Shown here in pieces: positions 1 through 64,000 of a stretch of 64,000 nucleotides of DNA. A model generated the notes under the pieces. The model saw nothing but the letters and a program-made list of their open reading frames with translations. It searched no databases and had not been told where the DNA came from. The position numbers and the translations under genes are program-made. Numbering within the stretch: position 1 is the first letter of the stretch; every line of letters starts with the position of its first letter. The DNA is from Salinibacterium hongtaonis (GTDB lineage: Bacteria; Actinomycetota; Actinomycetes; Actinomycetales; Microbacteriaceae): positions 2,232,001 through 2,296,000 of the forward strand of contig NZ_CP026951.1 in the NCBI RefSeq assembly GCF_003065485.1. The letters are read 5' to 3'.

Positions 1-279
1 AGTGCCAGAACCCTTGGCAACGCCGGCAGCCTTCTTGATGAGCTCTGCGGCGGGCGGGGTCTTCAGGATGAAGGTGAAGGAGCGGTCCTCGTAGACGGTG
101 ATCTCAACGGGGATGACGTTGCCGCGCTGCGACTCGGTCGCGGCGTTGTACGCCTTGCAGAACTCCATGATGTTCACGCCGTGCTGGCCAAGTGCCGGGC
201 CGATGGGCGGGGCGGGGTTGGCGGCGCCGGCCTGGATCTGAAGCTTGATCAGACCCGTAACCTTCTTCTTCGGTGCCAT
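1..279 (-). CDS. rplK: 50S ribosomal protein L11 (partial)
   Basis: Large-subunit protein of the GTPase-associated centre, which binds 23S rRNA with L10 and contacts elongation factors. The first 93 codons are present and begin [18 protein letters not shown]; the proline-rich [19 protein letters not shown] segment typical of L11 follows. The rest lies beyond the left edge. It is downstream of nusG on the same strand, the usual bacterial order. Family identity is clear. Confidence 0.96.
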
Positions 280-366
280 TGTTTCCTTCTTTCGTTGTCG
301 AGCATCCTGAATTCGGATGCTCTTCCGCCTGCCCGGCCGTTCCGAGCTGCGGTGGTCTAGTTGATA

Positions 367-1245
367 TTAAAGCTTGGTGACCTGGTCGAAGCTGAGCTCG
401 ACGGGGGTCTCACGCTCGAAGAGCGACACGAGCACCGTGAGCTTGCCGCTCTCGGGCTTGATCTCGCTGATCGACCCGGGGAGACCCGCGAACGAGCCCT
501 CCTTGATCGTGATGGTCTCGCCGACCTCGAAGTCGACTTCCTGAGGAATCGAGCGCTGAACAGCCTTGCCGCCCTTAGCTCCACCCTTGGTGGGAGCCTC
601 AACGACCTGAACCAGGCTCTTGAGCATCTGGAAGGCCTCTTCGAAGCGAAGCGGGGTCGGGTTGTGGGCGTTGCCCACGAAGCCGGTCACGCCGGGGGTG
701 TGACGCACAACCGACCAGCTGTCTTCGTTCAGGTCCATGCGAACCAGTACGTAGCTGGGGATGCGGACGCGCGTTACGAGCTTGCGCTGGCCGTTCTTGA
801 TCTCGACGACATCTTCCATCGGTACCTCGACCTGAAAGACGTAGTCCTCCATGGTCATCGAAACGCGACGGTTCTCGATGTTCTGCTTAACGCGCTTCTC
901 GAAGCCTGCGTACGAGTGGATGACGTACCACTTGCCCGGCAGGGACTTGAGCTCGGCGCGGAATGCCTCGTAGGGGTCAACCTCGGCCTCTTCGGCGTCC
1001 TCGGCTTCGGCAACCGTCTCGTCGCCAGCAGGAGACTGCGCGTCGAGGGCTGCCTCAAGGCTCGCCTCTGCATCGTCGATGACGTGCATAGCCTCGTGCT
1101 CGGCGGGGGTCACGGATTCGATCTCCTCGGCCAGCACAGGACCCTCGAGCTCCTCGTCCTCATAGGACGACTGCTCTGCTGCCACGGACAGGTCGATCTG
1201 CTCCTCGGGGGAGTTCTCGATTTCGCCACGTTCTGTGTCAGACAC
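367..1245 (-). CDS. nusG: Transcription termination/antitermination protein NusG
   Basis: Elongation factor that binds RNA polymerase and links it to Rho or the ribosome. The protein is 292 aa, against about 180 in E. coli. Residues 1-90 are an acidic Glu/Ala/Asp-rich extension. The NGN domain starts near residue 105 ([20 protein letters not shown]) and a KOW domain with EGSFAGLPG fills the C-terminus from about 238. The acidic extension is known from other actinobacterial NusG proteins. The gene lies between secE and rplK on the same strand. Confidence 0.96.
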
Positions 1246-1311
1246 TGATTCTCATTCCATTGATCTCAAACGATTCGGCTTCGGATGTCGGTCGCATGCG
1301 ACCGGCCACGA

Positions 1312-1590
1312 TTAGCCGACTGAGCCGTTGCCGAAGACGTAGGCGACGACAAAACCAAACAGCAGGTCGAGCCCCGAAACCAGGGCCATCATGATGATCA
1401 CGAAGACCAAGACGACCGCGGTGTAGCTGAAGAGTTCTTTGCGGGTCGGGGTGACGACCTTCTTGAGCTCGGCAATAACCTGGCGCAAAAAGAGCGCAAC
1501 ACGGGCGAACGGGCTGCGACGCTTAGCCCGCTCTGCCTTGGCGTTGCCGACGACATCCTCACTCGGCTCGTCGATAACTTTTCTCGCCAC
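1312..1590 (-). CDS. secE: Preprotein translocase subunit SecE
   Basis: Small essential subunit of the SecYEG channel. The 92 aa protein has a charged cytoplasmic N-terminus, the conserved amphipathic stretch ELKKVVTPTRKEL (about 42-54) and one membrane helix (about 57-86), which is the single-span actinobacterial form. It lies between tRNA-Trp and nusG, and the three are probably co-transcribed. Its partner secY is at 37269-38591. Confidence 0.95.
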   Translation of the reverse strand: MARKVIDEPSEDVVGNAKAERAKRRSPFARVALFLRQVIAELKKVVTPTRKELFSYTAVVLVFVIIMMALVSGLDLLFGFVVAYVFGNGSVG

Positions 1591-1676
1591 AGTTACTACC
1601 TTCCGGACGTGGACCGAAAGGTCACAGGACCTTCGGCTGTTCGCTGACCAGCGCTCAGGGTGAGCTGATCACGCTG

Positions 1677-1749
1677 CAGGGCGGACAGGACTCGAACCTG
1701 CAACCTGCGGTTTTGGAGACCGCTGCTCTACCAATTGAGCCACCGCCCT
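1677..1749 (-). tRNA. trnW: tRNA-Trp (CCA anticodon)
   Basis: Read on the minus strand, a 7-bp acceptor stem AGGGCGG/CCGCCCT closes a cloverleaf with D-loop CTCAATTGGTAGAG, anticodon loop CTCCAAA (anticodon CCA, plus positions 1714-1716) and T-arm GGTTCGAGTCC. The discriminator base is G, as expected for Trp. CCA is not encoded. It sits just upstream of secE, a common actinobacterial arrangement. Confidence 0.96.
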
Positions 1750-1982
1750 TCGGCATCGAAATACCAAGCTTTAACCATAAGGGTTGGGATTCTCTGGGTT
1801 CCATCCATGCTTCGAAATTGGCATGGAAAAGCTTGGCGGATTTCAACCACCACGCATCAGTCTAGAACACCGTTCGGAGGCTGTAAAGCTGGGGGTCGCC
1901 CGCGCGCGCCGCGGTGGCAGCATTCGCACAGTAAGCACGCCGCTGCCAGCCTGTTGGGCCCCGATTCCATTACTGTGGAACG

Positions 1983-3185
1983 GTGACCGAACTCCCCCCC
2001 ATCTCGCCCCGCATCGCCGCGATCGCCGAATCCGCCACGCTCAAGGTCGATTCCAAAGCAAAGGCCCTCCAGGCCGAGGGCCGCGACGTCATTAGCTTTG
2101 CGGCGGGCGAACCAGATTTCGCCACCCCTCAGCACATTGTCGAGGCAGCATCCGCCGCCGTTCTCGACCCCAAGAACCACCGCTACACGCCCGCCGCAGG
2201 CCTTCCTGCGCTGCGCGAAGCCATCGCCGCAAAGACGCTCCGCGACAGCGGGCTTGAGGTTTCTGCCGCCCAGGTGATCGTGACCAACGGCGGCAAGCAG
2301 GGCGTCTACCAGGCGTTCGCCACCGTGGTCGGCCAGGGCGATGAGGTTCTGCTCCCCGCCCCCTACTGGACCACGTACCCCGAGGTCGTCAAGCTTGCGG
2401 GCGGTGTGCCCGTCGAGGTATTCGCGGGCTCTGACCAGGAATACAAGGTAACGGTCGAGCAGCTCGAAGCCGCACGCACCGAGCGCACCAAGGTTCTGCT
2501 CTTCGTCTCGCCCTCGAACCCCACAGGTGCCGTTTACACGCCAGAAGAGACCAAGGCCATCGGCGAGTGGGCTCTTGAGCACAACCTGTGGGTAATCAGC
2601 GACGAGATCTACCAGAATCTGGTCTACGACGGCTCGGCGCACGCCATGTCGATCGTCGAGGCCGTCCCGGCCCTGGCCGACAACACCATCCTCGTCAACG
2701 GCGTGGCCAAGAGCTACGCGATGACCGGATGGCGTCTCGGCTGGATGGTCGGCCCGGCTCGCGCGATCAAGGGTGCTGGCAACCTGCAATCGCACTTGAG
2801 CTCCAACGTCTCAAACATCTCGCAGCACGCCGCTATCGCCGCCCTCACCGGCCCGCAGGACGACGTGCTCGCCATGCGCGACGCGTTCGACCGCCGCCGC
2901 AAGCTCATCGTGAGCGAGCTCAACAAGATCCCCGGAATGGTGACCCCGACGCCCGAGGGCGCCTTCTACGTGTACCCGGATGTCACGGGGCTGCTGGGGC
3001 GCGAATGGGGCGGAGTTACGCCGACGACGTCGCTTGAGCTCGCCGACCTCATCCTGGATCAGGCGGAGGTTGCCGTCGTTCCCGGCGAGGCATTCGGGCC
3101 GAGCGGATACATCCGTCTCGCCTATGCACTCGGCGACGACCAGCTCCTTGAGGGCGTGCAGCGCCTTCAGCGACTGTTCTCCTAG
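1983..3185 (+). CDS. aspC: Class I PLP-dependent aminotransferase, aspartate aminotransferase-like
   Basis: Probably transfers amino groups between aspartate and 2-oxoglutarate. The 400 aa fold-type I enzyme has GEPDF (42-46), the substrate/PLP segment [16 protein letters not shown], the Schiff-base lysine K243 in [14 protein letters not shown], and the C-terminal arginine motif YIRLAYA. Start is GTG. A TACTGT hexamer ends six bases before the GTG, so a leaderless transcript is possible. The gene is tail-to-tail with the next one and overlaps it by 4 bp. Substrate specificity within class I is inferred. Confidence 0.85.
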
Positions 3186-4054
3186 CGCGTCCCTGCTGCG
3201 CGGGCAACCTCGTCTGCGACTGCTGTAAGAAGCTCTGAGCGCAGGTTCCACTGCTGCCAGAACAACGGCACCTCAACAGTGTTGTCGGGCCCGACGCCGA
3301 CTAGTTGCGGATGGGATTCTCTCTGCTCGTCGGGGATCATGCCCCAGCCCATTCCTGCACTCACGGCCGAGACGAATTCACTCGACGCCGGCACGTAGTG
3401 CCGCGGCGGGTTACCGGCCACCCCGAGGCGACGAAGCATATTGGTCTGCATCTCGTCGCGCCGGTCGAAGTCGACGATGGGGGCCACTGCGAACTCCGCT
3501 GGCGTTCCGCCGTCGGCAAACCAGCGAGCGGCGAACTCCGTGCTTGCCGACGCGCGATACCGCATGCTGCGCAACGGGCTCACGACGCATCCTGCGACGG
3601 CGATGGATCTGGCGGTGACGGCTGCCATGACCTGACCGGTCTCGAGCAGTTCGGTCGTGTACTCCTCGTCTTCTCGCCGCAGGTCGAAGACCACGGGGTG
3701 TCGTCGAGCCACCGCGGCGAGCGCCGGCAGCAGCCAGGTGGCGAGCGAATCGGCGCTGACGGCGATGCCCACAGAGGTGAATCTCGTGGATTCATCGTCG
3801 AGACCCGCCTCGGCGAGGGCATCGTGCTCAAGAAGCGCCATCTGGCGGGCGAGGCGCACAATGGCCGTGCCAGCATCCGTGGCCCTGACCGGCCTCGATC
3901 GCACAAGAAGCACGCGACCCATGCGCTCTTCCAACGCCTTCACCCGTTGGCTCACCGCAGACGGGGTGATGTGCAGCGCGCGCGCAGCCCCCTCGAGCGA
4001 GCCTTCGTCGATGACGGTGGCAACCGTTCGGGCGAGATCGAGGGGAATCTGCAT
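3182..4054 (-). CDS. lysG: LysR-family regulator, LysG/ArgP type
   Basis: Predicted activator of the divergent exporter lysE in response to basic amino acids. The 290 aa protein has an N-terminal winged helix-turn-helix ([20 protein letters not shown], about 17-36) and a LysR substrate-binding domain. Length, motif spacing and divergence from lysE match the LysG/ArgP pairing known in Corynebacterium and E. coli. The intergenic dyad at 4066-4091 is the likely binding site. Which amino acid it senses is not visible in the sequence. Confidence 0.85.
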
Positions 4055-4065
4055 TATGAAGCGAT

Positions 4066-4091
4066 GCTAATGCAAGCTAAGGAACATTAGC
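4066..4091. promoter_or_regulatory. Inverted repeat between lysG and lysE, probable LysR-type operator
   Basis: GCTAATG (4066-4072) and CATTAGC (4085-4091) form perfect 7-bp arms around a 12-base centre. The spacing fits a LysR-family recognition site. The centre lies about 50 bases upstream of the predicted lysE transcript start and 12 bases beyond the lysG start codon. Confidence 0.6.
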
Positions 4092-4115
4092 TGGTGTGCG
4101 CCATCCCGCCCTGCT

Positions 4116-4121
4116 TACAGT
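4116..4121 (+). promoter_or_regulatory. Probable -10 box of a leaderless lysE transcript
   Basis: TACAGT matches TANNNT and is followed by exactly six bases before the GTG start of lysE, so transcription would begin at the start codon. No Shine-Dalgarno sequence or clear -35 box is visible, which fits an activator-dependent leaderless promoter. Confidence 0.5.
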
Positions 4122-4127
4122 CAATGG

Positions 4128-4922
4128 GTGATCCTCCCCCTCGACCTCTCTCTCCCCACAATCGCCGCTGGATTCGGCGTTGGTTTCGGCCTCATCGTCG
4201 CCATTGGCGCGCAGAATGCGTTCATCCTGCGGTCGGGGGTCCGCCGCCAGCACCTGCTGGCCGTCGTGCTCGTGTGCGCCATCTCCGACGTCGTGCTCAT
4301 CACGAGCGGAATCGCCGGGATCGGGGCGCTCCTCGACAGCGTACCCTGGGTCATCAGCCTTATCCGCTGGGGAGGCGTTGCGTTTCTCACGGCCTACGGA
4401 CTGATGGCGGCCTGGCGCGCCTGGCGCCCGCGGGCGCGAGGTCTCACGGTGGAGGACACCCATGATGATGCCACCGAGCGCGAGAGCGCCCCCGTGGTGG
4501 CACTCGCTCCTGCCCACGCCGCGATGGGCGCATCCACCTCGCCGAGAGGCACGACATCCGAGTCAGGCACGACGATGGTGCAGGCCCCGCCCCGCCCCGC
4601 AGCCGCGCGTCGCGGCATGCGCACACGGAGCACCCTCGTGACCGCAGTACTCACCGCCCTCGCGTTCACCTGGCTCAACCCGCACACCTACCTCGACGCG
4701 GTCGTGCTGCTCGGATCCATTGCCAACACGCACGGCGATTCAGGGCGATGGATGTTCGGGCTCGGCGCAATTACGGCCAGCTTTGTGTGGTTCACCCTGA
4801 TCGGCTTCGGCTCGCGTCTGCTCGCCCACCGCCTCGCCTCACCGACGGCATGGCGCATCCTCGACGGGATAATCGCCGTGATCATGCTCTCGATCGCCCT
4901 CTCGTTGGCGCTGTCGAGCTAG
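4128..4922 (+). CDS. lysE: LysE/ArgO family amino-acid exporter
   Basis: Membrane exporter for basic amino acids. The 264 aa protein shows the family signature GFGLIVAIGAQNAFILRSG near residues 18-36, the WLNPHTYLD segment and about six hydrophobic helices. It is about 30 residues longer than typical LysE because of a polar, low-complexity loop (about residues 102-165) between the third and fourth helices. GTG start, probably leaderless. The stop overlaps the end of the convergent luxR gene by 4 bp. Confidence 0.88.
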   Translation: MILPLDLSLPTIAAGFGVGFGLIVAIGAQNAFILRSGVRRQHLLAVVLVCAISDVVLITSGIAGIGALLDSVPWVISLIRWGGVAFLTAYGLMAAWRAWRPRARGLTVEDTHDDATERESAPVVALAPAHAAMGASTSPRGTTSESGTTMVQAPPRPAAARRGMRTRSTLVTAVLTALAFTWLNPHTYLDAVVLLGSIANTHGDSGRWMFGLGAITASFVWFTLIGFGSRLLAHRLASPTAWRILDGIIAVIMLSIALSLALSS

Positions 4923-5566
4923 AGCAGCCGGCGCTCCAACGCCCACGCGGTCAGCTCGTGCCGGCTCGAGAGCTGCAGTTTGCGCAGCACCGCCGACACG
5001 TGGGTCTCCACAGTCTTGATCGAGATAAAAAGCTCGGTCGCCACCTCTTTGTAGGAATAACCGCGGGCAATGAGTCGCATTACCTCACGTTCGCGTGCCG
5101 AAAGCCTGTCGAGCTCGTCATCCGTGGCGGCCTGCTCGCCCGCAGCCGCGCCAAAGGCATCGAGCACGAAACCGGCGAGCCGAGGCGAAAACACCGCATC
5201 CCCGCCAGCGACCGTGGCGATGGCCGTGTTGACGTCGTCGGCAGAACTGCCCTTGGTGATGTAGCCGCGAGCGCCAGCGCGAATCACGCCGACAACATCC
5301 TCAGCGGAGTCAGAAACGCTGAGCGCGAGAAACGTTGTGCCAGAGAGGTGAGGGAGGCTGCGCCTGATGACCTCGGCCCCGCCGCCGCCCTGCCCTCCCG
5401 GCAGGTGAACGTCGAGGAGCACGACCTCTGGTTTGAGCTCGGTTACGGCATCGATTGCGGAATCGACATCCGCCGCCTCCCCCAGCACCTCGACCGCCGA
5501 GTCGAGGGATGCCCTCAGCCCCGACCGAAAGATCGAGTGGTCGTCAACGATTACTACGGTGGTCAC
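4919..5566 (-). CDS. NarL/LuxR-type response regulator
   Basis: DNA-binding output half of the two-component pair with the kinase 14 bp upstream. The 215 aa protein has a receiver domain with the acidic pair DD at 8-9, the phosphoacceptor Asp in VVLLDVHLPGG (about 52) and the switch lysine in GYITKGSS. A C-terminal LuxR helix-turn-helix (LSAREREVMRLIARG and SIKTVETHVSAVLRKL) follows. Target genes are unknown; the PspC genes at 6950-8733 are the obvious local candidates. Confidence 0.9.
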   Translation of the reverse strand: MTTVVIVDDHSIFRSGLRASLDSAVEVLGEAADVDSAIDAVTELKPEVVLLDVHLPGGQGGGGAEVIRRSLPHLSGTTFLALSVSDSAEDVVGVIRAGARGYITKGSSADDVNTAIATVAGGDAVFSPRLAGFVLDAFGAAAGEQAATDDELDRLSAREREVMRLIARGYSYKEVATELFISIKTVETHVSAVLRKLQLSSRHELTAWALERRLL

Positions 5567-5580
5567 GGGTCGCTCCTAGC

Positions 5581-6837
5581 TCACTCATGATGCACTGCTT
5601 GCCAGGGCAGGTGCAGATGCACTTCGGTGCCCGAGCCTCCCGCGCCGGGCTGAACAGTCGCTGATCCGCCGGCGCGCTGCATGCGACCGACGATGGATTC
5701 TCGCACGCCGAATCGGTCGGCCGGCAACGCATCGAGATCGATTCCCGGGCCACGGTCGCGCACAAAAACGTCAACGGCACTGGCCGAGCCCTCGATATAG
5801 ACGGAGACGTCGCCGCCAGCGTGGCGCGCAGCGTTCAGCATGGCCTCCCGGGCGGCCGCGACGATGACCGCCGACGCCGTCATCGATTCGCCGACCGCGA
5901 CCACGTCGATGCGAGCGGGATGGTCGAGCTCGATCGCCGCAGCAATATCGCGCAGTTCTTGCGCCAGGTCGGCGCTGATCGGTTCGGTTCCGGCAAAAAG
6001 CCATTCGCGGAGTTCTCTCTCCTGGGCGCGAGCTAGCCGTGCAATGTCGCTCGAGGCACCGGCACGGTTCTGGATGAGCGCGAGGGTCTGCAAGACGGAA
6101 TCGTGCAAGTGGGCCGCGATCTCGGCGCGTTGCTCCTCTCGCACACGACCGGCGCGTTCCGCGAGCAGGTCGGTCCACAGTTTGACGAGCAGAGGGGCGA
6201 CCGCGACGCCAAGGCCGAGCACGAGCATGACCACGGCCAAAACAGCCGTCATCGCATCGGGGCGACCACCATTCGACGACAGCAGCAGGAGGCCCGCCAT
6301 AAGAAACACGGCAACGCCGAGCGCTCGCACCGTGACCACGTAGCGCCGTGAGCGCGAGGCGTCTGCTTCGTCAAAGGCGAGGCTGAACCCCACCGCGCTG
6401 CCGGTCAACACGATGGCAAGCACGATCGCCGTGACCGTGGATGCTCCCACCGCCGATTGAATGACGGCGACGACGGAGGCGATGGATCCCAGAACGAGAA
6501 GCACTGCGGCGATGGGTGCCCGGCGCTGAGGCGCATCATCGTCATCGGCCGAGAGTGCCGCACCGGATGACCGCTCTGCGCCGGTTCGGCGCGTACCGGA
6601 ACCTTCCGAAGGGGTGAGCGCCCACAGCCACAGGTAGAGCAGCGCTCCAGCCCCGCCGATCAGGCTGGTGAGGGCAAAGAGCCAGCGGATTCTGGAGACG
6701 GGCCAGCCCAGGTGGTTGGCGAGGGCAACGCTCACTCCCCCGACCAGAGTTTTGCGGGGACGCACGAGCGGCGGGCGCAGCGAGAGCGACGCCGTGGCGG
6801 CGTCGTGCGCGTGGTCGGCTCCGGATGCTGTGCTCAC
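5581..6837 (-). CDS. PspC-domain sensor histidine kinase
   Basis: Membrane sensor kinase for the adjacent LuxR-type regulator. The 418 aa protein begins with a PspC domain (about 22-80), followed by further membrane helices (about 105-235), a HisKA_3 dimerisation segment with AEIAAHLHDSVLQTLALIQN containing the phosphoacceptor His, and an HATPase domain with RDRGPGID and FGVRESIVGRM. GTG start. Actinobacterial kinases of this type respond to envelope stress; the signal here is inferred. The gene is divergent from another PspC protein. Confidence 0.88.
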   Translation of the reverse strand: MSTASGADHAHDAATASLSLRPPLVRPRKTLVGGVSVALANHLGWPVSRIRWLFALTSLIGGAGALLYLWLWALTPSEGSGTRRTGAERSSGAALSADDDDAPQRRAPIAAVLLVLGSIASVVAVIQSAVGASTVTAIVLAIVLTGSAVGFSLAFDEADASRSRRYVVTVRALGVAVFLMAGLLLLSSNGGRPDAMTAVLAVVMLVLGLGVAVAPLLVKLWTDLLAERAGRVREEQRAEIAAHLHDSVLQTLALIQNRAGASSDIARLARAQERELREWLFAGTEPISADLAQELRDIAAAIELDHPARIDVVAVGESMTASAVIVAAAREAMLNAARHAGGDVSVYIEGSASAVDVFVRDRGPGIDLDALPADRFGVRESIVGRMQRAGGSATVQPGAGGSGTEVHLHLPWQAVHHE

Positions 6838-6949
6838 GCATCAATCCAAGCAGACGGGAGCACCCCCGGGGAGTGAGCGGGCCAAGATCAGGGTTCGCTC
6901 AGGGGCGTCCCCCATGGCCGGGCGCCGAGCCCGGGGCCACGATATAACC

Positions 6950-8404
6950 ATGACCAACGACTCTCCTGCCCCATCACAGGCACCCAACGGCAGCAACTCG
7001 TTCTTCGAGTGGATGCGCGGGCTCGGCATCATCCGCGAGCCGGGCTGGATCGGCGGCGTTGCCGCAGGCCTCGCCACCCGCCTCGGCATTGACGCCCTCA
7101 TTGTGCGCGGCATTATCGTCGCGCTTGCCCTTCTCGGCGCACCCGCCCTGCTGCTGTATGCGGCGGCGTGGGCACTGCTTCCCGACACCACGGGGCGCAT
7201 CCACCTTGAAGAGCTCTTTCGCGGCACATTCGATAAGGCCATTGCCGGCATCGGAGTGATGCTGCTGATCGCCCTGCTTCCGTTCGGCAGCACCGGTTGG
7301 TGGTTCTTCCCCGGCATTGACTCCGGCTGGTACAACGGCCCGTCGCTCGCCGGAATCATCTGGGCCGTTTTACTCACGGGTGCCGCCGTATGGCTGGTCA
7401 TCTGGCTCGCCCGCAAGGCGCCGTCGACCCCCGCCGGCCCGCCCTACAGCGCTGCGGACAGCACAGCGCCTTCCGAGACCCCTGCGTCGTCGGCCTCCTT
7501 CGTGGCGGGCGAAACAATGACAGCGGCGCCCACTGCTCCTCCTGCGCCCCCGGCGGGCAGTGGAGACGCCGAACTTGCCGCCTGGAAGCAGCAGCAGGCT
7601 GAGTGGAAGCGCACGAACGACGAATGGCGGCGCGACCAGAACGCGAGCGCTCACGCCAAGCAGCAGCAGGCCGCCGCCGAGCGCCGCCGGATAAACCAGG
7701 AGGCCGCAGCGGAACGTCGCCGAATCGCGGAGGAGCACGACCGCATCACTCGCCCCGGCGCCACCTACACCCTCATCGCCATCGGTCTCGCCCTCATCGC
7801 GGGCGGCGCAACCGCCCTGATCATCTCCTCCTTCGACTGGGCAGTCGAGTCAAAGGTCGTTGCCTCGATGAGTGCATCGCTTGCCGTGCTCGCCGTCGCC
7901 ATCATCATCAACGGCTTTCGCGGCAAGCGCAGCGGCGGGTCCAGCGGCGTCGCCGTGCTCCTTGTCATCGCCCTCATCCTCACGAGCTTCTTCAGCTCGG
8001 TGCGCGGCCCGCTCATCTCCGACCGCGACATCATCTGGCAGCCCGCCGCGGCGGCCCATGCTCAGGAACGCACCGTGATTGCAGGGGACGTGAGGCTAGA
8101 CCTCAGCGACTACTCAGAAGAGTTCACCTCCAACGGCTTCGACCGCACCATCGAGCTCACCGTCGTCGCGGGTGAAGTCACCGTAATCGCCCCTGCGGAT
8201 GTCGCCAGCCAGGTCGACGTGGATGTCACCTTCGGCAGCATCACTTCGGGCCGCGGCGACAACCGCGACTTCGACACCGACGGAGTTGGCATCACCCGTG
8301 TCTTTGAGTTCGAGCCCCGCTCCGGGAGTTCAGACGACGACAGGCTGGTGCTCGTCGAGATCCACGTCATCGCGGGCGAAGTCAGCGTGAGCCAGGCTCG
8401 CTGA
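6950..8404 (+). CDS. PspC and LiaF-like membrane protein
   Basis: Probable envelope-stress protein. From the ATG at 6950 it is 484 aa. Residues about 20-80 form a PspC domain (PGWIGGVAAGLATRLGID). Further membrane helices follow, then an Ala/Glu/Arg/Gln-rich probable coiled coil (about 205-262), another group of helices and a C-terminal beta-rich repeat resembling LiaF-type domains (VIAGDVRLDLSDYS, VVAGEVTVIAP, VIAGEVSVSQA). The frame stays open 94 codons upstream, but that part overlaps the divergent kinase start, so the shorter form is chosen. Regulation by the adjacent two-component pair is inferred. Confidence 0.82.
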   Translation: MTNDSPAPSQAPNGSNSFFEWMRGLGIIREPGWIGGVAAGLATRLGIDALIVRGIIVALALLGAPALLLYAAAWALLPDTTGRIHLEELFRGTFDKAIAGIGVMLLIALLPFGSTGWWFFPGIDSGWYNGPSLAGIIWAVLLTGAAVWLVIWLARKAPSTPAGPPYSAADSTAPSETPASSASFVAGETMTAAPTAPPAPPAGSGDAELAAWKQQQAEWKRTNDEWRRDQNASAHAKQQQAAAERRRINQEAAAERRRIAEEHDRITRPGATYTLIAIGLALIAGGATALIISSFDWAVESKVVASMSASLAVLAVAIIINGFRGKRSGGSSGVAVLLVIALILTSFFSSVRGPLISDRDIIWQPAAAAHAQERTVIAGDVRLDLSDYSEEFTSNGFDRTIELTVVAGEVTVIAPADVASQVDVDVTFGSITSGRGDNRDFDTDGVGITRVFEFEPRSGSSDDDRLVLVEIHVIAGEVSVSQAR

Positions 8405-8445
8405 GCCGCCGCATCCCCAACGTCACGAGAAACGGAAACCTCATC

Positions 8446-8733
8446 ATGAGCGACAACACAAGCGACACGAACGACCCGACGGTGCGCCTCGACTTCACCG
8501 ACGAAAAGTGGACGACCGCACCGACCCCTCCTCCCCGCACCCGACGCCCCGTCCGCATGTCCACGGTCGTGTGGGGCGTGATTCTGCTGGGCCTTGCCGC
8601 CCTCTTCGTCACCGCTCGGGTGGTCGACCCGAATATCGTCGACGGGTGGACGGCCCTGGCCTGGGGCGGCCTTGGCCTGGGTCTCATCCTCATCGTCGGC
8701 GGCATCGCAGCGGCATCGCGGCGAAGCTCCTAA
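8446..8733 (+). CDS. Small two-helix membrane protein
   Basis: A 95 aa protein with a polar Thr/Pro-rich N-terminus (1-42) and two hydrophobic helices (about 45-62 and 71-89) ending in Arg/Ser. It lies 41 bp downstream of the PspC protein on the same strand and ahead of a shared terminator, so it is probably the last gene of that unit. I do not recognise a family. A regulatory or accessory role with the PspC protein is only inferred from position. Confidence 0.72.
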   Translation: MSDNTSDTNDPTVRLDFTDEKWTTAPTPPPRTRRPVRMSTVVWGVILLGLAALFVTARVVDPNIVDGWTALAWGGLGLGLILIVGGIAAASRRSS

Positions 8734-8744
8734 CCCCCGCAACG

Positions 8745-8779
8745 ACGAAGGCCCGAGGACATCGTCCTCGGGCCTTCGT
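8745..8779. terminator. Bidirectional terminator between the PspC unit and guaB
   Basis: A perfect 16-bp inverted repeat (8745-8760 with 8764-8779) with a 3-base loop lies between two convergent genes. It can end both transcripts. Confidence 0.85.
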
Positions 8780-8803
8780 GCACGCGCCCGCTAGATCACG
8801 GGC

Positions 8804-10489
<1,686 letters not shown>

Positions 10490-10563
10490 CTAGAAGTAAC
10501 GTCAACGACGACGAAAGCTGTCCTCGGTTACACCCGCACCACAGCCGCTTCACTGGAGGTTCC

Positions 10564-11862
10564 ATGAGCAACACCAGTAGTCCCCGCGCACGACGATCAC
10601 GGTGGAAAACCGTGGTCTTTGCGACACTTGTCGGCGCGTTCTCCCTTTTTGCCGGGCCAGCGATGGCAGACGAAGTCGGCGAAGACGAGCCGTACAAGAT
10701 CAGCGGCAACGTCAAAAACGAGGGCACGCCGCTTGAGGATGTTCGCATCACGGTTGAGGGCAGCGGGGTCGACCTCGAAGTGCTCACGGATGTCGAGGGC
10801 AAGTGGCGAGCGGGCGTTCCAGAACGAGACACCTACACCGTGACACTCGACGAATCGACGCTGCCGGAGGGCATCGCCGTCATCGAGGGAACCAACGTTC
10901 AGGAGGTCGAGATCGGCCCCGGCGGTCGCGTCACAATGAACTTCTTCATCGGTGAGGGAGAGCGCAATCAGACCAGCTTTGCCGACCAGCTCATCTCCCG
11001 CACGATCAACGGCATCAACTTTGGGCTCATGCTCGGACTCGCCGCGGTGGGCATCTCGCTGGTGTTTGGCACAACGGGTCTCTCCAACTTCGCCCACGCC
11101 GAGATGGTCACCTTCGGTGCCGTGATGGCGCTGCTCTTCAGCGTGACGCTCGCTCTGCCGCTCTGGGCGGCTCTTCCGTTGACCGTGGTGGTGAGTGCGC
11201 TCTTCGGCTGGGTGCTCGATGCCGGCCTCTGGAAACCGTTGCGATCACGAGGGCTCGGAATCGTGCAGCTCATGATCGTGAGCATCGGGCTCTCCCTTGC
11301 CCTGCGCTATGTGTTCCAGTTCTTCATCGGCGGAGGAACACTTCAGCTGCCCGGCGCGAGCGCCGAGAAGATCACACTCTTTGGGTCTGTGCAGCTCTCC
11401 TGGATCGACATCACGAGCATGGCGATCAGCATCGTCGTCATCGTCGTCTTCGCGGGGTGGCTCACCTTCAGTCGCATCGGCAAGGCCACCCGGGCCGTCT
11501 CCGACAACGCCTCGCTCGCAGCAGCATCGGGCATTGACGTCGACAAGGTCGTGCGCATCGTATGGATCGTCGCCGCGGCCTTGGCCGGCCTCTCCGGCGT
11601 GCTCTACGCGTACTTCCGCCCGGGCATCAAATGGGACATGGGCGCTCAGATCCTGCTGCTCGTCTTCGCCGCCGTAACCCTCGGCGGGCTTGGCACCGCA
11701 TATGGGGCACTCATCGGCTCGATCATCGTCGGCGTTCTCGTCGAGATCTCTGGGCTGTGGATTCCACCGGACCTCAAATACGTCGGGGCTCTCGGCGTTC
11801 TCATCCTCGTGTTGCTGTTCCGGCCCCAAGGAATTTTGGGCCGCAGAGAGAGAATAGGTTAA
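10564..11862 (+). CDS. livH: Branched-chain amino-acid ABC permease LivH with extracytoplasmic N-terminal domain
   Basis: First membrane subunit of a Liv-type importer. The 432 aa protein starts at the ATG at 10564, preceded by GGAGG. It has an N-terminal signal peptide (about 10-36, AMADE cleavage region), then about 95 residues resembling a CarboxypepD_reg beta-sandwich (YKISGNVKNEGTPLEDVRIT, then DVEGKWRAGVPERDTYTV), and only from about residue 145 the usual LivH permease with GLSNFAHAEMVTFGAV. Typical LivH lacks this front domain and is about 300 aa. It begins the livHMGF operon. Confidence 0.9.
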   Translation: MSNTSSPRARRSRWKTVVFATLVGAFSLFAGPAMADEVGEDEPYKISGNVKNEGTPLEDVRITVEGSGVDLEVLTDVEGKWRAGVPERDTYTVTLDESTLPEGIAVIEGTNVQEVEIGPGGRVTMNFFIGEGERNQTSFADQLISRTINGINFGLMLGLAAVGISLVFGTTGLSNFAHAEMVTFGAVMALLFSVTLALPLWAALPLTVVVSALFGWVLDAGLWKPLRSRGLGIVQLMIVSIGLSLALRYVFQFFIGGGTLQLPGASAEKITLFGSVQLSWIDITSMAISIVVIVVFAGWLTFSRIGKATRAVSDNASLAAASGIDVDKVVRIVWIVAAALAGLSGVLYAYFRPGIKWDMGAQILLLVFAAVTLGGLGTAYGALIGSIIVGVLVEISGLWIPPDLKYVGALGVLILVLLFRPQGILGRRERIG

Positions 11863-11872
11863 GGGGGCCCTC

Positions 11873-12853
11873 ATGGACTGGCTAGGAATCTTCTCCAACA
11901 CCGCCTCCGCCATCATCGCGCCGGCCACCCTCGGGTATGCGCTCGCGGCGATCGGCCTGGCCGTGCACTTCGGCTTTGCGGGCCTACTCAACATGGGCAT
12001 CGCGGCGTACATGGCGATCGGCGCGTATGGCTACGCCATCTCGATCCTCACCTTCGGGCTGCCCTGGTGGGCTGGAGTCCTCATCGCCATGGGTGCCTCG
12101 GTGATCTTCTCGCTCGTTCTTGGCATCCCGACTCTGCGGCTCCGAGGCGACTACCTCGCGATCGTCACGATCGCGGCGGCCGAAATCGTGCGATTGCTGT
12201 TTCTCTCCACAGAGTTCGACGCCATCACGGGTTCTGCCGATGGGCTGAGCGGGTACCACGCGAGCTTTAGAGCGTCGAACCCCATTCCGCCGGGAACCTA
12301 TGGCTTTGGGCCGTGGGTCTATAACGAGAACGGCTGGTGGGTGCGCATCATTGGCATCGTCCTGGTCGCCATCGCGGTGCTGATCGTGTGGGCAATCATG
12401 CGCAGCCCGTGGGGCCGTGTGCTTCGGGGCATTCGAGAAGACGAGGATGCCGTGCGCTCGCTGGGCAAGAACGTCTTCTCCTACAAGCTCCAGGCGCTCG
12501 TTCTTGGCGGCATCTTCGGCTCGCTCGGCGGCATCGTCTACGCGTTGCCGTCATCGGTGAACCCCGGAGTCTATGTGACCTCGCTCACGTTCTTCGTGTG
12601 GACTGCCCTGCTGCTCGGTGGCGCCGCCACTATCTTCGGGCCCGTTCTCGGAGCGGTGCTCTACTGGGTCGTGCAGGCGTTCCTCAGCAACTTCCTTCCA
12701 GCGCTTGTTCAGGCTGGTCTGCTGCCCTTCATGTCGACAACTCAGGCGCAGACGCTGCGGTTCATCCTCGTGGGTGTAGCGCTCATGCTCCTGGTGATCT
12801 ATCGACCGCAGGGCATCCTCGGCAACAAAAAGGAGCTGACCTTTGTCAAGTGA
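11873..12853 (+). CDS. livM: Branched-chain amino-acid ABC permease LivM
   Basis: Second membrane subunit of the Liv-type importer. The 326 aa protein has about nine or ten hydrophobic helices and the family segments AVHFGFAGLLNMGIAAYMAIG, split here between helices near 27-47, and SPWGRVLRGIREDEDAVRSL, a cytoplasmic loop that couples to the ATPases. Ten bases separate it from livH, and it overlaps the next gene by 11 bp. Confidence 0.94.
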   Translation: MDWLGIFSNTASAIIAPATLGYALAAIGLAVHFGFAGLLNMGIAAYMAIGAYGYAISILTFGLPWWAGVLIAMGASVIFSLVLGIPTLRLRGDYLAIVTIAAAEIVRLLFLSTEFDAITGSADGLSGYHASFRASNPIPPGTYGFGPWVYNENGWWVRIIGIVLVAIAVLIVWAIMRSPWGRVLRGIREDEDAVRSLGKNVFSYKLQALVLGGIFGSLGGIVYALPSSVNPGVYVTSLTFFVWTALLLGGAATIFGPVLGAVLYWVVQAFLSNFLPALVQAGLLPFMSTTQAQTLRFILVGVALMLLVIYRPQGILGNKKELTFVK

Positions 12854-13817
12854 CGCAGCTACCCCAACCACCCCGGTCGCGCGGGTCAAGTCGACCGGGC
12901 TCCACAAGGGCGAGATCGGCCCCGGCGTGGCCAAGGTGGACCCGATTCTCGTGGCCGACGGCGTTAAGCGCACCTTCGGCGGCCTCACGGCCGTGGATGT
13001 CGACCACCTCGAGATTCCGCGCAACGCCATCACGGCGTTGATCGGCCCCAACGGTGCTGGCAAGACCACGCTGTTCAACCTCCTCACCGGGTTCGACAAG
13101 CCTGATCAGGGTTCGTGGGCGTTTGATGGCAAGTCTCTCTCGGGGGTTCCCGCCTTCAAGGTGTCCCAGCGAGGCCAGGTTCGAACGTTCCAGCTCACAA
13201 AATCGCTCGGCCTGCTCACGGTTCTCGAGAACATGAAGCTCGGGGCGCAGCACCAGCGTGGCGAAAAGTTCTTCTCAGGGCTTTTTCCGTGGCTGTGGCG
13301 CGCCCAGGAGGCGGAGTTCGACATCAAAGCGCTCGAGCTGCTCAAGCGATTCAAGCTCGACACCAAAAAGGACGACTTCGCGGCAAGCCTCTCCGGCGGG
13401 CAGCGCAAGCTCCTCGAAATGGCTCGCGCGCTCATGAGCGATCCGACCCTCGTGATGCTCGACGAGCCCATGGCTGGAGTGAACCCCGCGCTCACGCAGT
13501 CGCTCCTTGAGCACATCCTCAACCTCAAGGACCAGGGGATGACCGTGCTCTTTGTAGAGCACGACATGCACATGGTTCGACACATCGCCGACTGGGTCGT
13601 CGTGATGGCTGAGGGCCGCGTGGTCGCGGAGGGGCCTCCCGCCGACGTCATGAAAGATCCAGCCGTGATCGACGCCTACCTCGGCGCACATCAGGATGTC
13701 GACCTGGGCGTCGTCACAGGCCGCTACGAGGGCGAACTGTCGAACGAGGCCGCAGAGCTCGTCGCCGAGATCGAAGAGGCTCAGGCGGATGCCGGGCAGC
13801 AGAAGGGCAAAGAATGA
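12843..13817 (+). CDS. livG: Branched-chain amino-acid ABC transporter ATPase LivG
   Basis: First ATPase of the importer. The 324 aa protein has Walker A GPNGAGKTT (about 66-74), signature LSGGQRKLLEMARAL, Walker B LVMLDEPMAG and the LivG-type ending AYLGA. The TTG start at 12843 is supported by AGGAG about eight bases upstream, inside livM. Residues 1-30 and the acidic tail after about 285 are extensions relative to the typical 255 aa LivG. Confidence 0.93.
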   Translation: MSSDAATPTTPVARVKSTGLHKGEIGPGVAKVDPILVADGVKRTFGGLTAVDVDHLEIPRNAITALIGPNGAGKTTLFNLLTGFDKPDQGSWAFDGKSLSGVPAFKVSQRGQVRTFQLTKSLGLLTVLENMKLGAQHQRGEKFFSGLFPWLWRAQEAEFDIKALELLKRFKLDTKKDDFAASLSGGQRKLLEMARALMSDPTLVMLDEPMAGVNPALTQSLLEHILNLKDQGMTVLFVEHDMHMVRHIADWVVVMAEGRVVAEGPPADVMKDPAVIDAYLGAHQDVDLGVVTGRYEGELSNEAAELVAEIEEAQADAGQQKGKE

Positions 13818-14581
13818 GCACTCCAGTGATCGCCACGAGCGCAGAGACACCGGCAACGGGGGTTCCCGTCGTCGAGGTAACCGACCTCGTGGCCGGCTAC
13901 CTGCCGGGCGTCAACATCCTCAATGGCACCAACCTCACGGCAGCCCAGGGTGAGCTCATCGGAATCATCGGCCCTAACGGCGCCGGCAAGTCGACCCTGC
14001 TCAAGGCCATTTTTGGCCAGGTGCACGTGCGAGGTGGATCGATTCGCCTCAGAGGCGACGACATCACGGGGCTCAAGGCCAACAAGCTTGTCGGCCGCGG
14101 CGTGGGCTTCGTGCCCCAGAACAACAATGTGTTCCCGAGCCTGAGCATCGAAGACAACCTCAAGATGGGGCTCTACCAGAACCCCTCCATCTACAAAGAG
14201 CGGCTCGACTTTGTCATCGGCATCTTCGGCGAGCTGGGTTCCCGCCTCAAGCAGCGCGCTGGCTCTCTCTCCGGCGGCGAGCGCCAGATGGTGGCCATGT
14301 CTCGCGCTCTCATGATGGATCCGCACGTCATGCTGCTCGACGAGCCGTCTGCTGGTCTCTCCCCCGTGCGTCAGGACGAGGCCTTCATCCGAGTCTCTGA
14401 GATCAACAAGGCCGGGGTGACCGTCATCATGGTCGAGCAGAATGCTCGGCGCTGCCTGCAGATCTGCGACAGGGGTTATGTGCTCGACCAGGGGCGCAAC
14501 GCCCACACCGGCACGGGCCGCGACCTGCTCAACGACCCCAAGGTGATCGGGCTGTACCTGGGCACCCTGGGCCAGGACTAA
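13814..14581 (+). CDS. livF: Branched-chain amino-acid ABC transporter ATPase LivF
   Basis: Second ATPase of the importer, pairing with LivG. The 255 aa protein has Walker A GPNGAGKST, signature LSGGERQMVAMSRAL, Walker B VMLLDEPSAGLSP and the ending GLYLG. Its ATG overlaps the livG stop by four bases (ATGA), indicating translational coupling. It is the last gene before the terminator shared with the convergent binding-protein gene. Confidence 0.94.
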   Translation: MSTPVIATSAETPATGVPVVEVTDLVAGYLPGVNILNGTNLTAAQGELIGIIGPNGAGKSTLLKAIFGQVHVRGGSIRLRGDDITGLKANKLVGRGVGFVPQNNNVFPSLSIEDNLKMGLYQNPSIYKERLDFVIGIFGELGSRLKQRAGSLSGGERQMVAMSRALMMDPHVMLLDEPSAGLSPVRQDEAFIRVSEINKAGVTVIMVEQNARRCLQICDRGYVLDQGRNAHTGTGRDLLNDPKVIGLYLGTLGQD

Positions 14582-14599
14582 CAGCAAATAACAACGACA

Positions 14600-14627
14600 A
14601 AGGGCCCGGGCTTTCGCCCGGGCCCTT
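14600..14627. terminator. Bidirectional terminator between livF and the binding-protein gene
   Basis: A perfect 12-bp GC-rich stem (14600-14611 with 14616-14627) with a TTTC loop lies between convergent genes, 18 bases past the livF stop and 15 bases past the stop of the binding-protein gene on the other strand. Confidence 0.85.
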
Positions 14628-14642
14628 CATCGTGATATCGGC

Positions 14643-15911
14643 TTAGTAAGCCGAGTAGTTGTTGTCCTCACCGAAGATGTAGGTTCCGATAGTCGCCTCG
14701 GTCGGGTCGCCGACCTCGTTGAACGTGATCGGTCCTGAAACACCGTCGTAGTCGGCGTCGCCGCCTCCGTTGATGATCTCGGCGCAGTCAGCGAACGTGG
14801 TGCACTTTTCGCCATCACCCGAGCCGCCGGAGACCGCCTGAAGCGCCTCTGCGATTGCAGGGCCATCCGTCGACCCCGCCTTGAGGGCAGCCAACGCGAG
14901 CAGGATGACCGCGTCGTAGGACTCGGCTCCGTAGGTGAACTCCGTGAGCTCCTTCTCGCCTTCGCCGACCCAGAACTCATTGAGCGCCGTGGTGAAGTCG
15001 CCAAGCGTGTCGACGTTCGTGCCGGGGAAGGTGCCCTTGGCGCCCGTGAGGGTGCCTGCCGGGTACTGGTCTCCGAAGTTGGCGAGGTTGCCATCCACGA
15101 AGTACAGGTTCTCCGCCGGGAACGCGCTCACCACGTTGGGGATCATCGTCTTGACCTCTTCGAACGTGATCAGGACGATCGCGTCGGGGTCCTGAGCGAT
15201 GACCTCGCTGATCTGAGCGTCGAACGACGTGTCACCCGTGTTGTACGTGGGTTCAGCGACGACCTTGCCACCTGCGGCTTCGAACGCCTCCTTCGTGTAC
15301 TTGGCGAGTCCCGTGCCGTAAGAGTCGTTGAGCACGATCATTCCGAGCGTCTCGTGACCATCTTCGGCGATGAGGTTGCCCAGAACTTCGCCCTGGAGAA
15401 CATCGGAGGGGGCTGTGCGGAAGTACAGGCCGTTGTCCTCATACATCGTGAATGCATCGGACGTGTTGGCCGGCGAGAAGAGAATTGTGTCAGCAGCGAC
15501 AACCTCGTCAATGAACTGGAGCGAAACACCGGATGATGCTGCGCCCACAATCGCCGAAACGTCCTCGCTCAGAAGGCGCGGAATCTCGGTCTCGTATGCC
15601 TTGTTGTCTGTGTCGCCAGAGTCACCCTCAACGACCTCGATCGTAATGCCGAGGTCTGCCTCGTTGATGAGGGACGCCGCGTAGGCGACTCCCGCGTTCT
15701 CGGGCGGGCCGAGGAATGCGAGGTTGCCAGTCTGCGGAAGTGCTGTACCGATCTTCAGCGTCAGGTCCTCGCCGCTGTTGCCGCCATTGGAATTGCCACT
15801 ATCTGCAGCACAGCCGCTCAGCACGAGAGCGACGGCACCAAGGCCGGCGATTCCCGCATACAGGGACTTTCGTCCGCGCGAGCCGGCGTGTGCATTCGCA
15901 AATACGCTCAT
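14643..15911 (-). CDS. livK: Branched-chain amino-acid type substrate-binding lipoprotein
   Basis: Extracellular substrate receptor for the facing livHMGF transporter. The 422 aa protein has a lipoprotein signal with lipobox LSGC (about 31-34), a Ser/Gly/Asn linker and a periplasmic-binding-protein type I fold (KIGTALPQTGNLAFLGPP to SGPITFNEVGDPTEATIG). A probable disulphide pair is KCTTFADC. The ATG is preceded by AAGGAG. It has its own promoter (15968-15996). The precise ligand is inferred. Confidence 0.92.
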   Translation of the reverse strand: MSVFANAHAGSRGRKSLYAGIAGLGAVALVLSGCAADSGNSNGGNSGEDLTLKIGTALPQTGNLAFLGPPENAGVAYAASLINEADLGITIEVVEGDSGDTDNKAYETEIPRLLSEDVSAIVGAASSGVSLQFIDEVVAADTILFSPANTSDAFTMYEDNGLYFRTAPSDVLQGEVLGNLIAEDGHETLGMIVLNDSYGTGLAKYTKEAFEAAGGKVVAEPTYNTGDTSFDAQISEVIAQDPDAIVLITFEEVKTMIPNVVSAFPAENLYFVDGNLANFGDQYPAGTLTGAKGTFPGTNVDTLGDFTTALNEFWVGEGEKELTEFTYGAESYDAVILLALAALKAGSTDGPAIAEALQAVSGGSGDGEKCTTFADCAEIINGGGDADYDGVSGPITFNEVGDPTEATIGTYIFGEDNNYSAY

Positions 15912-15967
15912 GTTGCTCCTTGCGTTAGAAACGTGATGAAAACACGACAGGACACTGCCGTTGTGTC

Positions 15968-15996
15968 ACGGTATTCCGCTGGGAGCGCTCGCACAA
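15968..15996 (-). promoter_or_regulatory. Probable promoter of the binding-protein gene
   Basis: On the minus strand, TTGTGC (15996-15991) and TACCGT (15973-15968) are separated by 17 bases and lie about 57 bases before the ATG at 15911. Confidence 0.6.
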
Positions 15997-16004
15997 TACC
16001 TCTG

Positions 16005-16022
16005 TGTTACGGGCTAGTAACA
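16005..16022. promoter_or_regulatory. Possible operator upstream of the binding-protein promoter
   Basis: TGTTAC and GTAACA form a perfect 6-bp inverted repeat with a 6-base centre, 8 bases upstream of the predicted -35 box. The binding factor is unknown. Confidence 0.4.
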
Positions 16023-16035
16023 TGCTTAACCTTTC

Positions 16036-16821
16036 TCAGGAAAATGGGGGTAGTGCTCCCGAGATGCCTGAGTAGTGAATATCGGCTCGGTCGGCGAGCA
16101 CATGACGGCATTCGCCGAAGCTTGTGCACTCGATCCGATCTGCCCCGCCTTCTGCCATGAGCCCTGCCGCGGCGTAGGCGATCGTCGCCCCTCCGTCGTC
16201 GTCGGCAACCGTCGCCGCAAGGGCCGCCAAAATTGTGGCGTCATAGGCTTCGGCCGCGAAGTCGGTGGTGCGGATGGCCGGATCCATGGACAGCACCCGG
16301 GAGGCGAACGTATCGTCGACCGCGCTGCCTGTTGCCGTCGCCTGCGAGAACAGCGCAATACCGGACTCATCCGCGAGCGGCTGAATGCGATCCACCAGAG
16401 TCGACGACGTGAGCCCGATAACGACATCGACCTCCTTGGTTACGAGCTCCGCGAAAGATGCCTCGACCACGCTCTCATCGGCATTGCCCGACGTGCGGTG
16501 GAACACCCTCACGGGCTCGCCGAGCACGCCGCCCGCCTCATTGATCTCCCGCACGGCCAGCTCGACCCCCGCGATCTGCGCCGCAGCGATATCGGCAGAA
16601 GAGCCCCCTATGGAGAACAACGTTCCGATCGTGAGCACCCCGTCACCGGATGACGCTGGCGCGCTGGGCGCGGGAGCCTTCGACGTCATGGGTTCTGTCG
16701 GCTCCGCTGCACAGCCAGACAGCGCGAGGACTGCGGCAATCGTGAGGGCGGCGAGTCGTGCTGCCGTCGCTGGCCGCCGGGCCCCCTGCTCCGCACGGTC
16801 GCATCCGGTAATTCGCCTCAT
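16036..16821 (-). CDS. Internally deleted binding-protein paralogue (lipoprotein)
   Basis: A 261 aa lipoprotein with lipobox LSGC, related to the binding protein immediately downstream (14643-15911). The N-terminal lobe (LTIGTLFSIGG to SGIALFSQATATGSAVDD) aligns with residues about 52-160 of that protein. The sequence then jumps to AAEAYDATILAALAA and ECTSFGEC, matching the last third, and stops at SGISGALPPFS. About 150 central residues and the final 20-30 are missing, yet the frame is open. The ATG at 16821 has GGAGGGG upstream; an alternative start lies 13 codons further. Import function is doubtful. Confidence 0.75.
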   Translation of the reverse strand: MRRITGCDRAEQGARRPATAARLAALTIAAVLALSGCAAEPTEPMTSKAPAPSAPASSGDGVLTIGTLFSIGGSSADIAAAQIAGVELAVREINEAGGVLGEPVRVFHRTSGNADESVVEASFAELVTKEVDVVIGLTSSTLVDRIQPLADESGIALFSQATATGSAVDDTFASRVLSMDPAIRTTDFAAEAYDATILAALAATVADDDGGATIAYAAAGLMAEGGADRIECTSFGECRHVLADRADIHYSGISGALPPFS

Positions 16822-16976
16822 GTCATCCCCTCCGTCGCGGCCTCGCCGGGGCGCGAACACGGGGAACCCTATCGACTATTGCGCCGCCACCACCTCAGGC
16901 GCGGCGGCGGAGCGCGGCAAAGACGCGCATCCCGGGAGATCTGTTTTCCCGCTGAAACGATAAGGCCGATAAAAAC

Positions 16977-17015
16977 GATGAGGCCCACCCGACAGTGTCG
17001 GGTGGGCCTCATCGG
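16977..17015 (-). terminator. groES terminator
   Basis: A perfect 19-bp inverted repeat (16977-16995 with 16997-17015) lies 16 bases past the groES stop. On the minus strand it is followed closely by a run of five T residues, giving a classical intrinsic terminator for groES. Confidence 0.88.
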
Positions 17016-17031
17016 CTAATGCGTGTAGTCC

Positions 17032-17328
17032 TTAGCGGACGACGACTGCGAGAACGTCGCGAGCCGACAGCACGAGCAGGTCGTCGCCGCCGTACTTGAC
17101 TTCGGTTCCGCCGTACTTGGAGTAGATCACCTTGTCGCCAACGGCGACGTCGAGGGGAATGCGGTTGCCGTTGTCGTCAATGCGGCCGGGGCCCACTGCA
17201 ACAACTTCGCCCTCCTGGGGCTTCTCCTTGGCAGTGTCAGGAATGACAAGACCGGATGCAGTCGTCTGCTCGGCCTCGACCTGCTTGATGACAATGCGAT
17301 CTTCGAGCGGCTTGATGGACACCGACAC
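17032..17328 (-). CDS. groES: Co-chaperonin GroES
   Basis: Heptameric lid of the GroEL chaperonin. From the GTG at 17328 the protein is 98 aa, the normal length: [34 protein letters not shown] (mobile-loop region, here described in part) and [16 protein letters not shown] lies upstream of the GTG; a longer frame to 17379 would add 17 residues foreign to the family. No groEL is present in the window. Two CIRCE operators lie upstream, so HrcA control is expected. Confidence 0.96.
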
Positions 17329-17366
17329 GGTTGACCTCTTTCTGAAGTGCGTGAAGAAACTTGGGG

Positions 17367-17393
17367 TTAGCACCCTCACGGGGAGAGTGCCAG
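17367..17393. promoter_or_regulatory. CIRCE operator 2 (promoter-proximal leader of groES)
   Basis: TTAGCACCC, nine bases, GAGTGCCAG matches the HrcA operator consensus TTAGCACTC-N9-GAGTGCTAA with three differences. It lies downstream of the predicted groES -10 box. Confidence 0.75.
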
Positions 17394-17397
17394 ATCA

Positions 17398-17427
17398 ACT
17401 GTAGCGGCCCGGTTAGCACTCTCGCAA
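17398..17427 (-). promoter_or_regulatory. Probable groES promoter
   Basis: On the minus strand TTGCGA (17427-17422) and TACAGT (17403-17398) are spaced by 18 bases. The -35 box lies inside the distal CIRCE, a typical repressor arrangement. Confidence 0.55.
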
Positions 17428-17439
17428 TCCGAGTGCCAA
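17413..17439. promoter_or_regulatory. CIRCE operator 1 upstream of groES
   Basis: TTAGCACTC, nine bases, GAGTGCCAA differs from the HrcA consensus at one position. It overlaps the predicted groES -35 box and lies 28 bases before the divergent methyltransferase start, so it could also affect that gene. Confidence 0.88.
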
Positions 17440-17467
17440 TGCATCGGTGTTCCTGAATAATGAACGG

Positions 17468-18643
17468 ATGGATGCCGCTGAGCTGCGAGAAGTACTGTCC
17501 CCCGAGGGGCTGCGGTTGCTCGACTCGCTGCCCGCCTATGGCTCGCGCGACGATGTCGTGCGCACTGTGAGCGAACTGCGCGCCGCAGGCCACCCGCCAG
17601 CGATGGTCGCAGCGGTGCTCAACCAGTCGCGGCTGCGGGGGCGCGCTGCCGCCAAGTTCGGCCCGTTTGCGGCCAGGATGCTCTTCACCGAGGCGGGTCT
17701 CGAGCAGGCTACGCGACTCAGCGTCGCCTCCCTGCATGCGGGACGGTTTCGCTCCGCGGGCGCCACGCGCATTGCCGATCTGGGCTGCGGAATCGGCGCA
17801 GACTCCCTCGCGCTAGCAGGACTCGACCTAGGCGTGCTCGCCGTTGAGCGGGACGAGGTCACCGCCGCAGTCGCCGCCTACAACCTCGCCCCGTGGCCCG
17901 CCGTCACGGTGGAGAACTCCGATGCCACGAGCGTCGACCTGAGCAGCGTCGACGCCGCCTGGCTCGATCCGGCTCGACGCAATGAGCGGGGCCGTCTGCA
18001 CGACCCGTCCGACTGGTCGCCCTCGCTCGACTTCGCATTTGGGCTCGCTGAGCACATGCCCGTCGGGGTCAAGCTCGGGCCGGGCATCGACCGCGACCTC
18101 ATCCCCGCCGATGCCGAAGCCCAATGGATATCCGTTGACCGGGATGTCGTGGAACTGGGAGTCTGGATGGGGGCGGTCGCCCGCCCGGGCATCCGCCGCG
18201 CAGCCCTCGTGATCGGCCAGCACGGCGCGGCAGAACTCACGGGAGGGGCCGACAGCGACGACGTCGAGGTCGGCGACCTCGGACCATATCTTTATGAGCC
18301 AGATGGCGCCGTCATCCGGGCTCGCCTCATAGGAGACCTTGCCCGCGCGATTGGCGGTCGAATGGTGAGCCCGGGAATCGCTTATGTCACGGCGGATGAC
18401 CCTGTCGACACCCCGTTCGCGAGCCGGTTTCGCATTGTTGACCGCTTTGCTCTCGACGAACGCAAGCTCAAGAAAGAACTCGCGGCGCGAGGGATCGGCA
18501 CCCTCGAAATCAAAAAGCGCGGAGTCGATATCGACCCCGCGCTGTTCCGCAAGAAAATGGCGCTGAAGGGTGATGGATCGGCCACCCTGTTTTTGACGCG
18601 GATTGCCGACCGCCATACCGCCCTGCTGGCGGTGCGGGATTAG
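17468..18643 (+). CDS. Class I SAM-dependent methyltransferase with THUMP-like C-terminal domain
   Basis: Predicted nucleic-acid or small-molecule methyltransferase of a family common beside groES in actinobacteria. From the ATG at 17468 it is 391 aa. It has motif I IADLGCGIGADSLALAG, acidic ribose-binding AVERDE, and the DPARRNERGR motif in place of the usual catalytic DPPY/NPPY. The C-terminal third (LKKELAARGIGTLEIKKRG) resembles the THUMP-like domain. A GTG seven codons upstream (17447) is an alternative start; neither has a strong ribosome site. The substrate is unknown. Confidence 0.8.
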   Translation: MDAAELREVLSPEGLRLLDSLPAYGSRDDVVRTVSELRAAGHPPAMVAAVLNQSRLRGRAAAKFGPFAARMLFTEAGLEQATRLSVASLHAGRFRSAGATRIADLGCGIGADSLALAGLDLGVLAVERDEVTAAVAAYNLAPWPAVTVENSDATSVDLSSVDAAWLDPARRNERGRLHDPSDWSPSLDFAFGLAEHMPVGVKLGPGIDRDLIPADAEAQWISVDRDVVELGVWMGAVARPGIRRAALVIGQHGAAELTGGADSDDVEVGDLGPYLYEPDGAVIRARLIGDLARAIGGRMVSPGIAYVTADDPVDTPFASRFRIVDRFALDERKLKKELAARGIGTLEIKKRGVDIDPALFRKKMALKGDGSATLFLTRIADRHTALLAVRD

Positions 18644-18667
18644 CCTGCTGCAGCAGCGAGCGGGCGC

Positions 18668-19162
18668 CTAGTAGTTGTAGGAGTCCCAGCCTCCGCCGAG
18701 CCCGGCAAAGAACAGCAGCACGAACGGCAGCAACAGCAGCAAGAAGAGCACGGCAAGGCCGATGCCGACATACCCGGTGATGAGGCCCGTGAGCCAGAAG
18801 GGGCGGGCGTACGGCTCGCGCTTCTGGGCGAGGTGGCCGCAAATTACTGCGGCGATAGCCGCGAGGATGCCGATGCCTGCGAACGACAGCACGAGGCCGC
18901 CGATTCCGGCAACCATCGACGCGATGCTGAGGCCTTTGGGCTCCGACGCCGTCGTTGACGCATACGGCGAATACGACTGCTGCGGTGGTGAGGATGCGGG
19001 AGGGGGCGGAGGTGTCGTCTGCGACGACGTGGATGCCGCAGGACTCGGGGCCGCAGGACTCGGGGCCGCAGGACTCGATGCTGGCAGGCGAGGTTCGTCT
19101 GGACTGGGAGCGGACCCTGCGGGTGGCACGGGCGGAACCTCGGAGTTGGAGTTGTCAGTCAT
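18668..19162 (-). CDS. DUF4190-type membrane protein, copy 1
   Basis: A 164 aa protein of unknown function. Residues 1-75 are Pro/Ser/Ala-rich and presumably disordered; two hydrophobic segments flank a short loop AQKREPYARPFWLTG, the DUF4190-like arrangement. The ATG at 19162 follows AAAGGAA; a longer frame to 19240 lacks a ribosome site. It is a tandem paralogue of the next gene (shared SEPK, loop KREP-AR-FWLTG and C-terminal Tyr/Asn/Gly ending). The proline region carries a 15-bp tandem repeat. Confidence 0.78.
   Translation of the reverse strand: MTDNSNSEVPPVPPAGSAPSPDEPRLPASSPAAPSPAAPSPAASTSSQTTPPPPPASSPPQQSYSPYASTTASEPKGLSIASMVAGIGGLVLSFAGIGILAAIAAVICGHLAQKREPYARPFWLTGLITGYVGIGLAVLFLLLLLPFVLLFFAGLGGGWDSYNY
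19036..19080. repeat. 15-bp tandem repeat, three units, in the DUF4190 gene
   Basis: CCGCAGGACTCGGGG occurs at 19036-19050 and 19051-19065, with a third copy differing only at its end (19066-19080). It encodes Pro-Ala-Ala-Pro-Ser style repeats in the N-terminal tail. Confidence 0.9.
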
Positions 19163-19244
19163 CAGAGTTCCTTTCAGTTCCATTACGTCACGAGCTGTGC
19201 CGGTGGTGCACTGCGGCCGGCCTTGGGCCGACCGCAGCAATCTG

Positions 19245-19706
19245 TTAGAAGTTGGAGTAGCTGGAGTAGCCGCTGTTAGCGGCCGCGACGATGAAGATAA
19301 TCCAGAACACGAACACGAGAATCATCGCGGCGATTCCGACCCAGCCGGTGATGATGCCGGTGAGCCAGAATCCCCGAGCCGCCGGTTCGCGCTTGCGACC
19401 CATGTAGCCGAGCACGAGCGCCGCGATCGACGCAAGACCGAAATAGCCGAAGCTGATTACGCCGACGATTCCGGCGATCATCGAAATGATGCTCAGAACC
19501 TTGGGCTCCGAGGGAGCCGTCGGTGCCGATGCGTAGGGGTTTGCGGGGGCTTCTGAGCCCGTCGTAGCGGCACCATAGGGGCTGGCCGGCGGAGCAGGCG
19601 GCACAGGCGGTGCTGGCGGCATAGGTGCCGACGTGGGCTCGGCGCTGGGCACCGGGGTGGGCTCAGAGATCGAATCTGAGTTAGAGGGAGGGGTGGGATC
19701 TGACAT
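19245..19706 (-). CDS. DUF4190-type membrane protein, copy 2
   Basis: A 153 aa protein of unknown function, paralogous to the gene 82 bp downstream. It has a Pro/Ala/Ser-rich N-terminus (1-67), then SEPKVLSIISMIAGIVG, the loop MGRKREPAARGFWLTG and a second hydrophobic hairpin, ending in a Ser/Tyr-rich tail. It lies downstream of a 71-bp nested inverted repeat. Confidence 0.78.
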   Translation of the reverse strand: MSDPTPPSNSDSISEPTPVPSAEPTSAPMPPAPPVPPAPPASPYGAATTGSEAPANPYASAPTAPSEPKVLSIISMIAGIVGVISFGYFGLASIAALVLGYMGRKREPAARGFWLTGIITGWVGIAAMILVFVFWIIFIVAAANSGYSSYSNF

Positions 19707-19718
19707 GCGGCTGGCTCC

Positions 19719-19789
19719 TTAGTCGCGAATTGACATATTGCGCTGCCCATCGTGGCAGCGCCAAAAATAGGTGTCAATCGCGCGACTAA
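19719..19789. other. 71-bp nested inverted repeat between tsaD and the DUF4190 gene
   Basis: Three symmetric arm pairs share one centre: TTAGTCGCG/CGCGACTAA (19719-19727, 19781-19789), ATTGACA/TGTCAAT (19729-19735, 19772-19778) and GCGCTGCC/GGCAGCGC (19740-19747, 19754-19761) with a CATCGT loop. The innermost hairpin could terminate tsaD, but there is no U tract and the outer arms exceed what a terminator needs. Confidence 0.7.
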
Positions 19790-19794
19790 CCAAG

Positions 19795-20901
19795 CTACGC
19801 CTGAATGTCTGTAACCGGGAGGGTGGAATCCGCGCCGAACCCGAGCCCGGATGGCGCCCTGCCCGCCGCGACGAGCTGGGCACCGAGGGCCGCGATCATG
19901 GCGCCGTTGTCTGTGCACAGCGAAAGGGGCGGAATGCGCAGAGCCACTCCCGCCGCCGCGCAGCGCTCCTCCGCAAGCTGTCGCACCCTGGCATTTGCCA
20001 CGACACCGCCCCCCAGCAACAACCGAGGCACTCCCAGCTCACGGCAGGCCTTGACCGCCTTGGTGATCAACACATCCGCTACGGCCTCCCTAAAGCTGGC
20101 CGCAACATCCGCCACAGGAACCTCTTGGCCGGAATCGCGGCACTGCTCAACCCACCGGGCGACGGCCGTCTTGAGGCCAGAGAAGGAGAAGTCGTAGCGA
20201 TGCTTCTCCATGTCCTTGGGCAGGCTCAGCCCCCGCGGAAAGCGAATCGCGTTCGGATCACCGTTGACGGCAACGGCATCGATCTGAGGGCCGCCCGGGT
20301 ACGGAAGACCCAGCAGCCGGGCAACCTTGTCAAAGGCCTCGCCCGCCGCATCGTCAATCGTCTCGCCGAGCAGTTCGACGTCGTCGACCAGATCGCGAAC
20401 GAGAAGAAGCGATGTGTGTCCGCCCGAAACAAGGAGGGCGATCGTGGGGTATTCAAAAGCAGTATCGGCAGAATCACCCGCGCGCGTCTGGCCAGAAAGA
20501 TCGCCGCTCAGGATGTCCGCGCCCACATGGCCGACCAGGTGGTTGACCGCGTAGAGCGGCTTGTCGAGCGATATCGCGAGGGCCTTGGCGGCGCCAACCC
20601 CCACCATGAGCGCACCGGAGAGGCCAGGGCCACTGGTGACGGCGATCGCATCGAGATCATGGAGATCGACCTGGGCCTCGGCGAGCGCGGCCTTGAGCGT
20701 TGGCGTGAGCGCTTCGAGGTGCGCGCGCGCCGCAATTTCGGGCACAACTCCGCCGTAGCGAGCATGCTCATCCATCGACGATGCGATCACATTGGCCAGC
20801 AACGTTGTGCCCCGCACAATTCCCACGCCGGTCTCGTCGCAGCTCGTCTCGATGCCCAGCACGAGCGGCTCGCGCGGGCTTGTCAGTGAATCAATGGTCA
20901 T
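19795..20901 (-). CDS. tsaD: tRNA N6-threonylcarbamoyladenosine transferase TsaD
   Basis: Transfers threonylcarbamoyl to A37 of ANN-decoding tRNAs with TsaB and TsaE. From the ATG at 20901 it is 368 aa: [10 protein letters not shown] (16-25), metal-binding HxxxH (H121 and H125 in NHLVGH), [20 protein letters not shown], and [11 protein letters not shown]. The start overlaps the end of rimI by 11 bp; a longer frame to 20940 is unlikely. It is the last gene of the glmS-to-tsaD operon. Confidence 0.95.
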
Positions 20902-21391
20902 GGTCGACTCCGATCGCAGGGGATGCTCGCGGCGCTTCAAGCGCGTGTCGCATTACGACGGCATCCACCCCATCTGGTTGGTAATAGCGGGGGCGAACGG
21001 CGATGGCCTCAAACCCCAGCTGCTCATAGAGCGCCTGCGCACCCGGGTTGTCCGCGCGCACCTCGAGGAACACCTCGCGGGCACCGCGCTGGCGCGCCTC
21101 TGTGATCATCTGCAGCATCATCGCGCGCCCGAGGCCTTTGCGGCGGGCACTCGCCGCAACCGCAATGGTTTGGATGTCGGCCTGGATGCCGCCGCGCGGG
21201 GCGAGAAGCCCCGAATAGCCCTCGATCGCGTTGCCGTCTTCGGCGATGGCCACGAGGTAGTAGGTATGGGGATTATCGAGCTCGGACGCCATCGCCCGCG
21301 CCGACCACGCATCGCTGCCGAATGTTGAGGACTCGATCTCCATGATGGCGTCGAGGTCGTCAAGACTCGCCCTGCGCATGAGCCAGGCCAT
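20891..21391 (-). CDS. rimI: Ribosomal protein S18 alanine N-acetyltransferase-like GNAT RimI
   Basis: GNAT acetyltransferase placed between tsaB and tsaD, as in many bacteria. The 166 aa protein shows the acetyl-CoA loop in [17 protein letters not shown] and the RimI-like [20 protein letters not shown] segment. Its ATG overlaps the tsaB stop by one base (TGATG). S18 as substrate is inferred from family and position. It ends in an unusual Asp/His tail within the overlap with tsaD. Confidence 0.9.
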
Positions 21392-22023
21392 CAGCTGACG
21401 CGCTTCGGCCCGCTCGACAGGGTCACGTCGGGGGAGCGCAGATAGAGCGGCTCGCGGCCGGCAAACGGACGACCGTGAAAGAACATGGTCTCGGCGAGCA
21501 TGCCGAGATCGCCGGCGGAGACCTCCGTGGCGTCGAGGCGAACATGATCGGCGAACCCGGGTACGGCGGCGGCGAGCCCTTCGGGGGAGACGAGCCCGGG
21601 GGCGGCGGAGCGCACGGGCAGCCCTGCATCGTCAGCCCCTGAATACGCGGACCAGTAAACCTCTTTGCGGCGCGCATCCGTGACCACCAGAAGCGGGCCA
21701 TGACCGCCTCTCGCGTAATGGCCGAACGCGAGCGCATCGTGACTGACGACACGAACGGCGGGCTTGTCCGCCCCCAGCGCGAAGGCCTGCCCGGCGGCGA
21801 TGCCAACGCGAAGCCCAGTGAACGGCCCCGGTCCCATCCCCACGGCGACACCGGATAGAGCGGTTACCGACACCTCAGCATCGGCTAGGCAGCGGGCAAT
21901 CAGCTCCCCAATGACCTCGGCATGGCGGCGAGTATCGGCCTCGGAGTGCTCGACGATGACGCCACGCTCCCGGTCGACGACGGCAACACTCGTACCGGCA
22001 GACGTATCGATAGAGAGCAGCAT
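21391..22023 (-). CDS. tsaB: tRNA threonylcarbamoyladenosine biosynthesis protein TsaB
   Basis: Non-catalytic partner of TsaD in t6A synthesis. The 210 aa protein shows LSIDTSAGTSVAVVD, the HAE segment, and the conserved GVAVGMGPGPFTGLRVGIA. Its start overlaps the tsaE stop by one base, and its stop overlaps the rimI start. Confidence 0.93.
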   Translation of the reverse strand: MLLSIDTSAGTSVAVVDRERGVIVEHSEADTRRHAEVIGELIARCLADAEVSVTALSGVAVGMGPGPFTGLRVGIAAGQAFALGADKPAVRVVSHDALAFGHYARGGHGPLLVVTDARRKEVYWSAYSGADDAGLPVRSAAPGLVSPEGLAAAVPGFADHVRLDATEVSAGDLGMLAETMFFHGRPFAGREPLYLRSPDVTLSSGPKRVS

Positions 22024-22499
22024 CAGTCCAGCCTAATGTCCGCCCAGCGATGGCCATGGCCCGTGACGGTGACCTGGCGAGGCTCGACGCCTTCCTCGGA
22101 CTCAACACCACCGACAGGGCGCACGATGCCGATCTCCAGCCATTCGTCGACAACCGCGTCAAGCATCCCCGCCGCCCATTCGACCACGACGATTGAGCCC
22201 TCGAAGTCGATGTCGAGATCGTCAAGCTCAGCCGGATTGCCCATGCGGTACGCGTCAACGTGAACGAGCGGGGCACCACCCGCTGGGCGCGGATGGGTTC
22301 GAGCCAAGACAAAAGTGGGGCTCGTCACGGCGCCGCGCACGCCGAGAGCCTGCCCCAGTCCGCGCGTGAAGGTTGTCTTGCCCGCGCCGAGTTCACCGTT
22401 GAGGGCCACGACATCGCCGGCTCGCAGCTCGCGCGCGACGCGAGCACCGAACTCCTCCATGGCCTCGGGGGTGTCGATCGTGAACGAGTTCTCGCTCAT
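22023..22499 (-). CDS. tsaE: tRNA threonylcarbamoyladenosine biosynthesis ATPase TsaE
   Basis: P-loop ATPase that activates the TsaBD complex. From the ATG at 22499 it is 158 aa: Walker A LNGELGAGKTTFTRGL (about 35-50), SPTF, HVDAYR and the VVVEWAAGM segment. The start overlaps the alr stop (ATGA). A longer frame to 22577 lies inside alr and is rejected. Confidence 0.93.
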   Translation of the reverse strand: MSENSFTIDTPEAMEEFGARVARELRAGDVVALNGELGAGKTTFTRGLGQALGVRGAVTSPTFVLARTHPRPAGGAPLVHVDAYRMGNPAELDDLDIDFEGSIVVVEWAAGMLDAVVDEWLEIGIVRPVGGVESEEGVEPRQVTVTGHGHRWADIRLD

Positions 22500-23596
22500 G
22501 GGCGAAAGCTCCTCACGATCCGCCCGCCGAGACGGGTGACGATCTCGTAATTGATCGTGTCGCAGGCGAGGGCCCACTCATCGGCAGACGGCACCCCATC
22601 CGCCGGGTCTCCGAACAGCACTGCCTCGTCGTCGATTGACGCCTCGACCGTGCCGAGGTCGACGACAAACTGATCCATTGCGATGCGCCCCGCGATCGGG
22701 CACACAACCCCGTTAACCCACACCGCGCCAGTGCCGGAGGCATGGCGGGGAATTCCGTCGGCGTACCCGAGGGGAATGAGCGCGAGCGTCGTCTCCTTTG
22801 CCGTGCGATAGCTGAGCCCGTAGGACACACCGGAGCCAGCCGGCACCCGCTTAACTGCGGCGATGCGAGCGGTCAGCCTCATCGCAGGTTCAAGTGCGAG
22901 ATCGGCAGAACTGCGGTCCTCGAAGGGCGAGAGTCCATAGATTCCGATGCCGAGGCGCACGAGGTTATAGCGGGCTTCGGGCAGGTCGATGGCACCAGCG
23001 GTCGCGGCAATATGCAGCAACTCAGGCCTTAGCCCCGCATCCCGCGCGGCGGCAATTGCCTCGTCGAAGACGGCAACCTGATCCAAGTCGCTCGCTCGAC
23101 CGGCGTTGGCCAGATGACTGAACATTCCGACGACGCGGATGCGCCCGCTCTTCTCCAGCTCCGCCGCCCTGGCAAAAACGGCGGCCCAGTGGGCACGCTC
23201 GACGCCGTTGCGACTCAGCCCTGTATCAACCTTGAGGTGCACTCGAGCGAAGCCGGCATCTGCAACCCTGTCGAGCTGGGCGAGGTAGCTCACACCGAGA
23301 TCGATGCGCTCCGCCACAGCCTGCGAGAAATCCTGTTCGGGATCATGCAGCCACGCGAGGATCGGAGCGTCGAGGCCTGCTCGGCGCAGAGCGAGACCCT
23401 CGGAGATGTCGGCAACGCCGAGCCAGTCGGCGCCTCCGGCGATGGCCGCGCGCGCACTCTCGACGGCGCCGTGACCGTAGGCCTGCGCCTTGACCACCGC
23501 CATCGTGTGCTGCGTGCCGACAACATTTCGCAGATGCTCGACGTTGCGAGTTATGGCGCCGAGCGACACGGAGAGATTGCGCAGTGCGCCGGTCAT
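22496..23596 (-). CDS. alr: Alanine racemase
   Basis: Makes D-alanine for peptidoglycan. The 366 aa fold-type III PLP enzyme carries PLP lysine K36 in AVVKAQAYGHG (usual motif AVVKANAYGHG, so Asn is replaced by Gln), FSHLANAG, IGIYGLSP, catalytic tyrosine in VSYGLSYRT, and AMDQFVVDLG. Its start overlaps the acpS stop (ATGA) and its stop overlaps the tsaE start. Confidence 0.95.
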   Translation of the reverse strand: MTGALRNLSVSLGAITRNVEHLRNVVGTQHTMAVVKAQAYGHGAVESARAAIAGGADWLGVADISEGLALRRAGLDAPILAWLHDPEQDFSQAVAERIDLGVSYLAQLDRVADAGFARVHLKVDTGLSRNGVERAHWAAVFARAAELEKSGRIRVVGMFSHLANAGRASDLDQVAVFDEAIAAARDAGLRPELLHIAATAGAIDLPEARYNLVRLGIGIYGLSPFEDRSSADLALEPAMRLTARIAAVKRVPAGSGVSYGLSYRTAKETTLALIPLGYADGIPRHASGTGAVWVNGVVCPIAGRIAMDQFVVDLGTVEASIDDEAVLFGDPADGVPSADEWALACDTINYEIVTRLGGRIVRSFRP

Positions 23597-23966
23597 TCGG
23601 GCGCACCTTCGGCGATCACATACGCGGTCGCCACTCCCCCATCGTGACTCATCGACAGGTGGAGCCGCGTAATTCCCCGCGCCGCCACAACATCCGCAAT
23701 CGCGCCATCAAGCTCGAAGGACGGGTTCCGCAGCTCGTTGGAGACGACGCGCACGTCGTGCCAGCGCATTCCTGCCGAGTCGCCAATCGCCTTGATGAGC
23801 GCCTCTTTGGCCGCGAAACGCGCCGCGAGCGACCGGAGCGGCCGCTGGCGGCCCCCGCAAACTGTTCGCTCTCAGCGAACAGGCGGTCGAGCAGTCGCGG
23901 TGTGCGGCTAGCTGCGCGCTCGAATCGTGCAAGATCTACCAGATCTACGCCGACACCGATGATCAT
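23593..23966 (-). pseudogene. acpS: Holo-ACP synthase, frameshifted
   Basis: Enzyme that attaches phosphopantetheine to acyl carrier protein. Frame 1 gives MIIGVGVDLVDLARFERAAS to LLDRLFAESEQFAG; the rest, PLRSLAARFAAKEALIKAIG to LSMSHDGGVATAYVIAEGAPE (motif shown in parts), is in another frame. The break coincides with a five-G run (minus strand, 23856-23852); one more G would restore a continuous 124 aa AcpS. The stop overlaps alr (ATGA). All family motifs are otherwise intact, so a sequencing error or very recent mutation is likely. Confidence 0.85.
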
Positions 23967-23973
23967 GAGTGAC

Positions 23974-25830
23974 CTATTCGACCGTCACCGATTTAGCGAG
24001 GTTACGCGGCTGGTCGACATCGAGGCCCTTGGCCGAAGCAAGCTCAAGAGCGAAGATCTGCAACGGAATGACCGCGAGCAACGGCTCGATCAGCGTCGAA
24101 GCCAGCGGAATTGGAATAACGACGTCGGCGTAGGGCAGAACGGCCGCATCACCCTGCTCTGCGATGGCCAGGATGCGGGCACCGCGGGCGCGAATCTCCT
24201 GGATGTTCGAGACAACCTTCTTGTGCAGCGAGTTCGGATCGCGAGGGCTCGGGACGACAACGAAGACCGGGATCCCCGGCTCGATGAGGGCGATCGGCCC
24301 ATGCTTGAGCTCGCCAGCGGCGAAGCCTTCCGCGTGAATGTAGGCGATCTCCTTGAGTTTGAGGGCGCCCTCCAGCGCGACCGGATATCCGGCGTGGCGA
24401 CCCAGGAAGAGAACGGATCGAGTGTCGGCCATCCAGCCAGCAAGCTGCTTGATGGAGTCGTGCTGCTCCAGAACGGTCGCCATCTTGTCAGGGAGCGCGT
24501 TGAGCTCCGTGACGATTTCGGCGACTTCGTCCTTCGACAAGGTGCCGCGAACGACAGCAAGGTGAAGGCCAAAAAGGTATAGGGCAATAACCTGGGCGAC
24601 GAACGCCTTGGTCGACGCCACCGCTACCTCGGGGCCGGCGTGGGTGTAGACCACAGCGTCAGACTCTCGCGGAATGGTTGCGCCCTGCGTGTTGCAGATG
24701 GACAGCGTGCGGGCGCCGTTTTCGCGCGCATACTTGACCGCCATGAGGGTGTCCATGGTCTCGCCGGACTGGCTCGTGGAGACCACAAGCGTGTTGGGGG
24801 TGAGAATCGGGTCGCGGTAACGGAACTCGTGCGACAGCTCGACCTCCACGGGGACCCTTGTCCACTTTTCGATCGCGTACTTGGCCTGCATGCCGGTGAA
24901 GTTCGCGGTGCCGGCACCCACGATCACGATGCGGTCAATCGATCGCAGAGCGTCGTCGCCAATGGAATCAAGCTCGCTCAGATGAACGCTGCCGTCGGCA
25001 ACGCGGCCGAGAAGAGTCTTGGCAACGGCCTCGGGCTCCTCGCTGATCTCCTTGGCCATAAAGCTCGACCATCCGCCCTTTTCGGCGGCAGACGCATCCC
25101 ACTTGACCTCGAACGACGTGGTGTCGACGAGATTGCCATCAAAATCGGTGACCGTCACGGCGTCGGGAGTGATGATCGCGAGCTGGTCCTGACCGATCTC
25201 CATCGCGCGGTGTGTGTGCTCGATAAAGGCGGCGACATCAGAACCGAGAAAGTTCTCCCCATCGCCGAGCCCGATCACGAGCGGCGAGTTGCGGCGAGCG
25301 CCCACGACAACACCGGGCTCGTCCTCGTGCATGACGAGAAGAGTGAATGCGCCGTGCAGGCGGTTGACCACGGCCCGAAGCGCCTCGGCAAGGCTGCCCG
25401 CTTCGCGGTATGCGCGGCCAACGAGCAGCGCGGCGACCTCACTGTCGGTCTCGCTCAGGAACACCGTCTCGGGGTCCTCGTCGATGAGCTCCTGCTTGAG
25501 CTCGGCAAAGTTCTCGATAATTCCGTTGTGGATGAGGGCGAGCTTGCCGCCATCTCCCAGATGCGGATGCGCGTTCGTGTCGTTGGGGGCGCCATGCGTC
25601 GCCCAGCGGGTGTGGCCGATGCCGGTGCGGCCATTGGCGATGGGGTTCGACTCGAGCTCGTCGGCAAGCTTCTGCAGCTTGCCCGCCTTCTTGCGCGTAT
25701 CCAGGCGACCTTCTGTGTCAATCACCGCGATCCCGGCAGAATCGTAACCACGGTATTCGAGGCGGCGAAGGCCGCCCATGAGTACCTCAACGCTCTTATC
25801 GTTACCGACGTAACCCACGATTCCACACAT
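23974..25830 (-). CDS. glmS: Glutamine-fructose-6-phosphate aminotransferase (isomerising)
   Basis: First enzyme of UDP-GlcNAc synthesis. From the ATG at 25830 it is 618 aa and begins MCGIVGYVG, so the catalytic cysteine is residue 2 after Met removal. The glutaminase domain (to about 220) has HTRWATHG; two SIS domains follow (STSQSGETMDT; LGRHAGYPVALEGALKLKE). The ending KSVTVE is typical. Ten extra upstream codons would bury the N-terminal cysteine and are rejected. First gene of the operon with acpS and alr; no glmS ribozyme is seen. Confidence 0.96.
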   Translation of the reverse strand: MCGIVGYVGNDKSVEVLMGGLRRLEYRGYDSAGIAVIDTEGRLDTRKKAGKLQKLADELESNPIANGRTGIGHTRWATHGAPNDTNAHPHLGDGGKLALIHNGIIENFAELKQELIDEDPETVFLSETDSEVAALLVGRAYREAGSLAEALRAVVNRLHGAFTLLVMHEDEPGVVVGARRNSPLVIGLGDGENFLGSDVAAFIEHTHRAMEIGQDQLAIITPDAVTVTDFDGNLVDTTSFEVKWDASAAEKGGWSSFMAKEISEEPEAVAKTLLGRVADGSVHLSELDSIGDDALRSIDRIVIVGAGTANFTGMQAKYAIEKWTRVPVEVELSHEFRYRDPILTPNTLVVSTSQSGETMDTLMAVKYARENGARTLSICNTQGATIPRESDAVVYTHAGPEVAVASTKAFVAQVIALYLFGLHLAVVRGTLSKDEVAEIVTELNALPDKMATVLEQHDSIKQLAGWMADTRSVLFLGRHAGYPVALEGALKLKEIAYIHAEGFAAGELKHGPIALIEPGIPVFVVVPSPRDPNSLHKKVVSNIQEIRARGARILAIAEQGDAAVLPYADVVIPIPLASTLIEPLLAVIPLQIFALELASAKGLDVDQPRNLAKSVTVE

Positions 25831-25896
25831 GCGCCCGATTTTACGGCACAGGGGCTGCACAAAAGGCCAGATTGAGCAGCGCTAGGCTTCTGATCG

Positions 25897-26841
25897 ATGT
25901 CCGACCCCACTAATGGCTCCCCCGGAAGCACTCCGTTCGTCGAAATCGAGCGGGCTGCCTGGGCAGACCTGGCCCCAGCGACGCAGCTGCCCCTTGCCCC
26001 CGATGAGCTCACAGGCCTCAGGGGCCTCGGAGACATGCTCGAAATCGACGAGGTTTCTGATGTCTACCTTCCGCTGAGCAGACTCATCAATCTTTATGCG
26101 GTCGGAGCGCAGCAGCTTCATGCCGCAACGAGCGCATTTCTAGGGGAACGCTCCCCCACGACACCCTTTGTCATCGGCGTCGCCGGCTCCGTTGCGGTCG
26201 GCAAGTCCACGATCGCGCGGCTACTGCGGGTCTTACTCGCCCGGTGGGAATCAACCCCCCGCGTGGCCCTGCTCACCACCGACGGCTTTCTGCTGCCCAA
26301 CGCCGAGCTCGAGCGCCGCGGGCTCATGCAGCGCAAGGGTTTTCCGGAATCCTACGATCGCCGGTCGCTGCTTCGCTTCGTCACTCAGGTCAAGAGCGGG
26401 GTCGCCGAGGTTCGCGCTCCCGTCTATTCGCACTTGAGCTACGACATCATTCCCGGGGCAGAGGCCGTCGTTCGCCGCCCCGACATTCTCATCGTCGAGG
26501 GGCTCAACGTTTTGCAGCCGCCCATGGGCAACAAGCTGGCTGTGAGCGACCTCTTCGACTTCAGCATTTATGTGGATGCCCGCACGGCAGACATCGCCCG
26601 CTGGTATGAGGAGCGATTCCTCAAGCTGCAACGCGGGGCATTCACGAACCCAGAGTCGTACTTTCACCGGTACGCAAGCCTCGACGAAGCAGCAGCCAGG
26701 GCCACCGCTGCGGACATCTGGCAGCGCATCAACCTGCCGAACCTCACCGAGAATGTGCGCCCGACTCGGTCACGGGCAACGCTCGTGCTGCGCAAAGACC
26801 CTCAGCACAGGGTTCAGAAGATCCTGCTGCGCAAGATCTGA
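25897..26841 (+). CDS. coaA: Pantothenate kinase type I
   Basis: Phosphorylates pantothenate, the controlling step of CoA synthesis. The 314 aa protein shows Walker [13 protein letters not shown] (94-105), [36 protein letters not shown] and IVEGLNVLQ, all characteristic of bacterial type I CoaA. It is a single-gene unit divergent from glmS and convergent with glmM. Confidence 0.96.
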
Positions 26842-26862
26842 CGCGGGCGCGCGGTCGCTGGC

Positions 26863-28230
26863 TTATGCGGCGAGGTGCTTGCGCACCACGTCGGCTAGCT
26901 CCTGTGCCGCACGCTCGGCGGTCTCGGTGTCTGCCGCCTCGACCATGACGCGAACCATCGGCTCGGTCCCTGACGGACGAAGGAGCACGCGCCCCGTCTC
27001 ACCCAGCTCGGATTCCCACGCGGTGATCGCGACGGCAACCTCCGCGCATTCGGCCAGCTTGGTGCGGTCGACACCGCGCACGTTGATCATGACCTGCGGA
27101 TACACGGTCATCACCGAGGCAAGTTCGGCGAGCGATTTGGTGGTTCTGGCCATCTCTGCCACGAGGTGAAGGCCTGTCAGAATGCCGTCACCGGTCGTCG
27201 CGAAGTCGCTCATGATGACATGGCCAGACTGTTCGCCGCCGAGATTGAGGCCCTTTTCGCTGAGCGCCTCCAAGACGTAACGATCGCCCACCGAGGTGAG
27301 CACCATCTCGATGCCATGCTCCTGCATTGCCAAGCGCAGTCCGAGGTTGCTCATAACCGTCGCGACGAGCGTGTCGTTCTTGAGCAGACCGCGCTCCTTC
27401 ATCGACAGCGCGAGGATCGCCATGATCTGATCGCCGTCGACGATGTTGCCCTCGTGGTCCACGGCCAAGCAGCGGTCGGCGTCGCCGTCGTGAGCAATGC
27501 CGACGTCGGCACCGTGGGCAAGCACGGCCTCGGCGAGACGATCGAGGTGGGTGGACCCCACGCCATCGTTGATGTTGAATCCGTCGGGATCGGCACCGAT
27601 CACGGTGACGCGCGCGCCAGCATCCGTGAAGACCTGGGGAGAGACCCCTGAGGCAGCGCCGTGGGCGCAGTCAAGCACCACGTGGATGCCGTCGAGACGG
27701 TGCGGAAGGCTCGCCAAGAGGTGCAGCACATACCGGTCTTCTGCATCGGCGAATCGGCGGATGCGCCCGACCTCGACACCGGTGGGCGCAAGCTTGCGCT
27801 CGGTGCGGAAGGCATGCTCGATGCGGTCCTCGACCACATCGGGAAGTTTGGTGCCGCCGACGGCGAAAATCTTGATTCCGTTATCGTCGGCGGGGTTGTG
27901 CGAGGCGGAGATCATAAAGCCGAAGTCGGCCTTGATGTCTCCAATAAGAAACGCTGCTGCCGGGGTCGGGATGACGCCGGCGTCAAGCACGTCGACCCCC
28001 GAGCTCGCGAGTCCGGCCGCCACAGCGGAGCTGATGAACTCACCCGAGATCCGGGGGTCACGCGCAATAACGGCGACGGGGCGCCGACCAGAAGCGCGGC
28101 GGCCATCGGCCACCCGCCCCTGTCCGAGTACTACAGCTGCGGATTGAGCAAGCCCGAGAGCTAGCTCCACCGTGAGGTCCTGGTTCGCCAGGCCCCGCAC
28201 GCCATCCGTGCCGAAGAGTCGAGTCGTCAT
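26863..28230 (-). CDS. glmM: Phosphoglucosamine mutase
   Basis: Interconverts glucosamine 6- and 1-phosphate, directly after GlmS in the pathway. From the ATG at 28230 it is 455 aa: [10 protein letters not shown] (4-13), active-site phosphoserine S110 in ISASHNP, metal loop DGDADR and the C-terminal phosphate site [12 protein letters not shown]. The 34-codon upstream open stretch overlaps rpsI and is rejected. It is 25 bp downstream of rpsI, the usual actinobacterial order. Confidence 0.96.
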
Positions 28231-28255
28231 CCTCGTCGCCGTTATGAAGCGCTGA

Positions 28256-28741
28256 TTAGCGCTTCGAGAACTGCGAAGCCTTGCGGGCCTTCTTGAGACC
28301 GGCCTTCTTGCGCTCGATGACGCGGGCGTCACGCGTGAGGAATCCGGCCTTCTTGAGGAGGGGACGGTTGTTCTCGCGGTCGATCTCGTTCAGCGAACGA
28401 GCGATTGCGAGGCGAACAGCACCGGCCTGACCCGAGGGGCCACCGCCCGTGACCTTGGCAATGACGTCGTAGCTGCCGAGGAGGTCAAGCACCTTGAACG
28501 GGTCGTTGATGAGCTGCTGGTGCAGCTTGTTCGGGAAGTAGTTCTCGAGGGTGCGGCCGTTTACGACGAAAGCGCCGTTGCCCGGAACGATGCGCACGCG
28601 GGCGATTGCCTGCTTGCGGCGTCCCACGGCTGCGCCGGGAACGTTGAGAACGGCGCGGGGAGCCTTGGGAGCCTCCGACGCGGGCGTCTCGGTCGTGAAG
28701 CTCTCAGGAGCCTGGTCGATGGAGTCTGCGATCTTCGCCAT
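28256..28741 (-). CDS. rpsI: 30S ribosomal protein S9
   Basis: Small-subunit protein whose C-terminal tail reaches the P-site tRNA. The 161 aa protein has a non-conserved Ala/Pro/Glu-rich extension (1-35), then [19 protein letters not shown] and the basic ending [12 protein letters not shown] with the invariant terminal Lys-Arg. It is 33 bp downstream of rplM. Confidence 0.96.
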
Positions 28742-28774
28742 GGTGTTGGGAATCCTTATTTCTTACGGCCGGCG

Positions 28775-29221
28775 CTACTGCGCGACCTGGCCGAGGGTGT
28801 AGGTCTTGGGCTGCTGCGCAGCGTGAGGGTGCTCGGGGCCCGCGTAGACCTTGAGCTTGGCAAGCTGAGCCCGACCGATCGAGTTCTTGGGGAGCATGCC
28901 GCGGATGGCCTTCTCGACCGCGCGCGTCGGGTGCTTCTCAAGGAGCTCGGAGTAGGTGGTAGCCGTGAGGCCGCCCGGGTAACCCGAGTGACGGTAGGCC
29001 TTCTTCTGAACGAGCTTGGAGCCCGTCAGCGCCACCTTGTCGGCGTTGATGATGATGACGAAGTCGCCCATGTCCATGTGCGGAGCGAATGTTGCCTTGT
29101 GCTTGCCGCGGAGAAGCGTTGCGGCGTGGCTGGCAAGACGGCCCAGCACGACGTCGGTCGCGTCGATGATGAGCCAGTCACGCTGGACATCATTGGGCGT
29201 GGGAGAAAATGTGCGAGTCAC
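28775..29221 (-). CDS. rplM: 50S ribosomal protein L13
   Basis: Early-assembling 50S protein. The 148 aa protein contains [20 protein letters not shown], the [19 protein letters not shown] segment and [10 protein letters not shown] strong promoter lies at 29358-29386, giving a leader of about 130 bases. Co-transcribed with rpsI and probably glmM. Confidence 0.96.
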
Positions 29222-29357
29222 AGTAGTGCTGCTTTCTGATCGAGTGAGGTGTTCGTGAATCCCGCTCGCGTGACGAGTTGTCGGACGATGTCCGAGAACG
29301 CGCCGGTGGAGGGCTCATGATCGGATGCTGCGCACGAGACGCAGGCACCAAGGGTCT

Positions 29358-29386
29358 ACTTTAGACCAGCCGGTCTTCGATGGCAA
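29358..29386 (-). promoter_or_regulatory. Probable rplM-rpsI promoter
   Basis: On the minus strand TTGCCA (29386-29381) and TAAAGT (29363-29358) are separated by exactly 17 bases. A short dyad GGTCTA-AAG-TAGACC overlaps the -10 box. Confidence 0.65.
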
Positions 29387-29414
29387 TTCTCAACGGACGG
29401 CACGCGCGCAGCGC

Positions 29415-30362
29415 TTAGTCGAGAGGCTCCCGCCGAGCCCTCGTTTGTTCGGCTCGGGCGGCGAGTTCCTCGTCTGGCGGATACCCCACTTCCACGAGAG
29501 TGAGCCCTTTGGCCGGCATCACCTTGAACTCGCTGCCCCTCAGTCGCTCGTCGCGGATCTGCCCTGGACGCTCTGCACTCAAAGTCCCCTGCCCCACAGA
29601 AACGCACGCACCAACGAGCGAGCGCACCATGCTGTGGCAGAAGGCGTCGGCCGTGACGGTCGCGATCAGCACTCCCGTCTGATCCCTCACCCACGAGAAC
29701 TCCTGGAGGGTGCGAACCGTTGTGGCCCCATCCCGCGGCTTGCAGTAGGCGGCCCAGTCGTGGAGCCCGCGCAGTTCATCCGCAGCCGTGTTCATCGCAT
29801 CGATGTCGAGTTCAGCGGGGAACCAGACCGTCCGATGTCGCTCAAGCGGGTTGCGAAGCGCCCCGAGGTCGCCGACGCGGTACTCGTAGCGCCTCCAGAC
29901 GGGCGAGAACCTCGCATCGAACCCTTCGGGGGCGAGCGAGCTCGACAAGACAACAACGTCGCTATCGAGGCCAGCAATGCCGTTGAGTCGACGGGCAAGG
30001 GAGGCGGGGCCGTCGACCTCCTGCGGTCGCTTGCGGCGACCATGCTTCGCGGTGTGTCCTGCCCCTCGCCTCGGGCCGGTGAGGCTGCGAAGCTGCTCTT
30101 CGGTCAGGTCCACGTGGGCGACCTGACCAGTGGCGTGCACACCCGCGTCGGTGCGGCCCGCGACCACGAGCCGTGGCGCTGGGCCATGACGGCTCATCAA
30201 GACGCTCAACGATGACTCGAGAGCCCCCTGAACCGTGCGCTGTTCAGCCTGGCGCGCCCATCCTGAGAAGTCGGTGCCGTCGTAGGCAATCTGCAGACGG
30301 ATGCGAACGCTGCCCTTCGAAGGATGACCTTCGGCCTCGTCGGCCAGCACACGCGCTTCCAC
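29415..30362 (-). CDS. truA: tRNA pseudouridine synthase A
   Basis: Forms pseudouridine at tRNA positions 38-40. The 315 aa protein shows IAYDGTDFSGWARQ (about 25-38), catalytic Asp72 in GRTDAGVHATGQ, and the C-terminal FCHSMVRSLVG and RCE-like segments. An insertion of about 25 Arg/Gly/Lys-rich residues lies near 100-120 (GPRRGAGHTAKHGRRKRPQE). Usually it directly follows rplQ; here an opposite-strand acyltransferase separates them. Confidence 0.94.
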   Translation of the reverse strand: MEARVLADEAEGHPSKGSVRIRLQIAYDGTDFSGWARQAEQRTVQGALESSLSVLMSRHGPAPRLVVAGRTDAGVHATGQVAHVDLTEEQLRSLTGPRRGAGHTAKHGRRKRPQEVDGPASLARRLNGIAGLDSDVVVLSSSLAPEGFDARFSPVWRRYEYRVGDLGALRNPLERHRTVWFPAELDIDAMNTAADELRGLHDWAAYCKPRDGATTVRTLQEFSWVRDQTGVLIATVTADAFCHSMVRSLVGACVSVGQGTLSAERPGQIRDERLRGSEFKVMPAKGLTLVEVGYPPDEELAARAEQTRARREPLD

Positions 30363-30427
30363 GCTCCGATTCTATTGCCGACGTCCACTGCCGACTTGCC
30401 TCCCGCCTCCGCACAGGGGACGATCGA

Positions 30428-32377
30428 TTGATCCCTATGCCGTTACTTAAGATTTCGTCCGCGCCCGCTGGCGTCGACCCCACCCCGTTGCGGGCGCTGC
30501 CGTCACCGGGCGGCACACGTTTTGCTGGACTCGACGGGTTGCGCGCGATCGCCGTCGTTCTCGTTCTCGTCTACCACTTGGCTCCCGGCGCTCTGGTCGG
30601 CGGTTTCATCGGGGTCGACGTCTTCTTCGTCATCAGCGGCTTTCTCATCACGGCCCTTTTGCTCCGCGAGCACGCCGCAACATCCACCGTGCGTCTGGGG
30701 CGGTTCTGGATCCGGCGCGCCAGGCGCCTGCTGCCCGCAATCGGCCTGCTGGTGCTGGTGACGAGCGCCATCGCAGCAGTCGTCGGTGGCGATGTCGTCA
30801 TTGGGCTTGGCGGGCAGATTCTGGGGGCCGCCACTTTTAGCAGCAACTGGATCGCCCTCGCGGGCACGACCAGCTATTTCGACGCGTCTACCCCCGAGCT
30901 ACTGCGTAACCTGTGGTCCCTCGGAGTGGAAGAGCAGTTCTACCTCGTGTGGCCCGTGGTGCTGCTCGGGCTGCTTGTTGTGCCCCGTCGTTGGATGAGA
31001 GTGACGCTGCTCGGCGCGACGGCCGTTGCCGCCGCGTTACTCATGGCCGCGATGTGGTCGCCCGGCATCGACAGCACGCGGCTCTATTACGGCACAGATA
31101 CGCACAGTTTCGGCCTTCTCGCTGGCGCAGCCTTCGCCGTCGCATCGGCTGGCGGTCTCGCCTTCGGCCGCCGGGCGAGTATTGCCCTGCAGGCTGGGGG
31201 GATGCTCGCGATAGTGGGCCTTGTCTCGCTCGCCATAGTCATGCCCGCCGACGGGGCTTTGCCCTATCTCGGCGGGCTCGCTCTCGCCTCCGCATTGAGC
31301 GTCGTTGCCATCGCGGGAGCCACCCTCGACGGTTCGCGCACGGGTGCATGGCTCGACAGCGCGCCACTCGCGTGGGTGGGAGAACGCTCGTTCGGGCTGT
31401 ATCTGTGGCACTGGCCGATCTGGGTTCTGGTCACAGCAATCGCCTCGGATTTGCGGGCAAGCACGGCCGGTCAGTGGACTATCGGCGGAATAGCCCTCGT
31501 ACTTACGGTTGCGGCGACGGTGGCCTCCCACCGCTATGTCGAACAACCAATCCGGCGGCTCGGGTTCCGGGGAGCGGCCCGCGAGTTCGGCGACCAGCTC
31601 CGCATTCGCGCTCCGCGTCGCGGTGTGCGCATGCTCGTTTTCGCCGTCGCAGCCAGTGCCTCGCTTGCCCTGATCGCCGCAACCGCGTCGGGCATCGTTT
31701 CGGGAGAGAAGGCCGGGTCAGTCGAGCGGCAGATCGAAGCCGGTCGTGCGGCCATCGAATCAACCGCCGTGCCCCACTCCGGCGCGACGCCGACCTCGCC
31801 GACCTCGCCGGTCGCATCGCCCGAGTCGGCCGCGCCCGCGGCGCTGCCCGGGGGCGACCAGATCACGGCCATCGGCGACTCGGTCATGCTCGCCTCGGCG
31901 GCCTCGCTCCAGCAAACGTTCCCGGGCATCGTTATCGATGCCGCAGTCTCTCGCCAGTTTTCCGCTGTGCCCAATCTGATTCGCGCCCATAAAGAGGCGA
32001 ACACCCTGCGGCCAATTGTGCTGCTCGGGCTAGGAACGAACGGCCCTGTCGACGCCGACGTTCTCGCAGAAGTGCGGCAGCTGCTCGGCACTGCCCACCA
32101 GCTGGTTGTCGTCAATGTCTATGCACCCCGGTCCTGGACGGACGGAGTGAACACCGAACTGACCAGGTTCGCTCAACGCTTTCGCGACGTGGAGCTCGCC
32201 AACTGGCGCGACTCCATCGCGCCGCAATTGCGACTCCTCGCTGGCGACCAGATTCATCCGGGAGATGCGGGCGGGCTCGTCTACGCCTCCGCCGTTCGCG
32301 ACGCTCTGCAACGCCTTGCCGAGCTGCCGCCGGTCATTGGTCCCCGCGACTACGGGTTGGCCGCTCAGCCGCTTTAG
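30428..32377 (+). CDS. OafA-like membrane acyltransferase with SGNH domain
   Basis: Predicted surface-polymer O-acyltransferase. The 649 aa protein has an acyltransferase-3 domain with about ten membrane helices (LDGLRAIAVVLVLVYHL with catalytic-type H50, GVDVFFVISGFLIT, SLGVEEQFYLVWP), followed by an extracytoplasmic SGNH hydrolase-like domain: ITAIGDSVM (block I Ser), GLGTNG (block III Asn) and DQIHPGDAG (Asp/His pair). The TTG at 30428 has AGGGGA eight bases upstream; the ATG at 30437 is the alternative. The acceptor (peptidoglycan, teichoic or other glycan) is unknown. Confidence 0.85.
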   Translation: MIPMPLLKISSAPAGVDPTPLRALPSPGGTRFAGLDGLRAIAVVLVLVYHLAPGALVGGFIGVDVFFVISGFLITALLLREHAATSTVRLGRFWIRRARRLLPAIGLLVLVTSAIAAVVGGDVVIGLGGQILGAATFSSNWIALAGTTSYFDASTPELLRNLWSLGVEEQFYLVWPVVLLGLLVVPRRWMRVTLLGATAVAAALLMAAMWSPGIDSTRLYYGTDTHSFGLLAGAAFAVASAGGLAFGRRASIALQAGGMLAIVGLVSLAIVMPADGALPYLGGLALASALSVVAIAGATLDGSRTGAWLDSAPLAWVGERSFGLYLWHWPIWVLVTAIASDLRASTAGQWTIGGIALVLTVAATVASHRYVEQPIRRLGFRGAAREFGDQLRIRAPRRGVRMLVFAVAASASLALIAATASGIVSGEKAGSVERQIEAGRAAIESTAVPHSGATPTSPTSPVASPESAAPAALPGGDQITAIGDSVMLASAASLQQTFPGIVIDAAVSRQFSAVPNLIRAHKEANTLRPIVLLGLGTNGPVDADVLAEVRQLLGTAHQLVVVNVYAPRSWTDGVNTELTRFAQRFRDVELANWRDSIAPQLRLLAGDQIHPGDAGGLVYASAVRDALQRLAELPPVIGPRDYGLAAQPL

Positions 32378-32449
32378 ACCGCCCACCACACGAACCAACC
32401 CACTGGGTGACGACCTGCGTGCGCAATGGAACCGCCGCCACGGCACATG

Positions 32450-32483
32450 CAGAAGGCCCCACTCCGAAGAGTGGGGCCTTCTG
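32450..32483. terminator. Bidirectional terminator between the acyltransferase and rplQ
   Basis: A 15-bp inverted repeat (32450-32464 with 32469-32483) with a CGAA loop lies between convergent genes. Confidence 0.85.
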
Positions 32484-32498
32484 TCACGCTAAAGTGCG

Positions 32499-33035
32499 TT
32501 ACTTGGTTTCTGCAGCGGCGTCGTCCGCAGGAGCCTCGGCGACCTCGGTGGTCTCCTCGGCAGCAGCGGTCTCGTCGGTGCTGGTCTCCTCAACGGGAGC
32601 CTCCTCGACAGGAGCCTCCTCGACGGGAGCTGCGGCCTTGGCGGGCTTGTCAGCCTTGGCCTTCGGCTTGGCGTTCACGGGCTCGAGAACGAGCTCGATC
32701 TGAACCATCGACGCGTTGTCACCCTTGCGGAAGCCGAGCTTCGTGATGCGGGTGTATCCGCCCTGACGCTCGGCAACGAGCGGCGCGATCTCCGTGAAGA
32801 GCTCGTGGATGACGGACTTGTCAGTGATGATCGCAAGCGCGCGGCGACGCGAGTGCAGGTCGCCACGCTTCGCGAACGTCACGAGACGCTCGGCAACGGG
32901 ACGGAGGCGCTTCGCGCGGGTCTCGGTCGTCTTGATGCTCTTGTGAGTGAACAGCGCGGCGGCGAGGTTGGCGAGCAGCAGACGCTCGTGGGCGGGGCCT
33001 CCTCCGAGGCGCGGACCCTTAGTGGGCTTTGGCAT
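32499..33035 (-). CDS. rplQ: 50S ribosomal protein L17
   Basis: Lines the exit-tunnel side of the 50S subunit. The 178 aa protein has the normal core ([20 protein letters not shown] to about residue 120). An acidic Ala/Glu/Lys/Pro tail of about 58 residues follows, with tandem APVEE units. Follows rpoA; the transcript ends at the shared terminator. Confidence 0.96.
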
Positions 33036-33095
33036 TTTCTAGTTCTCCAGTATTCAAAAAAGTGTGTCAGGCAAACGGCGCGGCGAGAGCCGAGG

Positions 33096-34091
33096 TTAGT
33101 TGGTGCCCTCGGCGTCGTCGTAGCCGCTGTAGAAGTGCGCACCGTCGAACCCGGGAACCGCGTCCTTCAGCGACAGGCCCATCTCCACGAGCTTGTCCTT
33201 GACTTCATCCACCGACTTCTGACCGAAGTTGCGGATGTTCATGAGCTGAGTCTCCGAAAGGGCGACCAGTTCACTCACGTTGTTAATGCCCTCGCGCTTG
33301 AGGCAGTTGTAGCTGCGCACCGAGAGGTCAAGATCCTCGATGGGCATGCTCAGCTCGGTCGAGAGAACGGCGTCGACCGGCGCGGGGCCGATCTCGATGC
33401 CCTCAGCGGCAGAGTTGAGCTCGCGGGCCAGGCCGAAGAGCTCAACGAGCGTCTTTCCGGCGGAGGCAATTGCGTCGCGGGGGCTGATCGCCTGCTTGGT
33501 CTCAACATCGACCACAAGGCGGTCGAAGTCGGTGCGCTCACCGGCACGAGTTGCCTCGACACGGTAGGTGACCTTGAGAACGGGCGAGTAGATCGAGTCG
33601 ATCGGGATCTGGCCGGCCTCAGAGAACTCGTTGCGGTTCTGAGTTGCCGACACGTAGCCACGGCCACGCTCGATCGTGAGCTCAAGCTCGAACTTCGCCT
33701 TGTCGTTCAGGGTGGCGATGACGAGCTCAGGGTTGTGGATCTCGACGCCGGCCGGAGCGGAGATATCCGCAGCGGTGACCTCGCCCGAGCCCTGCTTGCG
33801 CAGGTAAGCGGTGATCGGCTCATCGTGCTCGCTCGAGACGACGAGCTGCTTGATGTTCAGGATGATCTCTGTGACATCCTCCTTGACTCCTGCAACCGTG
33901 CTGAACTCGTGGAGAACACCGTCGATGCGGATGCTCGTCACGGCAGCGCCGGGGATCGAGGAGAGGAGGGTGCGGCGGAGGGAGTTTCCGAGGGTGTAAC
34001 CAAAGCCAGGCTCAAGAGGCTCGATCACGAAGCGTGACCGGAACTCGGAGATGTTCTCTTCGGAAAGAGTGGGACGCTGTGCAATGAGCAC
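33096..34091 (-). CDS. rpoA: RNA polymerase alpha subunit
   Basis: Assembles the polymerase core and binds upstream promoter DNA. From the GTG at 34091 (preceded by AAAGGA) it is 331 aa: N-terminal dimerisation domain with [20 protein letters not shown], linker near 230-245, and C-terminal domain [20 protein letters not shown] with [14 protein letters not shown]. Six codons of upstream open frame are rejected. Confidence 0.97.
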
Positions 34092-34186
34092 GTGTATTCC
34101 TTTCGGCAAAGTGTCCGCTATTTGACACTTAAGCGTTCGAACGGGTGGCTGGCCCGCCGGTAAATCTGTTGAGTTGTGGAAAGGCT

Positions 34187-34225
34187 GTGGGTCTGAGCCG
34201 GTTCCTTAGAACCGACTCAGCCCAC
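34187..34225 (-). promoter_or_regulatory. Hairpin between rpsK and rpoA
   Basis: GTGGG-CTGAG-GGTTC pairs with GAACC-CTCAG-CCCAC around a short loop, with one mismatch and one bulge, directly after the rpsK stop. No U tract, so attenuation or mRNA stabilisation is more likely than full termination. Confidence 0.5.
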
Positions 34226-34233
34226 AAACACGC

Positions 34234-34632
34234 TTAGACGCGGCGGCGCTTCGGGGGACGGCATCCGTTGTGAGCCTGGGGCGTCACGTCGTTGATGCTG
34301 CCAACCTCGAGGCCAGCGGCCTGAAGTGAACGGATAGCCGTCTCGCGACCCGAACCCGGGCCCTTGACGAAGACGTCAACCTTCTTGACGCCATGCTCCT
34401 GCGCCTGACGCGCGGCCGACTCGGCCGACATCTGGGCGGCGTAAGGGGTCGACTTGCGCGAGCCCTTGAAGCCAACGACACCTGACGACGACCAGCTGAG
34501 CACAGCTCCGGTCGGGTCGGTGATCGTCACGATCGTGTTGTTGAACGTCGACTTGATGTGAGCCTGGCCCACTGCGACGTTCTTCTTCTCCTTGCGGCGC
34601 GGCTTGCGAGCGGCCGATTTCGGTGTTGCCAA
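34234..34632 (-). CDS. rpsK: 30S ribosomal protein S11
   Basis: Platform protein of the 30S subunit. The 132 aa protein includes [33 protein letters not shown] and the ending [11 protein letters not shown]. It lies between rpsM and rpoA. rpsD, which often follows in other phyla, is absent here. Confidence 0.97.
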
Positions 34633-34676
34633 TGTCTTCTCCTAAAACCTTGATGGCGATGCGAGCCGAGCGGCCG

Positions 34677-35051
34677 CTATCGTGCCTTCTTCTTGCCGGC
34701 GACGGTGCGCTTCGGACCCTTGCGGGTGCGAGCGTTGGTCTTGGTGCGCTGACCGTGGACGGGCAGGCCGCGACGGTGACGGATGCCCTGGTAGCTTCCG
34801 ATCTCGACCTTGCGGCGGATGTCAGCGGCAACCTCACGGCGAAGGTCACCCTCAACCTTGTAGTTGCCCTCGATGTAGTCACGGAGCGCAACGAGCTGGT
34901 CGTCGGTGAGGTCCTTGACGCGGATGTTCACGTCGATGCCGGTGGCCTCAAGGGCCTGGAGCGACTTGGTACGGCCTACGCCGTAGATGTAAGTAAGTGC
35001 GACTTCAACGCGCTTGTCGCGCGGAATGTCTACGCCTGCTAGACGAGCCAT
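34677..35051 (-). CDS. rpsM: 30S ribosomal protein S13
   Basis: Head protein contacting P-site tRNA and the subunit bridge. From the ATG at 35051 it is 124 aa: [29 protein letters not shown], and the [20 protein letters not shown] region. The upstream open 20 codons fall in a structured leader and are rejected. Confidence 0.97.
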
Positions 35052-35084
35052 TGTGGCTTCTCCTGTTGAGTGAGTGGAGGTCTG

Positions 35085-35204
35085 GAGCAGCTCCTGTGCA
35101 TCGGCCTCCAACCGATGGTGTCCCCCGAAGGATCTGGGGCTGCTCTAGTGCGATATTCAGTTGATGAGTCGCAAGCGACTCGGTTGTTGGGCTGCATGCA
35201 GCCC
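35085..35204 (-). promoter_or_regulatory. Structured leader between rpmJ and rpsM
   Basis: Within 120 bases lie: GAGCAGC/GCTGCTC (35085-35091 with 35139-35145) enclosing the hairpin CATCGG/CCGATG (35099-35104, 35112-35117); GAGTCGC-AA-GCGACTC (35066-type arms at 35166-35181); and a perfect 16-base palindrome GGGCTGCATGCAGCCC (35189-35204). This density suggests a folded mRNA leader for rpsM-rpsK-rpoA. Confidence 0.55.
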
Positions 35205-35210
35205 CACCCA

Positions 35211-35327
35211 TCAGCCCTGGCGCTGCTTGTGGCGCGGGTTGGACTTGCAGATGACCATCACGTTGCCGTGACGGCGGATTACCTTGCAGTGGTCGCAGAT
35301 GGGCTTGACGCTGGGGTTGACCTTCAT
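35211..35327 (-). CDS. rpmJ: 50S ribosomal protein L36
   Basis: Smallest 50S protein. The 38 aa sequence begins [19 protein letters not shown] and keeps the zinc-binding set CDHC, later Cys and His ([14 protein letters not shown]), so this is the zinc-dependent C+ form. The longer open frame to 35450 is not coding. Confidence 0.96.
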
Positions 35328-35356
35328 TGTGATTCCTTGATCTCGCTGTCTTCGTA

Positions 35357-35408
35357 CCCTCGGAATGCCGAGGGCCGTTACTTTCCAGCTGAATGCCCGC
35401 GAGGGCAT
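35357..35408 (-). promoter_or_regulatory. Two hairpins between infA and rpmJ
   Basis: CCCTCGG-AATG-CCGAGGG (35357-35374) and ATGCCC-GCGA-GGGCAT (35393-35408) are perfect stem-loops in the 94-base gap. Confidence 0.5.
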
Positions 35409-35421
35409 CCGTTTCGCGCCA

Positions 35422-35643
35422 TTACTTGTAGCGGTAAACGATCCGACCACGGGTCAGGTCGTAGGGGCTCAGCTCCACGATCACGCGGTCCTCTGGAAGG
35501 ATGCGGATGTAGTGCTGGCGCATCTTGCCCGAGATGTGAGCAAGTACTTTGTGCCCGTTGCTGAGCTCAACGCGAAACATCGCGTTGGGCAGAGCTTCAA
35601 CCACAGAGCCCTCGATTTCGATGACACCGTCTTTTTTGGCCAT
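35422..35643 (-). CDS. infA: Translation initiation factor IF-1
   Basis: Binds the ribosomal A site during initiation. The 73 aa OB-fold protein starts [20 protein letters not shown] and has [20 protein letters not shown] and [14 protein letters not shown]. It is preceded by a consensus-like promoter (35757-35785), so infA-rpmJ-rpsM-rpsK-rpoA-rplQ can be expressed independently of secY-adk-map. Confidence 0.97.
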
Positions 35644-35756
35644 TGCCTCTTCGTCGCTAAAAGTAGTGAATGCTGGTCGTGCGGATTGTGGTGCCTGACC
35701 TGCGCTGAGCGCAGGAAACGGGGAACGCAGAAACGGCCCTAGGACACCAAGGATCT

Positions 35757-35785
35757 ATCCTAAGCGATCCCGGGCGTTTCTCCAA
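35757..35785 (-). promoter_or_regulatory. Probable infA promoter
   Basis: On the minus strand TTGGAG (35785-35780) and TAGGAT (35762-35757) are separated by 17 bases in the 209-base gap between map and infA. Confidence 0.65.
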
Positions 35786-35852
35786 GCTGGCCCCATACTT
35801 CGAGGTGAACCTCCCAGCGTGTCGGCGCGCCGAGAACGAGAAACGCAGTCTT

Positions 35853-36677
35853 CTAGGGGATCGGGATGGGCTTGACACCCAAGGCAGCAAGCTCAGCGGC
35901 TCCGCCGTCGTGAGCCGTGGTGACCCAGATGCCGCCGGAGTGCACGGCGACACTGTGCTCCCAATGTGCAGCAGAAGAACCGTCGCCCGTGGCAATGGTC
36001 CATTCGTCTTCGCGCACGAATGTGTCGATTCCCCCGAGGGTGACCATCGGCTCGATTGCAACACACAGACCCGGCTTGACCGCGGGGCCTCGGTCGCGAA
36101 CGCTGTAGTTGAACACGGTGGGTGCCTCGTGCATCGAGCGTCCGATGCCGTGTCCTACATAGTCCTCGAGGATGCCGAATGTGCCGTTCGAGTCGATGTA
36201 GTCCTCAATCGCGTCTCCGACCTCGTTGAGGTGGGAGGCGCGGGAGAGCGCCGCAATTCCGCGCCACAGAGAACCCTCGGTTACATCGGAGAGCCTTTGG
36301 CGTGCCGCAACGAGCTCGGGCTGGGTGGGATCGGGGATGACGACCGTGATCGCCGAATCACCATTCCAACCTGCAACCTGTGCGCCGCAGTCAATGGACA
36401 CGATGTCGCCGGGTTCGAGAACGCGGTCCCCGGGAATCCCGTGGACAACATCCTCGTTTACCGAGGCGCAGATTGTGTGGCGATAGCCAGGGACCAGCGC
36501 GAAGTTGGGCTCTCCCCCGCCGTCGCGGATCACCTTCTCGGCGATCGCATCGAGTTCGATCGTGGTGACGCCGGGGCGAATAGCGTGGCGCACGGCGTCA
36601 AGCGCCTGCGCCGTAAGAACGCCGGGAGCGACCATGAGGCGCAGCTCGGCCGGCTTCTTGTAGATGCCGCGGCGCAT
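35853..36677 (-). CDS. map: Type I methionine aminopeptidase
   Basis: Removes N-terminal methionine. From the ATG at 36677 (one base after the adk stop) it is 274 aa: metal ligands in SIDCGAQVAGWNGDSA, YVGHGIGRSMHEAP, AIEPMVTLG and HWEHS. A longer frame to 36803 lies inside adk and is rejected. Confidence 0.95.
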   Translation of the reverse strand: MRRGIYKKPAELRLMVAPGVLTAQALDAVRHAIRPGVTTIELDAIAEKVIRDGGGEPNFALVPGYRHTICASVNEDVVHGIPGDRVLEPGDIVSIDCGAQVAGWNGDSAITVVIPDPTQPELVAARQRLSDVTEGSLWRGIAALSRASHLNEVGDAIEDYIDSNGTFGILEDYVGHGIGRSMHEAPTVFNYSVRDRGPAVKPGLCVAIEPMVTLGGIDTFVREDEWTIATGDGSSAAHWEHSVAVHSGGIWVTTAHDGGAAELAALGVKPIPIP

Positions 36678-36678
36678 G

Positions 36679-37272
36679 CTATTTGACGTGCGCTGGGCGG
36701 ATTCCGCGGGCCGCGAGGCCCTCGGTGATCCGTTCAGAAACTGCATCAATTTCGCCGAGTCCATCGACCTCAACGAGAAGGCCGCGCTCGCGATACACCG
36801 CAATCAGCGGCTGAGTCTCGCGGGCGTAAACCTCTTGGCGGTGACGGATCGACTCCTCGGAGTCGTCAACCCGGCCCTGTTCGAGAGCGCGCTTGCGCAA
36901 CCGCTCCACCACCTCATCCTGATCTGCGACCAGGAGGATGACGGCATCGAGCGCCTGACCCTTCGAGCTCAGAAGCTCGTCGAGATAGGCGACCTGTTCA
37001 AGGGTGCGGGGGTAGCCGTCGAGAAGAAAGCCAGCCTTAGCGTCGTCTTCTTCTATGCGGTTCGCGACGAGCGCGTTGGTGAGGCTGTCGGGGACATAGT
37101 CGCCAGCGTCGACGATCGCCTTGACCTCAACGCCCAGGGGCGTCTCGTTGGCGATGTTGTAGCGAAAGATGTCGCCGGTCGAGATTGCGGGGATGCCGAA
37201 AGCGCTCGTCAGTCGTGCCGACTGCGTGCCCTTTCCTGCACCGGGGGGTCCGACAATCAGGAGTCGTGTCAT
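36679..37272 (-). CDS. adk: Adenylate kinase
   Basis: Balances ATP, ADP and AMP. The 197 aa protein has P-loop [10 protein letters not shown] (8-17), the AMP-binding DGYPRTLEQ segment and [10 protein letters not shown]. It is the short-LID form with no zinc-binding cysteines. Its start overlaps the secY stop by four bases. Confidence 0.96.
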
Positions 37273-38591
37273 CGAAGGAGCCCTTCGTAGTGTCGCTGCT
37301 GAAGCTGCGAATCGATCTGCTTCACCGTTTCAAGGCCGACACCAACAATGATCAAGATGCTTGCGCCGCCGAACGGGAAGTTCTGGTTTGCCCCGACCGT
37401 CGCAAGTGCAATGAGCGGAATAAGCGCAAGCACACCGAGGTACAGCGAACCAGGGAGGGTTACCCGGGTCAGCACGTAGTCGAGGTATTCAGCCGTCGGG
37501 CGTCCGGCACGAATGCCGGGGATGAACCCGCCGTACTTCTTCATGTTGTCGGCAACCTCTTCTGGGTTGAAGGTGATCGCGACATAGAAGTAGGTGAACC
37601 CGATGATCAGCAAGAAGTAAACAAGCATGTAGAGCGGGTTGTCGCCGGACGTGAAGTTGTCGGTGACCCACTGAACCCACGGCTCGGGGAGATCACCGTT
37701 TGCCGGCTGGTTGAACTGAGCGATCAAGGCGGGCAGGTACAGCAGGGAGGAGGCGAAGATCACGGGGATCACGCCGGCCATGTTGACCTTGATCGGAATG
37801 TAGGTGTTGTTGCCACCGTAGGTGCGGCGGCCAACCATGCGCTTGGCATACTGCACAGGAATGCGCCGCTGCGACTGCTCAACGAACACCACGGCACCCA
37901 TGATCAGGATTCCAACGGCGATGACGAGGAGGAACACCTCGAACGACTTCGCGACCGCGATGCTCCAGAGAGCGGCGGGGAACGTCGCGGCGATGGAGAT
38001 GAAGATCAACAGCGACATGCCGTTGCCGATGCCGCGCTCGGTGATGAGCTCGCCCATCCACATGATGAGGCCGGTGCCGGCCGTCATGGTGACGATCATG
38101 AGAAGGATGGCGTACCAGGCCTCGTTCGTGATGAGGGACGAGCACTCAGGGGCGCCGGTCGAGCCGAACAACGTGCCACTGCGGGCAACGGTGATCAGGG
38201 TTGTCGACTGCAGAACACCCAGCGCGATGGTGAGGTACCGCGTGTACTGCGTGAGCTTGGCCTGGCCCGACTGGCCCTCCTTGTGGAGGGTCTCGAAGTG
38301 GGGAATGACCACGCGCAGCAACTGCACGATGATCGACGCGGTGATGTAGGGCATGATGCCCAGCGCGAAGACCGAAAGTTGAAGGAGAGCGCCACCACTG
38401 AAGAGGTTGACGAGCTCATACAGGCCCGCGGGGCCCGAGTTCGACGCTAGGCAGCTCTGAACGTTGCCGTAGTCGACGAAGGGTGCTGGGATAAACGATC
38501 CCAGACGGAAGATGGCGACGATTCCGAGCGTGAAGCCGATCTTCCGCCGTAGGTCGGGCGTGCGGAAAATGCGCGCGATAGCTCTGAACAC
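37269..38591 (-). CDS. secY: Preprotein translocase subunit SecY
   Basis: Channel subunit of the Sec translocon. The 440 aa protein has about ten membrane helices, the plug-region start [18 protein letters not shown] and the SecY motifs [15 protein letters not shown] and [20 protein letters not shown]. It follows rplO after a strong hairpin and is coupled to adk. Confidence 0.97.
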
Positions 38592-38625
38592 GAAGCCTCC
38601 AGGTTGTGCTTAAGGGTGAGCCGAA

Positions 38626-38653
38626 CGGGTGGCCCCTGTGCAGGGGCCACCCG
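38626..38653 (-). terminator. Strong hairpin between rplO and secY
   Basis: CGGGTGGCCCCTG (38626-38638) and CAGGGGCCACCCG (38641-38653) form a perfect 13-bp GC-rich stem, 7 bases past the rplO stop. There is no T tract on the minus strand. Partial termination or stabilisation of the rplO mRNA end is likely. Confidence 0.65.
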
Positions 38654-38659
38654 AGACGA

Positions 38660-39367
38660 CTACTTGACGGAACCGCCCGCTGCGACGATCTTCGCCTCTG
38701 CTGAGCCGGAGACCTTGTCCACTGCAACGTTCAGCTTAACCGCAACATCACCCTGTCCGAGAACCTTGACGCGCTCGTTCTTGCGAACGGCACCCTTGGC
38801 CACGAGGTCGGCAACGGTAACGTCGCCGCCGGTCGGGTAAAGCTGGACAAGCTTCTCGAGGTTGACAACCTGGTACTCGACGCGGAACGGGTTCTTGAAC
38901 CCGCGCAGCTTCGGAGAACGCATGATGCTGTTCAGGTTTCCACCCTCAAGACCAACGCGGACCTGGTAACGGGCCTTGGTGCCCTTGGTACCACGGCCAG
39001 CGGTCTTACCCTTGGATCCTTCACCACGGCCAACACGGGTCTTAGCCGTCTTGGAACCGGGAGCGGGACGAAGGTGGTGCATCTTCAGCACCTGCGCGCG
39101 AGCCTCGACCTCAGTCTTAGCCGTCTTCTTCGCAGGAGCCTTGGTGTCATCCGACTTCGCAGCAGCGGCCTTGGCCGGAGCCTTAGCCGGGGCCTTCTTG
39201 GCCGGAGCCTTCTCCTCAGCCTTGGCGGCAGCAGGTGCCTTCGCCTCAGCCTTGGGCGCCTTGTCGGCAGCGGCCTTAGCCGGAGCCTTCTTGGCGGGCG
39301 CCTTCTTCTCGGCGGCCGGAGCCTTCGCCGAATCCGCCGCAGCGGTCGACTTCTTCTCTTCAGCCAT
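38660..39367 (-). CDS. rplO: 50S ribosomal protein L15 with histone-like N-terminal extension
   Basis: 50S assembly protein. The 235 aa protein contains a normal L15 core from about residue 96 ([20 protein letters not shown] to the C-terminus), preceded by about 95 residues of repeated Ala/Lys/Pro ([16 protein letters not shown] style). The ATG at 39367 overlaps the rpmD stop and has GAGGAG upstream, so the extension is probably translated. An internal ATG at codon 96, preceded by AGGTG, could yield a normal-length L15. Confidence 0.93.
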
Positions 39368-39549
39368 TAGTCAATCTCCTCGACCTTCACCAGGTGAGCA
39401 ACCGTACGGACGTAGCCGCGGTTCTGAGCATTGTCCTCGCGGACGACGGTGTCGTTGATCCGCTTGAGTCCAAGGCTCCGAAGCGTGTCGCGCTGGTTCT
39501 GCTTCTCGCTAATTTTGGATTTGATCTGGGTTACCTTGAGGCGCGCCAT
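39367..39549 (-). CDS. rpmD: 50S ribosomal protein L30
   Basis: The 60 aa protein [20 protein letters not shown] through [20 protein letters not shown] matches bacterial L30. It overlaps rpsE and rplO by one base at each end. Confidence 0.95.
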
Positions 39550-40259
39550 CAGGCACCTGCCTTCACTGCCGTCGCTGCGGCCTTAGCCGTAGCTGCCTGA
39601 ATCCGGAGGATCTGCTCGGGCACGACGTCTTCGATCGGGAGGCCACGACGTGCGGCAACCGCACTGGGCTCCTCGAGCGCCTTGAGAGCCGTTACGGTCG
39701 CGTGCACGATGTTGATCGTGTTCGACGAGCCGAGCGACTTGCTCAAAACATCGTGGATGCCGGCGCACTCCAGCACTGCGCGGACAGGTCCACCGGCGAT
39801 AACACCGGTACCTGCTGCTGCGGGGCGGAGAAGCACGACACCAGCGGCCGCCTCACCCTGCACGGGGTGCGGGATGGTGTTGCCGACGCGGGGAACGCGG
39901 AAGAAGTTCTTCTTGGCTTCTTCAACGCCCTTGGAGATGGCGGTAGGAACTTCGCGGGCCTTGCCGTAGCCGACACCCACGAGTCCGTTGCCATCACCGA
40001 CGACGACGAGCGCGGTGAAGCTAAAGCGACGACCACCCTTGACGACCTTCGATACGCGGTTGATCGTGACGACGCGCTCCAGGAACTGGCTCTTGTCGGA
40101 GTCACGTGCTCCACGCTGCTGGTTAGGGTTGCGCTCGCGTCCACCACGACGAGCCTCGCGAGGCTCGTTTCTCGTGGATTCCGTCGACGCAGCGGTCTCA
40201 ACCGGCGCCTCGGATACTTCGGCCACAGCCTGCTCCTTGTTGGTTGTTTCGTCGCTCAC
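39549..40259 (-). CDS. rpsE: 30S ribosomal protein S5
   Basis: 30S protein involved in decoding accuracy. The 236 aa protein has a polar Glu/Thr/Arg-rich extension (1-57), then [38 protein letters not shown] and [14 protein letters not shown]. Its start overlaps the rplR stop by four bases. Confidence 0.96.
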
Positions 40260-40627
40260 AGGTTCAAACCACCCTCTCGAGCTCCCTCGGCGATGGCCGC
40301 AACGCGCCCGGCGTAACGGTTGCCACCACGGTCAAATACGACATCAGCGACGCCAGCCTGCTTGGCGCGCTCGGCGACGAGCTCGCCAACCTTGCGGGCC
40401 TTAGCGGTCTTGTCACCGTCGAAGCTGCGAAGCTCCGTTTCCATCGTCGATGCAGAAGCCACGGTGTGGCCCTTGCTGTCATCGACGACCTGCACGAACA
40501 CGTGACGCGCGGATCGCGTGACGACGAGGCGCGGACGCACCTCGGTGCCGACGATCTTCTTGCGAAGGCGTGCGTGACGACGGCCCTTAGCGGCCGACTT
40601 GCTCTTTCCTCTGGTTCCGAGAGCCAT
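40256..40627 (-). CDS. rplR: 50S ribosomal protein L18
   Basis: Binds 5S rRNA. The 123 aa protein contains [28 protein letters not shown] and [20 protein letters not shown]. It is coupled to rpsE. Confidence 0.96.
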
Positions 40628-40629
40628 GA

Positions 40630-41166
40630 TTACTTACCACTCTTTCCGGCCTTGCGGCGGACTACCTCGCCGGCGTAGCGAACGCCCTTGCCCTTGTAGG
40701 GCTCAGGCTTGCGCAGCTTGCGAATGTTTGCGGCGACCTCACCGACGGCCTGCTTGTCGATGCCGTGAACGGTCAGCTTGGTGTTGCCGTCGACGGTAAA
40801 CGTGATGCCGGCGGGCGGGTCGACGGTAACGGAGTGCGAGAAGCCGAGAGCGAACTCAAGAGAGTTGCCCTTCTGAGCGACGCGGTAACCGGTACCTACG
40901 ATTTCGAGACCCTTGGAGTAGCCCTCGGTGACGCCGACAATGTTGTTGGCGATCAGGGTACGCGTGAGGCCGTGGAGCGAACGCGATGCGCGCTCGTCAT
41001 CGGGCCGGCTGACGACAATCTGGTTGTCTTCGAGCTTTACCTCGATCGGGCTGGCGACGGTGAGCTGAAGCTCACCCTTCGGGCCCTTGACGGAGACGGC
41101 AGAGCCGTCAACCTTGATGTCGACACCCGCGGGGATGTCAATGGGGAGACGTCCGATACGTGACAT
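40630..41166 (-). CDS. rplF: 50S ribosomal protein L6
   Basis: Located near the factor-binding site. The 178 aa protein starts [19 protein letters not shown] and ends with the signature region [20 protein letters not shown]. It is two bases from rplR. Confidence 0.96.
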
Positions 41167-41172
41167 AGCGGG

Positions 41173-41571
41173 TTACCACACGTAGGCGAGGACTTCCCCA
41201 CCCACGCCCTTCTTGGTCGCCTGGCGGTCCGTGAGGAGGCCAGAGGAGGTCGACAGGATGGCGACGCCGAGGCCGCCGAGAACGCGAGGGATCTCCGTCG
41301 ACTTCGCGTAAACGCGCAGACCGGGCTTTGAAACCCGCTTGAGGCCCGCAATGGAGCGCTCACGGTTCGGTCCGTACTTGAGGGTGATGGTCAGCGTCTG
41401 GCCGACACGAGCGTCTTCGACCTTCCAGCCGCCGATGTAACCCTCTTTTTCGAGGATGCCGGCGATGTGGGTCTTGAGCTTGCTGCTCGGCATCGACACG
41501 GAGTCGTGGTGTGCCGAGTTGGCGTTGCGCAGTCTGGTCAGCAGGTCTGCGACCGGATCTGTCATTGTCAT
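41173..41571 (-). CDS. rpsH: 30S ribosomal protein S8
   Basis: Central-domain 16S rRNA binder. The 132 aa protein contains [32 protein letters not shown] and the ending [10 protein letters not shown]. The gene before it is rplE; the usual rpsN is missing. Confidence 0.96.
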
Positions 41572-41638
41572 ATGTGCTTATTCCTAATCTCGACTGGTTT
41601 CGGCATCCGTTACACGAAAGCCGACCTATTCGATCGAT

Positions 41639-41664
41639 GTCGGTGGGCGCGAACGCCCACCGAC
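41639..41664 (-). promoter_or_regulatory. Hairpin between rplE and rpsH
   Basis: GTCGGTGGGCG (41639-41649) and CGCCCACCGAC (41654-41664) form a perfect 11-bp stem with a CGAA tetraloop, 9 bases past the rplE stop. The 102-base gap is too short for rpsN/rpsZ (about 186 bases). Confidence 0.65.
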
Positions 41665-41673
41665 TATGGGGTA

Positions 41674-42261
41674 CTACTGGGTGGGAGCGTCGGTCGACTT
41701 GAACGGGAATCCGAGAGCCTTGAGCAAGGCCCGGCCTTCATCGTCGCTCTTCGCCGTCGTAACGATCGTGATGTCGAATCCGCGAACGCGGTCGATCTTG
41801 TCCTGGTCGATCTCGTGGAACATGGACTGCTCGTTGAGACCGAAGGTGTAGTTACCGTTGCCATCGAACTGCTTGGGGCTCAGGCCACGGAAGTCACGGA
41901 TGCGGGGAAGCGCAAGCGTGATCAGGCGGTCGAGGAACTCCCACGCACGGTCGCCACGAAGCGTGACGTGTGCACCAATCGGCTGGCCCTCGCGGAGCTT
42001 GAACTGCGCGATGGACTTGCGAGCAGCAGTGACCTGCGGCTTCTGACCCGTGATCGCGACGAGGTCGCGAACGGCGCCATCGATGACCTTGCTGTCACGC
42101 GCGGCTTCACCAACACCGGTGTTCACGACAACCTTGACGAGGCCGGGAACCTGGTGCGGGTTTGAGAAGCCGAACTGCTCGGTGAGCTGTGCAGCGATCT
42201 CGTTGCGGTACTTGAGCTTGAGGCGGGGCTGGATTTTGCCAGCCGCAGCGGTCTCGGTCAT
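41674..42261 (-). CDS. rplE: 50S ribosomal protein L5
   Basis: 5S rRNA-binding central protuberance protein. The 195 aa protein includes [46 protein letters not shown] and [13 protein letters not shown]. It overlaps rplX by one base. Confidence 0.96.
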
Positions 42262-42611
42262 TACAGGTCCTTACCTGACTTCTTGGCGAAGCGGACGCGC
42301 ACGGTCTTGCCGGCGGCGTTCGTCTCGACACGGTGGCCGACGCGGGTCGGCTTCTTGGATTCGGGGTCAACCAGGGCGACGTTCGAGATGTGAAGCGGAG
42401 CCTCATGCGTCTCGATGCCACCGGTCTTGGTGCCACGCTGCGTCTGGCCGACGCGGACGTGCTTCGTAACGAAGTTCACACCCTCGACAACGACGCGGTT
42501 CTTCTCAACGATGACCTCGAGCACGCGACCCTGCTTGCCACGGTCTCCGCCGCGAGCCTGGGTGCGGCCGGTGATCACCTGGACGAGGTCGCCCTTTTTG
42601 ATCTTCGCCAT
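42261..42611 (-). CDS. rplX: 50S ribosomal protein L24
   Basis: Assembly-initiator protein with a KOW motif ([12 protein letters not shown] and [12 protein letters not shown]). The 116 aa protein also has [10 protein letters not shown] and [20 protein letters not shown]. It is two bases from rplN. Confidence 0.96.
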
Positions 42612-42613
42612 GA

Positions 42614-42982
42614 CTAAATAACCTCCGGTGCCAGCGAGATGATCTTCATGAACTTCTTGTCACGAAGCTCACGACCGACCGGCCCGAAGATGCGGGTGCC
42701 GCGAGGCTCCCCGTCAGCCTTCAGGATGACCGCTGCGTTCTCGTCAAACTTGATGTACGAGCCGTCGGGACGGCGCGTCTCCTTCTTGGTGCGAACGATG
42801 ACAGCCTTGACGATGTCACCCTTCTTCACGTTGCCGCCCGGGATCGCGTCCTTGACCGTGGCGACGATAACGTCGCCGAGGCCTGCATAGCGACGGCCGG
42901 AGCCGCCGAGCACGCGAATCGTGAGCAGCGTCTTGGCGCCAGTGTTGTCGGCGACCTTGACTCTAGATTCCTGCTGAAGCAT
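42614..42982 (-). CDS. rplN: 50S ribosomal protein L14
   Basis: Subunit-interface protein. The 122 aa protein starts [20 protein letters not shown] and ends with [20 protein letters not shown]. It follows rpsQ after 36 bases. Confidence 0.97.
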
Positions 42983-43018
42983 TCTCTGTGTCCTTTACTC
43001 CTAAGCAAGCCGCGAGGC

Positions 43019-43309
43019 TTACTTAGCCTTCTCGAGGATCTCGACCAGGCGCCAGCGCTTGGTGGCGCTCAGCGGACGGGTCTCACTGATGACAACAAGG
43101 TCGCCGATGCCGGCACTGTTGTTCTCGTCATGAACCTTGCGCTTTTCAGTGCGGCGGATGACCTTGCCGTACAGCGGGTGCTTCACGCGGTCTTCGACCT
43201 CAACGACGATGGTCTTGTCCATCTTGTCGCTGACGACGTAGCCACGCTGGGTCTTGCGGTAGCCGCGCACGAGAGCCTCGGCGGCGACCTTCTCTTCGGC
43301 CTTAGCCAT
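43019..43309 (-). CDS. rpsQ: 30S ribosomal protein S17
   Basis: Primary 16S rRNA binder with an OB fold. The 96 aa protein contains [20 protein letters not shown] and [20 protein letters not shown]. Overlaps rpmC by one base. Confidence 0.96.
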
Positions 43310-43632
43310 TACTTGGCCTCCTCGGTCTCGACGGCCTCGGGAGCCGCGTCAGCAGCATCCTTCTTAGCCTTGGTCTTCTTCTCGGCCTTGGGGGCCTCAA
43401 CCACGGCGGGAGTAGCCCGGATGCCCAGCTCGCGCTCACGGATAACCGTGTAGATGCGAGCAATGTCGCGCTTGACAGCGCGGACACGTCCGTGGCTGTC
43501 CAGCTGGCCGGTGGCCGACTGGAACCGCAGGTTGAAGAGCTCTTCCTTGGCCTTCTTCAGCTCGTCGACGAGACGCTCGTCTTCGAAAGTATCGAGCTCG
43601 GCAGATGCCAGCTCCTTGGATCCGATCGCCAT
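43309..43632 (-). CDS. rpmC: 50S ribosomal protein L29 with C-terminal tail
   Basis: Tunnel-exit protein. From the ATG at 43632 it is 107 aa: an L29 core ([35 protein letters not shown]) followed from about residue 75 by a Lys/Ala/Glu tail not found in short L29 proteins. The start overlaps the rplP stop by one base; a 49-codon upstream extension within rplP is rejected. Confidence 0.95.
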
Positions 43633-44051
43633 TATGCGTCGCCCTCCTCGCGCTTGATGATGCGCGCCTTCAATGGAAGCTTGTGGATTGCACGGGTGAG
43701 CGCCTCGCGGGCGAGCGTCTCGTTGACGCCAGCAACCTCGAAGAGCACGCGGCCCGGCTTGACGTTGGCGACCCACCACTCGGGCGAACCCTTACCGGAA
43801 CCCATGCGGGTTTCGGCCGGCTTCTTGGTCAGCGGGCGGTCGGGGTAGATGTTGATCCACACCTTTCCACCACGCTTGATGTGACGGGTCATGGCGATAC
43901 GTGCAGCCTCGATCTGGCGGTTCGTAACATACGCAGGCGTGATTGCCTGGATGCCGAACTCACCGAACGTGACCTTGGTGCCACCGGTGGCGTGTCCGCC
44001 ACGGCCCGGGTGGTGCTGCTTGCGGAACTTGACCTTACGTGGGATCAACAT
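43632..44051 (-). CDS. rplP: 50S ribosomal protein L16
   Basis: Near the A-site tRNA. The 139 aa protein starts [19 protein letters not shown] and has [32 protein letters not shown] and LARRA-like [14 protein letters not shown]. It is two bases from rpsC. Confidence 0.97.
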
Positions 44052-44053
44052 TG

Positions 44054-44818
44054 TTATGCCTCAACTCCTGCTGCGACGGGCGCCTCAGCCTTGGGGGCGG
44101 AGGAACCACGACGCGGACGGTCGCCGCGCTCGGGGCGCGAGGACTTCTGGTTCGCCTGCTCGCGGGCGAGCTCCTTGTTGGTGATGTCACCCTTGTAGAT
44201 CCACACCTTGACGCCGATACGGCCGAACGTCGTACGAGCCTCGTAGAAGCCGTAGTCGATGTTGGCGCGGAGTGTGTGCAGGGGAACGCGTCCCTCGCGG
44301 TAGAACTCCGAACGGCTCATCTCGGCGCCGCCGAGGCGGCCCGAAACCTGGATACGAACACCCTTGACGGTGCCCGTGCGCTGGGCGCCCTGCAGACCCT
44401 TACGCATCGCGCGGCGGAATGCCACGCGGGCGCTGAGCTGCTCGGCGATGCCCTGGGCAACAAGCTGAGCCTCGGCCTCGGGGTTCTTGACCTCGAGGAT
44501 GTTCAGCTGAATCTGCTTGCCCGAGAGCTTCTCGAGGTCAGTGCGGATGCGCTCTGCCTCTGCGCCGCGACGGCCAATGACGATGCCGGGACGAGCCGTG
44601 TGGATATCCACGCGGACACGGTCACGGGTGCGCTCGATTTCGATGCGGGCAACGCCTGCACGGTCGAGGCTCGTCTTGAGCATGTTGCGGATCTTGATGT
44701 CCTCAGCAACAAAGTCGCTGTAGCGCTGGCCGGGCTTGGTGCTGTCGGAGAACCAACGCGACACGTGGTCGGTGGTGATTCCCAGACGGAAACCGTAGGG
44801 ATTTACTTTCTGGCCCAT
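44054..44818 (-). CDS. rpsC: 30S ribosomal protein S3
   Basis: mRNA-entry protein. The 254 aa protein starts [20 protein letters not shown] and has a KH domain ([14 protein letters not shown]) and [21 protein letters not shown] basic then Ala/Glu-rich tail of about 40 residues follows. Overlaps rplV by one base. Confidence 0.97.
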
Positions 44819-45213
44819 TACTTCTTCCCTGCCTTCGCAGTCGTCTTCTTCGCGTCAACCTCGTCAGGCGTGGCAAGCACGATGGTGATGTGGCTGGTGC
44901 GCTTCAGAATCTGGAATGCGCGACCCTGTGCACGGGGCTGGAAACGCTTGAGCGTTGCTCCCTCGTCCACATAAGCCTGGCTGATGTACAGGTCCTGCTC
45001 ATCGAGGAAGCTGTTGCTGGCATCCGCCTTGACCCGTGCGTTAGCCATTGCCGAAGCAACCAGCTTGTACACGGGCTCGCTCGCACCCTGGGGGGCGAAC
45101 TTGAGGATGGCCAGGGCTTCCTGTGCCTGCTTGCCGCGGATCATGTTGACGACACGACGAGCCTTCATAGGGGTCACGCGGATGTGACGCACACGTGCGA
45201 TCGACTCCACCAT
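44818..45213 (-). CDS. rplV: 50S ribosomal protein L22
   Basis: Lines the peptide exit tunnel. The 131 aa protein contains [37 protein letters not shown] and the hairpin/C-terminal [19 protein letters not shown]. It ends in a short Lys-rich tail. Confidence 0.96.
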
Positions 45214-45238
45214 TTCTCTACCTCCTTCACCACCGCGA

Positions 45239-45520
45239 TTAGCGGCGGCGACCCTTCTTGTCGTCCTTCACGTGTCCACGGAAGGTGCGGGTGGGAGCAA
45301 ACTCTCCGAGCTTGTGCCCAACCATGGTCTCGGTGACGAACACCGGGATGTGCTTGCGACCGTCGTGCACCGCGATGGTGTGACCCAGCATTGCGGGGAC
45401 AATCATCGAGCGGCGCGACCAGGTCTTGATTACGTTCTTGCTGTTGGCCTCGTTCTGCGTGGCGACCTTGCGAAACAGGTGCTCGTCAACGAAGGGGCCC
45501 TTTTTAAGACTGCGTGGCAT
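45239..45520 (-). CDS. rpsS: 30S ribosomal protein S19
   Basis: 30S head protein. The 93 aa protein starts [19 protein letters not shown] and has [19 protein letters not shown] and [19 protein letters not shown]. Confidence 0.97.
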
Positions 45521-45547
45521 TTTCTACCCTGTATTCCTTTTCCTGGG

Positions 45548-46387
45548 CTACTTGCGCTTCTTGCCGACGTTGCGGCGACGAACGATGAGCTTGTCGCTCT
45601 CGCGGTGGGCCTTGCGGGTACGACCCTCGGACTGACCCCAGGGGCTAACAGGGTGACGTCCACCGGAAGTCTTGCCCTCACCACCACCGTGCGGGTGGTC
45701 AACCGGGTTCATGGCGACACCACGGACGGTCGGGCGAACGCCCTTCCACCGCATACGGCCGGCCTTGCCCCAGTTGATGTTCGACTGCTCGGCGTTGCCG
45801 ACCTCGCCGATCGTCGCGCGGCAGCGAGCGTCAACGTTGCGGATCTCGCCGGAGGGCATACGCAGCTGGGCGTAGGGGCCATCCTTAGCAACGAGACGCA
45901 CCGAGGCGCCAGCCGAGCGGGCGATCTTCGCGCCGCCACCGGGCTTGAGCTCGATGGCGTGGATGACCGTACCCACGGGGATGTTCTTGAGGGGGAGGTT
46001 GTTGCCGGGCTTGATGTCGGCGCCGGCACCGGACTCAACGATGTCGCCCTGCTTCAGCTTGTCTGGCGCGATGATGTAACGCTTCGAGCCATCGAAGAAG
46101 TGCAGGAGCGCGATACGCGCGGTGCGGTTGGGGTCGTACTCGATGTGAGCGACCTTGGCGTTGACGCCGTCCTTGTCATTACGACGGAAGTCGATGACAC
46201 GGTACTGGCGCTTGTGGCCACCACCGATGTGACGGGTCGTGATGCGACCGGCGTTGTTGCGGCCACCCGTCTTAGGAAGCGGACGAAGAAGTGACTTCTC
46301 CGGGGTCGAACGGGTGATCTCGGCGAAATCAGCTACCGAGGAACCGCGACGACCCGGGGTCGTGGGCTTGTACTTGCGAATTGCCAT
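45548..46387 (-). CDS. rplB: 50S ribosomal protein L2
   Basis: Core protein beside the peptidyl-transferase centre. The 279 aa protein has [19 protein letters not shown], the conserved histidine segment [20 protein letters not shown] (about 218-237) and the basic ending [11 protein letters not shown]. Confidence 0.97.
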
Positions 46388-46405
46388 GGGTTATTCCTCT
46401 GCTCC

Positions 46406-46705
46406 CTAGCCGACAGCCGTGAAGATGTCGATGGAACCGGCCTTGAGCGTGACGATGGCGCGCTTGGTGTTCTTGCGCTTGCCCATGCCGAACTTGGTGC
46501 GGCGGGTCTTGCCCTGACGGTTGAGCGTGTTGATCGAATCGACCTGCACGCCGAAGATCTTCTCGATGGCGAGCTTGATCTCAGTCTTGTTCGAACGGGG
46601 GTCTACCTCGAAGGTGTACTTGCCCTGGTCGATCAGGCTGTAGCTCTTCTCGGAGACGACGGGCGCGATGATGACGTCGCGCGGGTCCTTGAACGAGGCG
46701 CTCAT
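46406..46705 (-). CDS. rplW: 50S ribosomal protein L23
   Basis: Tunnel-exit docking site for trigger factor and SRP. The 99 aa protein contains [19 protein letters not shown] and the loop [20 protein letters not shown]. Its start overlaps the rplD stop by four bases. Confidence 0.96.
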
Positions 46706-47370
46706 GCGCTCACCTTCGCTTTCTTGTCAGACTCGACCGTCTCTGCCTTGGAGCCGACGAATGCATCGAAGGCGCCCTTGGTGAAGACGATGTCATCGCT
46801 TACGAGCACGTCGTAGGCGTTGAGCTGGTCGTAGGGAAGCACATGAACGCTCGGGATGTTCCGAACGCTCTTGTAGCTGATTTCGTCGTCGCGCTCGAGA
46901 ACGATGAGCACGTGCTTGCTGGTCGCGATGGACGACAGCAGCTCGACAACCGACTTGGTCGAGGGCACATCGCCGAGGGCGAGGGACTCGATCACGTGGA
47001 TACGCTCGCCACGGGCCCGGTCAGAGAGCGCACCGCGCAGAGCGGCGGCGATCATCTTCTTGGGGGTGCGCTGCGAGTAGTCACGCGGGTGTGGCCCGTG
47101 AACGATGCCACCACCCTTCATCTGAGGGGCGCGGATCGAGCCCTGACGAGCGCGACCGGTTCCCTTCTGCTTGAAGGGCTTGCGGCCTGCACCGGAAACT
47201 TCGCCGCGGCGAAGCGTGTTGTGCGTGCCCTGGCGAGCCGCAGCGCGCTGCGCGACGACAACCTGGTGGATCAGCGGGACGTTGGTCTGTACGTCGAAGG
47301 TCTCGGCGGGAAGATCGACCGAGCCGACCTTCTTGCCCTTCACGTCAATGACGTCAATTGCGGTAGCCAT
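46702..47370 (-). CDS. rplD: 50S ribosomal protein L4
   Basis: Tunnel-lining protein. The 222 aa protein carries the loop [20 protein letters not shown] and [20 protein letters not shown], then [17 protein letters not shown]. It is four bases from rplC and coupled to rplW. Confidence 0.97.
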
Positions 47371-47374
47371 GGAA

Positions 47375-48025
47375 CTAGGCTCCCTTCACTGCGTTGCGAA
47401 CGAAAACGATGCGGCCACGAGCTCCGGGAACGGCGCCCTTGACGAGCAGCAGGCCCTTCTCGAGGTCAACAGCCTGAACCATGAGGCCCTGGACGGTGAC
47501 GCGGTCGCCACCCATACGACCGGCCATGCGCATGCCCTTGAAGACACGGCTGGGGGTCGAGGAAGCGCCGATCGAGCCGGGCTTGCGGTGGTTGCGGTGA
47601 GCACCGTGCGAGGCGGAAACACCCTTGAAGTTGTGACGCTTCATAACACCGGCGAAACCCTTGCCCTTGCTGGTGCCGACGACGTCGACCTTCTGGCCGG
47701 CCTCGAAGATGTCAACCGTGAGCTCCTGGCCGAGCGAGTACTCGCTGGCGTCGGGGGTACGGATCTCCGTGAGGTGACGACGGGGCGTAACGCCAGCCTT
47801 GTCGAAGTGACCGGTCGCAGGCTTGTTCACCTTGCGAGGGTCGATCTGGCCGTAGGCGATCTGAACTGCGTCGTAGCCGTCGACCTCGGGGGTGCGAACC
47901 TGCGTGACAACGTTCGGGGTGATCTCAATAACGGTCACGGGGATGAGCTTGTTGTTCGCATCCCAGACCTGAGTCATGCCGAGCTTCTTGCCCAGCAGTC
48001 CCTTTCGGGTCGTAGTAGTAGCCAT
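47375..48025 (-). CDS. rplC: 50S ribosomal protein L3
   Basis: Early 50S assembly protein. The 216 aa protein has [59 protein letters not shown] and [15 protein letters not shown]. Confidence 0.97.
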
Positions 48026-48033
48026 GATGATCC

Positions 48034-48342
48034 TTAGAGCTTGATCTCGATGTTGACGTCGGCCGGCAGGTCGAGACGCATAAGCGAGTCGACAGCCTTT
48101 GGCGTCGGGTCAATGATGTCGATCAGGCGCTTGTGTGTGCGCTTCTCGAAGTGCTCGCGGCTGTCCTTGTACTTGTGAGGAGAGCGGATCACAACGACCA
48201 CGTTCTTCTCAGTAGGAAGGGGCACCGGTCCGACAACCGTCGCGCCCGCACGGGTAACCGTGTCGACGATCTTGCGCGCCGAGCTGTCAATGACCTCGTG
48301 GTCATACGACTTAAGTCGGATGCGGATCTTTTGTCCCGCCAT
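48034..48342 (-). CDS. rpsJ: 30S ribosomal protein S10
   Basis: First gene of the S10 operon and also the NusE transcription factor. From the ATG at 48342 (preceded by GAGAGAG) it is 102 aa: [30 protein letters not shown] and the ending [14 protein letters not shown] 45-codon upstream open stretch is leader sequence and is rejected. Confidence 0.97.
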
Positions 48343-48725
48343 GTCTGACTCTCTCTCTTTAGTACCAAGTGCGTTTTTCGCACACGCTGCGTAGCACTTC
48401 TGCTGTCGCACCACTGTTTTTATGTCAATCGCCGGACCCTGGGGTCCGACACCGTACCGACTCCCGAGCTCAGGCATGAACCTGCGCTAGGCACACGGGT
48501 GACCGCGTGTTTATCGAGTGTCGATTAAGCTTCGCTCTGCTACCCGCGGCCTAGATGCTCACCCCGGCCGTGGCCCGAGCGTCAAATCTATGCACTGCCT
48601 GGCAGTGATCCCAACCCCGGCGCAGTGCACCAAGTGGGAATGTTGAACTAGACGAGTTTGCCACATTCCCCACCATGCTGCAACCCGGGCGTGTCGCGTT
48701 CGGCGTGTCGCCCCTCCACAAACGA
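48343..48725. other. S10 operon leader and promoter region (no gene)
   Basis: A 383-base stretch with no convincing gene. It holds a perfect hairpin CGGACCC-TG-GGGTCCG (48433-48448), a candidate promoter with a palindromic spacer (48585-48614), and otherwise unstructured sequence up to the tuf terminator. Confidence 0.6.
48585..48614 (-). promoter_or_regulatory. Candidate rpsJ promoter with palindromic spacer
   Basis: On the minus strand TTGGGA (48614-48609) and TAGATT (48590-48585) are separated by 18 bases. The spacer contains the perfect dyad CACTGCC-A-GGCAGTG (48593-48607). The -35 match is only fair, so this is a candidate. Confidence 0.35.
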
Positions 48726-48757
48726 CGAAGGGCCGGACCCTAAGGCCCGACCCTTCG
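48726..48757 (-). terminator. tuf terminator
   Basis: A 14-bp stem (48726-48739 with 48744-48757) lies 28 bases past the tuf stop. Two of its pairs are G-U only in minus-strand RNA and mismatched in plus-strand RNA, which points to termination of tuf. Confidence 0.8.
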
Positions 48758-48785
48758 CTGCATCCGAGCGAACTCGGAGGGAGTA

Positions 48786-49979
<1,194 letters not shown>

Positions 49980-50006
49980 TGGGTCCTCCTCAGGACGCTG
50001 GTGCAG

Positions 50007-50036
50007 GCATCCGATCAGTGGATTCTGATCGGATGC
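50007..50036 (-). promoter_or_regulatory. Hairpin in the tuf leader
   Basis: GCATCCGATCA (50007-50017) and TGATCGGATGC (50026-50036) form a perfect 11-bp stem with an 8-base loop, just upstream of the GAGGAGGA ribosome site of tuf. Confidence 0.65.
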
Positions 50037-50059
50037 TCTGCGGGGTGGAGTGTGTATTT

Positions 50060-50089
50060 ATGTTACTTGGGACGGGACGCCCCGGTGAA
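50060..50089 (-). promoter_or_regulatory. Probable tuf promoter
   Basis: On the minus strand TTCACC (50089-50084) and TAACAT (50065-50060) are separated by 18 bases between fusA and tuf. Confidence 0.5.
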
Positions 50090-50095
50090 CGTGGG

Positions 50096-52210
50096 TTATT
50101 CGCCCTTGTTCTTCTGGACGATCTCGTCGGCAACAGCCTTCGGGACCTCCGCGTAGCTGTCGAACGACATCGAGTACATCGCGCGGCCGGAGGTCTTGGA
50201 CCTCAGGTCGCCCACGTAGCCGAACATCTCCGACAGCGGAACCTTCGCCGTGACAACCTTCACGCCCGTCGCGTCTTCCATGGACTGGATCTGTCCACGA
50301 CGAGAGTTGAGGTCACCGATAACGTCGCCCATGTACTCCTCGGGCGTACGAACCTCGACCGCCATAAGCGGCTCAAGGAGCACGGGGCTTGCCTTGCGAG
50401 CGGCCTCCTTGTAGGCCATCGATCCGGCAATCTTGAACGCCATCTCCGAGGAGTCGACATCGTGGTAAGCACCATCCAGGAGGATGGCCTTCACGCCGAC
50501 GGTCGGGAAGCCGGCGAGAACACCGGTCTGCATGGCGTCCTTGATGCCGGCGTCAACCGAAGGAATGTACTCGCGGGGGATACGACCACCGCTCACCTTG
50601 TCGACGAACTCGTACGACGTCTCAGGAGTGACCTCCATCGGCTCGAGCGCGATCTGCACCTTAGCGAACTGACCAGAACCACCGGTCTGCTTCTTGTGGG
50701 TGTAGTCGTACTTCTCAACCGTGCGACGAATCGTCTCGCGGTACGCAACCTGGGGCTTGCCCACGTTGGCCTCGACCTTGAACTCGCGCTTCATACGGTC
50801 AACGAGGATGTCGAGGTGAAGCTCACCCATACCCTTGATGACGGTCTGGCCGGTCTCGTAGTTGAGCTCGACGCGGAACGTCGGGTCCTCTTCGGCCAGC
50901 TTCTGAATCGCGGTGCCGAGCTTCTCCTGGTCAGCCTTCGTCTTCGGCTCGATAGCGACCTCGATGACGGGCTCAGGGAAGGTCATCGACTCGAGAACAA
51001 CCTGCTGGTTCGGGTCACACAGCGTGTCACCCGTGGTGGTGTCCTTGAGGCCGATGACGGCGTAGATGTGACCAGCGGTAACGCTGTCAACAGGGTTCTC
51101 CTTGTTGGCGTACATCTGGAAGATCTTGCCGATGCGCTCCTTCTTGCCCTTGGTGGAGTTGGCAACAGCCGAACCACTGTCGAGGCGACCGGAGTACACG
51201 CGGATGTAGGTGAGGCGACCGAAGAACGGGTGCACTGCAACCTTGAACGCGAGAGCAGCGAACGGCTCCTTCTCAGAGGGAAGACGCTCAATGATCTTCT
51301 CCTCGTCGCGCGGGTCGCGTGCCTCGGTGGCACCAACGTCGAGCGGGTTCGGAAGGTAGTCGACGACAGCGTCAAGCATCGGCTGAACGCCGCGGTTCTT
51401 GAACGCAGAGCCGCAGAGAACGGGGTAGATCTCGCTTGCGACGGTGAGCTTGCGGATCGCGGCCTTGATCTCGGCAACGGTCAGCTCTTCGCCACCGAAG
51501 TACTTCTCCATAAGAGCGTCGTCGGTCTCGGCGACAACCTCGAGAAGAGCGGTGCGGTACTCAGCAGCCTTCTCCTTGAGGTCCTCGGGGATCTCTTCGA
51601 TGTCGTACTTGGCGCCCATCTGGACGTCACCCTTGGAGTCTCCGCGCCACGTGAGGGCACGCATCTCGACCAGGTCAACAACGCCTTCGAAGGCGGACTC
51701 GGAGCCGATGGGCAGCTGGATAACCAGCGGCCGGGCACCAAGACGCTTGACGATCGTCTCTACCGTGAAGTAGAAGTCAGCGCCCATCTTGTCCATCTTG
51801 TTGACGAAGCAGATGCGGGGAACGTTGTACTTGTCGGCCTGGCGCCAGACGGTCTCGGACTGGGGCTCAACGCCCTCCTTGCCGTCGAACACAGCGACAG
51901 CACCGTCGAGAACGCGGAGCGAGCGCTCCACCTCGACCGTGAAGTCAACGTGACCGGGGGTGTCGATGATGTTGATCTGGTTCTTGTTCCAGAAACACGT
52001 AACAGCAGCGGACGTGATGGTGATGCCACGCTCCTGCTCCTGCTCCATCCAGTCCGTCGTCGACGCACCGTCGTGGGTCTCGCCGATCTTGTGGTTGACG
52101 CCCGTGTAGAACAGGATGCGCTCAGTCGTGGTGGTCTTGCCGGCATCGATGTGCGCCATGATGCCGATGTTGCGGACCTTGTTAAGGTCGGTGAGCACTT
52201 CCTGTGCCAC
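50096..52210 (-). CDS. fusA: Elongation factor G
   Basis: Translocase GTPase. The 704 aa protein has G1 AHIDAGKTT (19-27), [44 protein letters not shown] and the domain IV segment [15 protein letters not shown]. Start is GTG (52210). It lies between rpsG and tuf in the str operon. Confidence 0.98.
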
Positions 52211-52274
52211 GGTGGTCCTCCGAAAATTTGTGGTGGGAAAAGATATCGTCCTGAGACGGGGCGGATCACGCCGA

Positions 52275-52307
52275 GCAGCAGCAATCCCCGAGGGGATTCG
52301 ATGCTGC
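52275..52307 (-). promoter_or_regulatory. Hairpin between rpsG and fusA
   Basis: GCAGCA/TGCTGC outer arms and AATCCCC/GGGGATT inner arms (52283-52298) form an interrupted stem in the 135-base gap. No T tract. Confidence 0.5.
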
Positions 52308-52345
52308 CAGGACGGATCCGACCCGGCCTAGGAAACGAACTTGTG

Positions 52346-52816
52346 TTACCAGCGGTAGTGCGAGAAGGCCTTGTTGGCCTCGGCCATCTTGTGGGTGTCT
52401 TCACGGCGCTTGACCGCGGCACCAAGACCGTTGGATGCGTCGAGGATCTCGTTGGTGAGACGCTCGGTCATCGTCTTCTCGCGACGGCCCTTCGCGTAGG
52501 TCGTGAGCCAGCGAAGCGCGAGAGTGTTCGCGCGGTGCGGCTTGACCTCAACGGGGACCTGGTAGGTCGAGCCACCGACGCGGCGGCTCTTGACCTCAAG
52601 GGTGGGGCGCACGTTGTCGAGCGCCTTCTTAAGGGTAACAACGGCATCCTGACCGTTCTTTGCGGCAACAGCCTCGAGTGCGTCGTAAACGATGCGCTCT
52701 GCGAGGGACTTCTTGCCGTCAAGAAGGATCTTGTTGACGAGCTGGCTGACGATGGGTGCGCCGTAGACCGGGTCGATCGCTACGGGGCGCTTAGGAGCTG
52801 GTCCCTTGCGAGGCAT
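52346..52816 (-). CDS. rpsG: 30S ribosomal protein S7
   Basis: Head-domain assembly protein. The 156 aa protein starts [19 protein letters not shown] and has [35 protein letters not shown] and the ending [12 protein letters not shown]. Overlaps rpsL by one base. Confidence 0.97.
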
Positions 52817-53190
52817 TACTTCTTCTCCATCTTCGCGCCGTAACGGCTGCGAGCCTGCTTGCGGTTCTTGACAGCCTGGGTGTCAAGTGCGCCGCGAACG
52901 ATCTTGTAGCGAACACCGGGGAGGTCCTTAACACGACCACCGCGCACGAGCACCATCGAGTGCTCCTGCAGGTTGTGGCCTTCACCGGGAATGTACGCGG
53001 TGACCTCGGTGCCGTTGGAGAGCTTGACACGGGCAACCTTGCGGAGAGCCGAGTTCGGCTTCTTTGGGGTAGTCGTGTAGACACGCGTGCATACGCCGCG
53101 CTGCTGGGGGTTGGCCTTAAGGGCGGGAGCCTTGGTCTTGACGACCTTCGGCGAGCGACCCTTGCGGACCAACTGCTGAATAGTTGGCAC
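52816..53190 (-). CDS. rpsL: 30S ribosomal protein S12
   Basis: Decoding-centre protein. The 124 aa protein has [20 protein letters not shown] and [11 protein letters not shown]. The two streptomycin-contact lysines K43 and K88 are wild type. Start is GTG preceded by AAGGAG. It heads the str operon, with a strong promoter about 275 bases upstream. Confidence 0.97.
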
Positions 53191-53463
53191 TGCTTACTCC
53201 TTGGATATCCTGCACGGTGACAGTTTGTTGCTACTCACACTCATGCCCGCCCGAAGCCCGGGACAGGGTCATGGATGTTTGCGACCCGGCTGGTGTCGAG
53301 GGATTACTCCCCCACCTCAGCGATTGGGTATGCCGTGGGAGCCCGGTAAAACCAGTAGGTTTCACCCGAAACTCGATTCCGGTTGGTGCCAGATAATGCG
53401 CCCCGGCATCCGAATTGTTCATTCGGACACCCGGAAGCGCACAGCAAAGCGCACACCCGGTCA
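53191..53463. other. Long rpsL leader region (no gene)
   Basis: The stretch between rpsL and its predicted promoter contains no convincing gene. On the minus strand it would be a leader of about 265 bases. Short dyads such as CCGAA/TTCGG near 53411-53427 are present, but no known ribosomal leader fold is recognised. Confidence 0.5.
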
Positions 53464-53492
53464 AGGATAGTCGCACGAGAACCAGCGGTCAA
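53464..53492 (-). promoter_or_regulatory. Probable str operon promoter
   Basis: On the minus strand TTGACC (53492-53487) and TATCCT (53469-53464) are separated by exactly 17 bases; this is among the best sigma-70-like matches found in the window. Confidence 0.7.
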
Positions 53493-53537
53493 ATGACGAC
53501 GGGTATCACGGAGAGAGCGGAAGGGCGCAGCGACAGG

Positions 53538-54724
53538 CTAGATCGCCGCGGTGTCGGTGGACTCTTCGCGCTCTCTGTCGTATGCGGCACGAGCCTCCGC
53601 GTTGCGGGCGCGCACGGTGCGGCCCCGAGCCGCGATGAGAGCGCCGAACCAGAGAGAGACCTCCCGCGCAACCACAAGGGCGATGATGAGCGGCGCGCTG
53701 AATAGCAGACCCATCCACAGCTCCTGCGCCTGCGACGGGGTGAGCGTCATGATGTCGGCCAACAGCAGGATGATGCCGCTCGAGGCGAAATAGGTGACGA
53801 CAGCGATCACGAGGCTGCCGATTACCCACGCCCACCAGCCGGCGCGGTTGATAAAGAGCGCTGCGAGAACGAAAACCACGAGGAACGTGGCGGTCGGCAC
53901 GATGAACGCCGAGCTCGTGGCGTACTCGAGGACATCGAAACCGCGACCCGCGAGCGTATAGACGAGCGCGGTGATTGCCGCATAGAGCACAGCGAACACG
54001 ACAGCACCCAGGAAGGCGAGGAGCACTCCGACGCCACGGTTTCCCTTGCGGCGAGGACGCTCGGCCGGAGCATCCGCCGTGACAGTCGCTGGCCGGTCCA
54101 CCTCGGGCTGCGGCGCTACCGGCTCGGGAGCACCCTGCTGAGCCGGCGCAACCGCGACAGGGGCGACGATGACCTCGGGCGAGAGGATCGCAGTCTCGGC
54201 GGAGCTCCTGTCATGCTGAGCCTCTTCTGCCGCAATAGCCTCGGCCTCTGCGACCGTCGTGGCGTGAGCGGTTTCAGACGGCTCTGCGGCTGGGGTTGAC
54301 TCTGCGGTTGGGGTTGACTCTGCGGTTGCAAGAGTCCCGGCCGGAAGCACCACGGCCGGGGGATGATGACGGCAGGAGGCGGGGTCGGCACGTAGGGCTC
54401 CGGCTCGACGAGCGGCTCGGGCTCGGCAGGTAGCTCGGGCTCGGCAGCTAGTTCGGGCTCGGCAGCTCGCTCCGGCTCGGCAGCCAGTTCGGGCTCGGGA
54501 GTCGCCACGGGGACAGGCTCCAGCTCGGGCTCCGGCTCAGGCTGCGAGTAAGCGGCGGGCTCAAGCTCCGGCTCAGGCTGCGAGTAAGCGGCGGGCTCAA
54601 GCTCCGGCTCTCGCTCCGTGTAGGTGGCGGGCTCGAGTTCGTCTCGGTTGATTGCCTCTGGATCGCTCGAGTCGCCCTCGGCGGGCTCGTACGGTCGCTT
54701 GTCGTTGGGGGGCACGGTGCTCAT
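53538..54724 (-). pseudogene. Pro/Glu-rich multi-pass membrane protein, frameshifted
   Basis: Unknown function. The first frame (from ATG 54724) gives a Glu/Pro/Ala-rich tail with repeated [12 protein letters not shown] units to [10 protein letters not shown]. The continuation [15 protein letters not shown], more Ala/Glu-rich linker, RPRRKGNRG and four hydrophobic helices is in another frame. The break is at a five-C run (minus strand, 54362-54358); one extra C would give a single protein of about 395 aa. It follows pilO on the same strand, 140 bases away, but a pilus role is only inferred. Confidence 0.7.
54530..54637. repeat. 36-bp tandem repeat in the membrane-protein gene
   Basis: Two identical 36-base units (54530-54565 and 54566-54601) and a diverged third (54602-54637) encode 12-residue [12 protein letters not shown]-like repeats in the N-terminal tail. 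Confidence 0.9.
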
Positions 54725-54864
54725 AGGAACTCCTCACGGGCGGGGGCGCCACGGGTTCGGCAAATCGGCAGCAGAGAACTGCGAGCCCAATGCTAGCGCG
54801 ACCCCCGAACGCGGGGCGCACACCGGAGTTATTGTCACAGAATCCGGTCTGGGTGCCTGCCCCG

Positions 54865-55518
54865 CTACCCGGCCGCCTCGGCGACCGGGGCCTCCGCCGG
54901 AGTCTCCACCACGGGCGCCTGGCCCGTGAGCATGAAGGCCTGGAAGGTGAACGTTGCCTCGACTACTGAATCATTCGCCAGCAACCCGTCGGGAAAGCTC
55001 ACTTCATGGACAAGGATCGTGCGCTGCCCCGTCTGCAGCGCATTGAGGAAGCCCATAATGGCACCGCGCGGGCCAGTAACTCGCACGCTGCCGGGCAAGA
55101 TCACGAGTCCTCGATTGTCGAGCGCCGACATCGCGTCCGCGAGTTGCTCGTCGGCTGGCAACGCCTCTGGAAGGACAAAAGCTTGCGCTTCCTCGAACGA
55201 CGACGTCCCAAGCGTGACGCCGAATGTTGCGGCCGTGGCCTCCAGCTGGCGGAGCAGAGCAATCGCGTCAGCCTGCTGAGGAACGCTCGCCCTGAGCGCA
55301 GAAAGCTCCTGTTCGAGCACGGGAAGGTTCGCGTCTAGCTCTTGAAGCGCCTTCAACTTAACCCTGTGAATGGCGTTCTGGCTCTCGACAGTGCTCCTCT
55401 CGGCGTCGGCAACCGCCGCTTCGGTAAGCCGTGGCCCCACTCCAAGAAACCAGGTTCCTGCCAGAACAACCAAAATGACAATGACGGTGAGCACCGACCA
55501 AATGCGAGACTCGTTCAT
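54865..55518 (-). CDS. pilO: PilO-like type IV pilus assembly protein
   Basis: Inner-membrane alignment protein linking PilM/PilN to the pilus machine. The 217 aa protein has one N-terminal helix (about 8-28), a coiled-coil stretch (about 32-90) and a C-terminal ferredoxin-like domain, matching PilO layout rather than strong motifs. Start ATG at 55518 overlaps the pilN stop; a GTG one codon upstream is possible. It ends in an Ala/Pro/Glu tail. Confidence 0.82.
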   Translation of the reverse strand: MNESRIWSVLTVIVILVVLAGTWFLGVGPRLTEAAVADAERSTVESQNAIHRVKLKALQELDANLPVLEQELSALRASVPQQADAIALLRQLEATAATFGVTLGTSSFEEAQAFVLPEALPADEQLADAMSALDNRGLVILPGSVRVTGPRGAIMGFLNALQTGQRTILVHEVSFPDGLLANDSVVEATFTFQAFMLTGQAPVVETPAEAPVAEAAG

Positions 55519-56222
55519 CACTTCTCCTCGCCTTCGACGGTTTCGGCATCCGTTGGTGTTTCTGGAACGACGTAGTAACGCTTGGCCAACGCCGCCTCGT
55601 TGATCGAGAGCGTCATGACGAATTCAAAACCCGCGCCCTCGGTCAGCTCAATCTGAGTAACGGACGCACCCGCGTAACCAGGAAGAGTTTGGATATTGGC
55701 GAGGAGAGTCGAGACATCGCTGTATGTCGGGGTGGTGCCCGTAAGTCCGATGTTGGCGATCCGCCCCGTGATGAGAGGCCCAGCAGTCTCGGGCGCAAGC
55801 TCAAGAGCATTCTGCGAGTCGACGCTCACGAGCGTGATCTCCGTGCCAGCAGGGAACCGCGCCTCCAGCTCCGCGAAGTACGCCTGCCACATGACCTCAC
55901 GTGATGATCCGAAAAGCCGCGCACCCGTGACTAGCGCAACATCATCAGATGCTTGCCGAGCAACCGAGTAGGCGGCCTGCTCCTTAATTAGCGCTAGCGT
56001 GCGCTGCTGCTCGTCCGCAAGTGCGATCTGGCGAGCAATAGCGACCGTGGTGACCCCTCCGTACAACACGACACAGAGGGCTATGACGACGACCACGAGT
56101 GCGACGAGTCCCCTCCGGGTGCGACGGGCCTGCTTCTTCTGCTTGATCTCGGGCGGGAGAAAGTCGATGCGGGGTTCGCCGCCGACGACGATTCCCTTAT
56201 CGTTCTGGGTTCGAGCACTCAT
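55518..56222 (-). CDS. pilN: PilN-like type IV pilus assembly protein
   Basis: Partner of PilM and PilO. The 234 aa protein has the short cytoplasmic PilM-binding motif RIDFLPPEIKQKKQARR (about 18-34), equivalent to the N-terminal INLLP motif of PilN. One helix (about 38-62) and an extracytoplasmic domain follow. Start overlaps the pilM stop by four bases. Confidence 0.87.
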   Translation of the reverse strand: MSARTQNDKGIVVGGEPRIDFLPPEIKQKKQARRTRRGLVALVVVVIALCVVLYGGVTTVAIARQIALADEQQRTLALIKEQAAYSVARQASDDVALVTGARLFGSSREVMWQAYFAELEARFPAGTEITLVSVDSQNALELAPETAGPLITGRIANIGLTGTTPTYSDVSTLLANIQTLPGYAGASVTQIELTEGAGFEFVMTLSINEAALAKRYYVVPETPTDAETVEGEEK

Positions 56223-57262
56223 GCTGCACCGCCTAAGGCGAGGCCGAGGGCAATTGTCATTCCCTCGGAGGTTCCGCCCCCTTGACCGGGCGACTTTGAG
56301 AGCCGTACGCCGCTAAAGCCGTCGCTCGTGTCGACGGACACCCTGGTGAGCTCCCCCAGCGCGCTGGCAAAGCCGCGGAGCTTCGATGCACCACCGGTGA
56401 GCACGATTCGCGTGATCTGCTCCTCGGGGTGGGAGGTGACGAAATAATTGAGCGTGTTTCGCAAGCTGTTAAGCAACTGACCCGTCTGCTCGTAGATGAC
56501 CTCGATCGCCGGGCGGTGCTCGGGCGCCACGCCCGCAGTGAGAATGCCGAGCGACTGCTTGGCCTGTTCGGCCACCTCGGTCGTGAGGCCGAGCCGCTGG
56601 ACGAGCGCAGACGTGATCTCGTCACCGCCGCCGGGAATGATTCGAACAAATTGCGGAACGCCGTTTGTCGCGATGACGACGTTGGTCGTGGTGGACCCGA
56701 CATCGATGAGAGCCACGGTGCCCCTGCCCGCCTCGCCACGCATGTGAACGCGGGTGAGAGCAAAGGGAATGAGGTCAACCTCGACCGGGTTAAGGCCAGC
56801 CAATTGCACCGCCGTGACGTTGGCCATCACGGCCTCTTTAATCGCCGCAACGAGAAGTCCGTTGATGACAGGGCCCTGATCGGTTTCTGCCTCGGAGATC
56901 GGATAGAAATCGAGAATGGCGTCGCCGACCGGAACCGGGAGCATTTCTTGGACTTGGAACGGGAGGGACTCACGGATCTGCGCCAGCGGCATGCGGGGCA
57001 CGGTGAGGTCTCGAGCGAGCACGCGCTGATTACCCATCCCCAGCGCTACGCTGCGACTCTTGAATCCACCCTCTGCCCAGAGGCGTTTGAGCGCCGCCGC
57101 GACGGTGTGCACCTCAAGGACATCGCCGCTGCGGGCGGCACCCTCTGGTAGCGGAACCTGGTGAAAACGCTCGACGGTAGGGTTTGCCCCCGTCGGGTCT
57201 AGAAGCTCAACGGCGCGAATCGACGTATTGCCGATATCCACGCCAACGATGCGTTTGGCCAT
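56219..57262 (-). CDS. pilM: PilM-like type IV pilus assembly ATPase
   Basis: Cytoplasmic actin-like protein that anchors PilN. The 347 aa protein shows the ATP-binding blocks GVDIGNTSIRAVEL (7-20), LIDVGSTTTNVVI and VLTGGASKLRGFASAL, plus the PilM segment LPFQVQEMLPVPVGDAILD. It is followed directly by pilN and pilO. Confidence 0.92.
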   Translation of the reverse strand: MAKRIVGVDIGNTSIRAVELLDPTGANPTVERFHQVPLPEGAARSGDVLEVHTVAAALKRLWAEGGFKSRSVALGMGNQRVLARDLTVPRMPLAQIRESLPFQVQEMLPVPVGDAILDFYPISEAETDQGPVINGLLVAAIKEAVMANVTAVQLAGLNPVEVDLIPFALTRVHMRGEAGRGTVALIDVGSTTTNVVIATNGVPQFVRIIPGGGDEITSALVQRLGLTTEVAEQAKQSLGILTAGVAPEHRPAIEVIYEQTGQLLNSLRNTLNYFVTSHPEEQITRIVLTGGASKLRGFASALGELTRVSVDTSDGFSGVRLSKSPGQGGGTSEGMTIALGLALGGAA

Positions 57263-57339
57263 TGCCTAAATCTCCCCCATTGCGTTGAACTCCCCCATGC
57301 CACACATTCCCCTTGCGGCCGCCCCCACCGTGATCCCCA

Positions 57340-58185
57340 TCACCCTGCGAGTCCGACCCACGATAGATAGGCATCCCACACCGGTTGCCCGGCGAAAATT
57401 CCCACCCATGCGCCCCCGAGCATCCAGGGCCCGAATGGGATACCACTCTTGCGGTTAGCCTTGCGCAGCGCAAGTAGTGCGATCGAATAAAGACCACCGA
57501 GAAGGAATGCAGCGAAGCCGCCGACGGCGAGGCTCCCCCATCCCAGCCACCCGAGGTATAGGCCAAGAACTCCCGCAAGCTTGACGTCACCGAGACCCAT
57601 CCCGCCCGGCCGAGCGAGCGCCATGACGAGGTACGCGAGAAAGAGAATGGCAGCTCCAATAGCCGCTCGAACCAGGGCACCAATGTCGCCCGACATAAGA
57701 CTCGTCGTTGCCAAAAGCGCGCCAGCCACGATGTATGCAGGGCCGACAATGCGATTGGGAAGCGTGTGGGTATCAAGATCAATGAGCCCGAGGGCTACCG
57801 AAATCGCCGCGAGATACAGCACGGCCACAAGGAAGGGGAGAACAGCCACCCCGTCAACGGCGTCAGTCGAGAACGCCCACCAAGCAGTAGCCGCGAAGAG
57901 TGCTCCCGTCAGGAGCTCGACGGCTGGATACCGAAGCGAGATGGAAGCCTGACAGTCGCGGCACCGGCCACGGAGCAGCAGCCAAGACACCACAGGAAGG
58001 TTGTCCCACCAGCGCACGGGATGGCCGCACTTCGGGCAGCGGCTCCCCGGCGAAACAATCGACTCACGAAGAGGCAAACGGTACACAACCACGTTAAGGA
58101 ACGAGCCGATGAGCAGCCCGAGAACGCCAACGACGACGATGAGGGGGGTAAGAAGGTCGGTCACTCGAGCATCCTGCCGCAGCAT
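57340..58185 (-). CDS. pilD: Prepilin peptidase
   Basis: Cleaves prepilin leaders and N-methylates the new N-terminus. The 281 aa membrane protein has GSFLNVVVYRLP, a zinc-binding double CxxC (CPKC and CRDC), and the two catalytic aspartates in GLIDLDTHTLPN and GMGLGDVKLAG, so both the methylase and aspartyl-protease parts are present. A GTG at 58164 with AGGA upstream is an alternative start. It sits inside the pilus operon. Confidence 0.94.
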   Translation of the reverse strand: MLRQDARVTDLLTPLIVVVGVLGLLIGSFLNVVVYRLPLRESIVSPGSRCPKCGHPVRWWDNLPVVSWLLLRGRCRDCQASISLRYPAVELLTGALFAATAWWAFSTDAVDGVAVLPFLVAVLYLAAISVALGLIDLDTHTLPNRIVGPAYIVAGALLATTSLMSGDIGALVRAAIGAAILFLAYLVMALARPGGMGLGDVKLAGVLGLYLGWLGWGSLAVGGFAAFLLGGLYSIALLALRKANRKSGIPFGPWMLGGAWVGIFAGQPVWDAYLSWVGLAG

Positions 58186-58201
58186 CCATCGCTAGCGTCT
58201 G

Positions 58202-59779
58202 TCATTCCCCCAGCTCCTTGAATCCACCGAAGGTGGAGTCATAGGAGATCGACGGAGCATTCCACTTCTGGTCGAGGCCGCCGTCGCACACCGTAACGAT
58301 GATCCGGGACCACTGCGAGTTGTACTTGTCATTGCCGTCGGCCTGGAGGCACCGGCCGGCGTTATCCATGAAGACGTAGCTGCTCGAGTATTCACCGTTA
58401 TTTTTGATGCGTTGCCACGTCTGCCGCGCATTGGACGCGGAGCACGAGGTGAACAGCGGATATTTACCTCCGGACGCAGTGGTGGGTGACGTCAGGCAGT
58501 ATTGCTTGCTCGTTGAGTTATCGACCCGAACCATGATCGTCCCCGTCGTCGAGACTGCCGAACCCGAGGCCTCCGTGTAGAACCACTTGTGGTTCCACGC
58601 TAGGTAGGCCCCCGAGCCAGACGGGTCCTGCTTGCAGGGATAGCTGATCATGAACGACTTGGCGATGTCCAAATCTGTGACGTCGAGGCAGCGCCCGAAC
58701 TCCAAATAGTTGACGATCTGCGTCGTGCCGTACGACGCGGCGCCCGCACCAACCGAAGGAGCGGGTGCGAAGGTGCCGCAGGACCCAGTCTGCAGATAGT
58801 TACCCGAATTACCGAGACAAATCGTGGTCGGACCGGCCGATATGGGATTCTTGCTCACGTACCAGCTGTGCGTTCCCTCCCAGCTAAACAACTGGCTGAA
58901 GCGGGTGGAATCCGTGCGGCACGGCTCTAGAGTCGTCCGGCCCGTCGTGGCCGCTGCCGAGCCTCCAGAGCCCGTCGTCTTGCTTGTCACGCACAGTTTG
59001 GTGCCGGCGAGCGTTGAGTTAGCGAGGACGATCTGGTAGTTCGCGTCATAGACCCAGAGTTGTCTCTCGTCGTTGGTCGAGCATGCGGTGACGAATTCGA
59101 TCTCGACACCCGGGGCGGCTACACCGCCGACAGTCTTTGCCTGGAGGCAACGAGTCTTGTCGAAGTTAAAAATGCGACCGCCGGGGATGTTGACGTTGGT
59201 CACCTTGAACTTGTAAGTCGCTGAGAGTGCCCGGTTGCCCTCATCCGCGGAACGGCCCTCCGCTGAGTCGTCGGCACCACGCGACACTACGTAGGCATAG
59301 CTGGGTTGCGTTGCGACACCCGCGGATGTGCAGTTCATCTTGTTTGCTTCGAGCCAGGAGTCTGTGCGCCCGGTCGGATCCGCGGTGTAATACCGAATGC
59401 TGACGGTGTATCGCGCATCCGCTCCTGCACCGTCAACGGAGCCGGAGTATCCGCAGGAGAGTTTCGTGCGGTCGCCGACGGTCGTTCCCGTGAGATCCAC
59501 CTTGCTGGCAGCCCTGATCGTCCCGAGAGCGGACTGCAGTCCAGCTTGTGCTGCGTAGACGGTGCGGGTCGACTTTGCCGCGGCGTAGGCGGGGCCAATC
59601 TGGCCAAGGATGACTCCGAGCAAGACGAATGAGAGCCCCGCAAGCATGACGATGAAGAAGACAGTGCTGACGAGAGCGACGCCCTCTTCGCCTTGCGCGC
59701 TTCGGCGGAGCACATCACGCCGCCGACCTTCTGGCGACAACCGCCGTGCCATCGTGATGAAACCTTGGCGGCCGGTCAT
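58202..59779 (-). CDS. Pilin-like protein with two ricin-type beta-trefoil lectin units
   Basis: Candidate minor pilin or pilus-tip adhesin. The 525 aa protein has a basic leader, then EEGVALVSTVFFIVMLAGLS (31-50), a PilX-like hydrophobic N-terminus without the +5 Glu. From about 205 there are six ricin-like subunits: RCLQA (210) with QLW (240), CVTS (263) with QLFSW (296), CLGN (321), RCLDV (363) with HKWFY (397), CLTS (428) with QTW (453), and RCLQA (476) with DQKW (503), giving two trefoils. ATGA coupling to pilW. Sugar binding is inferred. Confidence 0.82.
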   Translation of the reverse strand: MTGRQGFITMARRLSPEGRRRDVLRRSAQGEEGVALVSTVFFIVMLAGLSFVLLGVILGQIGPAYAAAKSTRTVYAAQAGLQSALGTIRAASKVDLTGTTVGDRTKLSCGYSGSVDGAGADARYTVSIRYYTADPTGRTDSWLEANKMNCTSAGVATQPSYAYVVSRGADDSAEGRSADEGNRALSATYKFKVTNVNIPGGRIFNFDKTRCLQAKTVGGVAAPGVEIEFVTACSTNDERQLWVYDANYQIVLANSTLAGTKLCVTSKTTGSGGSAAATTGRTTLEPCRTDSTRFSQLFSWEGTHSWYVSKNPISAGPTTICLGNSGNYLQTGSCGTFAPAPSVGAGAASYGTTQIVNYLEFGRCLDVTDLDIAKSFMISYPCKQDPSGSGAYLAWNHKWFYTEASGSAVSTTGTIMVRVDNSTSKQYCLTSPTTASGGKYPLFTSCSASNARQTWQRIKNNGEYSSSYVFMDNAGRCLQADGNDKYNSQWSRIIVTVCDGGLDQKWNAPSISYDSTFGGFKELGE

Positions 59780-60435
59780 GGGCGAAGTCCCGTTCTATTG
59801 CAGATCAGGTGGTCACTCTGCCCGTCACCATTCGCGTCAGCGTTGCTCTCGGACAGGATGGAACTGTTGCGAGCCACATAGGTCGTAGAAACCTCTGAGA
59901 CTGCATTCGCGTCTGGGTTTCCCGCATTGAGCGTAAGAACGAGCTGCTGGCGAGCGGACCCGGTTGTCGTCGCAGGCGCCATCTTGAACGGATAGTTCGC
60001 ACCAGCCGTGTCGATCATGCTGGCCGTCTTGACTGACCAAGGCGACGGGGTTGCGCCAGCGATGTCCTGCCATTGACGCGACTCCATGGTGCCCTTCGCT
60101 GGTGTAAAACGCCACTGCGTGCACATGGTGAGCCCACTGACCGAGCTCGACGACGGCGTGCGGAATTCGACGTACTTCGCACCGCTGGAGCCAACCCCGG
60201 GAAAGTTAATGGCGTCCGCGTAGCGAACCTGGCGGTCCATTGCGCGAAAGACGATGAGAACCTCGCTCGAGGTTTCTGCGTTGAGTTTGGCCTGCGTGGT
60301 CCCTCTGGTCAGTCCGATGACGGCCGACAAGAAGAGCGACATAAAGATGGCGAAAATGCCAACCGCGACGACCATTTCGATAAGGGTGAAGCCCGACTGC
60401 TCCGACCTCAAGCCTTCGTGCGCCCGCCTAGCCAC
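59776..60435 (-). CDS. pilW: PilW-like minor prepilin
   Basis: Minor pilin. The 219 aa protein has a 14-residue leader ending in QSG, the prepilin signal FTLIEMVVAVGIF with the +5 Glu, one N-terminal helix and a variable extracellular domain with two cysteines far apart. Start overlaps the pilV stop by eight bases; the stop overlaps the lectin gene. Assignment as PilW rests on position and the conserved N-terminus. Confidence 0.82.
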   Translation of the reverse strand: MARRAHEGLRSEQSGFTLIEMVVAVGIFAIFMSLFLSAVIGLTRGTTQAKLNAETSSEVLIVFRAMDRQVRYADAINFPGVGSSGAKYVEFRTPSSSSVSGLTMCTQWRFTPAKGTMESRQWQDIAGATPSPWSVKTASMIDTAGANYPFKMAPATTTGSARQQLVLTLNAGNPDANAVSEVSTTYVARNSSILSESNADANGDGQSDHLICNRTGLRP

Positions 60436-61072
60436 TGGTGTTCCATTCCAGATCCGTGCTCGAGTCGATCAGCGTCGACGTCTCGTATGAGCATCCTGAG
60501 TCGCATCCCGCCGTCCAGCGGACGACAACAACGACTCGCAACATCCCTGTCGTCCCCGCTGGCGCCGTTGCCGGCGGCGTTGACGGGAAGGCTGCAAGTT
60601 TGGTGCACTGGCCGCTTGTGATCGCCTTGAAACACTTTCCGATGTAGACGTGTGAAGTGAATTCAGTTCCGCTGCGCGTGACCGTGCGCGCCAGCGGGAC
60701 GGCCTGTGTCGCGCTCGCGGTGGCCGTCGGGTCCCAAGTCGGATAGCTCTGAGCGAGCCCGCTAACGGCCGGGGCGGCAAGCCATTGTGCTTGGACGAGC
60801 GCCTGGTTACGCCCTGTGAGCAGTGCACTCACCGTCGTTGCGGAGATCACGTTGGAATTCCAACCCTGGATGATCTCCATCGATTCGTTGGCAACCGTGA
60901 TGGCGAGCTCGCGACGCTGGTGAGCGGATGCCGACTCCATCGACGTCATATAAAAGCCGAGGGAGACCGTCGAGAGAATCCCGAGGATCCCAATTGCGAC
61001 AACGACCTCAATAAGGGACATGCCTGATTCGCGCTCGCCAGACGATGTCGTGAGTAAACGAAGCTTGCGCAT
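60428..61072 (-). CDS. pilV: PilV-like minor prepilin
   Basis: Minor pilin. From the ATG at 61072 (preceded by GGGAGGA) it is 214 aa: leader to ESG, then MSLIEVVVAIGILGILSTVS with the +5 Glu and Met at +1. The extracellular part has four cysteines, including CDSGC. The open frame upstream to 61138 adds 22 unlikely residues. Confidence 0.83.
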   Translation of the reverse strand: MRKLRLLTTSSGERESGMSLIEVVVAIGILGILSTVSLGFYMTSMESASAHQRRELAITVANESMEIIQGWNSNVISATTVSALLTGRNQALVQAQWLAAPAVSGLAQSYPTWDPTATASATQAVPLARTVTRSGTEFTSHVYIGKCFKAITSGQCTKLAAFPSTPPATAPAGTTGMLRVVVVVRWTAGCDSGCSYETSTLIDSSTDLEWNTSG

Positions 61073-61119
61073 GATCCTCCCCCGGAGTGCCGCCAACGAA
61101 ATCGCACCGCACCTGATGT

Positions 61120-61157
61120 GAACGCGGGACGCCACCACACCGTGGCGACGCCCCGCG
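61120..61157 (-). terminator. Possible terminator after pilA
   Basis: An imperfect inverted repeat with core CGCCAC/GTGGCG and GC-rich flanks lies 16 bases past the pilA stop. No T tract; weak support. Confidence 0.35.
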
Positions 61158-61172
61158 CTCGGAAAGTGCTAC

Positions 61173-61640
61173 TTACGGAGTGCCGCCAGAAGTACCGGCG
61201 TTGTTCCAGTCCTGCAGTCCGCCGGCTGCACTGTCGTACTTCAGCGACTTCGCGCCAAGGTTGGTGTTTCCACCCACGATTTCGTAGCCGTTTGTTCCGA
61301 CCTTGGTCACCGTAACCGTGTTATCGGCCGAGACCTTTGCGCTGGGGAGGTCGGTGCTGGGCGTCGTGCTCGTGATTGTGATCGTTGCCGGAAGGGTTGA
61401 GATCGACCCATTGTTTTCTGCGGCGTACGACTCGAGCGCAAGGGCAACGTTCTTCAGGTCGGACTCAACCGACGACTTCCAGGCGCTCTCGCGCTGGTTA
61501 AGGAACACCGGGATGGCGATCGCGGCGAGGATGCCGATGATGATGACGACGACGAGGAGCTCGATCAGGGTGAAGCCCTTTTCGTTCTCTTCGCGCTTGA
61601 GGCGGCTGGCGTCCAGCGCCTGGTTAATGCGTGTGATCAT
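61173..61640 (-). CDS. pilA: Major type IV pilin (prepilin)
   Basis: Probable main pilus subunit. From the ATG at 61640 (AGGAA upstream) it is 155 aa: a 22-residue charged leader ending EENEKG, cleavage before FTLIELLVVVIIIGILAAIA with the +5 Glu, and a short globular domain rich in Thr/Ser. No cysteine pair is visible. It has a terminator on its upstream side (61764-61787), so its own promoter and higher expression are likely. Confidence 0.9.
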   Translation of the reverse strand: MITRINQALDASRLKREENEKGFTLIELLVVVIIIGILAAIAIPVFLNQRESAWKSSVESDLKNVALALESYAAENNGSISTLPATITITSTTPSTDLPSAKVSADNTVTVTKVGTNGYEIVGGNTNLGAKSLKYDSAAGGLQDWNNAGTSGGTP

Positions 61641-61763
61641 TTCTGATTCCTGTCTTTGTCTGAATAGGACAGGTGGCCCCCAAAAGTCAGACCCCCTAGA
61701 GAAGGATTCTCCTGGCCCTGACCGTGCTGAGTAAAGCCCCCGTTTGCGCGAAACGCCGAACAA

Positions 61764-61787
61764 AACACCCCCAGAATTGGGGGTGTT
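61764..61787 (-). terminator. Terminator between pilC and pilA
   Basis: AACACCCCC (61764-61772) and GGGGGTGTT (61779-61787) form a perfect 9-bp stem with a 6-base loop immediately after the pilC stop. On the minus strand it continues into GTTTTG. Confidence 0.75.
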
Positions 61788-63017
61788 CTAGCCGATCTGC
61801 TCGAAAATGCTGAACACCGGCATATACAGCGCCACGATCATGCCGCCGATGACCGCGCCGATGACCGCGATCATGAGCGGCTCGATGAGGGCTGTGAGGG
61901 CCTCCGCGGTGCTCTGAACCTCTTCGTCATAGAAATCGGCGATCTTCGCCAACATCGTCTCGAGCGCACCGGCATCCTCACCGACCGCGATCATCTGAGT
62001 CACCATCGCGGGGAACACGGGGTTCTCCGCCAACGGTGCCGCCACCGATTTGCCCACCCGCACGGAATCCTGCACCTTGCGCAAAGCGTCTTCGATAACC
62101 CAGTTGCCTGCCGTCTCGCCGACAATGCTGAGCGACTGCAGGATGGGCACGCCGGCGCCCATCATCGTGGAGAAATTGCGTGTGAAGCGCGCGATAGCGA
62201 CCTTCTTGAAGAGCTCCCCGAACACGGGCATCTTGAGCTTGAGCGGGTCAACGACCTTGCGCACCTGCTCGGTGTTCTTGTTGTTCTTCCACCAGATCGA
62301 GAAGCCGATGATGAGCACCGCTATTAGCGGAACAGCCCAGACCATGTTCTTCGACATGACGACGAGGATCGCCGTCGGCAATGGCAACTCGCCACCGAAG
62401 CCAGCGAACATGCCCTCGAACACGGGAACGATGAAGATGAGCATGCCGATAACCGCGAGGAACGCGATGATGAGCACCGCGACGGGGTAGGTGAGTGCCG
62501 ACTTAATCGTGGCGCGCAGCTTGACGTCTGACTCGAAGTTCTCGGCGATCGACTCGAGGGTCGACTCCAAGAAACCGCCCGTCTCGCCCGCGCGCACCAG
62601 GCTGATCATGAGCGGCGGAAAATGCTTGGGATGCTTGCCCATCGCGGCCGACAGGGAATAGCCGGCCTCAACATCCGTCTGGACCTTGGAGAGGATGCCC
62701 GCGAGGGTCTTGTTCTCGGTCTGCTCCGAGAGGATCGTGAGCGTGCGGATGAGCGACAGGCCCGACGAGGTCATGGTGGCCATCTGGCGCGACATGACCG
62801 CGAGGTCCTTGAGACCGACAGACTTCTCCATGCCGGGGATCGAGAGTTCCTTTTGGAAGCCCGTGCCCCCCGAGGCTTCACCGACCGAGATCGGCGTGAC
62901 ACCCATCGTGCGGAGTTTGGCCGTCACGGCACCCTCAGTTGCGCCCTCCAGTCGGCCCTTGACGACCTTGCCAGAGCCATCCCGGCCCTTGTAGGTGAAC
63001 TCTTTCGTAGCCGCCAT
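61788..63017 (-). CDS. pilC: Type IV pilus inner-membrane platform protein PilC
   Basis: Membrane platform on which the assembly and retraction ATPases act. The 409 aa protein has two GspF domains (about 70-195 and 275-400) with FSRQMATM-like MSRQMATMTSSGLSLIRTL, GETGGFLESTLESIAENF, GEDAGALETMLAKIADFYDE, and three membrane helices. Overlaps pilT by one base. Confidence 0.94.
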   Translation of the reverse strand: MAATKEFTYKGRDGSGKVVKGRLEGATEGAVTAKLRTMGVTPISVGEASGGTGFQKELSIPGMEKSVGLKDLAVMSRQMATMTSSGLSLIRTLTILSEQTENKTLAGILSKVQTDVEAGYSLSAAMGKHPKHFPPLMISLVRAGETGGFLESTLESIAENFESDVKLRATIKSALTYPVAVLIIAFLAVIGMLIFIVPVFEGMFAGFGGELPLPTAILVVMSKNMVWAVPLIAVLIIGFSIWWKNNKNTEQVRKVVDPLKLKMPVFGELFKKVAIARFTRNFSTMMGAGVPILQSLSIVGETAGNWVIEDALRKVQDSVRVGKSVAAPLAENPVFPAMVTQMIAVGEDAGALETMLAKIADFYDEEVQSTAEALTALIEPLMIAVIGAVIGGMIVALYMPVFSIFEQIG

Positions 63018-64000
63018 TAGATCTGCCCTGAGTAGGCGTCGCTGTAGTCGACACCGCTGTTCATGGTGCCCCCCAGCTGTCCCACGGTTTCTACCCGCGT
63101 GACCAGGCGTTTGAGCACCTCGTAGTCGTGCGCCTTCTCCATGGCCGACTCAAAGCTGATCTGCCCGGAGTTGACGAGGTCGGCGAGGTGCTGGTCGAGC
63201 GTGTGCATGCCCAGTTCTCGACCCGCCTGCATCGCAGAATGCACCTGATAGGTCTTGCCCTCGCGGATGAGGTTCGCCACGGCGTGCGTCGCCATAAGAA
63301 CCTCGGTGGCCACCACTCGGCCCTTGCCATTGGCGCGCTTAATCAGTGTCTGACAGACGACGCCCTGCAGGGTTGCGGCGAGCTGCGCCCGCACCTGGCT
63401 CTGTTGGTGCGGCGGATAGACGTCGATGATGCGGTCAATCGTCTGCGGAGCATCCTGCGTGTGCAGGGTCGCGAACACGAGGTGGCCGGTCTCGGCCGCG
63501 GTGAGGGCAACCGAGATGGTCTCGAGGTCTCGAAGCTCACCGACGAGGATGACGTCGGGGTCCTGACGAAGAACGTGCTTGAGGGCTGCCGCGAAGCTGT
63601 GAGTGTCGTGGCCGACCTCACGCTGGTTGACCAGCGACTTGTGGTTGCCATGGAGAAACTCGATGGGGTCCTCGACGGTCATGATGTGGTCGGTCCGCGT
63701 GCGGTTGACCAGGTCGATGAGCGCGGCGAGCGTTGTGGACTTGCCGGAACCCGTTGGACCGGTCACGAGCACGAGACCACGCGGAAGCTTGGCGAACGAC
63801 CCGATCGACTCCGGAACACCCAGGGCCGACAAAGGCTTGATCTCGGTGGGGATGAGTCGGAATGCTGCACCGAGGTTGGCTCGCTGCTGGTAGATGTTCA
63901 CTCGGAATCGAGCGTTCTCCGACAGCGTGTAGGCGAAGTCGAACTCCAGGTGCTCCTCGAAGATCTCGCGCTGCTTGGGAGTCAGGATGCTGTAAATGGC
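63017..64000 (-). CDS. pilT: Type IV pilus retraction ATPase PilT (partial)
   Basis: Hexameric motor that retracts pili. The last 327 codons are present; the frame stays open to the right edge (ILTPKQREIFEEHLEFDFAY near the edge). Motifs: Walker A GPTGSGKSTT, Asp box TVEDPIEFLH, Walker B VILVGELRDLETISVALT, His box TLHTQDAPQTIDRI and PilT-type C-terminus with MQAGRELGMHTLDQHL. No PilB-type zinc cysteines are seen, so PilT rather than PilB. Confidence 0.94.
   Translation of the reverse strand, partial: AIYSILTPKQREIFEEHLEFDFAYTLSENARFRVNIYQQRANLGAAFRLIPTEIKPLSALGVPESIGSFAKLPRGLVLVTGPTGSGKSTTLAALIDLVNRTRTDHIMTVEDPIEFLHGNHKSLVNQREVGHDTHSFAAALKHVLRQDPDVILVGELRDLETISVALTAAETGHLVFATLHTQDAPQTIDRIIDVYPPHQQSQVRAQLAATLQGVVCQTLIKRANGKGRVVATEVLMATHAVANLIREGKTYQVHSAMQAGRELGMHTLDQHLADLVNSGQISFESAMEKAHDYEVLKRLVTRVETVGQLGGTMNSGVDYSDAYSGQI

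Follow-up and report, generated by a model that had tools for sequence, protein, structure and literature searches.

In Salinibacterium hongtaonis, the window analysed here (the whole stretch of 64,000 nt, from whose first letter all positions are counted) carries rpsM, the gene for ribosomal protein S13, separated from rpmJ by an intergenic region that holds a candidate RNA leader. Two hairpins, P2 and P3, lie inside a helix, P1, and the GGAGG of the P3 loop pairs with a CCUCC strand directly 3' of P1, giving the region the architecture of a pseudoknot (Table 1). The CCUCC strand lies 23 nt 5' of the rpsM start codon. Motif-bearing relatives have rpmJ-rpsM gaps of 117-280 nt, and in other families an additional hairpin, judged by eye, is found within the P1 junction.

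Table 1. Features of the rpmJ-rpsM region, in window positions
Feature	Position	Strand	Basis or remark
rpmJ-rpsM intergenic region, leader-bearing	35052-35210	−	159 nt; from ORF positions
rpsM (S13), first gene 3' of the leader	34677-35051	−	
P1 5' strand, GAGCAGCCCC	35136-35145	−	covariation, Microbacteriaceae alignment
P1 3' strand, GGAGCUGCUC	35085-35094	−	MFE fold and covariation, Microbacteriaceae alignment
P2 hairpin, length variable	35121-35132	−	MFE folds and covariation
P3 5' strand, CAUCGG	35112-35117	−	covariation
P3 3' strand, CCGAUG	35099-35104	−	MFE fold and covariation
P3 loop, pseudoknot 5' strand, UGGAGG	35105-35110	−	pairs with 35075-35080
Pseudoknot 3' strand, CCUCCA	35075-35080	−	family and class alignments, tree
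Shine-Dalgarno, AGGAG	35060-35064	−	10 nt 3' of the pseudoknot
Conserved element 5' of P1, CAACUGAAUA	35154-35163	−	enrichment against shuffles
7-bp hairpin, GAGTCGC-TT-GCGACTC	35166-35181	−	sequence not conserved
16-base palindrome, GGGCTGCATGCAGCCC	35189-35204	−	sequence not conserved

A first-pass annotation had placed a palindrome, a 7-bp hairpin and a nested two-helix element between positions 35085 and 35204, and all are present there on the minus strand. The nested element is conserved, but the annotation missed the pseudoknot, whose partner strand (35075-35080) falls outside that interval. The palindrome and the hairpin do not hold up as fixed parts of the element: their exact sequences occur in 0 of 51 relatives, and three same-genus copies (L083, L085, L092) have neither a palindrome of at least 12 bases nor a perfect 7-bp hairpin in the 5' part of the gap. 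Base shuffles predict 1.2 relatives with such a palindrome or hairpin of other sequence there, but 13 of 49 have one, so that, despite the absence of exact copies, hairpins may be favoured in this part of the gap without a fixed sequence. One relative (L094) has an 18-base palindrome in the 5' part of its gap, which corresponds to about 35147-35210 in the window.

Folding energy alone is weak evidence for a leader. The interval 35085-35204 has a z score of −2.0 (8 of 200 shuffles are equally good) and 35025-35210 one of −1.7 (12 of 200), while the core, 35075-35148, lies near chance at −0.98 (36 of 200). A DNA search with the 159-nt gap matched 214 of 398 family genomes; among the alignments listed, most span query positions 84-159, the 76 nt adjoining rpsM (window 35127-35052).

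Compensatory change in the helices and the knot

The family alignment comprises 52 Microbacteriaceae sequences and 26 proposed pairs. Across these pairs, 89.5% of cells are paired and 162 cells carry double changes, against 53.1 ± 6.3 in shuffles, a count that leans towards the structure since the pairs had been chosen from the fold of this genome's copy and by scanning the columns of that very alignment. Slid controls retain at most 27 double-change cells, and the covariation score is 0.334 against 0.127. P1 (5' strand in columns 22-31) is paired in 85.8% of cells with changes on both sides at 7 of its 10 pairs, P2 in 80.8% with such changes at 3 of 4, and P3 in 98.7% with such changes at 3 of 6; the knot helix is paired in 92.3%. 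G-U pairing fits the strand as read here: in P3, UG occurs 11 times at each of two pairs, where the opposite strand would have A-C. Locus by locus, P1 stands out weakly from shuffled upstream sequence, ranking at 0.05 or less in 7 of 51 Microbacteriaceae and in 28 of 116 other loci.

A class alignment was made with a model that held P3 only, the knot pairing being absent from it; the 59 loci used to build this model were ones where the pair finder had already found the knot. Its 100 sources, chosen from 175, yield 101 rows, including one weak second match in L169, and 100 distinct rows. In the distinct rows the knot helix is paired in 97.5% of 592 cells and shows 28 double-change cells, compared with 2.5 ± 1.4 in shuffles and at most 8 in slid controls. 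P3 is paired in 74.7% of cells; at two of its pairs, 54 and 55 rows lack pairing, which we read as a shift of register caused by loop length. On a count of 12 pairs there are 51 double-change cells, and the control slid by −1 still has 24, which we would ascribe to P3 being misaligned in roughly half of the rows.

The knot pairs were also followed on a protein tree of 98 of the 100 loci (midpoint rooting, one parsimony resolution). They undergo 38 changes: 18 are double and compensatory, a number that includes the doubtful rows L047 and L072, 4 are single and leave the bases paired, and 16 lead to or from an unpaired state. Variant strands change together, as GCAGG/CCUGC and GUAG/CUAC in Bifidobacterium, and as GAAGG/CCUUC and AGAGG/CCUCU. 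Judged from the alignments, conservation at the level of single bases extends to P1, P2, P3 and the CCUCC strand with its predicted pairing to the GGAGG of the P3 loop. The first-pass annotation had proposed that a structured leader precedes the rpsM operon and named a lack of compensatory changes in related genomes as the result that would speak against it; such changes appear in the family alignment, the class alignment and the tree. The region thereby has a structure backed by compensatory change, as expected of a ribosomal protein leader.

Distribution and distance from the start codon

Of 394 genomes from the class Actinomycetes searched with the model, at least 272 carry the motif, and a few of these match it twice. 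The genome of S. hongtaonis has a single strong match of 63.1 bits, the next scoring 18.5. Some of the 122 class genomes with no match are misses of the filter (G078 and G141 match by DNA). S13 lies 3' of the motif in all 29 of the best class-search loci (L151-L179) and in 40 of 40 further loci (L180-L219), and the motif abuts S13 in 12 of 12 genomes where both positions are listed, placing it, as expected of a ribosomal protein leader, in an untranslated region directly before a ribosomal protein gene. In a Blastococcus locus (L076), rpmJ abuts rpsM. Outside the class lie 22 of the 30 phylum loci; there the match to L36 starts 101-205 nt before S13, so most rpmJ-rpsM gaps are short, and the model, applied to 9 of the 22, matches only L126, weakly, at 15.7 and 15.5 bits. 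Ribosomal protein leaders are typically not widespread, according to the main text of PMC7247131. Mycobacterium and Mycolicibacterium are among the loci with the leader, which puts laboratory relatives at hand.

The geometry of the knot is flexible on one side and narrow on the other. The linker from P3 to the second knot strand ranges from 18 to 137 nt over 167 loci. From the pseudoknot to the start codon the spacing has a median of 23 nt and is 16-30 nt in 161 of 167 loci, a narrowness that would fit action on translation initiation. The pair finder demands pairing, so the 167 of 175 loci it reports are not an independent count, and it kept the second strand within a stretch ahead of the start codon. 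The spacing given above comes from a repeat in which the second strand was left unrestricted from P3 into the gene; the identical strand was chosen there in 164 of 167. The eight misses of the finder are L036, L041, L066, L071, L072, L076, L108 and L173, and the set excludes the 30 phylum loci along with L082, L143, L154, L155, L158 and L172. In an earlier run, 104 of 110 loci reached 28, as did 10% of 330 shuffles; that run contained evident wrong knots, for example in L017, L019, L020, L041, L066, L071, L076 and L099. Gene position, compensatory pairing, the narrow spacing to the start codon and the one strong genomic copy are directly supported.

One alternative is a switch in which the CCUCC strand sequesters the Shine-Dalgarno sequence and formation of the knot frees it. 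At least four Watson-Crick pairs with the Shine-Dalgarno region are possible in 106 of the 141 loci with a CCUCC strand, and in knot-free folds of several relatives CUCC pairs with GGAG. The variant strands tell against such a switch. Where the strand is not CCUCC, the P3 loop changes in step with it, but pairing of four or more with the Shine-Dalgarno region is found in only 1 of 21 rows, or 1 of 18 once the finder misplacements L005, L043 and L195 are removed (L017, L019, L020, L099 and L047 are excluded from these counts). Sequestration as a conserved state was therefore rejected and the switch as a whole is improbable; the drop from 106 of 141 loci to 1 of 21 variants makes the knot look like the state under selection. 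Intrinsic attenuation was rejected as well, as the rpmJ-rpsM gap contains no terminator-like site. In the neighbouring infA-rpmJ gap, a terminator-like hairpin, CCCTCGGAATGCCGAGGG, lies on the plus strand at 35357-35374; such sites are no commoner in the region than in shuffles.

The strands of the leader knot, as UGGAGGC and ACCUCCA, also stand a few bases apart in the genome's own 16S rRNA (L220). Imitation of the ligand's rRNA site is frequent among ribosomal protein leaders, though not universal. Matches between the leader and this 16S are of 7-8 letters only, and nine other leaders, each compared with the S. hongtaonis 16S only, give differing matches. Mimicry of 16S by the leader appears doubtful, given that leaders of other families, judged by their letters alone, carry CGGAGG and ACCUCCG.

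The adjacent element and the candidate ligands

Upstream of P1 lies the CAACUGAAUA element, described by the consensus AACTVAAYR (ACAACUSAAUA-like), and it opens another reading, that the leader acts on transcription or processing through a Nus-factor site (NusA boxC-like) or an RNase site with the structure beside it. The consensus occurs in 53 of 167 rpmJ-rpsM gaps, compared with 0.6 expected from shuffles, and in 25 of 89 rpsK-rpoA gaps, compared with 0.2. Similar letters are present in the rrn leader of the same genome, and hairpins of varied sequence are enriched 5' of the element. The other gap types have none: infA-rpmJ (128 gaps), rpsM-rpsK (147), rpsK-rpsD (63) and rpsD-rpoA (53). This reading is nonetheless unlikely: 114 of the 167 gaps of knot-bearing loci yielded no such element, and the spacing that is held narrow is that from the knot to the start codon. 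The rpsK-rpoA gap of the window contains a counterpart at 34167-34176, CAACUCAACA, which is like CAACUGAAUA and the rrn-leader letters. The CAACUGAAUA element presumably resembles the boxC RNA bound by M. tuberculosis NusA, as a putative site. The main text of PMC6614801 describes binding of NusA to boxC-like RNA.

The preferred reading places the knot under a ribosomal protein, and two sources of that protein have to be weighed. S4 could be the ligand as in E. coli, here supplied in trans from a separate gene. In E. coli, S4 regulates the alpha operon through a pseudoknot (main text of PMC10931766), and S4 is the presumed ligand of the rpsM leaders of Clostridia and Fusobacteriales (main text of PMC7247131). 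Gene order offers a partial match: rpsD follows rpsK within the operon in 74 motif-bearing loci, but it is absent there in 91 that retain the motif (two more loci are undetermined), and in two of these 91, L056 and L073, S4 is instead encoded some 1.45-1.5 kb 5' of rpsM. As the leader is kept both with and without an operon rpsD, S4 is not the obvious ligand.

The S. hongtaonis operon block is one of those from which rpsD is missing, as the first-pass annotation had observed; the S4 gene lies instead at G000:C1:1410259-1410882. The protein it encodes is the only full-length S4 of the genome and belongs to a type present as a second copy in several members of the class; an operon-type S4 was not found in this genome. 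Matches to this protein form two groups in 66 of 69 matched class genomes, with identities of about 47-75% and about 38-47%, and several class genomes hold both. In the loci examined, the S4 proteins encoded in the operon are only 40-44% identical to the S4 of S. hongtaonis. The motif was not found at rpsD in this genome, and it is present in 0 of 15 loci of the S. hongtaonis S4 type, the group of higher identity (L222-L236), where the best score is 10.7 bits. This evidence from S4 types is not decisive, since different types might yet recognise a common RNA site. Upstream of rpsD of the same type, in L224, L225, L226, L228, L229, L232, L233, L235 and L236, a TTAGGTTAGGCT-like sequence, which we take to be like a DtxR/IdeR iron box, can be seen by eye.

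S4, not favoured by gene linkage but favoured by precedent, is a credible candidate with less than an even chance, at about a third of the weight, and a protein encoded in the operon, S13 or S11, has about the same standing. A narrower proposal can be made only tentatively, namely that the leader is read by S13 or S11 of the shortened operon and not by S4, maybe jointly with the adjacent Nus-factor element. If this were true, the literature searched would hold no counterpart to such an autoregulator, retained in operons without rpsD and in a genome whose sole full-length S4 is of a divergent type and encoded elsewhere. A leader that occurs in most of the class genomes sampled, in operons with and without rpsD, provides a natural test of the protein responsible. 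For Bacilli, in which rpsD is also separate, control of the alpha-operon ribosomal protein genes is called unknown in the main text of a 2024 review (PMC10931766).

It is quite likely that the conserved pseudoknot is a cis-acting leader of the rpsM operon; its ligand and its control of translation we infer. The best reading is that it represents a new family of ribosomal protein leaders controlling translation of this operon, probably as a feedback switch for ribosome production. P1 would close a junction that holds both hairpins, with the P3 loop joining the strand 3' of P1 in an H-type pseudoknot. Excess ribosomal protein, most likely S13 or S11 made from the operon, or S4, would bind this knot, and the bound protein would block 30S loading and thereby lower translation of the operon.

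Comparison with known leaders

Across the window and 20 relatives, no Rfam 15 family reaches its gathering score at the leader site. An actinobacterial rpsM leader was not found in the literature searched (PMC10931766, PMC8470358, PMC2864571, PMC7247131, PMC6429828, PMC11109978, PMC6614801, PMC6009663, PMC10250234, PMC8388888, PMC3848588, PMC4679880), and the text of Table 1 in PMC7247131 includes none. The L17-Actino-Proteobacteria leader (RF03132) is a ribosomal protein leader of the same operon region in some Actinobacteria; 2 of 20 loci have it, but some 2.4-2.65 kb 3' of where rpsM starts and not before rpsM.

Other leaders share either the gene or the lineage. Eckert and Weinberg 2020 (PMC7247131) describe S4 leaders in Clostridia and Fusobacteriales that are likewise predicted and precede rpsM-rpsK-rpsD-rpoA-rplQ; they belong to other lineages and are compared here by their description in the text. 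The mycobacterial rpsO leader, a pseudoknot bound by S15, is also actinobacterial and lies upstream of the initiation site (main texts of PMC8470358 and PMC10931766), but it precedes a different gene and is likened to the rpsM leader by description only.

The remaining comparison is with the alpha operon ribosome binding site of E. coli (RF00140), which is bound by S4 and belongs to the same operon, also 5' of rpsM and with a pseudoknot near the translation start. The S. hongtaonis leader scores 18.1 bits with this family against a gathering score of 38. Identity with it was rejected, since the weak match is due to S13 codons and no match at E ≤ 10 is left when they are removed. The two knots also differ in what they cover: the E. 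coli knot takes in the ribosome binding site (main text of PMC10931766), whereas that of S. hongtaonis ends before the Shine-Dalgarno sequence.
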